DNA of 44,365 nt from Eubacteriales bacterium (GTDB lineage: Bacteria; Bacillota; Clostridia; Lachnospirales; Lachnospiraceae): NCBI GenBank assembly GCA_030524175.1, contig JAUNHC010000041.1:1-44365 (forward strand). Direction: 5' to 3'. The position numbers were made by a program, and so were the translations under genes. Shown piece by piece: positions 1 through 44,365 of this stretch; position 1 is the stretch's first letter; each line of letters begins with the position of its first letter. The notes beneath the pieces are model-generated. The model ran no database searches. It saw nothing but the letters and a program-made list of their open reading frames with translations, and was not told the DNA's origin.

Positions 1-110
1 TCATCGTAGCCCTCACCGGAGAGATCATGACAATGCCAGGACTTCCCAAAGTTCCGGCTGCCGAGAAGATTGACGTTGATGAAAACGGAAAGATTACCGG
101 CTTATTCTAA
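1..110 (+). CDS. fhs: Formate-tetrahydrofolate ligase, C-terminal end (partial)
   Basis: The reading frame is open from base 3 to the TAA at 108-110 and encodes about 35 residues. They include the stretches [12 protein letters not shown] and [10 protein letters not shown], which I recognise as the conserved C-terminus of formate-tetrahydrofolate ligase. The enzyme makes 10-formyl-tetrahydrofolate from formate, ATP and tetrahydrofolate in the cytoplasm, feeding one-carbon metabolism and the methyl branch of acetogenesis. The rest of the gene lies outside the window. It is convergent with the GH31 gene and shares a terminator with it. The identification rests on a short but very characteristic tail. 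Confidence 0.9.
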
Positions 111-151
111 TTAACGGTCACTCATATAGACACTCTTTATAATATAACCCG

Positions 152-190
152 AAAAGCAGTCCGGAGTTTTTCTCCGGACTGCTTTTTGTC
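152..190. terminator. Bidirectional intrinsic terminator between fhs and the GH31 gene
   Basis: A 15-bp stem (arms 152-166 and 172-186, core GCAGTCCGGAG pairing with CTCCGGACTGC) closes a 5-base T loop. The arm ends give a T run on both strands. It sits 40 bases past the fhs stop and about 30 bases past the convergent GH31 stop, so it can end transcription from both sides. Confidence 0.92.
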
Positions 191-218
191 ATATCACAAT
201 CTGCACCATAGAATATTA

Positions 219-2204
219 TCATTTTTGTGTTTTCAGGAAAACCGGCATGGATTCAAGCTTGATGTCTACTTCTATCCACTGCCCGCCTGTATATTGTATA
301 CCTGATTCTGCCTCTGTCCATGTCACATCCGCTCCGGGAAGATATACTTTTCGGCTCTTCGCACCCTTTTCCAGTATAGGGGCCACCAGGACCTGACTAC
401 CATAACAATATTCATCTTCTATCTCCCAAGCAGCTGCATCCCGGGGAAATTCATAAAACAATGTACGCATAACGGGAGTTCCTTTGTCATGGGCTTCCTG
501 CATCAGACCTCTTGTATATTCCCGCATCTTCTCCCTGATCTCAAGATATTTTTTACAGATTTCATAGACCTCACTGCCGTAGCTCCAAACTTCATTTTCA
601 GCACCTGAACAGCAGGTTGCACCTCCTGTAGTTCCCTGCTGGGGCTGACGCGGTTCTCTGTCACCATGCAGGCGCATTACCGGGCAGAAAGTCCCCCACT
701 GGAACCAGCGCACAAACAATTCCCTGAATTCCGGATCCCTTGGGTCACCACCGTGAAATCCGCCGATATCCGTTGTCCACCAGGGAATACCGGCAATTCC
801 CATATTGAGTCCTGCAGCCAGCTGATTCCTCATACTTTCAAAGCTGGAAGCAATATCCCCCGACCACACAAGAGCTCCGTATTTCTGGCTTCCGGCCCAG
901 GCACATCTGAGAAGGTTCACAATATTTTCCTGCCCCTCTCTTTCCATTCCTTCATAGAAAGTTCTTGCATATTCTACAGGATATATGTTTCCAATTTCCA
1001 GATCCGTACCCATATAGTATCTGTAATTATCAAAATCATAGGCTGTATATTCCGGTTCAGCTTCGTCAAGCCAGAACACCCTAATTCCCTTTTCATAATA
1101 ATTTTTTCTTGCCTTATCCCACAGATATTCTCTTGCCTCAGGGTTTGTCACATCACAATGTATGGTAGCTCCTTCGAAATTCAAGCCTACGCGGAACCCT
1201 CTCTCCGTCCTGATAAGATATCCTTTTTCCAGCATTTCTGCATAATTCTCACTGTCACGGTCCACTGTGGGCCATATGGAAACCATCAGCCTGATTTCCA
1301 TGTCCTCCAGCTCCTGTACCATTTTGTCAGGATCCGGCCAGTATACAGGGTCAAATTTCCACTCTCCCTGCTTTGGCCAGTGGAAGAAATCTATCACTAT
1401 CACATCAATAGGCAGACCTCTGCGCTTATATTCCCGGGCTACCGAAAGCAGCTCTTCCTGAGTCTGATAACGTAACTTACACTGCCAGAACCCAAGGCCA
1501 TACTCAGGCATCATGGGCACTTTTCCCGTGACCTCTGCATAAGCTTCCTCTATCTCGGCAGGAGTATCCCCTGCTGTCACCCAATAATCCATGCATTTTG
1601 TTGCCAGCGCCTCAAAGCTCATGGTATTCATTCCCAGTACAGCCCTTCCTACCCCCGGATTATTCCACAGCATTCCATATCCACGGGAAGAAATAAAAAA
1701 GGGAACACTTGCCTGGGAGTTTCTGTGGGCCAGTTCCAGGTCCAGCCCCTTTAAGTTCAAATATGGCTGCTGGTACTGCCCCATTCCGAATATTTTTTCG
1801 TTTCGGTCCAATGACTCAAATCTGACTGTCAGCCGATAATCTCCCCCTATATTAGGACGGAATTCTCTTCCTTCCACCTCAATGGCGCTGCATTTGGGAT
1901 CCGTCACATCAGTACGGTTACGCCAGTATTCCTCCATAAGGACTTTTCCCTCCTGGTTAGTAAATATGACTTTTCCCCATCTGGACACAGAGGCTTTTAT
2001 CTTACCGTTTCGAATCTCTGACTTTTCTTCCCCCAGGACGATATTGCACGGACAATCCTCTGCTGGAAGCAGCGCCCAGTCCCGTTCCGGCATTTCTGCC
2101 TCCTTTGTGGAACGCACCCGAAGCCCATTCTCCCCCCACGGCTCAATCCACATCTTTTCCGCATCATACTGAAATATCAGTCTGTTTCCATCTTTTCTAA
2201 ACAT
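219..2204 (-). CDS. GH31 family alpha-glycosidase, alpha-xylosidase-like
   Basis: This is a 661-residue protein with no signal peptide, so cytoplasmic. An N-terminal beta-sandwich domain (about 1-230) is followed by the GH31 barrel. The motif FWLDEAEPE places the probable nucleophile at Asp380, and VWSGDIASS the probable acid/base at Asp450. PWWTTDIGGF (about 474-483) is the usual barrel loop. The family hydrolyses alpha-glucosides or alpha-xylosides. The form of the nucleophile motif and a xylulokinase operon nearby suggest alpha-xylosides, but that is inference. It is the last gene of the kinase-regulator-transporter locus and probably cuts the imported oligosaccharide. Its start (2204) has an AGGAGG 9 bases upstream, and that sequence is the last of four copies in a tandem repeat. 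Confidence 0.88.
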   Translation of the reverse strand: MFRKDGNRLIFQYDAEKMWIEPWGENGLRVRSTKEAEMPERDWALLPAEDCPCNIVLGEEKSEIRNGKIKASVSRWGKVIFTNQEGKVLMEEYWRNRTDVTDPKCSAIEVEGREFRPNIGGDYRLTVRFESLDRNEKIFGMGQYQQPYLNLKGLDLELAHRNSQASVPFFISSRGYGMLWNNPGVGRAVLGMNTMSFEALATKCMDYWVTAGDTPAEIEEAYAEVTGKVPMMPEYGLGFWQCKLRYQTQEELLSVAREYKRRGLPIDVIVIDFFHWPKQGEWKFDPVYWPDPDKMVQELEDMEIRLMVSIWPTVDRDSENYAEMLEKGYLIRTERGFRVGLNFEGATIHCDVTNPEAREYLWDKARKNYYEKGIRVFWLDEAEPEYTAYDFDNYRYYMGTDLEIGNIYPVEYARTFYEGMEREGQENIVNLLRCAWAGSQKYGALVWSGDIASSFESMRNQLAAGLNMGIAGIPWWTTDIGGFHGGDPRDPEFRELFVRWFQWGTFCPVMRLHGDREPRQPQQGTTGGATCCSGAENEVWSYGSEVYEICKKYLEIREKMREYTRGLMQEAHDKGTPVMRTLFYEFPRDAAAWEIEDEYCYGSQVLVAPILEKGAKSRKVYLPGADVTWTEAESGIQYTGGQWIEVDIKLESMPVFLKTQK

Positions 2205-2207
2205 TAA

Positions 2208-2370
2208 ATTTCCTCCTTATCGCCCAATTTTTTTGGGCATAGTGGTATGCCTTCGGTATTTCCTCCTTATCGCCCGATGTTTTGGGGCATAGTGGTATGC
2301 CTTGGGCATTTCCTCCTTATCACCCGATGTTTTTGGGCATGTTGGTATGCCTTAGGCATTTCCTCCTTAT
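2208..2370 (-). repeat. 50-bp tandem repeat, 3.25 copies, each carrying a Shine-Dalgarno core
   Basis: Units start at 2208, 2258, 2308 and 2358 (partial), an exact 50-base period. On the minus strand each begins with ATAAGGAGGAAAT, a strong ribosome site. The rest of each unit can fold: GCCCAA pairs with TTGGGC in unit 1, GGCATA with TATGCC in units 1 and 2, and ATGCC with GGCAT in units 2 and 3. The units differ at several positions, so they are not a fresh duplication. The array fills the gap between the upstream permease and the GH31 start, and its last SD serves the GH31 gene. Confidence 0.93.
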
Positions 2371-2380
2371 CTGGCCGCGC

Positions 2381-3229
2381 CTATCCCTTGACGGCGCCGC
2401 TGGTCATTCCGCTGATAATATATTTCTGCATAAATATAAAGATGAGCGCCACCGGTATTATGGTCACTACTGCAAAAGCAGTGAGGTAGCTCCATTTTGT
2501 TCCATACTGTCCCATAAAATTAAAGATTCCTGCCGTGATGGGTCTTCTCTGCTGGTCAATAATAAATGTCATTCCATATGCCAGGTCTCCCCAGGCGTAC
2601 AGAAAAGAAAAGATACCGCACACCATCACTCCCGGTTTTGCTATGGGGATCAACACCCTCACAAAGGCCGTAAATCTGTTGCACCCGTCAATATATGCAG
2701 CTTCTTCAAGTTCTTTTGGTATGGATGCAAAATAATTTTTCAGGATAAGAACGGAAAAAGGAATTCCGATGGTGGCATCCGCCAATATAGCGGCTCCTGC
2801 TGTATTGTATAAGTGCATATTCCTGAACATGATAAACATAGGGGTTAAAAGCACGGCAACAGGGAGCATCTGGGTCACCAGAAAACCAAGCATCATGACC
2901 TTTCTTCCCGGGAAATGATATTTCGCAATGCCATAGGAGGCCGGAACTGCAAGAACTACAGCCACCAGGGTAGCCCCCACAGAAATGATAAAGCTGTTGG
3001 CAAATGACTGGAACATATTGAAATCCCCGCTTGCCACCTGGGCTGCGTAGGATTTTGTGTTCAAAAGCTCAGGCCAAAAGGTGGGAGGCATCTGAAAAAT
3101 CTCTTTCTCCGTCTTCAGAGATGTCACCACGATCCAATAAAGAGGAAACAGCAGGACACACAGGATCAAAACCGAGAAAATACACATGACCACATTTTTT
3201 CTTCCGGTTACTTTTTTCTCATCATCCAT
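2381..3229 (-). CDS. Carbohydrate ABC transporter permease, MalG type (CUT1)
   Basis: About 282 residues with six predicted membrane segments. The cytoplasmic coupling motif reads EEAAYIDG (typical EAA loop), and the C-terminus SGMTSGAVKG is characteristic of MalG-like subunits. It pairs with the MalF-type protein encoded just upstream to form the membrane channel. The ATG at 3229 follows GGAGG by 10 bases. A TTG at 3235 would overlap the preceding stop by four bases and is the alternative start. No ATPase gene is present in the operon, so a shared MsmX-type ATPase encoded elsewhere is likely. Confidence 0.93.
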   Translation of the reverse strand: MDDEKKVTGRKNVVMCIFSVLILCVLLFPLYWIVVTSLKTEKEIFQMPPTFWPELLNTKSYAAQVASGDFNMFQSFANSFIISVGATLVAVVLAVPASYGIAKYHFPGRKVMMLGFLVTQMLPVAVLLTPMFIMFRNMHLYNTAGAAILADATIGIPFSVLILKNYFASIPKELEEAAYIDGCNRFTAFVRVLIPIAKPGVMVCGIFSFLYAWGDLAYGMTFIIDQQRRPITAGIFNFMGQYGTKWSYLTAFAVVTIIPVALIFIFMQKYIISGMTSGAVKG

Positions 3230-3231
3230 TA

Positions 3232-4134
3232 TCAATCATCCTCCTTTGTGGCTCTCAGGTAGAAAACACCTACAATGAGCAGAATCACCAGCAATACATT
3301 AGCAACAGCTGAACCTTTGCTGTACTTAAACATTTCAAAGGACAGCTTATAGGAATATGTGGACAACATATGCGTGGAATTGACCGGCCCTCCGCTTGTC
3401 ATAACATAGACAAGGTCAAAGACCTTAAACGTATAAATAAACCCTAAAATCAATACGGATTCAATGGTAGGCCTCAGAAGGGGAACCGTAATCCGGGAAA
3501 ATGTCTGAAGTTTGTTGGCCCCGTCAATAGATGCACTTTCGTATAATTCCTTGGGAATGGTGGTCAGTCCAGTGGAGATCAAAATCATGTTGAAAGGAAT
3601 TCCGATCCAGACGTTGGCGCAGATAATGGCAAACATGGCTGTATTGGTGCTTGTCAGCCATTCTATATTATCCTTGATCAGCCCAAGGCTCTGAAGGATG
3701 TAATTCAGGATTCCCACATCTGTCCCGAAGATAAATTTAAACATTAAAGCAGTCACTGTGATTGGAATCATCCAGGGCATCATCAAAAGTCCCCGCACAG
3801 GTTTTGAAAACTTAAAGCTTTTGCTGAAAAACATTGCCAGGGCAAATCCGATGATAAACTGCACAACAAGACAGGCAATGGTAAACAGCACAGTGTTTGT
3901 CAGGGATTTCCAAAACACTGCATCATGGAAGATCGCCGTGTAATTCTCAAGCCCTGCAAAGGGTTTGGATGCTGCGGTCAAGGTCCTCATAGTAACATCC
4001 TGAAAACTTAATATAACATTTTTGACAATCGGGTATCCCACAAACACCAGCATATAAACAAAAGCAGGTAGTACAAACAGGATTCCCACATTATCATATT
4101 GAAACAACTTTTTACTTTTTTTCACTATTTTCAC
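3232..4134 (-). CDS. Carbohydrate ABC transporter permease, MalF type (CUT1)
   Basis: A 300-residue membrane protein. The first membrane segment (VGILFVLPAFVYMLVFVGYP) and the loop motif YESASIDGANK are typical of MalF/UgpA-like permeases. It forms a heterodimeric channel with the MalG-type subunit next to it. The start codon is GTG: either the one at 4134 or one three codons later at 4125, which has the better spacing (8 bases) from AGAGG. A 219-base gap with several stem-loops separates it from the solute-binding protein gene, as is common where the binding protein is made in excess. Confidence 0.92.
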   Translation of the reverse strand: MKIVKKSKKLFQYDNVGILFVLPAFVYMLVFVGYPIVKNVILSFQDVTMRTLTAASKPFAGLENYTAIFHDAVFWKSLTNTVLFTIACLVVQFIIGFALAMFFSKSFKFSKPVRGLLMMPWMIPITVTALMFKFIFGTDVGILNYILQSLGLIKDNIEWLTSTNTAMFAIICANVWIGIPFNMILISTGLTTIPKELYESASIDGANKLQTFSRITVPLLRPTIESVLILGFIYTFKVFDLVYVMTSGGPVNSTHMLSTYSYKLSFEMFKYSKGSAVANVLLVILLIVGVFYLRATKEDD

Positions 4135-4167
4135 CTCTGCACTCTTTTTTCCGGATTTTCATACAGC

Positions 4168-4274
4168 CCGGGCAGTCATCCCGGAGCCTCACATAAGCCC
4201 CAAACTGACGTCTGCAGCCCTTTTTTGCCTCCCTTAAGGCCCAAAAAGGGAGTACACGGATTTACCGCGTACTC
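4168..4274 (-). promoter_or_regulatory. Cluster of stem-loops in the binding protein-permease gap
   Basis: Three inverted repeats follow one another: CCGGG/CCCGG at 4168-4184, an imperfect CCCTTTTTTG.../...CAAAAAGGG pair at 4218-4250, and GAGTACACGG/CCGCGTACTC (one mismatch) at 4250-4274. None has a clean downstream T run on the minus strand, so they look more like mRNA stabilisers or partial attenuators than full terminators. Confidence 0.5.
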
Positions 4275-4311
4275 CGTACTGACTGCATACTGTTTAATTT
4301 ATAATTCCAGA

Positions 4312-4339
4312 GTAACTGTTCAAAACCATGAACAGTTAC
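4312..4339 (-). promoter_or_regulatory. Perfect 10-bp stem-loop just after the binding protein gene
   Basis: GTAACTGTTC (4312-4321) pairs perfectly with GAACAGTTAC (4330-4339) around an 8-base loop, 15 bases downstream of the solute-binding protein stop. Imperfect outer pairing (TTCCRGA type) extends it. The position suggests an mRNA 3'-protecting hairpin that raises binding protein levels over the permeases. The arms resemble the ends of the 144-bp element at 23845-23988. Confidence 0.65.
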
Positions 4340-4353
4340 ATTCCGGAATACAA

Positions 4354-5568
4354 CTACTGTACGATACTGTCAATGGTTGCCTGTGCTGTCTCTGCTGCCT
4401 CCTCAGGCGTTGCAGAGTCAGTCATCACCTCATTGAATGCAAGGGAGATCGCATCGGAAACCTCCGGCCACTCTGCCAAAGGTCCTCTGGCCTTGGCATA
4501 TTCCATCTGCTCTACAAAGGTCTTGTACACAGCATCTTCTTCTCCTGAGAATTGGTTTTCTGCGATAGTCTTATCTGCGGAAATATAACCCATGCTGTTC
4601 ATCATAAAGCTTACCTGCTCCTCCTGGGTAGCATACTCCAGGTAATTCAAAGCCCCCTCTTCATTTCCGCCTGCTATCACAGCGTAATTCTCCCCGCCGA
4701 TGGCAGAAGAAAATTCTTTATCCTTAGGGATCAAGGTCACATTCCAGTTCAAATCAGGTGCTTCTGCCTTCATAGTAGGGATCTGCCAGGGTCCGTTCAC
4801 CATCATGGCAACATTTCCGGAAATAAACTGATTCATAACATCTCCCTGGGTCCAGTTGATGCATTCCTTACTCATCACACCGTCATCTACCAGGCTCTTA
4901 ACATATGTAAGGGCTTTAATGCCGCCTTCTGAGTTGATTTCATAGGAAGATGCACCTGTTGACCATAACCATGGAGCAAAGTTAAAAGTACCTTCTTCGT
5001 TCTGCAGACTGCAGAATGCCAGACCGCTCACTTTATCTGTGGTCAGCTTCTGAGCTGCTTCCTTCAGTTCATCCCAGGTCTGAGGCACTTCCGTGATACC
5101 GGCTGCATCAAACATGTCCTGATTATAGTACAGTGACAGACAGTTACATCCAAAAGGCACGCCGTATAGCACATCGTCAATTGTGCATGAAGCCACAGGT
5201 CCGTCATAATAATCACTTACATCAAATTTCCCTGTCACATCAGCGAATATTCCCATAGATGCGTAAGAAGCGTGATCCGGTGAATCCAGCAGCACTAAGT
5301 CAGGAAGCTCACTGGCTGATGCCCCGATGGAAAGCTGTTTCTTAAAATCAGCAAAAGGTACATACTTGGCTGTCAGTTTATAGTCGGCCTGGGAGCCGTT
5401 ATATTTTTCGATCATTTCGTTCAGCGCCTTCTGATGGCCTTCGTTTTCCCAGTAGTACCACAGAGTAATATCTGCCGTATCCGCTGCATTTACTGTCACA
5501 CTGCCTGCCAGAAGCCCTGCTGCCATTGCCGCCGCCATTATCACAGATGTCATCTTTCTCAGTTTCAT
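4354..5568 (-). CDS. Sugar ABC transporter solute-binding protein (family 1)
   Basis: A 404-residue protein with an N-terminal signal (KLRKMTSVIMAAAMAAGLLA, then a likely cut after VNA). The mature part starts DITLWYYWENEG, the usual opening strand of family 1 sugar-binding proteins. NEEGALNYLEYATQEEQ and the C-terminal helix also fit. It captures a sugar outside the membrane and delivers it to the two permeases. Unusually for a Gram-positive, there is no cysteine in the signal region and hence no lipobox, so how it stays at the cell surface is unclear. ATG at 5568 follows GGAGG by 9 bases. The substrate is not shown by sequence; the operon's GH31 enzyme points to an alpha-linked oligosaccharide. 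Confidence 0.93.
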   Translation of the reverse strand: MKLRKMTSVIMAAAMAAGLLAGSVTVNAADTADITLWYYWENEGHQKALNEMIEKYNGSQADYKLTAKYVPFADFKKQLSIGASASELPDLVLLDSPDHASYASMGIFADVTGKFDVSDYYDGPVASCTIDDVLYGVPFGCNCLSLYYNQDMFDAAGITEVPQTWDELKEAAQKLTTDKVSGLAFCSLQNEEGTFNFAPWLWSTGASSYEINSEGGIKALTYVKSLVDDGVMSKECINWTQGDVMNQFISGNVAMMVNGPWQIPTMKAEAPDLNWNVTLIPKDKEFSSAIGGENYAVIAGGNEEGALNYLEYATQEEQVSFMMNSMGYISADKTIAENQFSGEEDAVYKTFVEQMEYAKARGPLAEWPEVSDAISLAFNEVMTDSATPEEAAETAQATIDSIVQ

Positions 5569-5654
5569 AAATTATTTCCTCCTTTTTCTTTCCTTGATTC
5601 GTTCTCCTTCAGGAGCTTTCAGATGTTTCTCTCAGCTGCCTGTGTGCTTTCTTT

Positions 5655-5693
5655 TGATGATATCATCATAATGGATTTTTCCCGGCTCCGTAA
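5655..5693 (-). promoter_or_regulatory. Predicted promoter of the binding protein gene, with a palindrome at the -10 region
   Basis: On the minus strand, TTACGG (5688-5693) lies 17 bases before TATGAT (5665-5670). The -35 is weak, consistent with activation by the adjacent AraC-type regulator. The perfect 14-bp palindrome TGATGATATCATCA (5655-5668) overlaps the -10 and probable start site and could be a repressor or regulator site. Confidence 0.5.
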
Positions 5694-5728
5694 CGAGAGA
5701 AAGCTTAAAAAGGATAAAATTTCTAATC

Positions 5729-7252
5729 TTATTTATGTGTCTTACGGTAATCTCCGGGAAGCTGCCCTGTAGACTCCTTAAACACCCTGCTGAAATACTT
5801 GGGATCTGAGTACCCAACCTTCTCAGCGATTTCATATAATTTCATCTGTGTTCCAATAAGAAGCTCCTTTGCCTTTGCCATGCGGAAGTTTTTTATGTAG
5901 GTGCTGAAATTCACTCCAAGCTCTTTATGAAACCGCGTTCCCAGATATTCAGGGGTAATATTAAGTTTTGCGGCGATTTCCTCAAGTGTGATCCCGCTCT
6001 GGTAAAATTCCCGGATCAGACTTTGGGCGCGTTTCACTGTCAGGTGTACAGAATCCTCTGTCTCTGTTTTTCCCACAATATCCGTCAAGGTACTCACTGC
6101 ACGGCTCAGCTCCTCCCTTGTTTTCGCCCCCATGATCTGTTCCAGCAAGGTCTGCTGTTCCAGCTTCTCATAATCAAGAAGCCCTGTCTCTTTTGACACA
6201 TTCATCATAGCCCAGAGAAAACGGACATAACATTCTTTGATCTCTTTTGGCTCATACAGTTTATCCTTGTGAAAATAGTCTGCGAACTCTGAAAAATCTT
6301 TCTCCACAGCCTGCATATTACTGGCACAGATATGGATCTTCATCTGATTCTCTATTTCTATCGGATAAATACAAGGACTTGTCTGAATGCTTGTCACCTT
6401 GGGATAGGAAATGAGCACATCATCCCCAAGGGAGATATTCCATTCCATATACCTGCACACCTGCTCGCAGCCTTCCCTTAAATCCTCCAGCAAAAGATCC
6501 CCGTTCCATCCAATGCCCTCATACTTTCTGCTTCTGACCCTGAGTATTTCCTGCTGGAGCCAACGTTCCAGAGATTGGGAATCTGAATAACCATAGAGCA
6601 AAAATACCAGCATATGCTCTCTCTCTTCTTCCAACGCCACATACGATAATTGTTTCCTGGTTTTAAGGAGGCTTTCCATTTCTCTCTTAGCAGATGCCAG
6701 GTTCTCCCGGTAATGTTCTCCCAAATGGAGACAAAGCTCAGCATATCGGCTTTTGCAGGGAATCTTATATCTGTCCTCCAGCAGTTTTTCCATCATTGCA
6801 TCTGCTTTCATATTCCCCCACAAAAGCCCTGCAAAAACCTGCCCGAGATTATCCGCCACCAGTATGTCCCTTGCACTTTCCTGACGTATTTCCTCTTTTA
6901 CATGATGCAGGGCCTCAGAAATATCGCTCACCACAATGGGTTTTAACAGATATTCTTTTACGCCCAGACGCAGCGCCTGGCGTGCATAATCGAACTCAGA
7001 ATATGCGCTGAGTATGACAGCCTTGCTGGTGCAGCCGTCCCTGTAAAGAGCTGTCAGCATCTCCAGCCCATCCATCACGGGCATTTTAATATCTGCAATT
7101 ATTACCTCCGGGTTCACCTTGCACACCAGCTCATACCCTTCCTGACCGTTTTCTGCTGTCCCCACAACTTCATACTCCTGGTCTAATTTCTCGATGAGCC
7201 TGCTCAAACCCTCCCGGATTCTGATTTCATCCTCAATCACTACAATTTTCAT
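5729..7252 (-). CDS. YesN-type response regulator, receiver plus AraC DNA-binding domain
   Basis: 507 residues. The N-terminal receiver (1-120) has the acidic pair IEDE and the phospho-acceptor Asp54 in IIADIKMPVMDG. The KEYLLKPI motif supplies the conserved lysine. A long middle region follows, and two helix-turn-helix units of the AraC family occupy about 405-507 (LEEIAAKLNITPEYLG and YEIAEKVGYSDPKYFSRVFK). It is predicted to activate the transporter operon starting 161 bases downstream. Its start overlaps the kinase gene by 20 bases, so the two are co-transcribed and probably translationally coupled. Confidence 0.93.
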   Translation of the reverse strand: MKIVVIEDEIRIREGLSRLIEKLDQEYEVVGTAENGQEGYELVCKVNPEVIIADIKMPVMDGLEMLTALYRDGCTSKAVILSAYSEFDYARQALRLGVKEYLLKPIVVSDISEALHHVKEEIRQESARDILVADNLGQVFAGLLWGNMKADAMMEKLLEDRYKIPCKSRYAELCLHLGEHYRENLASAKREMESLLKTRKQLSYVALEEEREHMLVFLLYGYSDSQSLERWLQQEILRVRSRKYEGIGWNGDLLLEDLREGCEQVCRYMEWNISLGDDVLISYPKVTSIQTSPCIYPIEIENQMKIHICASNMQAVEKDFSEFADYFHKDKLYEPKEIKECYVRFLWAMMNVSKETGLLDYEKLEQQTLLEQIMGAKTREELSRAVSTLTDIVGKTETEDSVHLTVKRAQSLIREFYQSGITLEEIAAKLNITPEYLGTRFHKELGVNFSTYIKNFRMAKAKELLIGTQMKLYEIAEKVGYSDPKYFSRVFKESTGQLPGDYRKTHK

Positions 7253-9068
7253 TCTTCTGTCCTGCCTCCTGTATTAAGGGAAGCCGGATGTGCACTCTGG
7301 TATATTCTCCCGGCTCACTCTCTATTTTCACATTTCCTTCTGTTCCATAATACATTCTCATCCTGCTGATGGCATTTTCCATACCAATATGATTCCTGTC
7401 ACTACTCTCCGGAAAAATCCCCTGGTTCATCTGGTCTGTCATATTACGTTCAATCCCCTTGCCGTTGTCATATATGACTATCTGCAGATATCCCTTTTCC
7501 AATGTAATTGTCACAGACAAGAAGCAGTCATGTTTAATGCCTTCAAAGCCATGGATAATGGCGTTCTCCACAAAGGGCTGCAGCAGAAGCTTGTGGATTC
7601 TGCAATCCATCGCCTCCTGCTCCACATGGATTTCACAGGAAAATGCATTTTTCATCCTTGTCTGCTGAAGAAAGAGATACTTTTTCAGCCATTCCTGCTC
7701 CTGGCGTACTGTGACAATGCCGTTGCTGTTGTCAATACCATAGCGCAGAATATTAGCCAGAGCGTTGATAGAATTACTGATCTCATACTCTTCCTTGTCA
7801 ATGGCCATCCAGTTGATGGTATCCAGGGTATTGTACAGGAAATGAGGATTGATCTGCGCCTCCAGTGCTGCAATCTCTGCTGCCTTCTGCTTCTCTGCTG
7901 CTTCCTTTTCTTTCTCTATGGAATTTGACAGCCTTCCAAGCATTTTGTTAAACTCTCCGGAAATTGTCTCCACCTCTGAAGGCATTCTACTTTCCGTTTC
8001 CACCCGCACACTCAAATCTCCCTTTCCAGCTGTCTGCATCACCTTTGCCAGATTCTGGAGAGACCCGGTAAGACTACGGATGAGAAAAACAATGATCGCC
8101 GCAAGGGCAGCAAGAGAAACGCTTAAAACTACCATAAGAATTTTCTGCTGGTTTGACAAGCGTTCCATCACCACATTCTGGCTTGACACATTGACAATGT
8201 CCCAATTAAATTTCTCATCATGTACACTGTCCACTGCCACATATTTGTCCTTAAACTGTTCCAGTCCCTCCACAAATTCCTGATAACCTTGCCTGCGCTT
8301 TTTCTCATCTTTATTCCAATGGATCACCGGACTTGTCAGGTAGGTTTCCTCAGGATAGGAGACCATATTTCCCTGGGCATCCACAATAAAATTGTAGCTG
8401 TATTTCACATTTTCCTTGCTGCTGCACACGGAAGCAAGGAGTTCTTCATCCACACTTACCATAACAATGCCCAGCTTCTTATTCACATCACGGTAATCAA
8501 TAATACGGTGTCCCAGGTGAAACAGATAATGTGTTTCCGCACCAAGCTTAATCGCAGGCTGGGTGGAAAAGACATGGGTATCATTGTCTGAAGAAACCTC
8601 ATGATACAATTCTTCACTGGTATACCCGATATTGTCAAGCCAGGAACTTCGGGTACTGGAGCCTGTAAGAAGGTCGTAAAAGACAATCGTTCCGTTTTCC
8701 GTAAGAATGGTTATACTTTTTATGTATTCTTTTGTGTAAAAAAGGCCGTGTAAAGTCCTCCTAAGCTGGTTTTTGCTCACAGACACATTTTCACCGCGGT
8801 TGATCTTATCTATGAGGGACACAATGTCATCGTCTGTATATACCTGGAACAGGATATCCTCATAAGATTCCAGCCAGACATCAAGGCTGCCCCTTGCCTG
8901 CTGAAGATTGGCATGAGTCAGTTCTTTCACATGGTCGGCCACAATCTTAGATGTATTATAGTAAGAAAAAAGGTTCATAATGATCACAGGTATGATCGAC
9001 GTGACCAGAAAAGCAAAAAGCAATCTTGATTTCAGGCTCCATTTTCTTTTCTTTCTCTCTCCCCTCAC
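7233..9068 (-). CDS. YesM-type sensor histidine kinase
   Basis: 611 residues. One membrane segment (about 14-36), an extracellular Cache-like sensor region (about 40-305), a second membrane segment (about 309-331), a HAMP linker, then the His_kinase domain. That domain has the phospho-acceptor His409 in INPHFLYNTLD, followed by an ATPase domain (PFVENAIIHG; DNGKGI). This class senses extracellular sugars or binding-protein complexes and phosphorylates the neighbouring YesN-type regulator. The start is a GTG preceded by AAGGGGG at about 8 bases. A possible promoter (TAGAAT near 9095-9100) lies between the gene and the upstream terminator. Confidence 0.93.
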   Translation of the reverse strand: MRGERKKRKWSLKSRLLFAFLVTSIIPVIIMNLFSYYNTSKIVADHVKELTHANLQQARGSLDVWLESYEDILFQVYTDDDIVSLIDKINRGENVSVSKNQLRRTLHGLFYTKEYIKSITILTENGTIVFYDLLTGSSTRSSWLDNIGYTSEELYHEVSSDNDTHVFSTQPAIKLGAETHYLFHLGHRIIDYRDVNKKLGIVMVSVDEELLASVCSSKENVKYSYNFIVDAQGNMVSYPEETYLTSPVIHWNKDEKKRRQGYQEFVEGLEQFKDKYVAVDSVHDEKFNWDIVNVSSQNVVMERLSNQQKILMVVLSVSLAALAAIIVFLIRSLTGSLQNLAKVMQTAGKGDLSVRVETESRMPSEVETISGEFNKMLGRLSNSIEKEKEAAEKQKAAEIAALEAQINPHFLYNTLDTINWMAIDKEEYEISNSINALANILRYGIDNSNGIVTVRQEQEWLKKYLFLQQTRMKNAFSCEIHVEQEAMDCRIHKLLLQPFVENAIIHGFEGIKHDCFLSVTITLEKGYLQIVIYDNGKGIERNMTDQMNQGIFPESSDRNHIGMENAISRMRMYYGTEGNVKIESEPGEYTRVHIRLPLIQEAGQKNENCSD

Positions 9069-9127
9069 AGCCGTACCCCCTTGTCTTTTTTCTTATTCTA
9101 CCATTTTTATGTTTCTGTGAATACAGG

Positions 9128-9157
9128 AAAAGCCCCCGATTTAAACCGGGAGCTTTT
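9128..9157 (-). terminator. Intrinsic terminator after the xylulokinase operon
   Basis: On the minus strand an AAAAAGCTCCCGG arm pairs with TCGGGGGCTTTT (one mismatch) around a short AT-rich loop, and the second arm runs into a T stretch. It lies about 30 bases beyond the xylB stop and separates that operon from the kinase gene. Confidence 0.75.
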
Positions 9158-9187
9158 TCTCTTGATATAATACTGAGGTGACGTTGT

Positions 9188-10645
9188 TTAGAATAACGGT
9201 TTCATTGCCGGATACAATTTACGGAACTTCTGGTATTTCTCTTCATATTTGGCAACCAGCTCAGGTTCCGGTTCCACGGTGTCAACCACCTTGACAAGCT
9301 TCTTGCCGATGGTCTCCACATCCGGATAAGCACCGCAGCCTACTGCTGCCAGCATTGCACCGCCCATAGCAGGACCTTCCTCATTTTCCAGGACGTCAAC
9401 CTTAAGATTCATAACATTTGCTATGATACGCTTCCACAGCGGGCTCTTAGCTCCGCCGCCGCAGATTTTAGTGCGCTCGATCTTGATTCCCAGACTTCTT
9501 GCCACTTCCAGGGAATCTCTCAGGCCAAATGCAACGCCTTCCAGGACTGCCTGGGTCATGTCGGCCCTTGTAGTGTCCATGGACATACCGAAAAATACAG
9601 CTCTGGCATCCGGATTGTTGTGAGGAGAACGCTCGCCCATTAAATAGGGAAGATAAAATACATTGTTTTCTCCCAGATTCTTGATGGGCTCCTGCTCCTT
9701 AGCAAAGTCCTTGGTATCCAGAATTTCCTCTGCCCACCATTTATTGCAGGAAGCTGCACTGAGCATACAGCCCATGAGATGATAATATCCGTCTGCATGG
9801 TCAAAGGAGTGAAGGGCATTATTTTCATCCACGCCGAATTCACGGCTGGAAATAAATATAGTTCCTGAGGTTCCAAGGGAAATATTACACTGTCCGTCAC
9901 CTACCGTACCGGTTCCCACTGCTGCTGCAGCGTTGTCCCCTGCTCCGGCCGCAACCTTCACATCCCGGGAAAATCCAAGCTCCTGAGCTATCTCAGGTTT
10001 CAGGGTACCGACAATCTCCCAGCTCTCATAAAGTTTCGGAAGCTGTTCCTCCGTGATACCGCAGATTTCCAGCATCTCCTTAGACCAGCAGCGGTTCTTT
10101 ACGTCAAGAAGGAGCATTCCGGATGCATCGGATACGTCTGTACAGAAAGAACCGGACAGGCAGTATGCCAGATAATCCTTAGGCAGCATAATCTTCACGA
10201 TCTTCTTGAAATTCTCCGGCTCGTTTTTCTGCATCCAGAGGATCTTGGGGGCAGTAAACCCTGCAAAAGCAATATTAGCTGTATACTGGGAAAGCTTATC
10301 TTTCCCGATCACTGTATTTAAATAATCTGTCTCTTCTCCGGTACGTCCGTCGTTCCAGAGAATTGCCGGACGGATGACCTTATCATCCTTATCCAGCGTC
10401 ACAAGGCCGTGCATCTGACCGCCGAAGCTGATGCCTGCCACCTGTGATTTATCAATTCCTTCTGTCAGTTCCTTAATTCCTGCCATACTCTGGGCAAACC
10501 AGTCTTCCGGGTTCTGCTCAGACCAGCCTGGATGAGGAAAAAACAAAGGATACTCTTTTGATACAATATTGCAGATTTTTCCGGACTCCTCCATGAGCAG
10601 TAATTTCACAGCAGAAGTTCCCAAATCAACACCTATGTAGTACAT
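9188..10645 (-). CDS. xylB: Xylulokinase (FGGY family)
   Basis: 485 residues, the normal xylulokinase length. The N-terminal nucleotide-binding motif is GVDLGTSAVK. GGQMHG (75-80) carries the Met-His pair typical of xylulokinase, and LWNDGR follows at about 96-101. The catalytic Asp is in GAGDNAA, and the second FGGY signature is near GVAFGLRDSLEVA. It phosphorylates D-xylulose to xylulose 5-phosphate in the cytoplasm, for the pentose phosphate or phosphoketolase pathways. It is the last gene of an operon with an isomerase and a DUF4867 protein. A related ketopentose substrate cannot be excluded. Confidence 0.93.
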   Translation of the reverse strand: MYYIGVDLGTSAVKLLLMEESGKICNIVSKEYPLFFPHPGWSEQNPEDWFAQSMAGIKELTEGIDKSQVAGISFGGQMHGLVTLDKDDKVIRPAILWNDGRTGEETDYLNTVIGKDKLSQYTANIAFAGFTAPKILWMQKNEPENFKKIVKIMLPKDYLAYCLSGSFCTDVSDASGMLLLDVKNRCWSKEMLEICGITEEQLPKLYESWEIVGTLKPEIAQELGFSRDVKVAAGAGDNAAAAVGTGTVGDGQCNISLGTSGTIFISSREFGVDENNALHSFDHADGYYHLMGCMLSAASCNKWWAEEILDTKDFAKEQEPIKNLGENNVFYLPYLMGERSPHNNPDARAVFFGMSMDTTRADMTQAVLEGVAFGLRDSLEVARSLGIKIERTKICGGGAKSPLWKRIIANVMNLKVDVLENEEGPAMGGAMLAAVGCGAYPDVETIGKKLVKVVDTVEPEPELVAKYEEKYQKFRKLYPAMKPLF

Positions 10646-10697
10646 ATTACCTCCTGTGGCGCATTTTTACTGCGCCTGATATTCTGGACAGCCTGTC

Positions 10698-10742
10698 ATT
10701 GCCGTAATGCAGCCCATTTTCTGTGCTGTGCATTACGGCAAT
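10698..10742 (-). promoter_or_regulatory. Perfect 14-bp stem-loop between isomerase and xylB
   Basis: ATTGCCGTAATGCA (10698-10711) is an exact inverted repeat of TGCATTACGGCAAT (10729-10742) around a 17-base loop. It lies between two genes of the same operon and has no T run. The most likely role is mRNA processing or protection of the upstream isomerase message. Confidence 0.7.
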
Positions 10743-10753
10743 CATCCGGACTG

Positions 10754-12238
10754 TTATCTCCAAGGATTCTCTGTAGGATATCTCACCCCTGCAGGCTGGT
10801 TATATCCGATCTCTTCCACCGGAACGCCGATGTATTTGAATACTTCGTACAGAGCCTTACCGAAGTGTCCGAATGCAACAGCTCCGTGATGAGGATATCC
10901 GCCCTCGATCAGTACATGACGGTAGAAACGTCCCATTTCCGGAATTGCGAATACTCCGATTGCTCCGAAGGAACGTGTTGCAACAGGAAGTACCTCTCCG
11001 TGTGCAATGTATGCCCGCAGCTTATTGTCTGCTGTGCTCTGGAGACGGTAGAAGGTGATGTCTCCAGGTACGATATCTCCTTCCAGTGTTCCCTGTGTCA
11101 CTTCTTCAGGAAGTGCTCTTGCCATGATCATCTGATACTTCATCTCGCAGGAAGACAGTTTGCTGGATGCAGTATTTCCGCAGTGGAATCCCATGAAGGT
11201 GTCATGGTGTGTATAGTCATATTTGCCCTTGATGTCATTTTCATACATATCCTTAGGAACGGTATTGTTGATGTCAAGAAGGGTAACAGTATCATTACTT
11301 ACTACTGTTCCGATGAATTCACTCAGTGCTCCGTAAATATCAACTTCACAGGATACAGGGATTCCCTGGGCTGCAAGGCGGCTGTTTACATAACACGGTA
11401 CGAATCCAAACTGTGTCTGGAAAGCCGGCCAGCATTTTCCGGCGATGGTAACGTATTTACGGTATCCCTTATGCTCCTCAACCCAGTCTTTTAATGTCAG
11501 TTCATACTGAGCAAGTTTTTCCAGGATTTCCGGTTTCTTATTTCCGGCGCCAAGCTCTTCTTCCATCTCTTTCACAACTGCAGGGATTCTCTCATCTCCC
11601 GCATGTTTGTTGAAAGCTTCGAACAGGTCAAGCTCAGAGTTTTCTTCAATTTCAACACCAAGGTTGTACAGCTGTTTGATAGGTGCGTTACATGCAAGGA
11701 AGTTCAGAGGACGAGGTCCAAAGCTGATGATCTTCAGGTTGCTCAATCCTTCAATTGCTTTTGCGATAGGAATGAACTCATGGATCATGTCTGCACATTC
11801 CTCTGCATCACCTACCGGATATTCCGGGATATATGCATTTACATTGCGCAGTTTCAGGTTGTAGCTTGCATTGAGCATACCGCAGTAAGCATCTCCGCGG
11901 CCCTGGATCAGATTGTCACCGGACTCCTCTGCTGCTGCGATGAACATTTTCGGTCCGTCAAAATGTTTTGCTAACAGAGTCTCGGAAATCTCAGGTCCAA
12001 AGTTTCCAAGATAAACTGCAAGGGCATTACATCCGGCATTCTTGATGTCTTCCAGAGCCTGTACCATATGGATTTCGCTTTCCACGATACATACAGGGCA
12101 CTCGTAGATTTCTGCTGCGTCATATTTCTTTGTGTAAGCCTCTACAAGGGCTTTTCTTCTGTTAACAGACAGGCTTTCCGGGAAACAGTCCCTACTCACT
12201 GCAACGATTCCGATTTTAATTTCAGGCATGTTATTCAT
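10754..12238 (-). CDS. L-fucose/L-arabinose isomerase family protein
   Basis: 494 residues, somewhat shorter than true L-fucose isomerase (about 590). The metal ligands expected in that family appear as Glu298 in CEVDIYGAL, Asp322 in LLDINNT and a His in PHHGAVAFGH (450-451). The family interconverts aldoses and ketoses; known members act on L-fucose, D-arabinose or L-arabinose. Its product is presumably the substrate of the XylB-type kinase downstream, which would imply an aldopentose giving xylulose. That is inference, since no classical xylose isomerase is in the window. ATG at 12238 has GGAG 8 bases upstream. Confidence 0.85.
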   Translation of the reverse strand: MNNMPEIKIGIVAVSRDCFPESLSVNRRKALVEAYTKKYDAAEIYECPVCIVESEIHMVQALEDIKNAGCNALAVYLGNFGPEISETLLAKHFDGPKMFIAAAEESGDNLIQGRGDAYCGMLNASYNLKLRNVNAYIPEYPVGDAEECADMIHEFIPIAKAIEGLSNLKIISFGPRPLNFLACNAPIKQLYNLGVEIEENSELDLFEAFNKHAGDERIPAVVKEMEEELGAGNKKPEILEKLAQYELTLKDWVEEHKGYRKYVTIAGKCWPAFQTQFGFVPCYVNSRLAAQGIPVSCEVDIYGALSEFIGTVVSNDTVTLLDINNTVPKDMYENDIKGKYDYTHHDTFMGFHCGNTASSKLSSCEMKYQMIMARALPEEVTQGTLEGDIVPGDITFYRLQSTADNKLRAYIAHGEVLPVATRSFGAIGVFAIPEMGRFYRHVLIEGGYPHHGAVAFGHFGKALYEVFKYIGVPVEEIGYNQPAGVRYPTENPWR

Positions 12239-12282
12239 GATATCTTCTCCTTTTTATATGTTTATTGTTTACGTATCCTATC

Positions 12283-12900
12283 TTAGCTGAGTGTAATATT
12301 CTCTCCCCGCAGACCGTTGAAGGCGCCCTGGATCTCTGCTTCCTCGTGGGCAACCAGCCATTTGTTTTTCGCTGTCATCAGCTTGTCTTCACCCTCTGAT
12401 GCTGTCTGGAAGGTGAGTTCCGTATTGGTTCCCTGGGGGAGCACCACTACACACTGGAAACCGCCGTCATTCACATGGCAGGGAGCATAGTGCAGGGTGG
12501 TGGCATAGACTTCGATGGCTGTGCCTGCCGGTACAAGAAATGCCTCAATTTTTGAGGTGTCATATGTATAATCATCTTCTATATCCTGCTGCCAGCCTAT
12601 CAGCAGCACCAGATCTGTCACTGCCACATTTACCTCAGAGCTTCTGTGATATTCCACCGCATTGAGTTTTTTGTTATGTCCGTTACAGTAGCCTATCTGG
12701 ATAGGCAGGCCCCCATACGCCTTATTCTGCAGATCCTTTGCAATATCCAGTGCCTCCAGCTCTTCTACAGATGGAACATATACCACATCCTCGGGAACGG
12801 GTGTATGCTTCATCTCCCGTAAAAGGCCGCTGAGATCATATCCCCCCAAAACCTTTCCGTATTTGCGGAAAGACGCGTCTGCTACATTCTGAATTTTCAC
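12283..12900 (-). CDS. DUF4867 family protein, cupin-like
   Basis: 205 residues, recognised as the DUF4867 family, which has no established function that I know of. It carries what could be cupin metal-binding motifs: EYHRSSEV in the middle, and HYAPCHVNDGGFQCVVVLP later in a beta-rich region. The Glu/His pattern resembles cupin sugar isomerases and epimerases, so it may act on the same sugar as its neighbours, for example by interconverting anomers or epimers. It is first in the structural operon, with a GTG start at 12900 and AGGAGG 7 bases before it. Confidence 0.8.
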   Translation of the reverse strand: MKIQNVADASFRKYGKVLGGYDLSGLLREMKHTPVPEDVVYVPSVEELEALDIAKDLQNKAYGGLPIQIGYCNGHNKKLNAVEYHRSSEVNVAVTDLVLLIGWQQDIEDDYTYDTSKIEAFLVPAGTAIEVYATTLHYAPCHVNDGGFQCVVVLPQGTNTELTFQTASEGEDKLMTAKNKWLVAHEEAEIQGAFNGLRGENITLS

Positions 12901-12949
12901 CTTTCTGCCTCCTTTTCCTATCTGGAAATTTTTCGTTCATGATGGGAAA

Positions 12950-12955
12950 AGTATA
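12950..12955 (-). promoter_or_regulatory. Predicted -10 element for the DUF4867-isomerase-xylB operon
   Basis: TATACT on the minus strand lies about 50 bases before the DUF4867 start. No good -35 is seen 16-18 bases upstream, which fits a promoter needing the AraC-type activator encoded immediately upstream. A small TTTCC/GGAAA inverted repeat (12914-12928) lies next to the ribosome site. Confidence 0.45.
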
Positions 12956-12991
12956 GCACAGGGCTTATGCTTTTTTCGCCGGATTTCTTGT

Positions 12992-13870
12992 CTAATCTAT
13001 AGCACTTTTTTGACCTTTTTTAATATCTTCTTTTTCCTTGGCACTCTTCTCCCTGTTCTTCCTCTGCACTGCGCTTGGGAGTATCCCGTAGCGTTTCTGA
13101 AACTCCTTGGAAAAGGCACGGCTGCTGCTGAATCCATGGTCCAGGGCAATCTGGCTGATGGTGTGCCCTGTGTTCAAAAGTTCCCTGTAGGCATAGGCCA
13201 TGCGGATATCCTGGAGATATGACTTGTAATTGACCTTTGCATATTTGCGGAACATACGGGACAGATAAGCCTCAGAATAGCCGAACATGGAAGCCAGCTC
13301 CGACAGCTTTAGATCCTCTCTGTAATGCTCCCGCATGTAAGTGGTTATTTTTGACAAAGCGTCCAGCCGGCGGCTGTGACGGATTTCCTTCTCTCCCGCC
13401 TCTGTGAGACGGTAGCAATTTACCAGATAATAAAGGATTTCATAATAGGAGGCCCGTATTTTGAATTCATAGCCAACCTCCTTGTCTGTGTAAATCTTGT
13501 ACATGTGCTGAATGAGCTGAGTGATACGCCTGTCATTGGGATTGGCACCGCTGGAAAACCGGATAAACCTCTGGGCTGTAAAATAATCCTCAAATTGTTT
13601 CAGAGGGATCTGCAGCACCACTGTCTGATTTTCCTTAGGTGCATGTATGGAGTGTATTTCATTGGAATTTATGATGATCAAGTCACCTGCCTTCAGGGGA
13701 TGCTCCTCCTCGTTTAAATAAAAGGATAAAGCGCCCCCCAGAACTGCAAATATTTCTATTGAAGTGTGCCAGTGCTTCTCCCTCACATAACTTCCCCTTC
13801 CCCCTTCAAACAGGAATAATTTAAAGGGCAGACCTTCATTTGGTATGATCAATTCATGCTGGAATTCCAT
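12992..13870 (-). CDS. AraC family transcriptional regulator with cupin sensor domain
   Basis: 292 residues. The N-terminal half is an AraC-type cupin domain (about 10-110), with KHWHTSIEIFAVLGG and GDLIIINSNEIHSI as its two signature strands. The C-terminal 100 residues hold two helix-turn-helix motifs (LSELASMFGYSEAYLSRMFRK and ISQIALDHGFSSSRAFSKEFQ). It probably binds a sugar and controls the DUF4867-isomerase-xylB operon that begins 91 bases downstream. ATG at 13870 follows GGGAGG by about 8 bases. Confidence 0.9.
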   Translation of the reverse strand: MEFQHELIIPNEGLPFKLFLFEGGRGSYVREKHWHTSIEIFAVLGGALSFYLNEEEHPLKAGDLIIINSNEIHSIHAPKENQTVVLQIPLKQFEDYFTAQRFIRFSSGANPNDRRITQLIQHMYKIYTDKEVGYEFKIRASYYEILYYLVNCYRLTEAGEKEIRHSRRLDALSKITTYMREHYREDLKLSELASMFGYSEAYLSRMFRKYAKVNYKSYLQDIRMAYAYRELLNTGHTISQIALDHGFSSSRAFSKEFQKRYGILPSAVQRKNREKSAKEKEDIKKGQKSAID

Positions 13871-13978
13871 GGGGAACCTCCCTTCTTGCTTATCATCTGT
13901 GTATGGTCATTTCAATAAAACCAAAAATTGCAGTATCATCCTGTGCCTGTTTTTCATTACGTATGGCATGTTACTACC

Positions 13979-14007
13979 AGTATATAAAAATAGAGGATAA
14001 TAAACAA
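13979..14007 (-). promoter_or_regulatory. Predicted promoter of the AraC regulator gene
   Basis: TTGTTT (14002-14007) and TATACT (13979-13984) on the minus strand are 17 bases apart, about 110 bases before the AraC start. The rest of the 13871-14040 gap shows no clear structure. Confidence 0.45.
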
Positions 14008-14040
14008 GAGTGAGAATCCGGTCATCCTGCAGTATTATGT

Positions 14041-14073
14041 AAAAAAAGTTACTGGCCGCTACGGACCAGTAAC
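14041..14073 (-). terminator. Intrinsic terminator of the adaptor/MacB-like operon
   Basis: On the minus strand GTTACTGG pairs with CCAGTAAC, extended inward by CCG/CGG around a tiny loop, and is followed by seven T residues. It lies 28 bases past the stop of the last gene (14101) and shows that no further gene, such as an ATPase, follows in the operon. Confidence 0.92.
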
Positions 14074-14100
14074 ACGCTTCGCCATATACAGAAATTATGC

Positions 14101-15375
14101 TTACTGCGTTTCTTCTTGGATTTTATATTCCAGATACTTCATGATAAAGCAGGCCGGTATCAGCATCCACAGAATCCTGTTGTCAGCCAGGCTGACACTG
14201 CTCTGCATATTTACGGCGAAAAACAAATATGTGACCACCATAGAACCTGCTGCCGCAGTCCAAAGAAATACGCTGTTTTTGATCTCAAGCCTACTGAGGG
14301 AAAGACAGCCAAGAAGCCCTGCAGCAATGCTGTACCCTCCTGCCTTCAGGAAATTGCGGTAATCAAACAGGGCCATTTCACTTTTCCCTGTTTTCATGAG
14401 TAAGGAAAGATGCTGCTCTGTACGCTTCCAAAGGCCGGACCAAAAGTCAAAATCAGACCACATGGAAGGGAGCATTGTCCTTGGAATTTTAATATGGATA
14501 TCCAGAATCCAGATACCTGCCCCAGCACTTATAACTGCCCCAAGAAAGAGCAGGGGTACCCCCAAAGCAGGGTTTAAACTGCTTTTTCTCATTCTTCTGA
14601 CCATTTGCAGCCACACGGCAAAATAAATGAGGAAAGGAATTGCATATATCATGAATTGCGCCCATTGATGATATAGATGAAAAGACAGGATGTCACCCTG
14701 GATTCCGGTCTGTTCTGTAAAAATAGCCAAGCCTTCATCCGGCTCTGTTCCTTCGGCTGTTTTTACAGAAAGCTTATCCAGCTCTGCTCCCGGATTTAAG
14801 GAAGCAGTCACCAGCATCACCGGATCTTCACAGTTTAACGTCCCTTGTACCTGGAACTCATCTTCTCCAAGTTCTATTTTCTGTCCAAAACCATCAGCGT
14901 TTCCAAATAATTCTAAAGCAAGTGCAGGACTTATAAGGCAGACTTTCTCTCTGCCCCGTGACGGCACTTTCCCCTCACCTCCGCCCGGAATATATCCTTC
15001 ATCCCCCAAAGTCTCACTGCTGCTGAAAATAATACGTGAATCCCCGCAGACTGTGACCAGAGCGGCGGCAGTGCTCCTGTTCAATTCACGGCTGCTCACA
15101 CTGGTTCCAGGCAATTCTCCCCAAATGACAAATTCCACAGGCTCCATACTGCTCTTACTGGTATCCATCCCACTATTATCAGACTCCTGTCCATTGACTT
15201 TCTGTACGGCCAGCAATTCATATCCTGCCTTAGTATCATATGCATCCTTTAACTGGAGAGTACGGACATTTTCTCTTTCTTCCCCTTCTTTTCCATAGAG
15301 AAATGCCATGGCAATACACAAAAGACAGGCAAATGACAGTATCACACGAAGAATCTGTTCCCGCTGCCTGTTCAT
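14101..15375 (-). CDS. Membrane protein with MacB-like periplasmic core domain, no ATPase
   Basis: 424 residues. One membrane segment near 9-27, an extracytoplasmic domain (about 28-238), then about five more segments (near 240-260, 273-293, 350-370, 373-395, 400-418). The sequence ISPALALELFGNADGFGQKI followed by FQVQGTL matches the end of MacB/FtsX-type core domains. In known systems such permeases work with an ABC ATPase and an adaptor to export peptides or transmit force. Here the adaptor is present (4-base overlap, ATGA) but no ATPase gene is in the operon, and the membrane topology is not the usual 1+3 FtsX arrangement. The function is unknown. Confidence 0.75.
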   Translation of the reverse strand: MNRQREQILRVILSFACLLCIAMAFLYGKEGEERENVRTLQLKDAYDTKAGYELLAVQKVNGQESDNSGMDTSKSSMEPVEFVIWGELPGTSVSSRELNRSTAAALVTVCGDSRIIFSSSETLGDEGYIPGGGEGKVPSRGREKVCLISPALALELFGNADGFGQKIELGEDEFQVQGTLNCEDPVMLVTASLNPGAELDKLSVKTAEGTEPDEGLAIFTEQTGIQGDILSFHLYHQWAQFMIYAIPFLIYFAVWLQMVRRMRKSSLNPALGVPLLFLGAVISAGAGIWILDIHIKIPRTMLPSMWSDFDFWSGLWKRTEQHLSLLMKTGKSEMALFDYRNFLKAGGYSIAAGLLGCLSLSRLEIKNSVFLWTAAAGSMVVTYLFFAVNMQSSVSLADNRILWMLIPACFIMKYLEYKIQEETQ

Positions 15376-17135
15376 TCCTCTTTCAGGCGGACCCTGTCCC
15401 CTGCCTCCACGGTCTTCTCAGAAGAAAGGATCACCAGGTCTGAACCGGATAATGCGCCCTCCTCCAAAGCAGCCATATCTTTTGTCTTTTCCTTGACATT
15501 TACATCAAATCTCTGGGCACGCAGTTCTGTGCCAAGCACACTTTGTACTTCCTGGACCACCAGAATGTAGTATTGCCCTTTATCAAGATGAAGAGCCTGT
15601 AGGGGAAGGGTTGTGGAATATGACATTGACTTTTTCTCCGCCTCTATCACAGCAGATGTCCCCAGTTTCAGCTGATTGTCTGTAATGCGTACCGCAATAT
15701 CAAAAAGCTCCTCGTTCTCAGCATTTTTCCTAATAGAGTCTATGGTAAGACCTTCTATTGCTTTTGAGCCGTCGGAGGGCTTAACTGCAATCTCGTCCCC
15801 CAGGCTTATGTGAGCTGCTTCCTCTGCGGAAATAACAGCTGTCAGCCTGATACCTGCGCTTAAGTCAGCCATTGTCACTGCGCTGGTATCCGAAGTGGGA
15901 TAGCCGGCCTCCACCGCAAGCTTTCTGATCACTCCTGCTCCCGGCGCCCTCACAATGCCTTTCTCCTCTTCAAGAGAAAGATATTTATCCAGTTCCATTG
16001 CCAGCACCTCCCTGTCCAGCTCCATCGTTTTCTGGGTACTGTCCTGCACCTGTGGTTTTCCGGCATCTTCTATTTTCCTGCCGGCCCCTGACAAACTTTC
16101 CTCCTGCTGCTTCAGGGCATCCTGATACGCATTTTTTGCCTGGATATACGCTTCCTCCAGTGCCCGCCTCTGTTCCTGGGTATCCTTACTGTCTAAAGCT
16201 TCCTGTTCCGTCTGGTATTTAGTAAGGGCTATGTCCGCCTCCTCTTTTTCCCTTTTCGCAGCTTCATAGAGTGCTTCTGCTTCATTTAATTCCTTCTTAA
16301 GCTGTTCCACACGGCTGCCTGATATTCCGGCTCCGAATAATTCTTCCGTTTCCGCTGCCTCTGTGGTCTGCTCCGGCATAGCTTGGGAATCTTCAGGCTC
16401 CAACGGCACACTTTCCGTGACAACCATATCAGAAAACATTTGTGTCTCCTCTTCGGCTTCAGCCATCTTTAGCTCTTCCCGCTTCTGCTGAACCTGGGCA
16501 GCTCTGTCCTCCATAAGGGCCGCTTTTTCATGGCAGGTATCTGTCAGCGCCTGTTCCACCGGATCTCCGGAACTGAAAAGCTCATCCCCGGACAAATTGC
16601 TGCCCTGTGCATCAAAATCCTTCAGACGGTCACCGGCCTTTGCCATTGCCTCATAAGCCCTCTGTACTTGTACACCGGAGGTTCCTGAGACACTGTTATA
16701 ATCCTCTGCTGCCCGCCGTTGTTCCACACTCTTCTCGGTCTGTTCCAGTTTGTTTCTGTCCTTAATGTCAGAAATTCCCAAGTCCAGCTTTTCAAGCTCA
16801 TGCTTCTTTAATAAAATTTTTTCCCGGAGATCCGGCATGTCAATTTCAAATAAGGAATCCCCTTTCTGCACCTGGTCTCCCTCTTTTACAAATACACTCT
16901 TCACCCGGATACCAGGCGCTGTGATCACTGCCCGGACCTGATTTTCTTCAACTGTACCGGCCGCTGATACTTTATATGTCAGGCTCCCCTTTCCCGGCTG
17001 CACTACCCCCACATAAGGAGTGAGGATACTTGCTGCCGCTCTGGACAATACTGTGAGAAATACCATTACACACAGAAATCCAGCCAGGGCTTTCAGCGCC
17101 TTCTTTCCATATAGTTCATGAAATTTCTCTGCCAT
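15372..17135 (-). CDS. Membrane fusion protein (HlyD/MacA-like adaptor) with long coiled coil
   Basis: 587 residues. An N-terminal membrane anchor (about 13-37) is followed by two lipoyl half-motifs (about 55-100, ending VKEGDQVQKGDSLFEID, and 393-415, RAPGAGVIRKLAVEAG). Long helical arms lie between (about 100-228 and 270-390), and a beta-barrel and membrane-proximal region completes the C-terminus. The helical hairpin is interrupted by an acidic, Pro/Thr-rich stretch (about 228-268). Such adaptors link an inner-membrane transporter to the outside. Here the partner is the MacB-core-like protein that overlaps it. The gene starts with ATG and a good AGGAGG-like site (GGAGG, 6 bases). Confidence 0.85.
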   Translation of the reverse strand: MAEKFHELYGKKALKALAGFLCVMVFLTVLSRAAASILTPYVGVVQPGKGSLTYKVSAAGTVEENQVRAVITAPGIRVKSVFVKEGDQVQKGDSLFEIDMPDLREKILLKKHELEKLDLGISDIKDRNKLEQTEKSVEQRRAAEDYNSVSGTSGVQVQRAYEAMAKAGDRLKDFDAQGSNLSGDELFSSGDPVEQALTDTCHEKAALMEDRAAQVQQKREELKMAEAEEETQMFSDMVVTESVPLEPEDSQAMPEQTTEAAETEELFGAGISGSRVEQLKKELNEAEALYEAAKREKEEADIALTKYQTEQEALDSKDTQEQRRALEEAYIQAKNAYQDALKQQEESLSGAGRKIEDAGKPQVQDSTQKTMELDREVLAMELDKYLSLEEEKGIVRAPGAGVIRKLAVEAGYPTSDTSAVTMADLSAGIRLTAVISAEEAAHISLGDEIAVKPSDGSKAIEGLTIDSIRKNAENEELFDIAVRITDNQLKLGTSAVIEAEKKSMSYSTTLPLQALHLDKGQYYILVVQEVQSVLGTELRAQRFDVNVKEKTKDMAALEEGALSGSDLVILSSEKTVEAGDRVRLKEE

Positions 17136-17226
17136 AATTTCCTCCGCTCTGTATGTACCGTTTCTGTATATGGCAAGGGGGACTGTCTGTCACGAAGTAA
17201 AACATCACCTATCAATTATCCTTTAT

Positions 17227-19527
17227 CTATTCTGCCAAATACAGATTCACACCGGATACAATGGCTTCTGCCGCTTCATCCACAGTCAGCTCACCCCTCA
17301 GACATTTCATCCCTTCCTGCATTACAGATCTGTTTATCATTTCATCCGTCACAGCCGGGGTGTCCAAAGTTCCGATTATGGTCTTCAGTTTCTGAAAATC
17401 CTCTTTTGAAGGCCAAACCCATTCCAACTCATAGCTGCTTCCATCCATGTCATTCACCGGATTAATCACACCAAGGCGGACAGATTCCGGCTTCTCCTGA
17501 GCCTTGTCAAAAACGGCCTCGTTTACCGGCCAGCCTTCCCCTGAAATTGTCTGACCTCCGGTGAGCAGATAGCGTATAAATTCCTTTGCCGTGTTAGGAT
17601 CTCCGCTTTTTGCACTTACTCCAAAGGTTTTCAGGGGTATGAATACATTCCCTGCCTGGCCGCCGGCTTTGTCAAATCCGCTGTCTCCCATTTTTCTCAT
17701 CATAGATACCATCTGCATCATTCCAGTATTCCCCTTCAGATTTCCCAGTGAGAGCTGCGCATCTGAAAATCCCATTGAGTTTGCTATATATGCGACAGAT
17801 GACATAAACGGTGCCATATCCAAGGCCGTGCTGTCGTCTTCCAACTCGCCTATAAACTCAGTATCAATATTCCCCTGTGCATCCACGATCCTTTTAGCCC
17901 CATGGAGGAACTGTATCAGCTTCTCCTTATCGATGGTACCATCCTGGGATATCCAGGCAGGTGAGGATGTTGATGTGAGAAACTTCAGCATAGAAACCGG
18001 TGTGATATCACCCAGAATATCTTTCGCCTCAGGATATGCTGCGCGCTGGGCCTCTGTCACAGAGACAAGACCTTCAAGATCTGCTGCCTGAGCCAGAAGA
18101 CTTTCCTTTCCATATATAAGAGGTACCGCAAAATATGTAGGTACCGCCCCTATGAACTCTCCCTTTTTGTATGCGTCTGCTATATTCATTAAAATTCCGT
18201 CTGAGGAGTCAACTTCCTCCACCACATCGCTGATGTCCATAAGAATCCCTTTATCAAGATAAGAATCTATGGGCATGCCCTCCAGCATCATGATATCAGG
18301 TCCTTTTCCCGCCATAATATTTGTATTCAATATTTTTAATGCATCGGTCCTGGTCATCCCATCCTCGCCGGTCATTCCAACCTCATAGGCCACTGCCACA
18401 TCTGTATTTGTTTTTCGGTAGGCCGCGATCGCCTGACGGATCCTATAGTCCTCATACATGGAATATATAGTAAGGGTTTTTTCCGGCTGCAGGGCAGCAT
18501 CAGGATCATAGATATATTTAAAGAGCATGGGATGATCATATGGTCTGTCAGACTCGCTGTCCGGATACAAAAGCATTAAAGAATTCTCCCCGAAGGCGGC
18601 ACCTCCCAGGACACTCTCTGACATCATCTGTCCCAGCTGCCCGTTAAATATCTTCTCTATTGCTGTTCCGTCTATCTGCCAGCGGTAGATCCCATCCTGG
18701 CCGATCAGATATAAAGCCTTGCCGTTTTGTTCCGGGATCATGGTAAACCCGTACGAATTACCTGCCCCTTCTTTCACAAACTGCTCCAATATTTCCTGCC
18801 GTCCCAGAGATTCGAAGGTGGTCAGGTCAAATGATTCTATATTTACATCCGTCAATTTAGGTGTCCCGTTGCTGCGCACCTCCATGCGGCTGTCTGTTAT
18901 GTATAATTTATCTCCTGCGGTACAAAATGACTTATCACCTATATATTCCGAATCCTGGGATTCTTCTCCATAAATGTGTTTCACTTCCATAGATTGTATA
19001 TCCAACTGGTAAATCTTCTCCCTTCCCATGCACAAAAAATCTCCGGAATCGGTAAATTCACCGCCCCATATCATCCCCTGTTCCTTATCACTCCCCTGTA
19101 AAAATTCCTCTAGAAGTACAGGTTTTATATTTCCATCAGGCATCATCAGCTTATATGTTTGCCCCGCAGAATAAAATACACTTCCTTTTCCGGAGATTAC
19201 AGCGCTGTTTACCATCCCGCTTTCAATATCTGACCTCATCTCCTGAGGTGTGCTTTTCCACTCTTCCCAGCTTTCTCCCTGATCCGATGAGTCAAAAATA
19301 CCGGTGTCCGAAAGCAGACGTATCTTCCCATCCTCCAATCCACGAAAACTTAGGATTCCTCCTTTGTCAAAGGGTACCTGTTTCTCCACATATCTGCCTT
19401 TTGCTCCTCCCTGTCCGCTGTTGTCCTCCTGCACCTCACGGCCTTTTTCACAGGCAGTAAAAGTAAATGTAAACAGCATTACAAGCAATAAGGACAGCAG
19501 CTGCCAGCCATTTATTATTTTCTTCAT
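17227..19527 (-). CDS. Lipoprotein fusing a propeller-like domain to a solute-binding domain
   Basis: 766 residues. The signal peptide ends in FTAC (Cys26), a lipobox, so this is a surface lipoprotein. Residues about 45-345 are beta-rich, with an Asp-box-like motif (SSDQGESW, 80-87) and repeated short strands typical of a propeller. Residues about 350-760 look like a family 1 extracellular solute-binding protein (TLTIYSMYEDYRIRQAIAAY; GPDIMMLEGMPIDSYLDKG). It is the first gene of the operon with the adaptor and MacB-like protein, with GAGGAGGAG before the ATG. No sugar permease is nearby, so it probably senses or presents a ligand rather than feeding a classical importer. This is inference. 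Confidence 0.8.
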   Translation of the reverse strand: MKKIINGWQLLSLLLVMLFTFTFTACEKGREVQEDNSGQGGAKGRYVEKQVPFDKGGILSFRGLEDGKIRLLSDTGIFDSSDQGESWEEWKSTPQEMRSDIESGMVNSAVISGKGSVFYSAGQTYKLMMPDGNIKPVLLEEFLQGSDKEQGMIWGGEFTDSGDFLCMGREKIYQLDIQSMEVKHIYGEESQDSEYIGDKSFCTAGDKLYITDSRMEVRSNGTPKLTDVNIESFDLTTFESLGRQEILEQFVKEGAGNSYGFTMIPEQNGKALYLIGQDGIYRWQIDGTAIEKIFNGQLGQMMSESVLGGAAFGENSLMLLYPDSESDRPYDHPMLFKYIYDPDAALQPEKTLTIYSMYEDYRIRQAIAAYRKTNTDVAVAYEVGMTGEDGMTRTDALKILNTNIMAGKGPDIMMLEGMPIDSYLDKGILMDISDVVEEVDSSDGILMNIADAYKKGEFIGAVPTYFAVPLIYGKESLLAQAADLEGLVSVTEAQRAAYPEAKDILGDITPVSMLKFLTSTSSPAWISQDGTIDKEKLIQFLHGAKRIVDAQGNIDTEFIGELEDDSTALDMAPFMSSVAYIANSMGFSDAQLSLGNLKGNTGMMQMVSMMRKMGDSGFDKAGGQAGNVFIPLKTFGVSAKSGDPNTAKEFIRYLLTGGQTISGEGWPVNEAVFDKAQEKPESVRLGVINPVNDMDGSSYELEWVWPSKEDFQKLKTIIGTLDTPAVTDEMINRSVMQEGMKCLRGELTVDEAAEAIVSGVNLYLAE

Positions 19528-19647
19528 GAATTCTCCTCCTCGTTGTCTGCATCATGTTTTTTTCGGGCGTCTGTCTGGAAAGGACAGTGTGTGCCCCGGC
19601 TCCCTTTTGACCCCCACATGATACCGTTTTAGTATATCACAGCTTTT

Positions 19648-19691
19648 CTCTACAAAACCTCTAACAAATCTCTATTTTATCTCTAATTTTC
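19648..19691. promoter_or_regulatory. Four 11-bp direct repeats, probable OmpR/PhoB-type binding site
   Basis: CTCTA occurs at 19648, 19659, 19670 and 19681, exactly 11 bases apart, each followed by an AT-rich stretch (for example CTCTAACAAAT, CTCTATTTTAT). A degenerate fifth copy (CTCAG) begins at 19692. Head-to-tail repeats with one-turn spacing are the classic site for dimers of OmpR-family regulators. The array lies directly upstream of the predicted -35 of the OmpR-type regulator gene and within the divergent region of the lipoprotein operon. Confidence 0.75.
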
Positions 19692-19699
19692 CTCAGACA

Positions 19700-19729
19700 G
19701 TGACGGACTGTAAAAAAACATGATATACT
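19700..19729 (+). promoter_or_regulatory. Predicted promoter of the OmpR-type regulator gene
   Basis: GTGACG (19700-19705) and TATACT (19724-19729) are 18 bases apart. The direct-repeat array sits immediately upstream, suggesting autoregulation as a class II-like promoter. Confidence 0.6.
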
Positions 19730-19755
19730 TATGGCCAGAGGAGGAGTTTGTATTT

Positions 19756-20427
19756 ATGAGAATTCTGATTATTGAAGATGATGTACAGCTTTGCCGCTCC
19801 CTTAGCTATCGTTTAAAGAAAGAAGGCATCCAGGCAGATTTGTGCCATGACGGAATACTTGGTTTGGAAACTGCCAGAGAAGGAGTGTATGACCTGATCC
19901 TCCTGGACCGTATGCTGCCCGGACTGTCAGGCACCTCCGTACTTAAGCAGCTCCGCAGAGAGGGCTTCGGTACTCCTGTCATCCTGGTGACGGCTCTGGG
20001 AGAAATACAGGAACGGGTGGAGGGCCTTGACAGCGGTGCTGACGATTATCTGGTAAAACCCATTGCCTTTGAAGAATTGATGGCCAGGATCCGCAGTATC
20101 AGCCGCCGCCCCCAGCACTGGGACCCTGACCCGGTGATCTGTTTTCATGATCTGGCCCTGAATACCCAGACGAAAGTCCTCACCTGCCGTGATATATCCT
20201 GCAGTCTTACCAAGACAGAAGGTGAGCTTCTGGAAATGTTTCTCAAAAATCCCCAAAAGGTACTTGCCCGAAATTTCATAGTGGTAAAAGTGTGGGGGAT
20301 TGATACTGAAATTGAGGACGGAAATCTGGACAACTATATCCATTTCCTCAGACGGCGTCTCAATTCCGTAAAAAGCAAACTTTCCATTAAAACCATTCGA
20401 GGTATCGGCTATCTCCTGGAGGTATAA
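19756..20427 (+). CDS. OmpR/PhoB family response regulator
   Basis: 224 residues from the ATG at 19756, which follows GGAGGAG at suitable spacing. An in-frame ATG at 19720 would lie in the promoter -10 and is unlikely. The receiver has IIEDD, phospho-acceptor Asp51 in LLDRMLPGLSG, and DDYLVKPI. The C-terminal winged helix (about 125-222) includes LTKTEGELLEMFLKNP and the typical ending IKTIRGIGYLLEV. Its kinase follows with no gap. It presumably controls its own operon and the divergent lipoprotein-adaptor operon through the 11-bp repeats. Confidence 0.95.
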   Translation: MRILIIEDDVQLCRSLSYRLKKEGIQADLCHDGILGLETAREGVYDLILLDRMLPGLSGTSVLKQLRREGFGTPVILVTALGEIQERVEGLDSGADDYLVKPIAFEELMARIRSISRRPQHWDPDPVICFHDLALNTQTKVLTCRDISCSLTKTEGELLEMFLKNPQKVLARNFIVVKVWGIDTEIEDGNLDNYIHFLRRRLNSVKSKLSIKTIRGIGYLLEV

Positions 20428-21723
20428 ATGTACAAAAAGCTACATATAAAAATGACTCTTTTCTGCGGCACTGTCACCGGCCTGATACTTCTTCTTATGA
20501 CTCTGGCCGGACTGCTGGCCTTTGAAAATCTTCTCAGCAAAAACGATGCCGCAGTACATGACAAGACAGTCTATGCTCTCCTCTCCAGTCTTGAGGCTGA
20601 GCCTTATATTGACTATGACAAAACAGCAAAAATGGCAGACACCCGCTACTATACCGTTGTACTGTATGACAAATCCATTCCCTATGCCTTGAACCTGGAT
20701 CAGGAAAAAAAAGAGCTTATTGACACAGCACGGGAAATAGCGCTGAAAAACCATGGTTTTAATGTGAACAATCCGCCTATTTTAAGCACAGCTGCCAAAC
20801 AGCTGGAGTTTACTATGAATGTACAAAAAAAGGAATACCTGGCATCCTTTGCCGCTATTCCTCATAAATATGGTACGTTCTCTGCTGTCATTCTCTATTC
20901 CCGCCAACAGCTTCACAGGCAGATCGGCAGGTTAAGGATTTTTTTCCTTATTATTGATGCAGCGGCTCTTGTTCTGCTGTTTACAGCCGCCTGGTTTTAT
21001 ACCGGAAGAATGCTCCTTCCCCTGGAAGAGAACCGCAAAAGGCAGATCCAGTTCGTCGCCTCTGCTTCCCACGAACTCCGTTCCCCACTGGCAGTCCTGC
21101 TCTCAAGCGCTGACGCCCTGGCTGTGGCAGATATGGAAGACCGCCAGGGATTTCACGATATCATTAAATCAGAAGGGCACCGTATGTCCCAGCTCATCAA
21201 TGACATGCTCTCACTGGCCAGTGCAGACAACCAGTCCTGGCCAATGCATCTTGAGAACACACCTTTAGATGAACTTGTTCCTGAACTATATGAAAAATAC
21301 CATTCACTGGCAAATACAAAAGGGCTTGCCCTGAAAATCCAGCTTCCCTCCCCGGACGAAGTTCCCACCGCCCTGTGCGACCGCCAGCGTATCGCACAGG
21401 TAATGGGCATATTCCTGGACAACGCCATCAGCTATACGCCAAAAGGCGGCAGGATAACTCTCGGCCTCAGTCCTGGCAGCGGAGGATGGATACTCTGGGT
21501 TTCCGACACAGGCCCGGGAATCCCTGACGAGCTAAAAAACAGTGTGTTCCAGCGTTTCTTCCGGGCTGACCCTTCCCGGGAGGACAGGCGGCACTTCGGA
21601 CTTGGCTTAAGCATAGCCGCAGAAATCACCCGTCTCCACGGCGGAAAAATATGGGCAGAAGATAATCCCGGAGGCGGCGCTGTATTCTGCCTGCTGCTTC
21701 CGGGGCAGCTGGAGAAAGTCTAG
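20428..21723 (+). CDS. Sensor histidine kinase, partner of the OmpR-type regulator
   Basis: 431 residues. Membrane segments near 10-32 and 170-192 enclose a small extracellular sensor domain. Then come the HisKA domain with His215 in SASHELRSPLAVLL and the ATPase domain with DNAISYTPKGG (N box), DTGPGIPDE, FQRFFRADPSR and HFGLGLSIAAEI. All kinase motifs are intact. The ATG follows the regulator stop directly (TAAATG), so translation is coupled. There is no obvious HAMP domain. It may respond to the state of the lipoprotein/adaptor complex encoded divergently, as Bce-type kinases do with their transporters, but that is speculation. Confidence 0.94.
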   Translation: MYKKLHIKMTLFCGTVTGLILLLMTLAGLLAFENLLSKNDAAVHDKTVYALLSSLEAEPYIDYDKTAKMADTRYYTVVLYDKSIPYALNLDQEKKELIDTAREIALKNHGFNVNNPPILSTAAKQLEFTMNVQKKEYLASFAAIPHKYGTFSAVILYSRQQLHRQIGRLRIFFLIIDAAALVLLFTAAWFYTGRMLLPLEENRKRQIQFVASASHELRSPLAVLLSSADALAVADMEDRQGFHDIIKSEGHRMSQLINDMLSLASADNQSWPMHLENTPLDELVPELYEKYHSLANTKGLALKIQLPSPDEVPTALCDRQRIAQVMGIFLDNAISYTPKGGRITLGLSPGSGGWILWVSDTGPGIPDELKNSVFQRFFRADPSREDRRHFGLGLSIAAEITRLHGGKIWAEDNPGGGAVFCLLLPGQLEKV

Positions 21724-21725
21724 TA

Positions 21726-21795
21726 TGCTGACCGGATTGCATTCGGTCTGTGCACTAATGTGCTGAACAGATTGCCTTCAGTCTGTGTACTAATG
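21726..21795. repeat. 35-bp tandem duplication between convergent genes
   Basis: Two 35-base units (21726-21760 and 21761-21795), each starting TGCTG and ending ACTAATG, differ at a few positions. A third copy begins with TGCTGG before the next gene ends. The units contain short inverted repeats (GACCG/CGGTC in unit 1, ACAGA/TCTGT in unit 2). No T run is seen, so it is not a standard terminator, although no other terminator was found between these convergent genes. Confidence 0.8.
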
Positions 21796-21802
21796 TGCTG
21801 GC

Positions 21803-22840
21803 CTACCATTTGTTTCTGACCTTTTCTGCAAATCCAAGCATATGCTTCACTGGAATTTCGGTTCCGTCATCAAGTACTACATAGCCGTCAAAGTACCCGA
21901 ATACCTGATGCTGGTCACTTAAAATAATTCCTGCTGAAGTGTATGCTTTCCTGTCAAAGATCGGGGTAAAATCCAGGGATAACCGATTGTCATTGGAGGC
22001 GAATTTCCAAGGCTTTAAATATTCCTCTTTCCCCTCCATCGCACCGGGGATGTTGAATTTCACCTTATCCAGTTTATGGGCTTTCCCGTCATAAAACACC
22101 ATGTTTTCAGAAGCAGCACTTGTGTCTCCAAAGCCATAGCCAAGATTAAACCCAAAAACCTTTCCGTCCACAGTCCCCTGAAGTGCACTCCAATACCAAG
22201 TATTGTGGTAAGTCCATACGCCTCTTCCCCAGTCCAGCAGCCCGTAACTGTCTTTTGGATGAAACTCATACCGCTCTCCCAGATATTCCACCACGCCTCT
22301 GGCACGCATCCCCACGATTTTCTGATTATAATAAAAATGCCCCGGCTTATGAAAAGGCACAGCAATAACCATAGTGTCCCGGGATGCTTCTGTGAGGATG
22401 ATCTTCATACGGATGGGATGTCCCTCGTGAAAGTTTTTCATACCAGCCCGCAATATTCTTTTGCCCTTTTCCACTTCAAAAGAAAAATAGCACTGTTTAT
22501 TTCTGAAACTTGTTATCCCTTCTCCTGAATGAGAGGGCAGGTTCGTCTTTCCCATCGGAAACAAGGTCATGGGACTCGCTGTTTTCTCTTTCTTATTCAC
22601 AAAATCAAGAAAAGAAATACTTTCAAGTCCCATATAGCTGTTGTCAGCCACGGTAAGCGCCACGCCAAACTTTTCATTGTGGACCAGATAATAGTCCCAC
22701 TCTTTGATTCTGGTCTTTCCGGCTTTTATGTGGTTTCTGTTGTATTCCCTAACAAGGGAATGTGCGTAACCTGACTCCATGAGATTGCCTTTTTCATCCA
22801 AAAGGCGGCCTTTTGTTAACTTTTTCTGCATAGTTTTCAC
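21803..22840 (-). CDS. DUF2804 family protein
   Basis: 345 residues, without signal peptide or membrane segments. The pattern of DWGRGVWTYHNTWYWSA in the middle and FGYFDGYVVLDDGTEI near the end is that of the DUF2804 family, a predicted beta-rich protein. I know of no confirmed biochemical role. It has its own strong promoter and stands alone, convergent with the kinase gene. ATG at 22840; a GAGG lies 7 bases before it. Confidence 0.85.
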   Translation of the reverse strand: MKTMQKKLTKGRLLDEKGNLMESGYAHSLVREYNRNHIKAGKTRIKEWDYYLVHNEKFGVALTVADNSYMGLESISFLDFVNKKEKTASPMTLFPMGKTNLPSHSGEGITSFRNKQCYFSFEVEKGKRILRAGMKNFHEGHPIRMKIILTEASRDTMVIAVPFHKPGHFYYNQKIVGMRARGVVEYLGERYEFHPKDSYGLLDWGRGVWTYHNTWYWSALQGTVDGKVFGFNLGYGFGDTSAASENMVFYDGKAHKLDKVKFNIPGAMEGKEEYLKPWKFASNDNRLSLDFTPIFDRKAYTSAGIILSDQHQVFGYFDGYVVLDDGTEIPVKHMLGFAEKVRNKW

Positions 22841-22884
22841 CTCGTGTCTTTGTTGGTGTGGATTGTAAGGCTTCTATAAGTAGT

Positions 22885-22913
22885 ATTATACGTTTCCTGG
22901 GAGGGACTGGCAA
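22885..22913 (-). promoter_or_regulatory. Strong sigma-A-type promoter of the DUF2804 gene
   Basis: On the minus strand TTGCCA (22908-22913) lies 17 bases from a perfect TATAAT (22885-22890), about 45 bases before the start codon. It is among the best promoter matches in the window and suggests constitutive expression. Confidence 0.75.
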
Positions 22914-22995
22914 TGGTATTTAATAAATTGGACACGTACACTTCAACTCTCTGAATCTACTTTTGAATGGCGTATACACTATGCATCAATTAATA

Positions 22996-23038
22996 TAAAA
23001 AACTGCAGAGTCAAATCTATTGTGATCTGATTCTGCAG
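22996..23038 (-). terminator. Intrinsic terminator of the FadR-type regulator gene
   Basis: On the minus strand TGATTCTGCAG reversed pairs with CTGCAGAGTCA as an 11-bp stem with one G-T pair (arms 23003-23013 and 23028-23038). It is followed by a seven-T run (22996-23002), and the regulator stop is 14 bases upstream. Confidence 0.88.
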
Positions 23039-23051
23039 CATTGTAAGTTCT

Positions 23052-23762
23052 TTATTCGTTTTTTTCTGCAAGATTCTTGCTGGATTCTAAATCTGTCTCC
23101 ACACATTCCAAATGCTCCAAAAGCTTCCGCTGTGCGAGTTCTACATCCTTGTTTCCAAAAGCCTCCAGTATTGCTGTATGAAAGGGGATACAGTTCTGTA
23201 TATTGCTCTCTATATGGAAGGTTCTCTCACGAAACCTCTTCAAGCTCTTCACAATCTCTTTATTGATAGACATCAGCAGCTTATTGTGACTGCATTCTAT
23301 AATACAGGTATGAAATTTCTCGTCATAGATTGCCAACTCAGCACTGTCTCTTCGTTCAGCCGCCTCAACTGCTTTTGCGTGTATCTCCTGAAGACGCTGG
23401 AATTCTTTTTCTGTACACCTTTCAATGGCAAATCGGATTGCTAATGGCTCTATTGCCATACGTACCTCATTAAAATCCTTAAGTTCAATTTCATTATCAC
23501 GAAACCAACCTGCCAGCTCTTCCTTTTTTATTTCTTCTTTTCTGGCAACAAAAGCGCCTTTTCCCTGAATAACTTCAACAAGCCCCTTTGCCTGAAGAAG
23601 CCGCAATGCTTCCCGCACAGACCCTCTTCCGATTCCCAATTCCTCACAGAAAATTTTCTCAGGAGGAAGCTTATCTCCGATTTTTACAGAATCATTAAGA
23701 ATAAACTTTTTAATTTGATTCTCCGCTTGTTGAACAACCGATACTTTTTCAATTGCCTGCAT
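23052..23762 (-). CDS. GntR/FadR family transcriptional regulator (FCD domain)
   Basis: About 236 residues from the ATG at 23762, which has AAGGGG 7 bases upstream. A GTG at 23783 gives seven more residues and is less likely. The N-terminal winged helix contains LPPEKIFCEELGIGRGSVRE and EVIQGKGAFVARK. The C-terminal FCD domain has the metal/ligand pattern DEKFH, then FHTAI and a later His. FCD regulators usually bind organic or sugar acids. It lies directly beyond the transporter-aldolase operon on the same strand and is the obvious candidate regulator for it. Confidence 0.92.
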   Translation of the reverse strand: MQAIEKVSVVQQAENQIKKFILNDSVKIGDKLPPEKIFCEELGIGRGSVREALRLLQAKGLVEVIQGKGAFVARKEEIKKEELAGWFRDNEIELKDFNEVRMAIEPLAIRFAIERCTEKEFQRLQEIHAKAVEAAERRDSAELAIYDEKFHTCIIECSHNKLLMSINKEIVKSLKRFRERTFHIESNIQNCIPFHTAILEAFGNKDVELAQRKLLEHLECVETDLESSKNLAEKNE

Positions 23763-23844
23763 ATAGTTACCCCTTAATTTCACGTCCTGTCCTTAAATAG
23801 AAACAGATCGTTTTTCTTTTTAAGTATGGAATAATTCACTTTTT

Positions 23845-23988
23845 GTAACTATTCACCAGGTAGTATTCCGCGAGACATTTTCATGCATTTAAACATGAAA
23901 ATCCCAAGATATACAAGCGCAAAATGGTACTGAATGCATCATTTCTGTGCATCGCGGAGCGGTAACTATGAAGGTACTGAATAGTTAC
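23845..23988. repeat. 144-bp MITE-like element with long inverted ends
   Basis: The 11-bp ends GTAACTATTCA and TGAATAGTTAC (23978-23988) are perfect inverted repeats. Further pairing is possible inside: TCCGCGA with TCGCGGA, and a perfect ATTTTCATG/CATGAAAAT hairpin at 23877-23902. A second GTAACTAT near 23962-23969 can pair with the right end as a short alternative hairpin. There is no reading frame of note and no clear target duplication. It could be a non-autonomous element or a large structured RNA/terminator downstream of the DapA-like gene. Confidence 0.6.
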
Positions 23989-24042
23989 ACCTTTATTAAG
24001 TATATAGTATAAAAATATAAAAAACAAGAAATATCCCGTTAT

Positions 24043-24930
24043 TTATATATTTTCCTTACTAACCATGTTTTCAATCATCTTTTTCTGCACATCCGTCAAT
24101 GGCTGAAAGGGTTTCCTGCAAGCTCCGCAATCCACTCCCCGCAATGTCCAGGCATATTTCACTCCGTTGAAAATCCCTGCACTGACAAGTATTTCCACCC
24201 GTTTATTAATGCTTTCCTGTATCTCCAGCGCTTCTTGGTTTCTGCCGTTTTGATATAGTTCTCTTACTCTGAGAAATAATGGCGCGAACAGATTAACAGT
24301 CGTACCAATTGCCGCAGTGGCTCCCATTGCCATTGCTCCCAGAAATTGTTCGTCAAAGCCATTAAATATAATTTTTTCCGGAAATGCCTTATGCATCCGC
24401 TCCATGGCATAAAGATTCTGTGATGTATGCTTGATCCCTATGATCTGAGGATTCTCCAGCAGGCGTTCTGCATTGTGCTTGTTGAACTCCACTCCCGTGA
24501 ACTGGGGAATATTATAAATAATTCCCGGAAGCCCTGGTACAGAATCAAGAATATCTTCATAATATCTGATGATCTCTTCCATTGAAAAATGATAATAGTA
24601 GGGCGGAATCATAGATATGGCATCAGCCCCTGCACTTGCCGCATGCTGTGCCAGCTCTATGGCATCAGCTGTGCGGACTGTCCCTACATGGGCAATCACC
24701 GGCACCTTGCCGCCAGCATGTTCCAGTACCTTCTCCAGCACCCTTTTACGTTCTTCAATAGAAAGAAGCAAGCCTTCTCCTGAGGAACCACAACAGTAAA
24801 ATCCCTCTGCGCCCTCTTCTATCTGCCGTTTTGTCAGGCGTCCCAATTCGTGATAATTAATACTCTGAGCCTTATTCATGGGTACGATCAGTGCAGAAAA
24901 TATTTTTTCCAGTTCATGGGTACTTACCAT
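24043..24930 (-). CDS. DapA/NanA family class I aldolase
   Basis: About 295 residues from the ATG at 24930, with CGGAGG 9 bases before it. A TTG at 24939 touches that site and is unlikely. It is a (beta/alpha)8 enzyme with GSSGEG near 48-53, YNIPQFTGV (Tyr139) and the Schiff-base Lys167 in IGIKHTSQN. The family includes dihydrodipicolinate synthase, N-acetylneuraminate lyase and keto-deoxy sugar acid aldolases. In this operon a lyase or dehydratase acting on a 2-keto sugar acid is more likely than lysine synthesis. Its start overlaps the dehydrogenase stop, so the two are translationally coupled. It is the last gene of the operon. Confidence 0.87.
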   Translation of the reverse strand: MVSTHELEKIFSALIVPMNKAQSINYHELGRLTKRQIEEGAEGFYCCGSSGEGLLLSIEERKRVLEKVLEHAGGKVPVIAHVGTVRTADAIELAQHAASAGADAISMIPPYYYHFSMEEIIRYYEDILDSVPGLPGIIYNIPQFTGVEFNKHNAERLLENPQIIGIKHTSQNLYAMERMHKAFPEKIIFNGFDEQFLGAMAMGATAAIGTTVNLFAPLFLRVRELYQNGRNQEALEIQESINKRVEILVSAGIFNGVKYAWTLRGVDCGACRKPFQPLTDVQKKMIENMVSKENI

Positions 24931-25751
24931 GCTGTCCAACCTCCGTCCACGATCACATTAGAACCCGTCATATATCTGGATGCGTCTGCTGCCAGGAAAA
25001 TGATCACACCGTTATATTCATCCTCTTTTGCCATTCTTCCGATGGGGATACGGCTGCAGTAATTTTTCTGGAAATATTCGTCCTGGGTCTCTCTCCATAC
25101 CCCTGAGGGAGTGAAGGTATTCACACGGATGTTATCCTTGCCCCAATACGTAGCCAGATATCTTGTCAGATTATATACCCCGGATTTTGCAGCAGAGTAG
25201 GCTACCGGTTTAATAAAAGGAACTCCTGTCATTTCTTTTTTATAAGCATAAATATCCTGCACAGGGGAAACCATGCCGTAAATAGAGCCTACATTGATGA
25301 TGGAACCGCCTGTGCCGGCTTTTTTCATCCTTGCTCCCACACTCTGACAAGCAAGGAAGGTTCCTACCAGATTCACCTCTACCACCTCCCGGAATACCTC
25401 CTCAGGAAAATTCTCAAACGGTCCTGATACCTCCGGCGGTGCACTGGGCTGTGTGTCAATGCCTGCATTGTTCACCAGAACCTGGGGAGTTCCCCACACC
25501 GTTTCAATGTCATCAAGTGCCTGCTCTAAATCTTCTTTTTTCACTATATCAACTTTATAAAACCTCAGATTTTCATCTGCCTTGCTGCCAAATATACGCT
25601 CTATTTTATCTTCTTCCATGTGACGGCCAAATACAGCTACTCTTGCCCCTCTCTCATGAAGTGCTTTTACATACTGTACGCCAAGCTGTCCAAGACCTCC
25701 GGTAACAACACAAATCTTGTTTTCCACACTGAATAACGGATCTTTTGTCAT
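24924..25751 (-). CDS. Short-chain dehydrogenase/reductase
   Basis: 275 residues, one Rossmann domain. The cofactor motif TGGLGQLG (17-24), NNAG (94-97), Ser156, and the catalytic Tyr185/Lys189 in YSAAK are all present. The C-terminal VIVDGGWTAW is typical of classical SDR enzymes, which oxidise hydroxyl groups of sugars or sugar acids with NAD(P). Operon position between an HpcH/HpaI aldolase and a DapA-like lyase suggests a step in sugar-acid or hydroxy-acid breakdown. The specific substrate is not visible in sequence. Confidence 0.9.
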   Translation of the reverse strand: MTKDPLFSVENKICVVTGGLGQLGVQYVKALHERGARVAVFGRHMEEDKIERIFGSKADENLRFYKVDIVKKEDLEQALDDIETVWGTPQVLVNNAGIDTQPSAPPEVSGPFENFPEEVFREVVEVNLVGTFLACQSVGARMKKAGTGGSIINVGSIYGMVSPVQDIYAYKKEMTGVPFIKPVAYSAAKSGVYNLTRYLATYWGKDNIRVNTFTPSGVWRETQDEYFQKNYCSRIPIGRMAKEDEYNGVIIFLAADASRYMTGSNVIVDGGWTAW

Positions 25752-25835
25752 TTCTTTCTCCTCTCCATGGTTATGTGATGCCTGATTTATGACAATAGAG
25801 AGGCAGGCCCTCCATTGCCATAAATTCCGGTATCC

Positions 25836-26633
25836 TTACTCTTTATCAGTAAACTTTTCAATGACATCATTCTTAATGTTCTTTAATGCGTTCTGGAAAT
25901 TAAACATGTCGCTTCCCATAATAACCATATTTACACCCCGTTCGATCAATGTTCTTACACTGGACTCCACCGGAGGAATGGCCGGAGCCATCAACCCCAT
26001 TCCCAGCTTTGTAGTTCTTTTTGCAATTTCGGTCATGGCGTCCTGAACGTCCGGCTGATTTACATCATAAAATACTCTTATATTCTTTGAAAGTGCGAAG
26101 TCTGCCGGTCCGAAATTTATGGCATCAACTCCCGGTACGCTCATCATCTCATCTATGTTATCCATAAATTCATAATCTTCTGCCATGGGAATTACAAGTT
26201 CTGTCTCGTTGCTGTGCTCTATATACTCACCTGCCTGAAACCCTGCGCCGCCATAAGCTGCACTTCTCACAGTTGCATCATATCCCCTTCTTCCTTTTGG
26301 CGGGAATTTTGCCCCTCGGACACAGGCTTCCATATCTTCTTTTGTCTTAACGTGGGGAATGATCACACCTTCTGCCCCCATTTCTAACGCTTTGCGGATT
26401 TCTATTTCATCTGGCCGGGTGACACGGACAAGAGGACTCACGCCAGTAAGCCTGGCTGCCATCACACAATCTTTTAATTCTGTAACACTCATAGGGGTAT
26501 GCTCTGCATCAATAAAGATGAAATCAAAACCAAAGTGCCCCAGTGCTTCAATTATTGCAGGTGAGCCCGTATAAACTGTCATACCGAAAACCGGGCGTTT
26601 TTTCATAATTTCCTTTAAATTATTTTTATACAT
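25836..26633 (-). CDS. HpcH/HpaI family class II aldolase
   Basis: 265 residues, the family's usual length. Catalytic and metal-binding residues align with known aldolases: His45 in DAEHTPMS, Arg70 in LVRVTRPD, Glu152 in MAEDYEF and Asp178 in FGPADFALS. Members split 2-keto-3-deoxy sugar acids or 4-hydroxy-2-keto acids to pyruvate and an aldehyde. It follows the ATPase gene LivF by 43 bases on the same strand. The operon probably imports and cleaves such an acid. Confidence 0.9.
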   Translation of the reverse strand: MYKNNLKEIMKKRPVFGMTVYTGSPAIIEALGHFGFDFIFIDAEHTPMSVTELKDCVMAARLTGVSPLVRVTRPDEIEIRKALEMGAEGVIIPHVKTKEDMEACVRGAKFPPKGRRGYDATVRSAAYGGAGFQAGEYIEHSNETELVIPMAEDYEFMDNIDEMMSVPGVDAINFGPADFALSKNIRVFYDVNQPDVQDAMTEIAKRTTKLGMGLMAPAIPPVESSVRTLIERGVNMVIMGSDMFNFQNALKNIKNDVIEKFTDKE

Positions 26634-26676
26634 AATAATCTGTCTCCTTTTTCTCCTATGCAGCAGTTCAATATTC

Positions 26677-27405
26677 TTAATCTGTCTGTTTCTTGGACGG
26701 CATGTTTCCTAAATAGAATGATTTAATATCATCCAGCTTTTTCAGGTTTTCTGTCTTGTCTTCAAAGACAACATGTCCTTCTGACAAGATATAAGTATAC
26801 TGGGAAATCTCCATCGCTTTCCGTACATTCTGGTCTACAAGAAGGATAGTGATCCCTTCTGTATGGAGCTTCTTTACATAAGCATAAATCTCGTCGCTGA
26901 TTTTTGGCGACAAGGCCGCTGAGGGCTCGTCCAGGATTAGCAGACGGGGATTTGACATGAGTCCCCGCCCGATACTGAGCATCTGCTGCTCACCTCCTGA
27001 CAAAACTCCGGAGGGACTTTTGAACTTATCTTTTAGTCTGGGCATGGATTCCAGAACCATCTCTATGTTGTCACGGATTTTTCCTTTTTCTTTAATGGTA
27101 TATGCCCCCAGCAGAAGATTTTCCTCCACAGTCATGGAAGGGAATACATCCTTCCCCTGAGTAACATAAGCAATTCCCTTTCTCACAATATGCTGAGGCT
27201 TCGTACCTACCAAGCTCTCACCCTTATATTTGATGTCGCCGCTGGTAACTCTCAGAAGTCCTGTGATTGCTTTTAATGTTGTACTTTTTCCACAGCCGTT
27301 GCCGCCCAGAATTGCAGTCAGGGAGTTCTCTTCCACATTGATAGACATACCGTTCAGAATCTGCAGTTTTCCGTAACCTGCACATATATTCTCAACCTTT
27401 AACAC
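26677..27405 (-). CDS. livF: ABC transporter ATPase, LivF type
   Basis: 242 residues. Walker A GGNGCGKST, signature LSGGEQQM, Walker B LLILDEPSAAL and the switch His/Gln region (LLVDQNV) are intact. It matches LivF of the branched-chain amino acid (HAAT) transporter family and forms the ATPase pair with LivG. The catabolic genes downstream make a non-amino-acid substrate more likely; HAAT systems are also known to carry aromatic and other carboxylic acids. Confidence 0.93.
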   Translation of the reverse strand: MLKVENICAGYGKLQILNGMSINVEENSLTAILGGNGCGKSTTLKAITGLLRVTSGDIKYKGESLVGTKPQHIVRKGIAYVTQGKDVFPSMTVEENLLLGAYTIKEKGKIRDNIEMVLESMPRLKDKFKSPSGVLSGGEQQMLSIGRGLMSNPRLLILDEPSAALSPKISDEIYAYVKKLHTEGITILLVDQNVRKAMEISQYTYILSEGHVVFEDKTENLKKLDDIKSFYLGNMPSKKQTD

Positions 27406-27418
27406 GTTTCTCCCTCCT

Positions 27419-28183
27419 TTAATCCTGGGTTCCCAGATAGGCTTCGATTACTTTAGCATCATTTTGTGCATCTTCAGGTTTTCCCACAAAAATTCGTTCT
27501 CCGTAGTCCAGAACTGTCAGTTCCTCGCATACATTCATTACCACATCCATGATATGTTCGATCATAAGTACAGTAATGTTTTCCTTTTCTTTAAACAAAG
27601 TCACCAATTCAATCAATTTATCCACATTCAACGGATCAAGACCGGCTGCACATTCGTCCAGCAGAAGCATCCGCGGCTTATTGATCACACCAATCCCCAA
27701 CTGAAGCATCCTTCTTTGGCCAATGGAAATCCCCTCTGCCGAATTATACGCCTTTTTCTCCAACCCAATTGTTTTTAATACCTCAAAAGCTTTTTCCTTC
27801 ATCCGCTTTTGTTCTGAACGTGAACGGGGACTGCTGAGCATGGCATCTGCCAGGTTGCTTTTGTCATGGATATTCTGGGCAAGAATCAGGTTGTCCAACA
27901 CTGTCAGACTTGGAAATATACGCAGCAGCTGAAAGGTTCTGGATATTCCCTGTCTTGTTACCATATGTGGTGCCATGCCCGTAATATCTTTTCCGTCAAA
28001 CTGGATGTTTCCTGATGTGGGCTTGTAAATCCCGCTGATACAGTTAAACAACGTTGTCTTTCCAGAACCGTTAGGGCCGATGATACCATGTATTGTGTTT
28101 TTTTCTACCTGAAGGCTGATATGGTCAAGAGCTGTCACGCCGCCGAATTTCATCGTAAGCTCATCCACTTTTAAGAGCGCCAT
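27419..28183 (-). CDS. livG: ABC transporter ATPase, LivG type
   Basis: 254 residues. Walker A GPNGSGKTT and the LivG-specific segment ISRTFQLLRIFPSLTVLDNL are present. The signature reads ISIGQ instead of the usual LSxGQ, and Walker B reads LLLDECAAGL with Cys where Pro is usual; the catalytic Glu is kept. It should form a heterodimer with LivF. It starts 1 base beyond the LivM stop, so the genes are coupled. Confidence 0.93.
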   Translation of the reverse strand: MALLKVDELTMKFGGVTALDHISLQVEKNTIHGIIGPNGSGKTTLFNCISGIYKPTSGNIQFDGKDITGMAPHMVTRQGISRTFQLLRIFPSLTVLDNLILAQNIHDKSNLADAMLSSPRSRSEQKRMKEKAFEVLKTIGLEKKAYNSAEGISIGQRRMLQLGIGVINKPRMLLLDECAAGLDPLNVDKLIELVTLFKEKENITVLMIEHIMDVVMNVCEELTVLDYGERIFVGKPEDAQNDAKVIEAYLGTQD

Positions 28184-28184
28184 G

Positions 28185-29189
28185 TTATCTTCCCTCCTGT
28201 CCTGACTGTGATTCCATCTTATGCTGTTCCCTGATCATCCTTAGCTGCCTGTAATGAGCAACAGTTCCCACAATACCTCTTTGCAGGAAAAGAACAATGA
28301 GAATCATGATAATACCAAATGCTATTTTCTGGTACTGAACATAGGAACGGGTATATTCATAAATTACTGTTATCATTACCGCCCCCAGAACAGCCCCCCA
28401 CGAGCTTCCCAAGCCTCCCAGTACGATCATTAGCAAAAAGTTTGTCTGCAGAGCCTGAATAAAGGTTGTGGGCTGGATATATCCTGAATAATTTGCGTAC
28501 AGACATCCGGCAACTCCCGCAAATGCTGCACAGAGTACAAATGCCATTAGCTTTACATTCCGTACATTGATACCGATGACAGAAGCAGCCAACGGATCAT
28601 CCTTGATAGCTGTATATCGTCTTCCGTAATTGGAGCGCATCAGGTTATTGACCAGAATCACACCGATAACTGCAAAGCACATAATAAATATATAACATTG
28701 TAATTTAGAGCGCATTTCCATACCGAAAATGGATAATTTGGGGATCCGCATAATGCCGTTAGCCTTGCCTGCCCATCCTGCACTATTAATGATCAGTCTT
28801 GCAGACTCTGCAAAACCTATAGTACAAAGAGCCAGATACGGCCCTTCCACTTTCAGCGAGGGAATACCTATCAACAGCCCGAAACAGGCGGTAATAACAA
28901 TTGCACCAAGCAGCCCGGGCCAAAATGGCAGCCCCAGGCCGGTGGTCAGTACGGCCCCTGAATATGCCCCAATACAGTAGAAGCCATACTGTCCCATGTT
29001 GATCTGCCCGGCCAAGCCTGTTACCAGGTGCATTCCTAATGCTAAGAGGATATTAATTCCTATCATGCATCCTATATGTATAAAATAGTCATTGCTCAAA
29101 ATCAGGGGCATAATCGAGATTATCACTACCATAAGAACCGTTAAAGAAAAATCCTTATGAGCTTTAAAATATTTAAATGTCTTCTCCAT
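28185..29189 (-). CDS. livM: ABC transporter permease, LivM type
   Basis: 334 residues with eight or more hydrophobic segments. MGQYGFYCIGAYSGA and the loop AIKDDPLAASVIGINVRNVK are characteristic of LivM permeases. With LivH it forms the channel. It sits in the order K-H-M-G-F, 12 bases after livH. Confidence 0.93.
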   Translation of the reverse strand: MEKTFKYFKAHKDFSLTVLMVVIISIMPLILSNDYFIHIGCMIGINILLALGMHLVTGLAGQINMGQYGFYCIGAYSGAVLTTGLGLPFWPGLLGAIVITACFGLLIGIPSLKVEGPYLALCTIGFAESARLIINSAGWAGKANGIMRIPKLSIFGMEMRSKLQCYIFIMCFAVIGVILVNNLMRSNYGRRYTAIKDDPLAASVIGINVRNVKLMAFVLCAAFAGVAGCLYANYSGYIQPTTFIQALQTNFLLMIVLGGLGSSWGAVLGAVMITVIYEYTRSYVQYQKIAFGIIMILIVLFLQRGIVGTVAHYRQLRMIREQHKMESQSGQEGR

Positions 29190-29201
29190 ATTCCTCTCCC
29201 C

Positions 29202-30089
29202 TTATGCCTTCTGTTTCGTTTTTGTTGAAAATAACCCGCCTGGTTTTACCATCAATACCACGATCATGATCACAAAGCTTACAATATCCTTATATTGTGT
29301 TCCTATTATACTTCCGCCCAAGGTTTCAACCACACCGATAAGCAGGCCGCCGATCATGGCACCGTACACATTTCCCAGCCCCCCTACAACGGCTGCGCTA
29401 AAAGCCTTAAGCAGCATGATCATGCACATGTTATATCGTACAAAGATAATCTGGGCGCTTAAAATTCCTGCCAGGGCACTTAAGGCTGCTGCCAGCCCAA
29501 AGGCAAAGGAAACTACTGTGTTTACTTCCACACCCATAAGTGAAGAAATGTCCTTGTTATAAGAAACAGCCTTCATTGCCAGCCCTATTTTTGTCTTTTT
29601 AAACATGAGATGCAGCGCCAGCATAACCAGCAGAGCAAGCACCAGGATAATAAGATAAATAGGCTGGATAGAAATGGTCCCAAGCTGGATGCTCTCCCCA
29701 AAATCTGCATTATAACTTTTAGATGCCGCATTGAAAATCAGCCAGTATGCATTCTGGAGAATCGCTGACATACCGAATCCTGCTACTACAAAAGTTAATC
29801 CGCGCACGGAGAAACCACCGCTCATTTTCAGAATAGGATTATAAATCGTTTTCTGAATCAATACTGCGAAAATGCAGGTCCCCGCCATCCCCAGTATCAC
29901 TGCCAGCACAAATGGTACATGGTTAATATATAAAATCCATCCCAAAAATGCGCCCAGTGTAAAAATTTCTCCCTGTGCAAAATGGATAATATCCAGGGAT
30001 GCATAAATCAACGATACGGACAGTGCCAGAAGGCCATATAAGGCACCGACAGCAATTCCTACAATCAGCAGGTCAAATACATGCGCCAT
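29202..30089 (-). CDS. livH: ABC transporter permease, LivH type
   Basis: 295 residues with about eight hydrophobic segments. The motif FAQGEIFTLGAFLGWIL near the N-terminus and the cytoplasmic loop KAVSYNKDISSLMGVEV are typical of LivH. It is encoded 41 bases after the binding-protein gene and pairs with LivM. Confidence 0.93.
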   Translation of the reverse strand: MAHVFDLLIVGIAVGALYGLLALSVSLIYASLDIIHFAQGEIFTLGAFLGWILYINHVPFVLAVILGMAGTCIFAVLIQKTIYNPILKMSGGFSVRGLTFVVAGFGMSAILQNAYWLIFNAASKSYNADFGESIQLGTISIQPIYLIILVLALLVMLALHLMFKKTKIGLAMKAVSYNKDISSLMGVEVNTVVSFAFGLAAALSALAGILSAQIIFVRYNMCMIMLLKAFSAAVVGGLGNVYGAMIGGLLIGVVETLGGSIIGTQYKDIVSFVIMIVVLMVKPGGLFSTKTKQKA

Positions 30090-30130
30090 GAATCAATCAC
30101 CATACCTTCCCCTTTGGCTTGTGTTCTTGT

Positions 30131-31333
30131 TTATTCTGCTTCTTTCAGACAAGTCCATGTAAAATCATCCTGAAGCTGATATACAGATGCTACAGTCTTT
30201 CCGTCCCTGTCTTCCGGTCCGCCACCAGGTCCGAACGTAGTAACTCCCGTCAGACCCTTCCAGTCCTTAACCTCTGCCAGTGCATCCCGGATCAATGTTC
30301 TGTCTGCCTCCAAAGTATCTGAGGTGTTCCCGATTTCAAGACCATCCATCACATCTGCCACCAACTGCACGGTGTCGTATGCCTGTGCACTGTTATGATC
30401 CATAGCCGGCACTACATCTTTATATTCTTCCACGAATTTCTGTATATCCTCTCTCTCATCACTAGGACTGAAAGTAGTTACAAACACAGAACCCACCGCA
30501 GCATCACCTGCCACATTGTAATAATCTGAGGATGACATAGAAGAAAATCCGCAAATGGGAACATCCTTCGAAATCCCTACATCAAGTCTCTGGCTCACAG
30601 CAATTGCAAGCTCTGCCTCGTGTCCTGCAAATATGATCACATCCGGCTCAGCATTTTTTACAGCCAAAAGCTGTGTCTTGAAATCTACATCCCCCTCATT
30701 CCATTCCTGTTCGATCACAGGCTCCATGTCATATTCACTCTTTAAACGTTCAACGAAATTTTCGTATTGGCCAAGCCCTAAGGTTCCTGTCTCGTGTACA
30801 ATAGCAATTTTCTCAGCCTTCATATCATTGACAACATAATCACAGAGTGTATAAGAATGGTAGATATCTGCCACTGAATTACGGAAGAACCATTCATTTC
30901 CATATTTTGCAGTAATATCTGTGTTAGTTGCCTGAGGCGTGATCAAAGAAATCCCGTAATCCTTAGCCATATCAATTACTGCCAATGCACAGCTGGAAGT
31001 CGTAGGACCGATTGCCAGAAGTACCTCATCTTCTGATATAAGGCGGTTAAAAGCATCAATTGCCTTGGTGGAATCTCCCTCTGTGTCGTACTCAATGATT
31101 TTCAACTCATGCCCATTGATTCCTCCTGCTTCGTTGATGTCCTCAAACGCTTTGTCTATAGTTGCCTGCATCTTCGTACCTGCTTCGTCAGAAAAACGAA
31201 GAAATACCCCTATTTTATAGGGATCCGTATTCCCTTCCTGGGCATAAACCTCTCTGGCACCAAGTCCCCCAACCCCTGCCATTCCAAACAACATCGCCGC
31301 GCTTAACATCCCTGCCAATACTTTTTTGTACAT
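30131..31333 (-). CDS. LivK-type periplasmic-binding protein (type 1 fold)
   Basis: About 400 residues from the ATG at 31333, which has AAAGGAGGAG just upstream. A longer frame starting at 31375 would put this ribosome site inside the gene. A signal peptide runs to about residue 33 (cut near VYA-QEG), and the mature start PYKIGVFLRFSDEAG fits LivK-like receptors (Peripla_BP_6). SSCALAVIDMAKDYG and PQATNTDITAKYGNEWFFR are the usual lobe motifs. No lipobox cysteine is present. It should bind the substrate of the transporter encoded downstream; the operon's enzymes suggest an acid. Confidence 0.92.
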   Translation of the reverse strand: MYKKVLAGMLSAAMLFGMAGVGGLGAREVYAQEGNTDPYKIGVFLRFSDEAGTKMQATIDKAFEDINEAGGINGHELKIIEYDTEGDSTKAIDAFNRLISEDEVLLAIGPTTSSCALAVIDMAKDYGISLITPQATNTDITAKYGNEWFFRNSVADIYHSYTLCDYVVNDMKAEKIAIVHETGTLGLGQYENFVERLKSEYDMEPVIEQEWNEGDVDFKTQLLAVKNAEPDVIIFAGHEAELAIAVSQRLDVGISKDVPICGFSSMSSSDYYNVAGDAAVGSVFVTTFSPSDEREDIQKFVEEYKDVVPAMDHNSAQAYDTVQLVADVMDGLEIGNTSDTLEADRTLIRDALAEVKDWKGLTGVTTFGPGGGPEDRDGKTVASVYQLQDDFTWTCLKEAE

Positions 31334-31646
31334 ACCTTCTCCTCCTTTTTGTAATATTGTATGATTGTATGACATCTTCTTGTATTATTATATTACTATG
31401 AAATACGGTACTATAGCAAGATGGAAGTATCGCCAAAATTTTCAGTTATATTTTGTGACTGTTTTTCAGGATAAAAATAAATTTTCTGCATTTTTCACAG
31501 AATAGTGAGTTGTTTCTTTGCTATTTGTTCCAAAGAAGCGGGGGGATTTTGGCCCATTCAGTGACTTTTTGCAAAGCCACACAAAATAAGGAGGTCATAA
31601 CCGTCGCATCTGCGGTTAAAACCTCCTGTATTTCAATTGTATAAAC
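31334..31646 (-). promoter_or_regulatory. Upstream region of the transporter-aldolase operon
   Basis: A possible promoter is TTGCTA followed after 18 bases by TAATAT (minus strand, near 31388-31417). TATAAT-like sequences abound here, so the exact site is uncertain. TTGTATGACAT (31365-31375) fits the FadR-type operator pattern TnGTnnnACnA at all but the last base, and a related TTGTATGATT lies next to it. The part from about 31440 to 31588 is AT-rich and I see nothing further in it. Confidence 0.35.
31589..31627 (-). terminator. Probable terminator of the second CUT1 operon
   Basis: AGGAGGT (31589-31595) pairs with ACCTCCT (31621-31627) and, after a 2-base internal loop, TAACCG pairs with CGGTTA. 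It lies 20 bases past the stop of the last gene (31647). The T run after the stem on the minus strand is short (TATTTTG), so termination strength is uncertain. Confidence 0.6.
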
Positions 31647-33257
31647 TTACCCATTGTATTCTGGAAAATAACATAATCTTTTGCCTTGGGAAGAAATACA
31701 TTCTAATTGTTCCCCCTGGTATAACGCTTTCAATGTTTTTCCCTTGAATGTAATGTCCTGCCTTAATTTTATGAGATTAAACGGAATTTCTATCATTTCT
31801 CCTACCGGCAATTCCTCCAGATATAGCCATTCACCTTGCTTTCGCATAGATATGGGTTTATCCCTGTCCGGCTGCTGCCAGTTACTGCATTCCGGAAGCC
31901 GGATTCTCACAGTCTTTTTTTGTTTCAGGAAGATTCCTGCTTTCCCGTGATTACTGTATGGATCAAAAAAACGAATGTCTTCATCCTCATAGTTAAACAG
32001 TAAGTTTATGCTGATAAAATTTTTATTATCTGATACTCTGTGTCTCCAAGCCTGACACAGACCACTTACACCACCGGCATTGATATCCCAGTTAAAGGAA
32101 ATCTCACTCCCAGGATGCTCTTCATGTCCATAAGGACATGGGAAGCCAAATGCCCCCGCCATACGGCTGGCCATCTGTGAAACAGAATTATCTCCAGATT
32201 CCTCATCATCTAAGAAGCTGACATCCAGTAATTGTGATGGCAAAATATGACTTCTCAGCATTTTTTCTGCTCTTCCATAATATCCCGGAAAACCATTTTT
32301 CCCTAAATACAGACAAGTTTCCATTAAATCACAGCTGTTATTCACTTCTCCAACCCAGTCCGTCCTTGCATCATTCTCTGTTGACCACCCCATATCTACA
32401 GCAATGTCATAAAAACCTTTTTGCATAAAGCGGTCTGCTCGGTTAAGTATTTCATAATCCTGAACATAATCACCTAACATTGTAATTCCGCATATTGCAG
32501 CCGTAACAGAGTGAATATGAGAACAAAATCTGTGAGCGTTAAATTCCCCTGTATCGTCCAGAACCGTTCTAAAAAAAGTTTCCTGGAGCCTCAGTGCCTG
32601 TTCCAAAGCCTCAGGCACAGAAAATTCCTGACAAAGGCGCATCAGTGCTTCAATATATCTTCCCAGGCTTCCTGTAAAGCGAAACCCTTCCTCTTGAGTA
32701 CACACACTGCACATAGAACTTCCCCCGGTATCATGCCTGAATTTTTCTTCCTTCCATATGCCCTTCTCATAATCTGTATATCTGTCAACCATCTCCAGGA
32801 GATGCATAACCATCCCCCTGGCTTTCTTATCATCAGGGTTTCGTCTTAAAAGCCCTATAAATGAATACATTACCTCTCTGAGATTATGTAAATCACAAAC
32901 CATTTCAGGCCGGAACGTATGAATATTCCAGTTGCTCATCATTTTCATCGGATTGTCAAATACCCTGTAAGCCCACTTTTCCAGATTCCGATACACTTCC
33001 TCCGGAATTTTGATTCCCGTAACCTGCTCTGCAATAGTAAGTGCCTCCAGTCTTCTGCCTGTGGTATGTGCCGCACTGAATGTAAAATGATGATGGTTTC
33101 CGTATCTGCTGCCATTTATATAATTTTCAAAGTACGGCAAGCCGTCACGCTTATCATCCACCCACTCAGTCATAGGTCCTATACCTTTACGGATAGCGTA
33201 CTCCAAATCCCATTTATTTATTTTTACGTATTTCGGATAATACTCCAATTCGCTCAC
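31647..33257 (-). CDS. Probable (alpha/alpha)6-barrel glycosidase, distantly GH127-like
   Basis: 536 residues, no signal peptide. Many amphipathic helices (for example DLMETCLYLGKNGFPGYYGRAEKMLRS) and a beta-rich C-terminal region (LKALYQGEQLECIS) suggest a six-hairpin glycosidase related to the DUF1680/GH127 group of beta-L-arabinofuranosidases. I do not see the GH127 zinc-binding Cys/Glu set clearly; CSVC near 211-214 is the only close cysteine pair. It is encoded directly after the two permeases and probably works on the imported sugar. The start is a GTG with a weak ribosome site. Confidence 0.6.
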   Translation of the reverse strand: MSELEYYPKYVKINKWDLEYAIRKGIGPMTEWVDDKRDGLPYFENYINGSRYGNHHHFTFSAAHTTGRRLEALTIAEQVTGIKIPEEVYRNLEKWAYRVFDNPMKMMSNWNIHTFRPEMVCDLHNLREVMYSFIGLLRRNPDDKKARGMVMHLLEMVDRYTDYEKGIWKEEKFRHDTGGSSMCSVCTQEEGFRFTGSLGRYIEALMRLCQEFSVPEALEQALRLQETFFRTVLDDTGEFNAHRFCSHIHSVTAAICGITMLGDYVQDYEILNRADRFMQKGFYDIAVDMGWSTENDARTDWVGEVNNSCDLMETCLYLGKNGFPGYYGRAEKMLRSHILPSQLLDVSFLDDEESGDNSVSQMASRMAGAFGFPCPYGHEEHPGSEISFNWDINAGGVSGLCQAWRHRVSDNKNFISINLLFNYEDEDIRFFDPYSNHGKAGIFLKQKKTVRIRLPECSNWQQPDRDKPISMRKQGEWLYLEELPVGEMIEIPFNLIKLRQDITFKGKTLKALYQGEQLECISSQGKRLCYFPEYNG

Positions 33258-33264
33258 CTGCCTT

Positions 33265-34092
33265 TCATCCTTTCACACTTCCCACTGTCATTCCTTCAAT
33301 AAATTTATCCTGTGTAAACATATAAATAACTACCACCGGCAGAATAGATATGATTGCAGCTGCGTATACATAGCCATATTCTACGCTTGTACTACCCACA
33401 AAATTATAAAAACGTAAAGAAACTGTCCGCATGGTCTTTTCCTGAAGAAATGTGTTAGAAAATAGAAATTCATTCCATGTATTTACAAATGTGATAAGAA
33501 TAATACTTGTAAAAATAGGCTTGGCCACAGGCATCACATTGTAAATAAAATTCTGCATCTCCGTTGCTCCGTCAATTCTCGCCGCCTCATCCATCTCCCT
33601 GGACATGCCTTCAAAAAAAGCGGACAAAAACATATAATTGAACGACATATTTGTGGCTACATATATAATTACCATACCCACTCTTGTATTTAGTAATCCT
33701 GCTGAATTATAAAAAGAAAACAGAGGCACTAAGATAGCAAAAGACGGGATTGCCAAACCTGCAACGAAATAGGTGCTGAAAAATTTCTTAAAATAGCAAT
33801 TTGTCTTCTGAATCCCATATACAGCAAAGCCTATCACAAAAAGCTCAGCAAAAGCTGTACCTGCACCTATAAGAAGGCTGTTTGCATATGCTGATGCATA
33901 GCCCCCCTTTTCCCAAGCCACAAGATAATTATGAAGATCCAGCCCTTTTGGAAATCCCAGCATACTTAAGTTGATATCCTGATTACTCCTGAATGAGTTC
34001 AGTACAATAGTGACCAACGGAATAATATGGATCAAGGTCACCATTACAGCTGCTGCTGTCAGAACGTACCTCTTCTTTCTGTCCCTTTTCAT
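33265..34092 (-). CDS. Carbohydrate ABC transporter permease, MalG type (second system)
   Basis: 275 residues, six predicted membrane segments. The coupling loop reads MDEAARIDGATEM, and the C-terminus GMTVGSVKG is typical of MalG. It overlaps the MalF-type gene by 4 bases (ATGA) and pairs with it to form the channel. No ATPase gene is in the operon. Confidence 0.93.
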   Translation of the reverse strand: MKRDRKKRYVLTAAAVMVTLIHIIPLVTIVLNSFRSNQDINLSMLGFPKGLDLHNYLVAWEKGGYASAYANSLLIGAGTAFAELFVIGFAVYGIQKTNCYFKKFFSTYFVAGLAIPSFAILVPLFSFYNSAGLLNTRVGMVIIYVATNMSFNYMFLSAFFEGMSREMDEAARIDGATEMQNFIYNVMPVAKPIFTSIILITFVNTWNEFLFSNTFLQEKTMRTVSLRFYNFVGSTSVEYGYVYAAAIISILPVVVIYMFTQDKFIEGMTVGSVKG

Positions 34093-34973
34093 GCCCCGGT
34101 CCCCCCTTTTTTCCGCTGCAGGTGGTTAAGCAATAAATACACAGCCAGGGCGAACAGACACACGCTGAGACTCATTGCTGAACTATAACCAGATTCATAG
34201 GTAAGAAAGTTCGTCTTATAAATTCTCGTTGACAGCAGCTCTGTGGCTCCTGCTGGTCCTCCCTGTGTCATTATCCATACATAATCAAATGTGGTAAATG
34301 TGGCTATAATTACAAATATAAAATATGCTGCAATTGTCGGCCTGATCTGAGGTATTGTCACGTTCAACAGCTTCTGGAAAAATCCGGCCCCCTCCATATC
34401 CGCTGCCTCGTATAACTCTGCGGAAACTTGGTGCAGCGCTGACATCATCAGTACCAACACAAATCCCCACCAATGCCAGTTATCAACAAATGCTGCTGCG
34501 TAAAGCGCCTGACTTCGCTCTCCCAAAGGAGCAAAGTTAGCCATACTGTCCACGCCAAGCTTATCGAAAATTGTAGCTATCCCAGAATAAGGGCTGTAAA
34601 AAACAGTGAAAATTTTGCCGCTTACTGCGGCACTGATAACATATGGTAAAAAACACAGCGTCCGAAGCGGCATCTGCACTCTTCCTATTTTTGTAAAAAT
34701 CAGAGCCATTCCAAGTCCCAGCACCAAAGGCACAAATAAAAACAGAACTGTCCAGATTAAGTTATTGCGGATTGCAAATAAAAAATCTGTATCATGAAGC
34801 ATCCTCTTGAAATTATCCAGACCGATAAATTTAGGTTCACTTAATCCATTCCACTTCGTCAATGAATAGTAAAACATTGAACATGCAGGCACTACAATAA
34901 TACAAAAATGCCAGATAAACGCAGGAAGAATAAAAAGAGTACCGTTAAGCCGCGATTTCTTTATTTTCTTCAA
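34089..34973 (-). CDS. Carbohydrate ABC transporter permease, MalF type (second system)
   Basis: About 294 residues from a TTG at 34973 (LKKIKKSRLNGTLFILPAFIW), preceded by AGGAGGGG at 10 bases. A frame opening at 35027 exists but would place a strong stem-loop (35000-35022) in the coding region and has no ribosome site. The loop motif YEAADMEGAGF and membrane segments match MalF-type subunits. The intercistronic hairpin after the binding-protein gene supports this start. Confidence 0.85.
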   Translation of the reverse strand: MKKIKKSRLNGTLFILPAFIWHFCIIVVPACSMFYYSLTKWNGLSEPKFIGLDNFKRMLHDTDFLFAIRNNLIWTVLFLFVPLVLGLGMALIFTKIGRVQMPLRTLCFLPYVISAAVSGKIFTVFYSPYSGIATIFDKLGVDSMANFAPLGERSQALYAAAFVDNWHWWGFVLVLMMSALHQVSAELYEAADMEGAGFFQKLLNVTIPQIRPTIAAYFIFVIIATFTTFDYVWIMTQGGPAGATELLSTRIYKTNFLTYESGYSSAMSLSVCLFALAVYLLLNHLQRKKGGTGA

Positions 34974-34999
34974 TTCCTTCTCACCCCTCCTCATAAGGT

Positions 35000-35022
35000 G
35001 GGGCAGACTCACTGTCTGCCCC
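35000..35022 (-). promoter_or_regulatory. Perfect 9-bp stem-loop after the second binding protein gene
   Basis: GGGGCAGAC (35000-35008) pairs perfectly with GTCTGCCCC (35014-35022) around a 5-base loop, 8 bases past the solute-binding protein stop. It has the same position as the hairpins in the first CUT1 operon and probably keeps the binding-protein mRNA more abundant than that of the permeases. Confidence 0.7.
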
Positions 35023-35030
35023 TGCATACG

Positions 35031-36347
35031 TTACCCTGCAAACTGATATCCGTCCGCTAAATCCTGATCCAGTTTTTCTTGAGCCTGACTCAAAAATTCA
35101 TCAATAGATATCTGGTCGTATAAAATTTTATCCAGATTATCATCCAGATACACCTTCATCTTTGACGGGAAGAAGCCCCACGGAGCATAACCAACAGATT
35201 CCGCTGACATAATTTCTTTCTCAAATGAAATCGCTTTTATACTATCTTCATGCATTTCCTCAGGATAATCTTCTTCACTTAATATTGCAGCCGGAGTAGA
35301 GAATCCTTCTGCCGATGCTGCAGCAGCCAACTCTCTGTTCAGATAAAAATCAAGCATCAGTTCCATACATAAGTCAGCGTGCTCTGTATTGCTGTTAATC
35401 CCTATACATTCTCCCACTGAGATATCCCCGGCAGCCGGCACACCATCCCGCATGGATGGCCATTTTACTTGTCCCCAGTCAAAGCCCCATGTCCCAACCT
35501 CAACATCTGCCATGGGATACCATGATCCTTCCATATTAAACAGTGCTTTTCCATTCATAAAAAGACTTCTTGCCTCATCATTAGAAATTGCGCCGCTCTT
35601 TTTATCATTAATATATCCCGCATCCCAGTCTGCTTTCATCATTTCAAAAGCACCTTTGATATTTTCATCCTCAAAAGTGATCTCACCTGACAGCAGCTTC
35701 TTAACATTTTCTGGTCCTGCATAGGTTGTGAGATAATGTCCGTAAAACCATGCAACCAACACAGGCACACCGGAATATCCCCATGCAACAGGTATGATAT
35801 TCTGCTCTATTGCCTTATTACACACATTTTCGAATTCCTCACGTGTCTGAGGTACCTCTAATCCCAGTTCCTTCAGCAAGTCCATGTTATATGTCATATC
35901 GCTGGTTTCTACAGAATGAGGAAGTGCATATAACTCTCCATTATATTCACATGCCTTTATTGCCCAGGAATACATCGCATCATCCAAATTGTATTTCTTA
36001 CGATAATCCTCCAGGCTGATGATAAATCCACTGGAAGCATAATCAAAAACATCCGTACAATCCATAGAAAACATATCAGCGGCAGCTCCTGCTGCTAATT
36101 GGACCCGTGTGGTCTGCTCCTGATCCGGGATACACTGGAAATCAATTGTGACGTTGGGATATTTCTCTTGGAAGGGTTCAAATACATACTTTTTCCACAC
36201 TTCCTGTTTTGCAGCCGGAATGTTTGTCCACGATAAAGTAATTGTAATATCATCATCCTTATCTCCCGCCAATACTGGTACTCCCCCTATGGCTGATACC
36301 ATTGACAAAGATAGTAACACACTTATGATTTTTTTCATTTTCCTCAT
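35031..36347 (-). CDS. Sugar ABC transporter solute-binding protein (second system)
   Basis: 438 residues. The signal peptide runs to about 28 (VLAG followed by DKDDD), and the mature start DITITLSWTNIPAAKQEVW fits family 1 binding proteins. AGAAADMFSMDCTDVFDYAS and the Asn/Trp-rich middle (NMEGSWYPMADVEVGTWGFDWG) are also typical. There is no cysteine in the signal region, so it is not a standard lipoprotein. It delivers sugar to the two permeases encoded next. The gene is divergent from its YesM/YesN regulators and starts with ATG behind AGGAAGG. Confidence 0.93.
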   Translation of the reverse strand: MRKMKKIISVLLSLSMVSAIGGVPVLAGDKDDDITITLSWTNIPAAKQEVWKKYVFEPFQEKYPNVTIDFQCIPDQEQTTRVQLAAGAAADMFSMDCTDVFDYASSGFIISLEDYRKKYNLDDAMYSWAIKACEYNGELYALPHSVETSDMTYNMDLLKELGLEVPQTREEFENVCNKAIEQNIIPVAWGYSGVPVLVAWFYGHYLTTYAGPENVKKLLSGEITFEDENIKGAFEMMKADWDAGYINDKKSGAISNDEARSLFMNGKALFNMEGSWYPMADVEVGTWGFDWGQVKWPSMRDGVPAAGDISVGECIGINSNTEHADLCMELMLDFYLNRELAAAASAEGFSTPAAILSEEDYPEEMHEDSIKAISFEKEIMSAESVGYAPWGFFPSKMKVYLDDNLDKILYDQISIDEFLSQAQEKLDQDLADGYQFAG

Positions 36348-36459
36348 TTTACGTTCCTTCCTTTCTCCTACATTTTTTCTATCCTGGGGTCCCCTTTGAT
36401 AGGTTTATAATATCATCTGTCTAAATAAAATCACACATAATATTTTTAGATTTTTATTT

Positions 36460-36498
36460 ATAATATTTTACAGTATACTAAATATTGTAAAATATTAT
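36460..36498. promoter_or_regulatory. 13-bp inverted repeat between the divergent operons
   Basis: ATAATATTTTACA (36460-36472) is a perfect inverted repeat of TGTAAAATATTAT (36486-36498) with a 13-base spacer. The arm centres are 26 bases (about 2.5 helical turns) apart. It lies midway between the divergent binding-protein and kinase genes, a natural place for a dimeric regulator site such as that of the adjacent AraC-type regulator or of another repressor. The region is very AT-rich, so some self-complementarity by chance is expected. Confidence 0.55.
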
Positions 36499-36548
36499 AA
36501 TTTTATCTAGACTTCATCCTGAAATCACGAAACTTTCTGTCCAATTTA

Positions 36549-36577
36549 TTGAACCCCGCTTTCAAATAAGTTATAAT
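36549..36577 (+). promoter_or_regulatory. Predicted promoter of the second YesM/YesN operon
   Basis: TTGAAC (36549-36554) and TATAAT (36572-36577) with an exact 17-base spacer, 25 bases before the kinase start. The perfect -10 and good -35 suggest constitutive expression of the two-component system. Confidence 0.75.
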
Positions 36578-36601
36578 ATTATAAAAGTTAGGAGAATGTG
36601 T

Positions 36602-38386
36602 ATGATAAACCCTTTATCTAATCATAAATTATCTTTGCGCTGGTACCTCACTCTTTTTATCTCCCTTATTGTAATCTTCACTACGCTTGTCCTGCTGCTG
36701 ATACCTGCCAAGCTATATAAAAACCAGTATTTCAGCCAGGCACAAAATTACTGCAAAAATATGGTAGTCCAGACCTCCACCGGTATCCATGCCGCATTAC
36801 AGCAATTCGATGACACAGCCGATAAAATGATTGTTGATAAAGCATTTGTAGAGTTATTAAAACCAGACCTGGATCATACTACACGAATTTATCTATACCA
36901 GAACATCATCCGTGAATATTTTCCACCATCAACTATACCGGGATATTATATTCGGGGAATTGATTTTTACTGTAAGGATCCGGCAGTACATCTGCAGCAG
37001 GGAGGCGTCTCCGTAGATCTAAATGAGCCTTTCTCCAGCACCCTATATACAAATGCCCTTCAGGCCCCCCTGTCACTTAACTGGAACGATACAGTAAACC
37101 AAGATACACTGGTTATCTCCCGTATTGTCTATGATTTAGAAACCTACAATATCCAAGGTCTGTTGGTAATAAGCATTTCACGTAATTTTCTTCTGGATAA
37201 ATTCAATACTTACAATACTATGGAAGTAGAAAATCTTTTTATTGTAGATGGCAGCGGAACCATATTATGTTCCGATGATATATCGCTATCAGGAACAATT
37301 TACCCTGATTATGAAGACATGTTTACAGAAACAATCGGTACGATCGACTCTCCAGAACAAATTACCATATACTGCAAATCCAGTCAGGTAACATACCAAT
37401 ATCCTTATCAGAACTGGCATGTGGTTATCAATATTAATAAGAATATCCTGCTGCATGATTTTAATAACATTCTTCGTGTTTTCTACCTGATTGCTTTACT
37501 CATTGTTTTGGCAGGAATCTGGATAAGTGCTGTCTTTTCACGATACATAAGCCGCCCGATCCAAAAGCTTGTAAGTAATATGGCACAGGTACAGGAGGGC
37601 AACCTTCAGACAAGGGTCGATAAAGAAATTTCTATCCTGGAAATCTCGTTGGCCAATCAAGGCTTTAATACAATGGTCCAACGCCTGAACACTCTTATTA
37701 ATACAGTGTATCGTATCGAGATTGCACAGAAAGAGGCTCAGTTCAAAGCATTACAGGCCCAGATCAATCCTCATTTTCTTTTCAATACTATGCAGCTGAT
37801 CAACTGGAAAGCTAATGAATATGAAGCCTATCCTGTATGTGATATGGTACAAAGCCTTAGTTATATGCTGGAAACAACATTGAATTACCGGGATGAACGT
37901 ACCTTTACCCTCCGTGAAGAATTGCTTTATCTGCAAAATTATGCACAGATAATTCACTACAAATACATGGACAAAATTCAGCTTCACTTTAATATCCCGG
38001 AGGAACTTCTGGATTGTCAAATACCAATCCTGGTTTTCCAGCCGTTTATTGAAAACGCCATTGTACATGGGCTGGAACCAAAACAGGGAAACGGCACTGT
38101 TTCTTTGACAATAATACGCCGCAGCAATGACCTGTCAGCGACTATTGAAGATGATGGTGCCGGTATCAGACCTGATATACTCCGTAAACTGCGGGAAAAT
38201 GTTCCCCTAGAACACCATACAAGGGAAAGCAGTTATCATATGGCATTATTTAATATCCAAACGCGGATTAAGCTGTTGTATGGGGAAAACTATGGATATG
38301 AAATACAAAGCCGGCTGTATCAAGGAACCTGTATCACACTTACAATTCCTTACAAGACAGCTAAAGGAGAGGAAGAACATGATTAA
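36602..38386 (+). CDS. YesM-type sensor histidine kinase (second system)
   Basis: About 594 residues from the ATG at 36602, which is 8 bases past AGGAG; an ATG two codons earlier is too close to it. Membrane segments near 15-37 and 290-312 enclose a Cache-like sensor. A HAMP linker (SRYISRPIQKLVSNMAQVQEG) precedes the kinase domain with INPHFLFNTMQ (His391) and PFIENAIVHG. It is the partner of the regulator that overlaps it and presumably senses the sugar of the divergent transporter. Confidence 0.93.
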   Translation: MINPLSNHKLSLRWYLTLFISLIVIFTTLVLLLIPAKLYKNQYFSQAQNYCKNMVVQTSTGIHAALQQFDDTADKMIVDKAFVELLKPDLDHTTRIYLYQNIIREYFPPSTIPGYYIRGIDFYCKDPAVHLQQGGVSVDLNEPFSSTLYTNALQAPLSLNWNDTVNQDTLVISRIVYDLETYNIQGLLVISISRNFLLDKFNTYNTMEVENLFIVDGSGTILCSDDISLSGTIYPDYEDMFTETIGTIDSPEQITIYCKSSQVTYQYPYQNWHVVININKNILLHDFNNILRVFYLIALLIVLAGIWISAVFSRYISRPIQKLVSNMAQVQEGNLQTRVDKEISILEISLANQGFNTMVQRLNTLINTVYRIEIAQKEAQFKALQAQINPHFLFNTMQLINWKANEYEAYPVCDMVQSLSYMLETTLNYRDERTFTLREELLYLQNYAQIIHYKYMDKIQLHFNIPEELLDCQIPILVFQPFIENAIVHGLEPKQGNGTVSLTIIRRSNDLSATIEDDGAGIRPDILRKLRENVPLEHHTRESSYHMALFNIQTRIKLLYGENYGYEIQSRLYQGTCITLTIPYKTAKGEEEHD

Positions 38387-39929
38387 ACTGCTGATCGTTG
38401 AAGACGAAGTGGGCATACGTGAAAGTCTCATTCAGGCATACTCCTGGACGGAACTTGGCTGCGAACTGATAGGCAGTGCCTCCAGCGGTATCGAGGCACT
38501 GGAAATCTGTCTCAGGACACAGCCTGACATTATTATCTCAGACATTGTATTACCCGGGATTGATGGCCTGACATTCTTAAAATATATGAAGGAAAAAGCG
38601 CCCTCCACCTGCTTTATCATACTTACCGGACATAGAAACTTTGATTATGCCAAGGATGCCTTAAATCTTGGTGCTGCTTTTTTCATGCTCAAACCCATTA
38701 ATTATACTGAACTTAAAGAAGCCATTTTAAAATCCGTTGACCAGATCATCTCAACCAGTGAACAAAAAGAAAACGAAAATAAACAGGAACAAGTATTACG
38801 GAATCTTCTCAACGGCCGTATATTTTCCAAAACCCATCTGACCCCTCATGTACGCAGGCTTCTGGATTCACTGAACATATATCGGATTATTATCCTGAAA
38901 TTTGACGATACTGCGGATGATACCTTCCGGACACAAAACCTGGTAAGCTATTGCCAGGAATTATTAAAAAATACTCCTGTGATTTTGGTAAGGACAGATG
39001 ACTCCCATGTTGCTGTTCTCTACCTTTTAAATTCTGAAAAAGAAAATCTTCAGGATTTCCGGGAATTTCTATCACAACTTCAAGAGCGCATCTATTCTTT
39101 TTTTCACCAGTCCTTATCACTGGGCATCAGCTCCAGGCAGTATGGACAAGAAAATCTGCGGGCGGCATATATAGAAGCTTTACGCTCTCTGGGTAAACGT
39201 TTCTTTACGGGAGAAGCAAGCATAAACTTTTTTTCCCCAGAAGACGACATAAAAAAATCTGCAGCCGACTACCGTCTCCTGTCGGAAGAGAGCAACAAAG
39301 TTTTTGAGCTGATCCAACAAGGCAATCCTGAAAATATGGCACAAAATTGTTCTTCTGTATTTCAGGAACTAATAACTCCTCTGGGCGATAATACAGATAT
39401 CATAAAAAGCACTGTTCTCATACTCACCATAATAACTGCCAAAAAAATTTTCGGAAATGATATTCGACAGCTTAATCTGTTTTTTAAAAAATATGAAAAT
39501 TTTTCTGGTTTTATCCGAACCGAATCTTTACAACGTCTGGAAGATTTATTTCTGAATATCATACTGGATTTAAGTGACTATTACTCAGTGAAGAATAATC
39601 CCCGCCAGGTTTTGATTCAAACCATTCTTCATTTTATTGAGCAGAATTTCCAGAATAATATTTCCTTGAATGATATCTCACAAAAAGTATACCTTTCCCC
39701 CTCCTATCTCAGTTCCTTAATTGCAAGCGAGACAGGTAAAAATTTTGTGGATATTCTCAATGAAATACGAATTCAGAAAGCTATTGAATACCTGAAAGAA
39801 CCCCAGAAAAAAATTTCTGAGATTGCTCACGCTGTGGGTTTCCGTGAAGCACAATACTTTACTATGACATTCAAAAAATATATGGACATCACTCCCCGGG
39901 ACTATAGAGAACTATTTCTAAAACAATAA
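38379..39929 (+). CDS. YesN-type response regulator (second system)
   Basis: 516 residues from the ATG at 38379, which overlaps the kinase stop (ATGATTAA) and follows GAGGAAG. The reading frame is open further upstream, but that part lies inside the kinase gene. The receiver has VEDE and Asp55 in IIISDIVLPGIDG, with MLKPI as the lysine motif. A long middle segment is followed by a C-terminal AraC domain (about 415-516; LNDISQKVYLSPSYLSSLIAS and ISEIAHAVGFREAQYFTMTFK). It should activate the divergent transporter operon. Confidence 0.93.
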   Translation: MIKLLIVEDEVGIRESLIQAYSWTELGCELIGSASSGIEALEICLRTQPDIIISDIVLPGIDGLTFLKYMKEKAPSTCFIILTGHRNFDYAKDALNLGAAFFMLKPINYTELKEAILKSVDQIISTSEQKENENKQEQVLRNLLNGRIFSKTHLTPHVRRLLDSLNIYRIIILKFDDTADDTFRTQNLVSYCQELLKNTPVILVRTDDSHVAVLYLLNSEKENLQDFREFLSQLQERIYSFFHQSLSLGISSRQYGQENLRAAYIEALRSLGKRFFTGEASINFFSPEDDIKKSAADYRLLSEESNKVFELIQQGNPENMAQNCSSVFQELITPLGDNTDIIKSTVLILTIITAKKIFGNDIRQLNLFFKKYENFSGFIRTESLQRLEDLFLNIILDLSDYYSVKNNPRQVLIQTILHFIEQNFQNNISLNDISQKVYLSPSYLSSLIASETGKNFVDILNEIRIQKAIEYLKEPQKKISEIAHAVGFREAQYFTMTFKKYMDITPRDYRELFLKQ

Positions 39930-39955
39930 CTTTTTTCTATTTCAAAGAAACAGCA

Positions 39956-39984
39956 GCGACAATCTCCCATTTTCATGCTATGAT
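39956..39984 (+). promoter_or_regulatory. Predicted promoter of the epimerase-like gene
   Basis: GCGACA (39956-39961) and TATGAT (39979-39984) are 17 bases apart, about 70 bases before the start codon at 40055. This suggests the gene is transcribed separately from the regulator operon. Confidence 0.5.
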
Positions 39985-40054
39985 AGATTTATAAGACAGC
40001 GTTAAAAAGAACATGTTCTCACTGCAGAGAAACGCCTGTAAGGAGGCGATCAGA

Positions 40055-41050
40055 ATGGAAAAAAGACTATATCTTGTAACCGGTGCCGACGGACATTTGG
40101 GCGGAACTATTCTAAGACAGCTGATAGCGAACGAAGAAGAAGTTAGAGGTCTGATTTTGCCGGGAAATAAAAAGAAATTTCCCGGCCAAGTTGATTATTA
40201 TGAGGGAAATATTACAGATCCTGACACCTTGGAAAATTTTTTTACTTTCAGCGGGAAGCGAAGGGTTATCTGTATTCATACTGCAGGTCTGGTGGATATT
40301 TCGGGAAAACTAAACCGGCGTCTCTATGAAACTAATGTTCTGGGTACCCGGAATATAATTAAAATGTGTGTCAGGCATAAGGTCAGCCGCCTCATATATA
40401 CCAGTTCTGTGCATGCCATTCCCGAGAACGGGAAAGACGGGATGATCCGTGAGATTGATGATTTCAGCATTTACCGTTTGGTAGAAGGCGGATATGCCAA
40501 AACAAAAGCTATGGCTACTCTATGTGTGCTCCGGGCAGTTCAAAAAGGTCTGGATGCTGTTGTTCTGCACCCATCAGGTATCATTGGCCCCTATGAAAGC
40601 CCCGGCAACCATCTGGTACAGCTTATAAAAGACTACATGGAAGGCCTGCTGCCGGCCTGTGTAAAGGGCAGTTATGACTTTGTGGATGTTAGAGACATCG
40701 CGGAAGCCTGTATTGCTGCCGCTGATAAGGCACAATCCGGACAATGCTATATTCTCTCTAATAAAAGATATCAATTGTCTGAAATCCTGGATATAGTACG
40801 GCATTATGCCGGAGGACCACGCCTTTTAGTCCTTCCGGTCTTTGCCGCCAGGATGATGATTCCTGTCTTATATGTTTATTCAAAATTAACGAAACAGCGG
40901 CCTCTCTTCACAGCCTATTCCCTGCATACTCTGGGAAGCAACAGCTACTTCTCCCACGAAAAAGCCGCCATGGAACTTGGTTACCATCCCAGGGATATAG
41001 AAGAGACCATCAGAGATACCGTTGATTGGATTTCTTACGGAGACATATGA
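40055..41050 (+). CDS. NAD(P)-dependent epimerase/dehydratase (extended SDR)
   Basis: About 331 residues from the ATG at 40055, which follows GGAGG by 8 bases. The Rossmann motif is TGADGHLG (9-16), the active-site pair is in YAKTK, and HPSGIIGPYE and FVDVRDIAEA are typical of the dihydroflavonol reductase/UDP-sugar epimerase group. The substrate is unknown; members act on sugar nucleotides, sterols or aldehydes. It stands alone and converges with the GH35-like gene. Confidence 0.87.
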   Translation: MEKRLYLVTGADGHLGGTILRQLIANEEEVRGLILPGNKKKFPGQVDYYEGNITDPDTLENFFTFSGKRRVICIHTAGLVDISGKLNRRLYETNVLGTRNIIKMCVRHKVSRLIYTSSVHAIPENGKDGMIREIDDFSIYRLVEGGYAKTKAMATLCVLRAVQKGLDAVVLHPSGIIGPYESPGNHLVQLIKDYMEGLLPACVKGSYDFVDVRDIAEACIAAADKAQSGQCYILSNKRYQLSEILDIVRHYAGGPRLLVLPVFAARMMIPVLYVYSKLTKQRPLFTAYSLHTLGSNSYFSHEKAAMELGYHPRDIEETIRDTVDWISYGDI

Positions 41051-41114
41051 CGGCATTGATGTAGTTGCTGGGGAGATTACGGCCTATTGGTTTTTTCATA
41101 TTTGCGGTGAGATT

Positions 41115-43160
41115 TCATCTAAATCTTTCCTCAATGATTACATAAGAATATGGCTCCAATGATATTGTATATTCTTTTTTACAGATTCTGACAGTCTCCT
41201 TCATATGTACCGGATGGAGATTCAGAGCTATGCTTTTTCCGCCCTTTTTAGGAAGTATCCGCAGGTTTTGCGCCTGCTCAACCTTTGGTTCTATCCCTAA
41301 CAATGCTGCTGCTCTCAGTACAAATTGAGCTGAAGAATAAAGGCGTGTCTGCTGGGCAAAAGGAAGTATCAGCACCTGGCCTTCTCCGTAAGACTGCAGA
41401 GCAGCACATGGTTTTCCATGACGCTCCCGGGCTACAATACATTCTTCCCGGACCTGTATGGGCTGAACATTATAACCGATATCATATTCCTCATCTCCCC
41501 AGACTGCCTTCTGCTGGTCCTCGTCTGCCTGGGGACATTCTTCAGCACGGATACCCAAAGCCTCTGCCAGTACCTTACAGGGATTTCTTCTCCGGTCCTT
41601 TAAAGGGATACGTCCGCCGATGATCAGTTTTCCTCCACAGGAGACATAATCCAGCAGTTTTTCCTGGATTTCTCTGTCCATTTCTTCATCTGATACGATC
41701 CACAGGCATGGCTCCTTTTGTAATACTTCCAAAGGCTCCGTCTGGAAATCCAGGATTTTAGGGGTGAATCCCGCTTTCTTCAGTTGATAAAAGGTTCCGT
41801 CTCCGTTTTTAGCTGTCGGTTTCCAAATCAATCCCGGATCCTTCTTAATTCCCAAAGCAATGTCATAACGAAGACTTTCCTGGAAAATATCCTTATCTTT
41901 TTTCATATGAATAAGTGAATCCCTGATTCCATAAAAGCGTTCTGTCCTGGCCCCCTCTAATGTAACCGGCGCCTGCCAGTTATGGTCTGTTCCGTAAAAT
42001 CCCTGGCCTATTCTATTTTTTCCCCCGGCAAACAAAAACATGTTGATTCCCCGATACCCCGCCGCCATGGTCCAGATGTTAAAGATATATAGCTCCGGCC
42101 CATAGATTTTAGGCTCATCCAGCCAGTATCCGCTTTCCTGCTCGGCTACCCAGGGTGTACAATGGAGAAAATTCTTCATATATTCCGCTCCGAATTCACA
42201 GAAATATGTGGCGCTTTTCATATCTAAACTGCCGTTCAGGGAGTAATAGCAGTCCACGCTCATACAAATCCATGGATTTTTCTTCTTGTTTCCATAGTGC
42301 AGAGACAATGCCCTTGGATTATATGCATTATGAGTAAAAGTGGTCTGTATCCCATTTTTTTCCGCAAAGCTGCGCAAGGTACGGAAATATGCGGGATAAT
42401 AGTAATCATAATAAAATTCCAAATGTTCATTTTCCGCCAGTTCCCGGTTGGCTGATTCCAGATGGTGCGGCTCCACAGTACACAAATCTTTAAATTCCGC
42501 ACCATAAGCCTCAGAAAGCACCTCTGCTGTTCCGTATTTGGCTTTAAGGTAAGAGGGCAGCAGCCCGTTTTCTTTTCCAATCCCAAGAGTGACTGGATTT
42601 CTGTCATCCACATCTTCTCCCGGGATTTCATTACATAACTGAAGCATAACAATATTCCCCCGGGGAGACATATGCCGCCTTATTACATGGCATACAGCTT
42701 CATACCATTTCTCCACGGCTTTTAAAAACTGAGGATGATTATGTGATGCAAAATTCACATTTCCGGTATTTACATAGTGTCCCTCTGAAAACCCTTTTAC
42801 ATGAGCATCCGGATAGTTTTTTGTAAACCATACAGGAACCCCTAAATCTGTGCTTTCAGCATAGATATATGGCCCTATCCTGATAAACCCCAAAAGATTT
42901 TTCTTTTCAGTCAATTCGATCCAGGCGGAAAGATCCAGATTTTCTTCTGTTTCCCCATTAAAATCAAATTTATCTTCCTTATACTCATGGAGATGCCAGG
43001 GAACATAATAGGCAACCGCGTTACATCCACATTCAACCAGCCTGTCCAAAACCAACTCCCAATTCTCTTTGGGAATGCGGAAATAATGAATTTCTCCGCA
43101 TAAAAGAAATTCCTTTTTTCCGTTTATATAAAATTCCTGTTCTCTTATCTGGAAATCCAT
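41115..43160 (-). CDS. GH35-like beta-galactosidase/glycosidase
   Basis: 681 residues, no signal peptide. The N-terminal barrel starts like GH35 enzymes (FLLCGEIHYFRIPKENWE; NAVAYYVPWHLHE). The probable acid/base is Glu178 in LQLCNEIPGE and the probable nucleophile is Glu340 in WVAEQESGYW. A Rossmann-like second domain (about 450-570) and a small beta domain follow. GH35 enzymes usually remove beta-galactose. The ATG follows a strong GGAGGTGAT site in the end of the GH172 gene, so the two are co-translated. An intracellular substrate delivered by a transporter to the right is likely. Confidence 0.8.
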   Translation of the reverse strand: MDFQIREQEFYINGKKEFLLCGEIHYFRIPKENWELVLDRLVECGCNAVAYYVPWHLHEYKEDKFDFNGETEENLDLSAWIELTEKKNLLGFIRIGPYIYAESTDLGVPVWFTKNYPDAHVKGFSEGHYVNTGNVNFASHNHPQFLKAVEKWYEAVCHVIRRHMSPRGNIVMLQLCNEIPGEDVDDRNPVTLGIGKENGLLPSYLKAKYGTAEVLSEAYGAEFKDLCTVEPHHLESANRELAENEHLEFYYDYYYPAYFRTLRSFAEKNGIQTTFTHNAYNPRALSLHYGNKKKNPWICMSVDCYYSLNGSLDMKSATYFCEFGAEYMKNFLHCTPWVAEQESGYWLDEPKIYGPELYIFNIWTMAAGYRGINMFLFAGGKNRIGQGFYGTDHNWQAPVTLEGARTERFYGIRDSLIHMKKDKDIFQESLRYDIALGIKKDPGLIWKPTAKNGDGTFYQLKKAGFTPKILDFQTEPLEVLQKEPCLWIVSDEEMDREIQEKLLDYVSCGGKLIIGGRIPLKDRRRNPCKVLAEALGIRAEECPQADEDQQKAVWGDEEYDIGYNVQPIQVREECIVARERHGKPCAALQSYGEGQVLILPFAQQTRLYSSAQFVLRAAALLGIEPKVEQAQNLRILPKKGGKSIALNLHPVHMKETVRICKKEYTISLEPYSYVIIEERFR

Positions 43161-43161
43161 C

Positions 43162-44238
43162 TCAGATCACCTCCAGCCCGTCCCTGTCCGGCAGCCTGTG
43201 AAATACTCGGTGAGGTTCTGCCTGATACCAGTAGACAACCGATGAGATGTCATCCTTCAAGGGCAGAAATTCTTTAAATCCATTTCTCCACCCAAGCGCC
43301 TGCATAGTAACCTTCAGATTTTTTTCAAAGTATATAGGATCCGTAACATGAAAACGGTACATACCAAACCTCTGATTCAGCTGATAAGCCCCCGAGGGAC
43401 ATATTACCTGGTTCAGACCGCAGTAGAGATTACTGTACTGCCTGTATGTCCCTTTAGGCTCCTCAAAGCTCCAGGCGCCTCCGAAATAGTCCTCCGTCCC
43501 CGTACCGCATATGGTAGGAAAAGCATCATCATCATCCATATAAAACTTAATCTCCCCTTCCCCCCACCAGTAATTATTGTTAGCCTGCCAGGCCATATAT
43601 GTCCCTACATACTGTCCGCACCCTTCAATATTATCTGCCAGTACATATGGCTCTCCGTATGTAAGAGGATTGGTTCGCCTGAACTGTGCGTGAAAATAAC
43701 CCAGGCTTTCATTTTCTGTACTTACTCTGCATAAATCATAGTTGATCTGATAGAAGTAAGTCTCTTCTTTTTTCCCTATATTCTCCACTGTTATCCTGGC
43801 CTTTTTCCTAAAGGGCATGGGGAAATAACAATTATACCCGCCTGCCGGATTCACATTAATAGGAAGAGCCGACACATAGGAGGGCGTACTCCATCCGCAG
43901 CAGAAGAAATCTCCTATTGGCACCTCCACAGAAGGGTTTTCCTCTCCATCCCAATAAATCCTGAATATCAGCCACCTAAGTGTCTCCGGAAAGCAAGTCA
44001 TCCACATACTTCGGATCACTCCTTCCCCATCAATCTCTGCGATTTCTGCAGTCTCTCCCGGCTGGATCTGAATACACGGACTTACCTTCCACCCCTGTCC
44101 CAGCCGGAAAGCCGGACTGGATTCATCCAAAGGAACTGCCATACCGCCCCTGCCCTTTTCTCCTTTTGGGTTTTCCGCACTGACAGAGCGGCTGACCCGA
44201 TGCTCCAGACGGTATAAATCTGATAAAAATCCATTCAT
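43162..44238 (-). CDS. GH172 family glycosidase (DUF2961)
   Basis: About 358 residues from the ATG at 44238 (GAGG about 9 bases upstream); a GTG at 44253 would add five residues. It is recognised as DUF2961/GH172 by GEGEIKFYMDDDDAFPTICG and GTGTEDYFGGAWSF. The conserved Glu of GTEDYF and the Glu pair in GEGE are the likely active-site acids. Characterised members act on alpha-D-fructofuranosides (including difructose anhydride) or alpha-D-arabinofuranosides. It lies just ahead of the GH35-like gene and behind a MalG-type permease remnant, so it probably belonged to a transporter-linked operon. Confidence 0.88.
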   Translation of the reverse strand: MNGFLSDLYRLEHRVSRSVSAENPKGEKGRGGMAVPLDESSPAFRLGQGWKVSPCIQIQPGETAEIAEIDGEGVIRSMWMTCFPETLRWLIFRIYWDGEENPSVEVPIGDFFCCGWSTPSYVSALPINVNPAGGYNCYFPMPFRKKARITVENIGKKEETYFYQINYDLCRVSTENESLGYFHAQFRRTNPLTYGEPYVLADNIEGCGQYVGTYMAWQANNNYWWGEGEIKFYMDDDDAFPTICGTGTEDYFGGAWSFEEPKGTYRQYSNLYCGLNQVICPSGAYQLNQRFGMYRFHVTDPIYFEKNLKVTMQALGWRNGFKEFLPLKDDISSVVYWYQAEPHRVFHRLPDRDGLEVI

Positions 44239-44257
44239 GAATTTATTCCTCACTTTC

Positions 44258-44315
44258 CTAAGATTTTACTGCCCCGGCCGACAAACCGGATACTACCTGC
44301 TCCTGAAGCAGGAGT
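44258..44315 (-). pseudogene. C-terminal remnant of a MalG-type permease gene
   Basis: In the minus-strand frame ending with the TAG at 44258-44260, the last residues read LLLQEQVVSGLSAGAVKS, the unmistakable tail of MalG-type sugar permeases. Going upstream, the frame hits a TAG near 44342-44344, inside a group of small palindromes. Either an element has interrupted the gene, or a frameshift lies between 44316 and 44345. It is the natural upstream partner of the GH172 gene, 20 bases away. The window ends before the rest can be seen. Confidence 0.6.
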
Positions 44316-44353
44316 GCGACGTGAAGTCGCGTAATGAATTGCTAACTGTTAGC
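44300..44353. repeat. Cluster of three small palindromes at the right edge
   Basis: CTCCTG/CAGGAG (44300-44314), GCGAC/GTCGC (44316-44330) and GCTAAC/GTTAGC (44341-44353) follow one another. The first is inside the permease remnant; the other two lie where its homology stops. They look like the end of a small repeated element, cut by the window edge. Confidence 0.45.
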
Positions 44354-44365
44354 TACCCTATCCAT

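Follow-up and report, generated by a model that had tools for sequence, protein, structure and literature searches.

The window, the whole 44,365-nucleotide stretch of Lachnospiraceae DNA analyzed here, contains a minus-strand operon of three genes, LP, MFP, and PERM, closed by a terminator, and a divergent gene pair, RR and HK, on the plus strand. LP (17227..19527, minus strand) encodes a mostly beta lipoprotein (Cys26) comprising a propeller-like half (residues ~43-345) and a carbohydrate-binding solute-binding protein (SBP) half (~349-766), the latter with a match to a family-1 solute-binding domain. After a gap of 91 bp (17136..17226, minus strand) comes MFP (15372..17135, minus strand), which encodes a 587-residue membrane-fusion adaptor of the HlyD/RND_mfp type with an N-terminal transmembrane (TM) segment and a middle that looks long and helical by eye. 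PERM (14101..15375, minus strand) encodes a MacB-core membrane protein of 424 amino acids. The operon ends at a Rho-independent terminator (14041..14073, minus strand) with a 10-bp stem at 14073-14048 followed by a T run. On the plus strand, RR (19756..20427) encodes an OmpR/PhoB-type response regulator, its ATG being placed at 19756 (the open reading frame list starts it at 19720), and HK (20428..21723) encodes a sensor histidine kinase with HisKA and HATPase_c domains, in which two TM segments appear by eye to flank an extracytoplasmic part of ~140 residues. No ABC ATPase gene was found in the window operon by open reading frame and domain scans. The layout given in a preliminary description of this DNA (three co-directional genes, a terminator, no ATPase, and a divergent OmpR-type pair) is confirmed. 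Next to the operon, a fucose-isomerase-like gene (PF02952, with a sub-threshold sulfoquinovose isomerase match) adjoins a DUF4867 gene (10754-12900), and an AraC-type regulator gene lies nearby (12992-13870); these probably form a separate sugar-catabolism unit.

PERM is modeled with a MacB fold, its best structural matches being 5xu1 and 5f9q. In the model TM1 (residues 2-29) is followed by a MacB-type extracellular domain (37-230), TM2 (233-265) and TM3 (269-291) are joined by a turn of three residues, a loop with the motif WSDFDFW and a helix (309-328) come after TM3, and TM4 (333-360), TM5 (368-388), and TM6 (400-423) complete the protein, with the membrane sides assigned by eye. Taken alone, PERM gives a sub-threshold match to MacB_PCD (E 0.0011), a domain matched by 19 of 32 PERM family members with a best value of 4.7e-12. 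None of the 32 matches FtsX (Pfam PF02687) at E 0.01, and the window contig contains no match to it. The loop between TM2 and TM3 has a median length of 12 in PERMs (33 of 36 rows were measurable, and three rows reach 21-29), versus 23 in nine of nine MacB-type rows. Judged from these alignments, this loop, which in MacB contains the ATPase-coupling helix, appears roughly half as long in PERM as in MacB, and the module suggests use of the MacB fold without an ATPase. A different protein of 426 residues, encoded at L210:958-2235, has a MacB-type motif and looks unlike ordinary MacB permeases; it perhaps represents a second family of MacB-core proteins without an ATPase.

The usual module in related genomes

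A search of 250 genomes of the family found PERM relatives in 23, and one of 64 genomes of the window's genus found LP relatives in 31; the window genome is included in both counts. The module is common in gut Lachnospiraceae. The loci compared here are a non-random sample drawn through PERM, LP, or genus searches, in which 113 MFP loci became 101 after removal of 12 identical or contained copies, and of 186 stretches with genes for LP relatives that the named genome collection yielded, 78 loci were kept. The closest relative of LP is found in Blautia schinkii DSM 10518 and is 68-69% identical.

In a profile scan of related loci, the usual module consists of LP, permease 1, permease 2, MFP, and PERM, with RR and HK adjoining (77 and 75 of the 101 MFP loci, respectively, counts that are lowered by contig and region ends). 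The two permease genes of the relatives sit where the window has its 91-bp gap. They encode proteins of ~285 residues each, and the two tested are BPD_transp_1 proteins (Pfam). The EAA loop of permeases, which is the docking site for the ATPase, is kept in 79 of 96 and 88 of 99 module permeases. Both permeases are present at 95 of the 101 loci. Two of the six exceptions, the window and B. schinkii, have neither; in L138 and L154 the permease matches are split over two frames (frameshift or sequencing error); L041 is without permease 1 and also without LP and the two-component system; and the sequence of L180 opens at a contig end, partway through permease 1. PERM is absent from 23 of 101 rows; three of these (L135, L180, and L194) are uninformative because the sequence stops no more than 123 bp from MFP. 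Screening for Walker A together with the signature motif revealed no ABC ATPase gene in the span from LP to PERM at any of the 101 loci, and a MalK-type ATPase lies within 9 kb at five, one of them confirmed by Pfam. The nearest same-strand ABC ATPases with a MalK-type match (L042, L049, and L126) are importer ATPases. Because nearly all loci have both permeases and none has an ATPase inside, the usual module is best described, from its gene content, as a carbohydrate importer with MacA/MacB-like accessories that would take its ATPase from elsewhere. Such sharing is known for sugar importers served by MsmK (PMC4519317).

The counts speak against a simple degenerate MacAB exporter, which the preliminary description had set against its own reading. 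Its framing of the operon as MacAB-like holds for the adaptor and for the MacB fold; the module as a whole is predicted to be a carbohydrate importer with MacA/MacB-like accessories, and the part missing from the window is the permease pair. Individual loci vary in other ways. MFP ranges from 442 to 800 residues (open reading frames of the window, L127 at 12384-13877, L046, L041, and L059). At two ATPase-bearing loci in which PERM precedes the permeases, LP and MFP are separated by an additional small lipoprotein gene (L042:12687-13322 and L049:2484-2999); the L042 lipoprotein has sub-threshold matches to DUF5666 and DUF6550. In one relative a small protein gene separates MFP from PERM (L052:8107-8817), the product of which we take, from its motif, to resemble D-alanyl-D-alanine carboxypeptidases, with a possible link to the cell wall.

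At 21 of the 101 loci, most of them from the window's genus, a MacB-type ATPase gene lies outside the module but within 9 kb of it; neither the window nor its closest relatives (L127-L130) belong to this group. These 21 ATPases are close to that of a MacAB-like gene run at L109 on contig 26 of the window genome, where an adaptor, an ATPase, a second adaptor, and a MacB-type protein (12314-17691) adjoin the kinase of a second module. At L109, the sole locus inspected, the nearby ATPase belongs to this separate run. The ATPase is a possible partner of PERM at the 21 loci, and the MacAB-like system may be a conserved neighbor of the module. Its proximity slightly raises the odds that the operon encodes a MacAB-type exporter borrowing a LolD/MacB-type ATPase from elsewhere, as had been proposed earlier; the MFP and the MacB fold agree with such an exporter, and with 63 FtsX-domain matches in the genome partner ATPases probably exist. 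Borrowing is nevertheless a poor fit to PERM, given its halved TM2-TM3 loop and the lack of FtsX matches throughout its family, and importer permeases accompany the relatives at 95 of 101 loci, whereas an ATPase lies inside none of them and no MacB-type ATPase lies near the window or L127-L130. We regard the borrowing exporter as very unlikely.

Predicted regulator boxes and the lipoprotein-kinase pair

Upstream of LP the window carries four direct CTCTA repeats with an 11-bp period (19648..19691; starts at 19648, 19659, 19670, and 19681) and a TATACT sequence (19631..19636, minus strand), read by eye and from the geometry of relatives as the likely -10 element of the LP operon promoter. Among 92 RR-LP or RR-permease intergenic regions, 81 are distinct, and CTCTA-N6-CTCTA occurs in 67 of these and is absent from 14. 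In 100 Markov-shuffled sets a mean of 0.12 regions and at most one contained the pattern, and no other CTCTA period between 7 and 23 exceeds five regions. In the geometry profile (66 regions) the spacing between the boxes and a TATnnT-like element in the LP-side promoter is nearly constant; the three best-kept letters of this element are 91-92% conserved, and the window is one base off. Across the 5.95-Mb window genome all five matches to CTCTAAN5CTCTAA fall at module genes; one lies ahead of an LP gene on C85, which is the sole module gene in a 12.8-kb stretch that ends 2.1 kb past it. For CTCTAN6CTCTAA, seven of eight matches in the window genome and five of six in B. schinkii are at module loci. 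Reversed-pattern controls give similar counts (3 vs 5 for CTCTAAN5CTCTAA; 11 and 7 vs 8 and 6 for CTCTAN6CTCTAA), so the evidence for the boxes lies in the placement of the matches and not in their number. A direct repeat of 11 bp is the geometry of OmpR/PhoB-family sites. The CTCTA repeats are probable regulator boxes, and their placement and geometry make direct control of LP by RR likely.

The same association is seen when loci are sampled through the lipoprotein. Of 78 LP-seeded loci, 25 were left out for short flanks; in the remaining 53, RR and HK are both present at 47, both permeases at 41, MFP at 43, PERM at 30, and a MalK-type ATPase at none. Seven of the 53 contain only RR, HK, and LP, and all seven keep boxes before at least one LP gene. 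At two such reduced loci (L142 and L188) the downstream genes look unrelated by eye, and a further one (L099) is found in the window's genus. With 47 of 53 loci retaining both regulatory genes and seven reduced to RR, HK, and LP, the lipoprotein and the two-component system would be the most stable pair of the module, an arrangement that fits a three-component sensor. The preliminary description had proposed signaling from lipoprotein through adaptor and membrane protein to the kinase, or force sensing. Sensing remains the best reading, as the two-component system goes with LP and the predicted boxes stand at its promoter; reporting through MFP and PERM, and force sensing, are not supported, LP and kinase occurring without either protein at the seven reduced loci. 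Existing species thus offer a natural reduced series (no PERM; no permeases; kinase, regulator, and LP only) in which the role of each part can be tested.

Permease loss and probable maintenance of the remaining genes

Among the 101 loci only the window and B. schinkii combine LP, MFP, and PERM with no permease match. The profile scan found no such match in the LP-MFP gap of the window, and two other permease pairs in the window have clearly lower scores (258-298 bits) and lie more than 10 kb away. In an MFP tree and an RR+HK tree, both quick trees with SH-aLRT support only, the two species are sisters with full support inside permease-bearing clades. These placements indicate that the permease-less state is best explained by a single loss. 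In PERMs of the window clade (window, L127-L130, L150, and L167) the C-terminal part contains two hydrophobic segments that most other PERMs lack; since the permease-bearing L128-L130 share them, the extra segments seem to predate the loss. MFP differs in length even between the two permease-less species (587 vs 498 residues).

Loss of the permeases could have been an accident, with the remainder of an importer on its way out, and the split permease matches of L138 and L154, whether frameshifts or sequencing errors, suggest that permeases may break elsewhere. In both species, however, all five remaining genes have open reading frames of nearly full length, and their products are 55-91% identical between the two, with dN/dS values of 0.07-0.14 (YN00 gave none for PERM) that are rough on account of high dS (0.8-3.3). 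The terminator and the boxes are in place, and the gap holds no permease match. From this identity and low dN/dS the five proteins are probably maintained by selection, and decay is an unlikely explanation.

The main rival to a sensor is import in trans, in which LP, with MFP and PERM, would feed the permease pair of a paralogous module and a shared MsmK-type ATPase and so add a second substrate. Both permease-less genomes contain a complete paralogous module (C26, L043/L109, in the window genome and C1, L115, in B. schinkii), which holds their only close match to module permease 1. The same boxes stand at the window locus and at the paralogous locus. MalK/MsmK-like genes occur elsewhere in the window genome, the best (54%) being an MsmK-like gene at C95 with no sugar permease adjoining. 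Two or three LP genes accompany a single permease pair at several loci (four in L164), and one metagenome-assembled genome, Mgla_MAG_20-bin_8, holds both a permease-bearing locus (L152) and an RR-LP-LP locus (L195). Against this, the window locus retains its own RR and HK, its LP is only ~30% identical to the LPs of C26, which makes docking on the same permeases doubtful, and the retention of a separate MFP and PERM is left unexplained. Import in trans is a serious though less probable alternative to the sensor. Between two full LP genes at L109 there is also a short one (7167-8189), whose match to the 762-position profile is confined to the first 339 and corresponds to the propeller half without the sugar-binding half.

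Proposed mechanism and known systems

Our preferred reading, to which we assign a probability of roughly 0.55, is that the window locus is a permease-less derivative of a Lachnospiraceae carbohydrate ABC importer module, a state seen in two genomes, and that it acts as a three-component sugar sensor with an ATPase-free complex derived from MacA and MacB. LP would capture an oligosaccharide and report to HK, as CuaD does to CuaS, and RR would activate LP-MFP-PERM through the CTCTA boxes. MFP and PERM would form an extracellular assembly, free of an ATPase and descended from MacA/MacB, that would hold LP, or position it, close to the kinase or within the cell-wall space. Against this reading, 22 rows forming one clade combine MFP and permeases and have no PERM (in two of them the sequence stops no more than 123 bp from MFP, and the permease matches of two are incomplete), which suggests that MFP works with importers; we know of no sensing role for MFP. 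A more specific and tentative proposal is that MFP and PERM are a de-energized MacA-MacB pair turned into a scaffold or relay, forming a tube across the cell-wall space that would present the propeller-SBP lipoprotein and relay ligand capture through PERM to the kinase; it might first have served importers and become purely sensory in the window lineage after the permeases were lost.

The module unites sugar importers, parts of MacA/MacB exporters, and kinase sensing, three things that are usually separate. A search of titles and abstract openings, with subscription journals mostly outside its reach, found no description of it. Several known systems share some of its parts. In CuaDSR of Ruminiclostridium cellulolyticum an SBP binds the extracellular part of the kinase and helps to detect very low cellobiose (PMC10384115). 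As in CuaDSR and XylFII-LytS, a sugar-binding SBP gene here stands beside a two-component system, which in those cases controls sugar-import genes (PMC10384115). The CuaDSR regulator is of the YesN/AraC type, whereas RR is of the OmpR/PhoB type, and the SBP described here carries an additional propeller-like half and is encoded together with MFP and a MacB-core protein. CUT1 importers that share the MsmK ATPase (PMC4519317) resemble the module in their SBP lipoprotein, and relatives of the window have two MalF/MalG-type permeases, mostly without an ATPase of their own. The window differs in having neither permease, and the module further includes MFP, PERM, and an OmpR-type two-component system of its own. 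Spr0693-0694-0695 (PMC5768738) and YknWXYZ (PMC4887032) likewise pair an adaptor with a TM protein bearing a MacB-type extracellular domain; the locus here differs from them in its missing ATPase and FtsX match, in the shortness of the loop between TM2 and TM3, in having ~51 residues, including a WSDF motif, between TM3 and TM4, and in two extra TMs. Bce-type sensing modules (PMC5985334) also encode a MacB-type membrane protein with a two-component system, but BceB has ten TMs and works with the ATPase BceA, whereas the locus described here is free of an ATPase and adds an SBP and an MFP.
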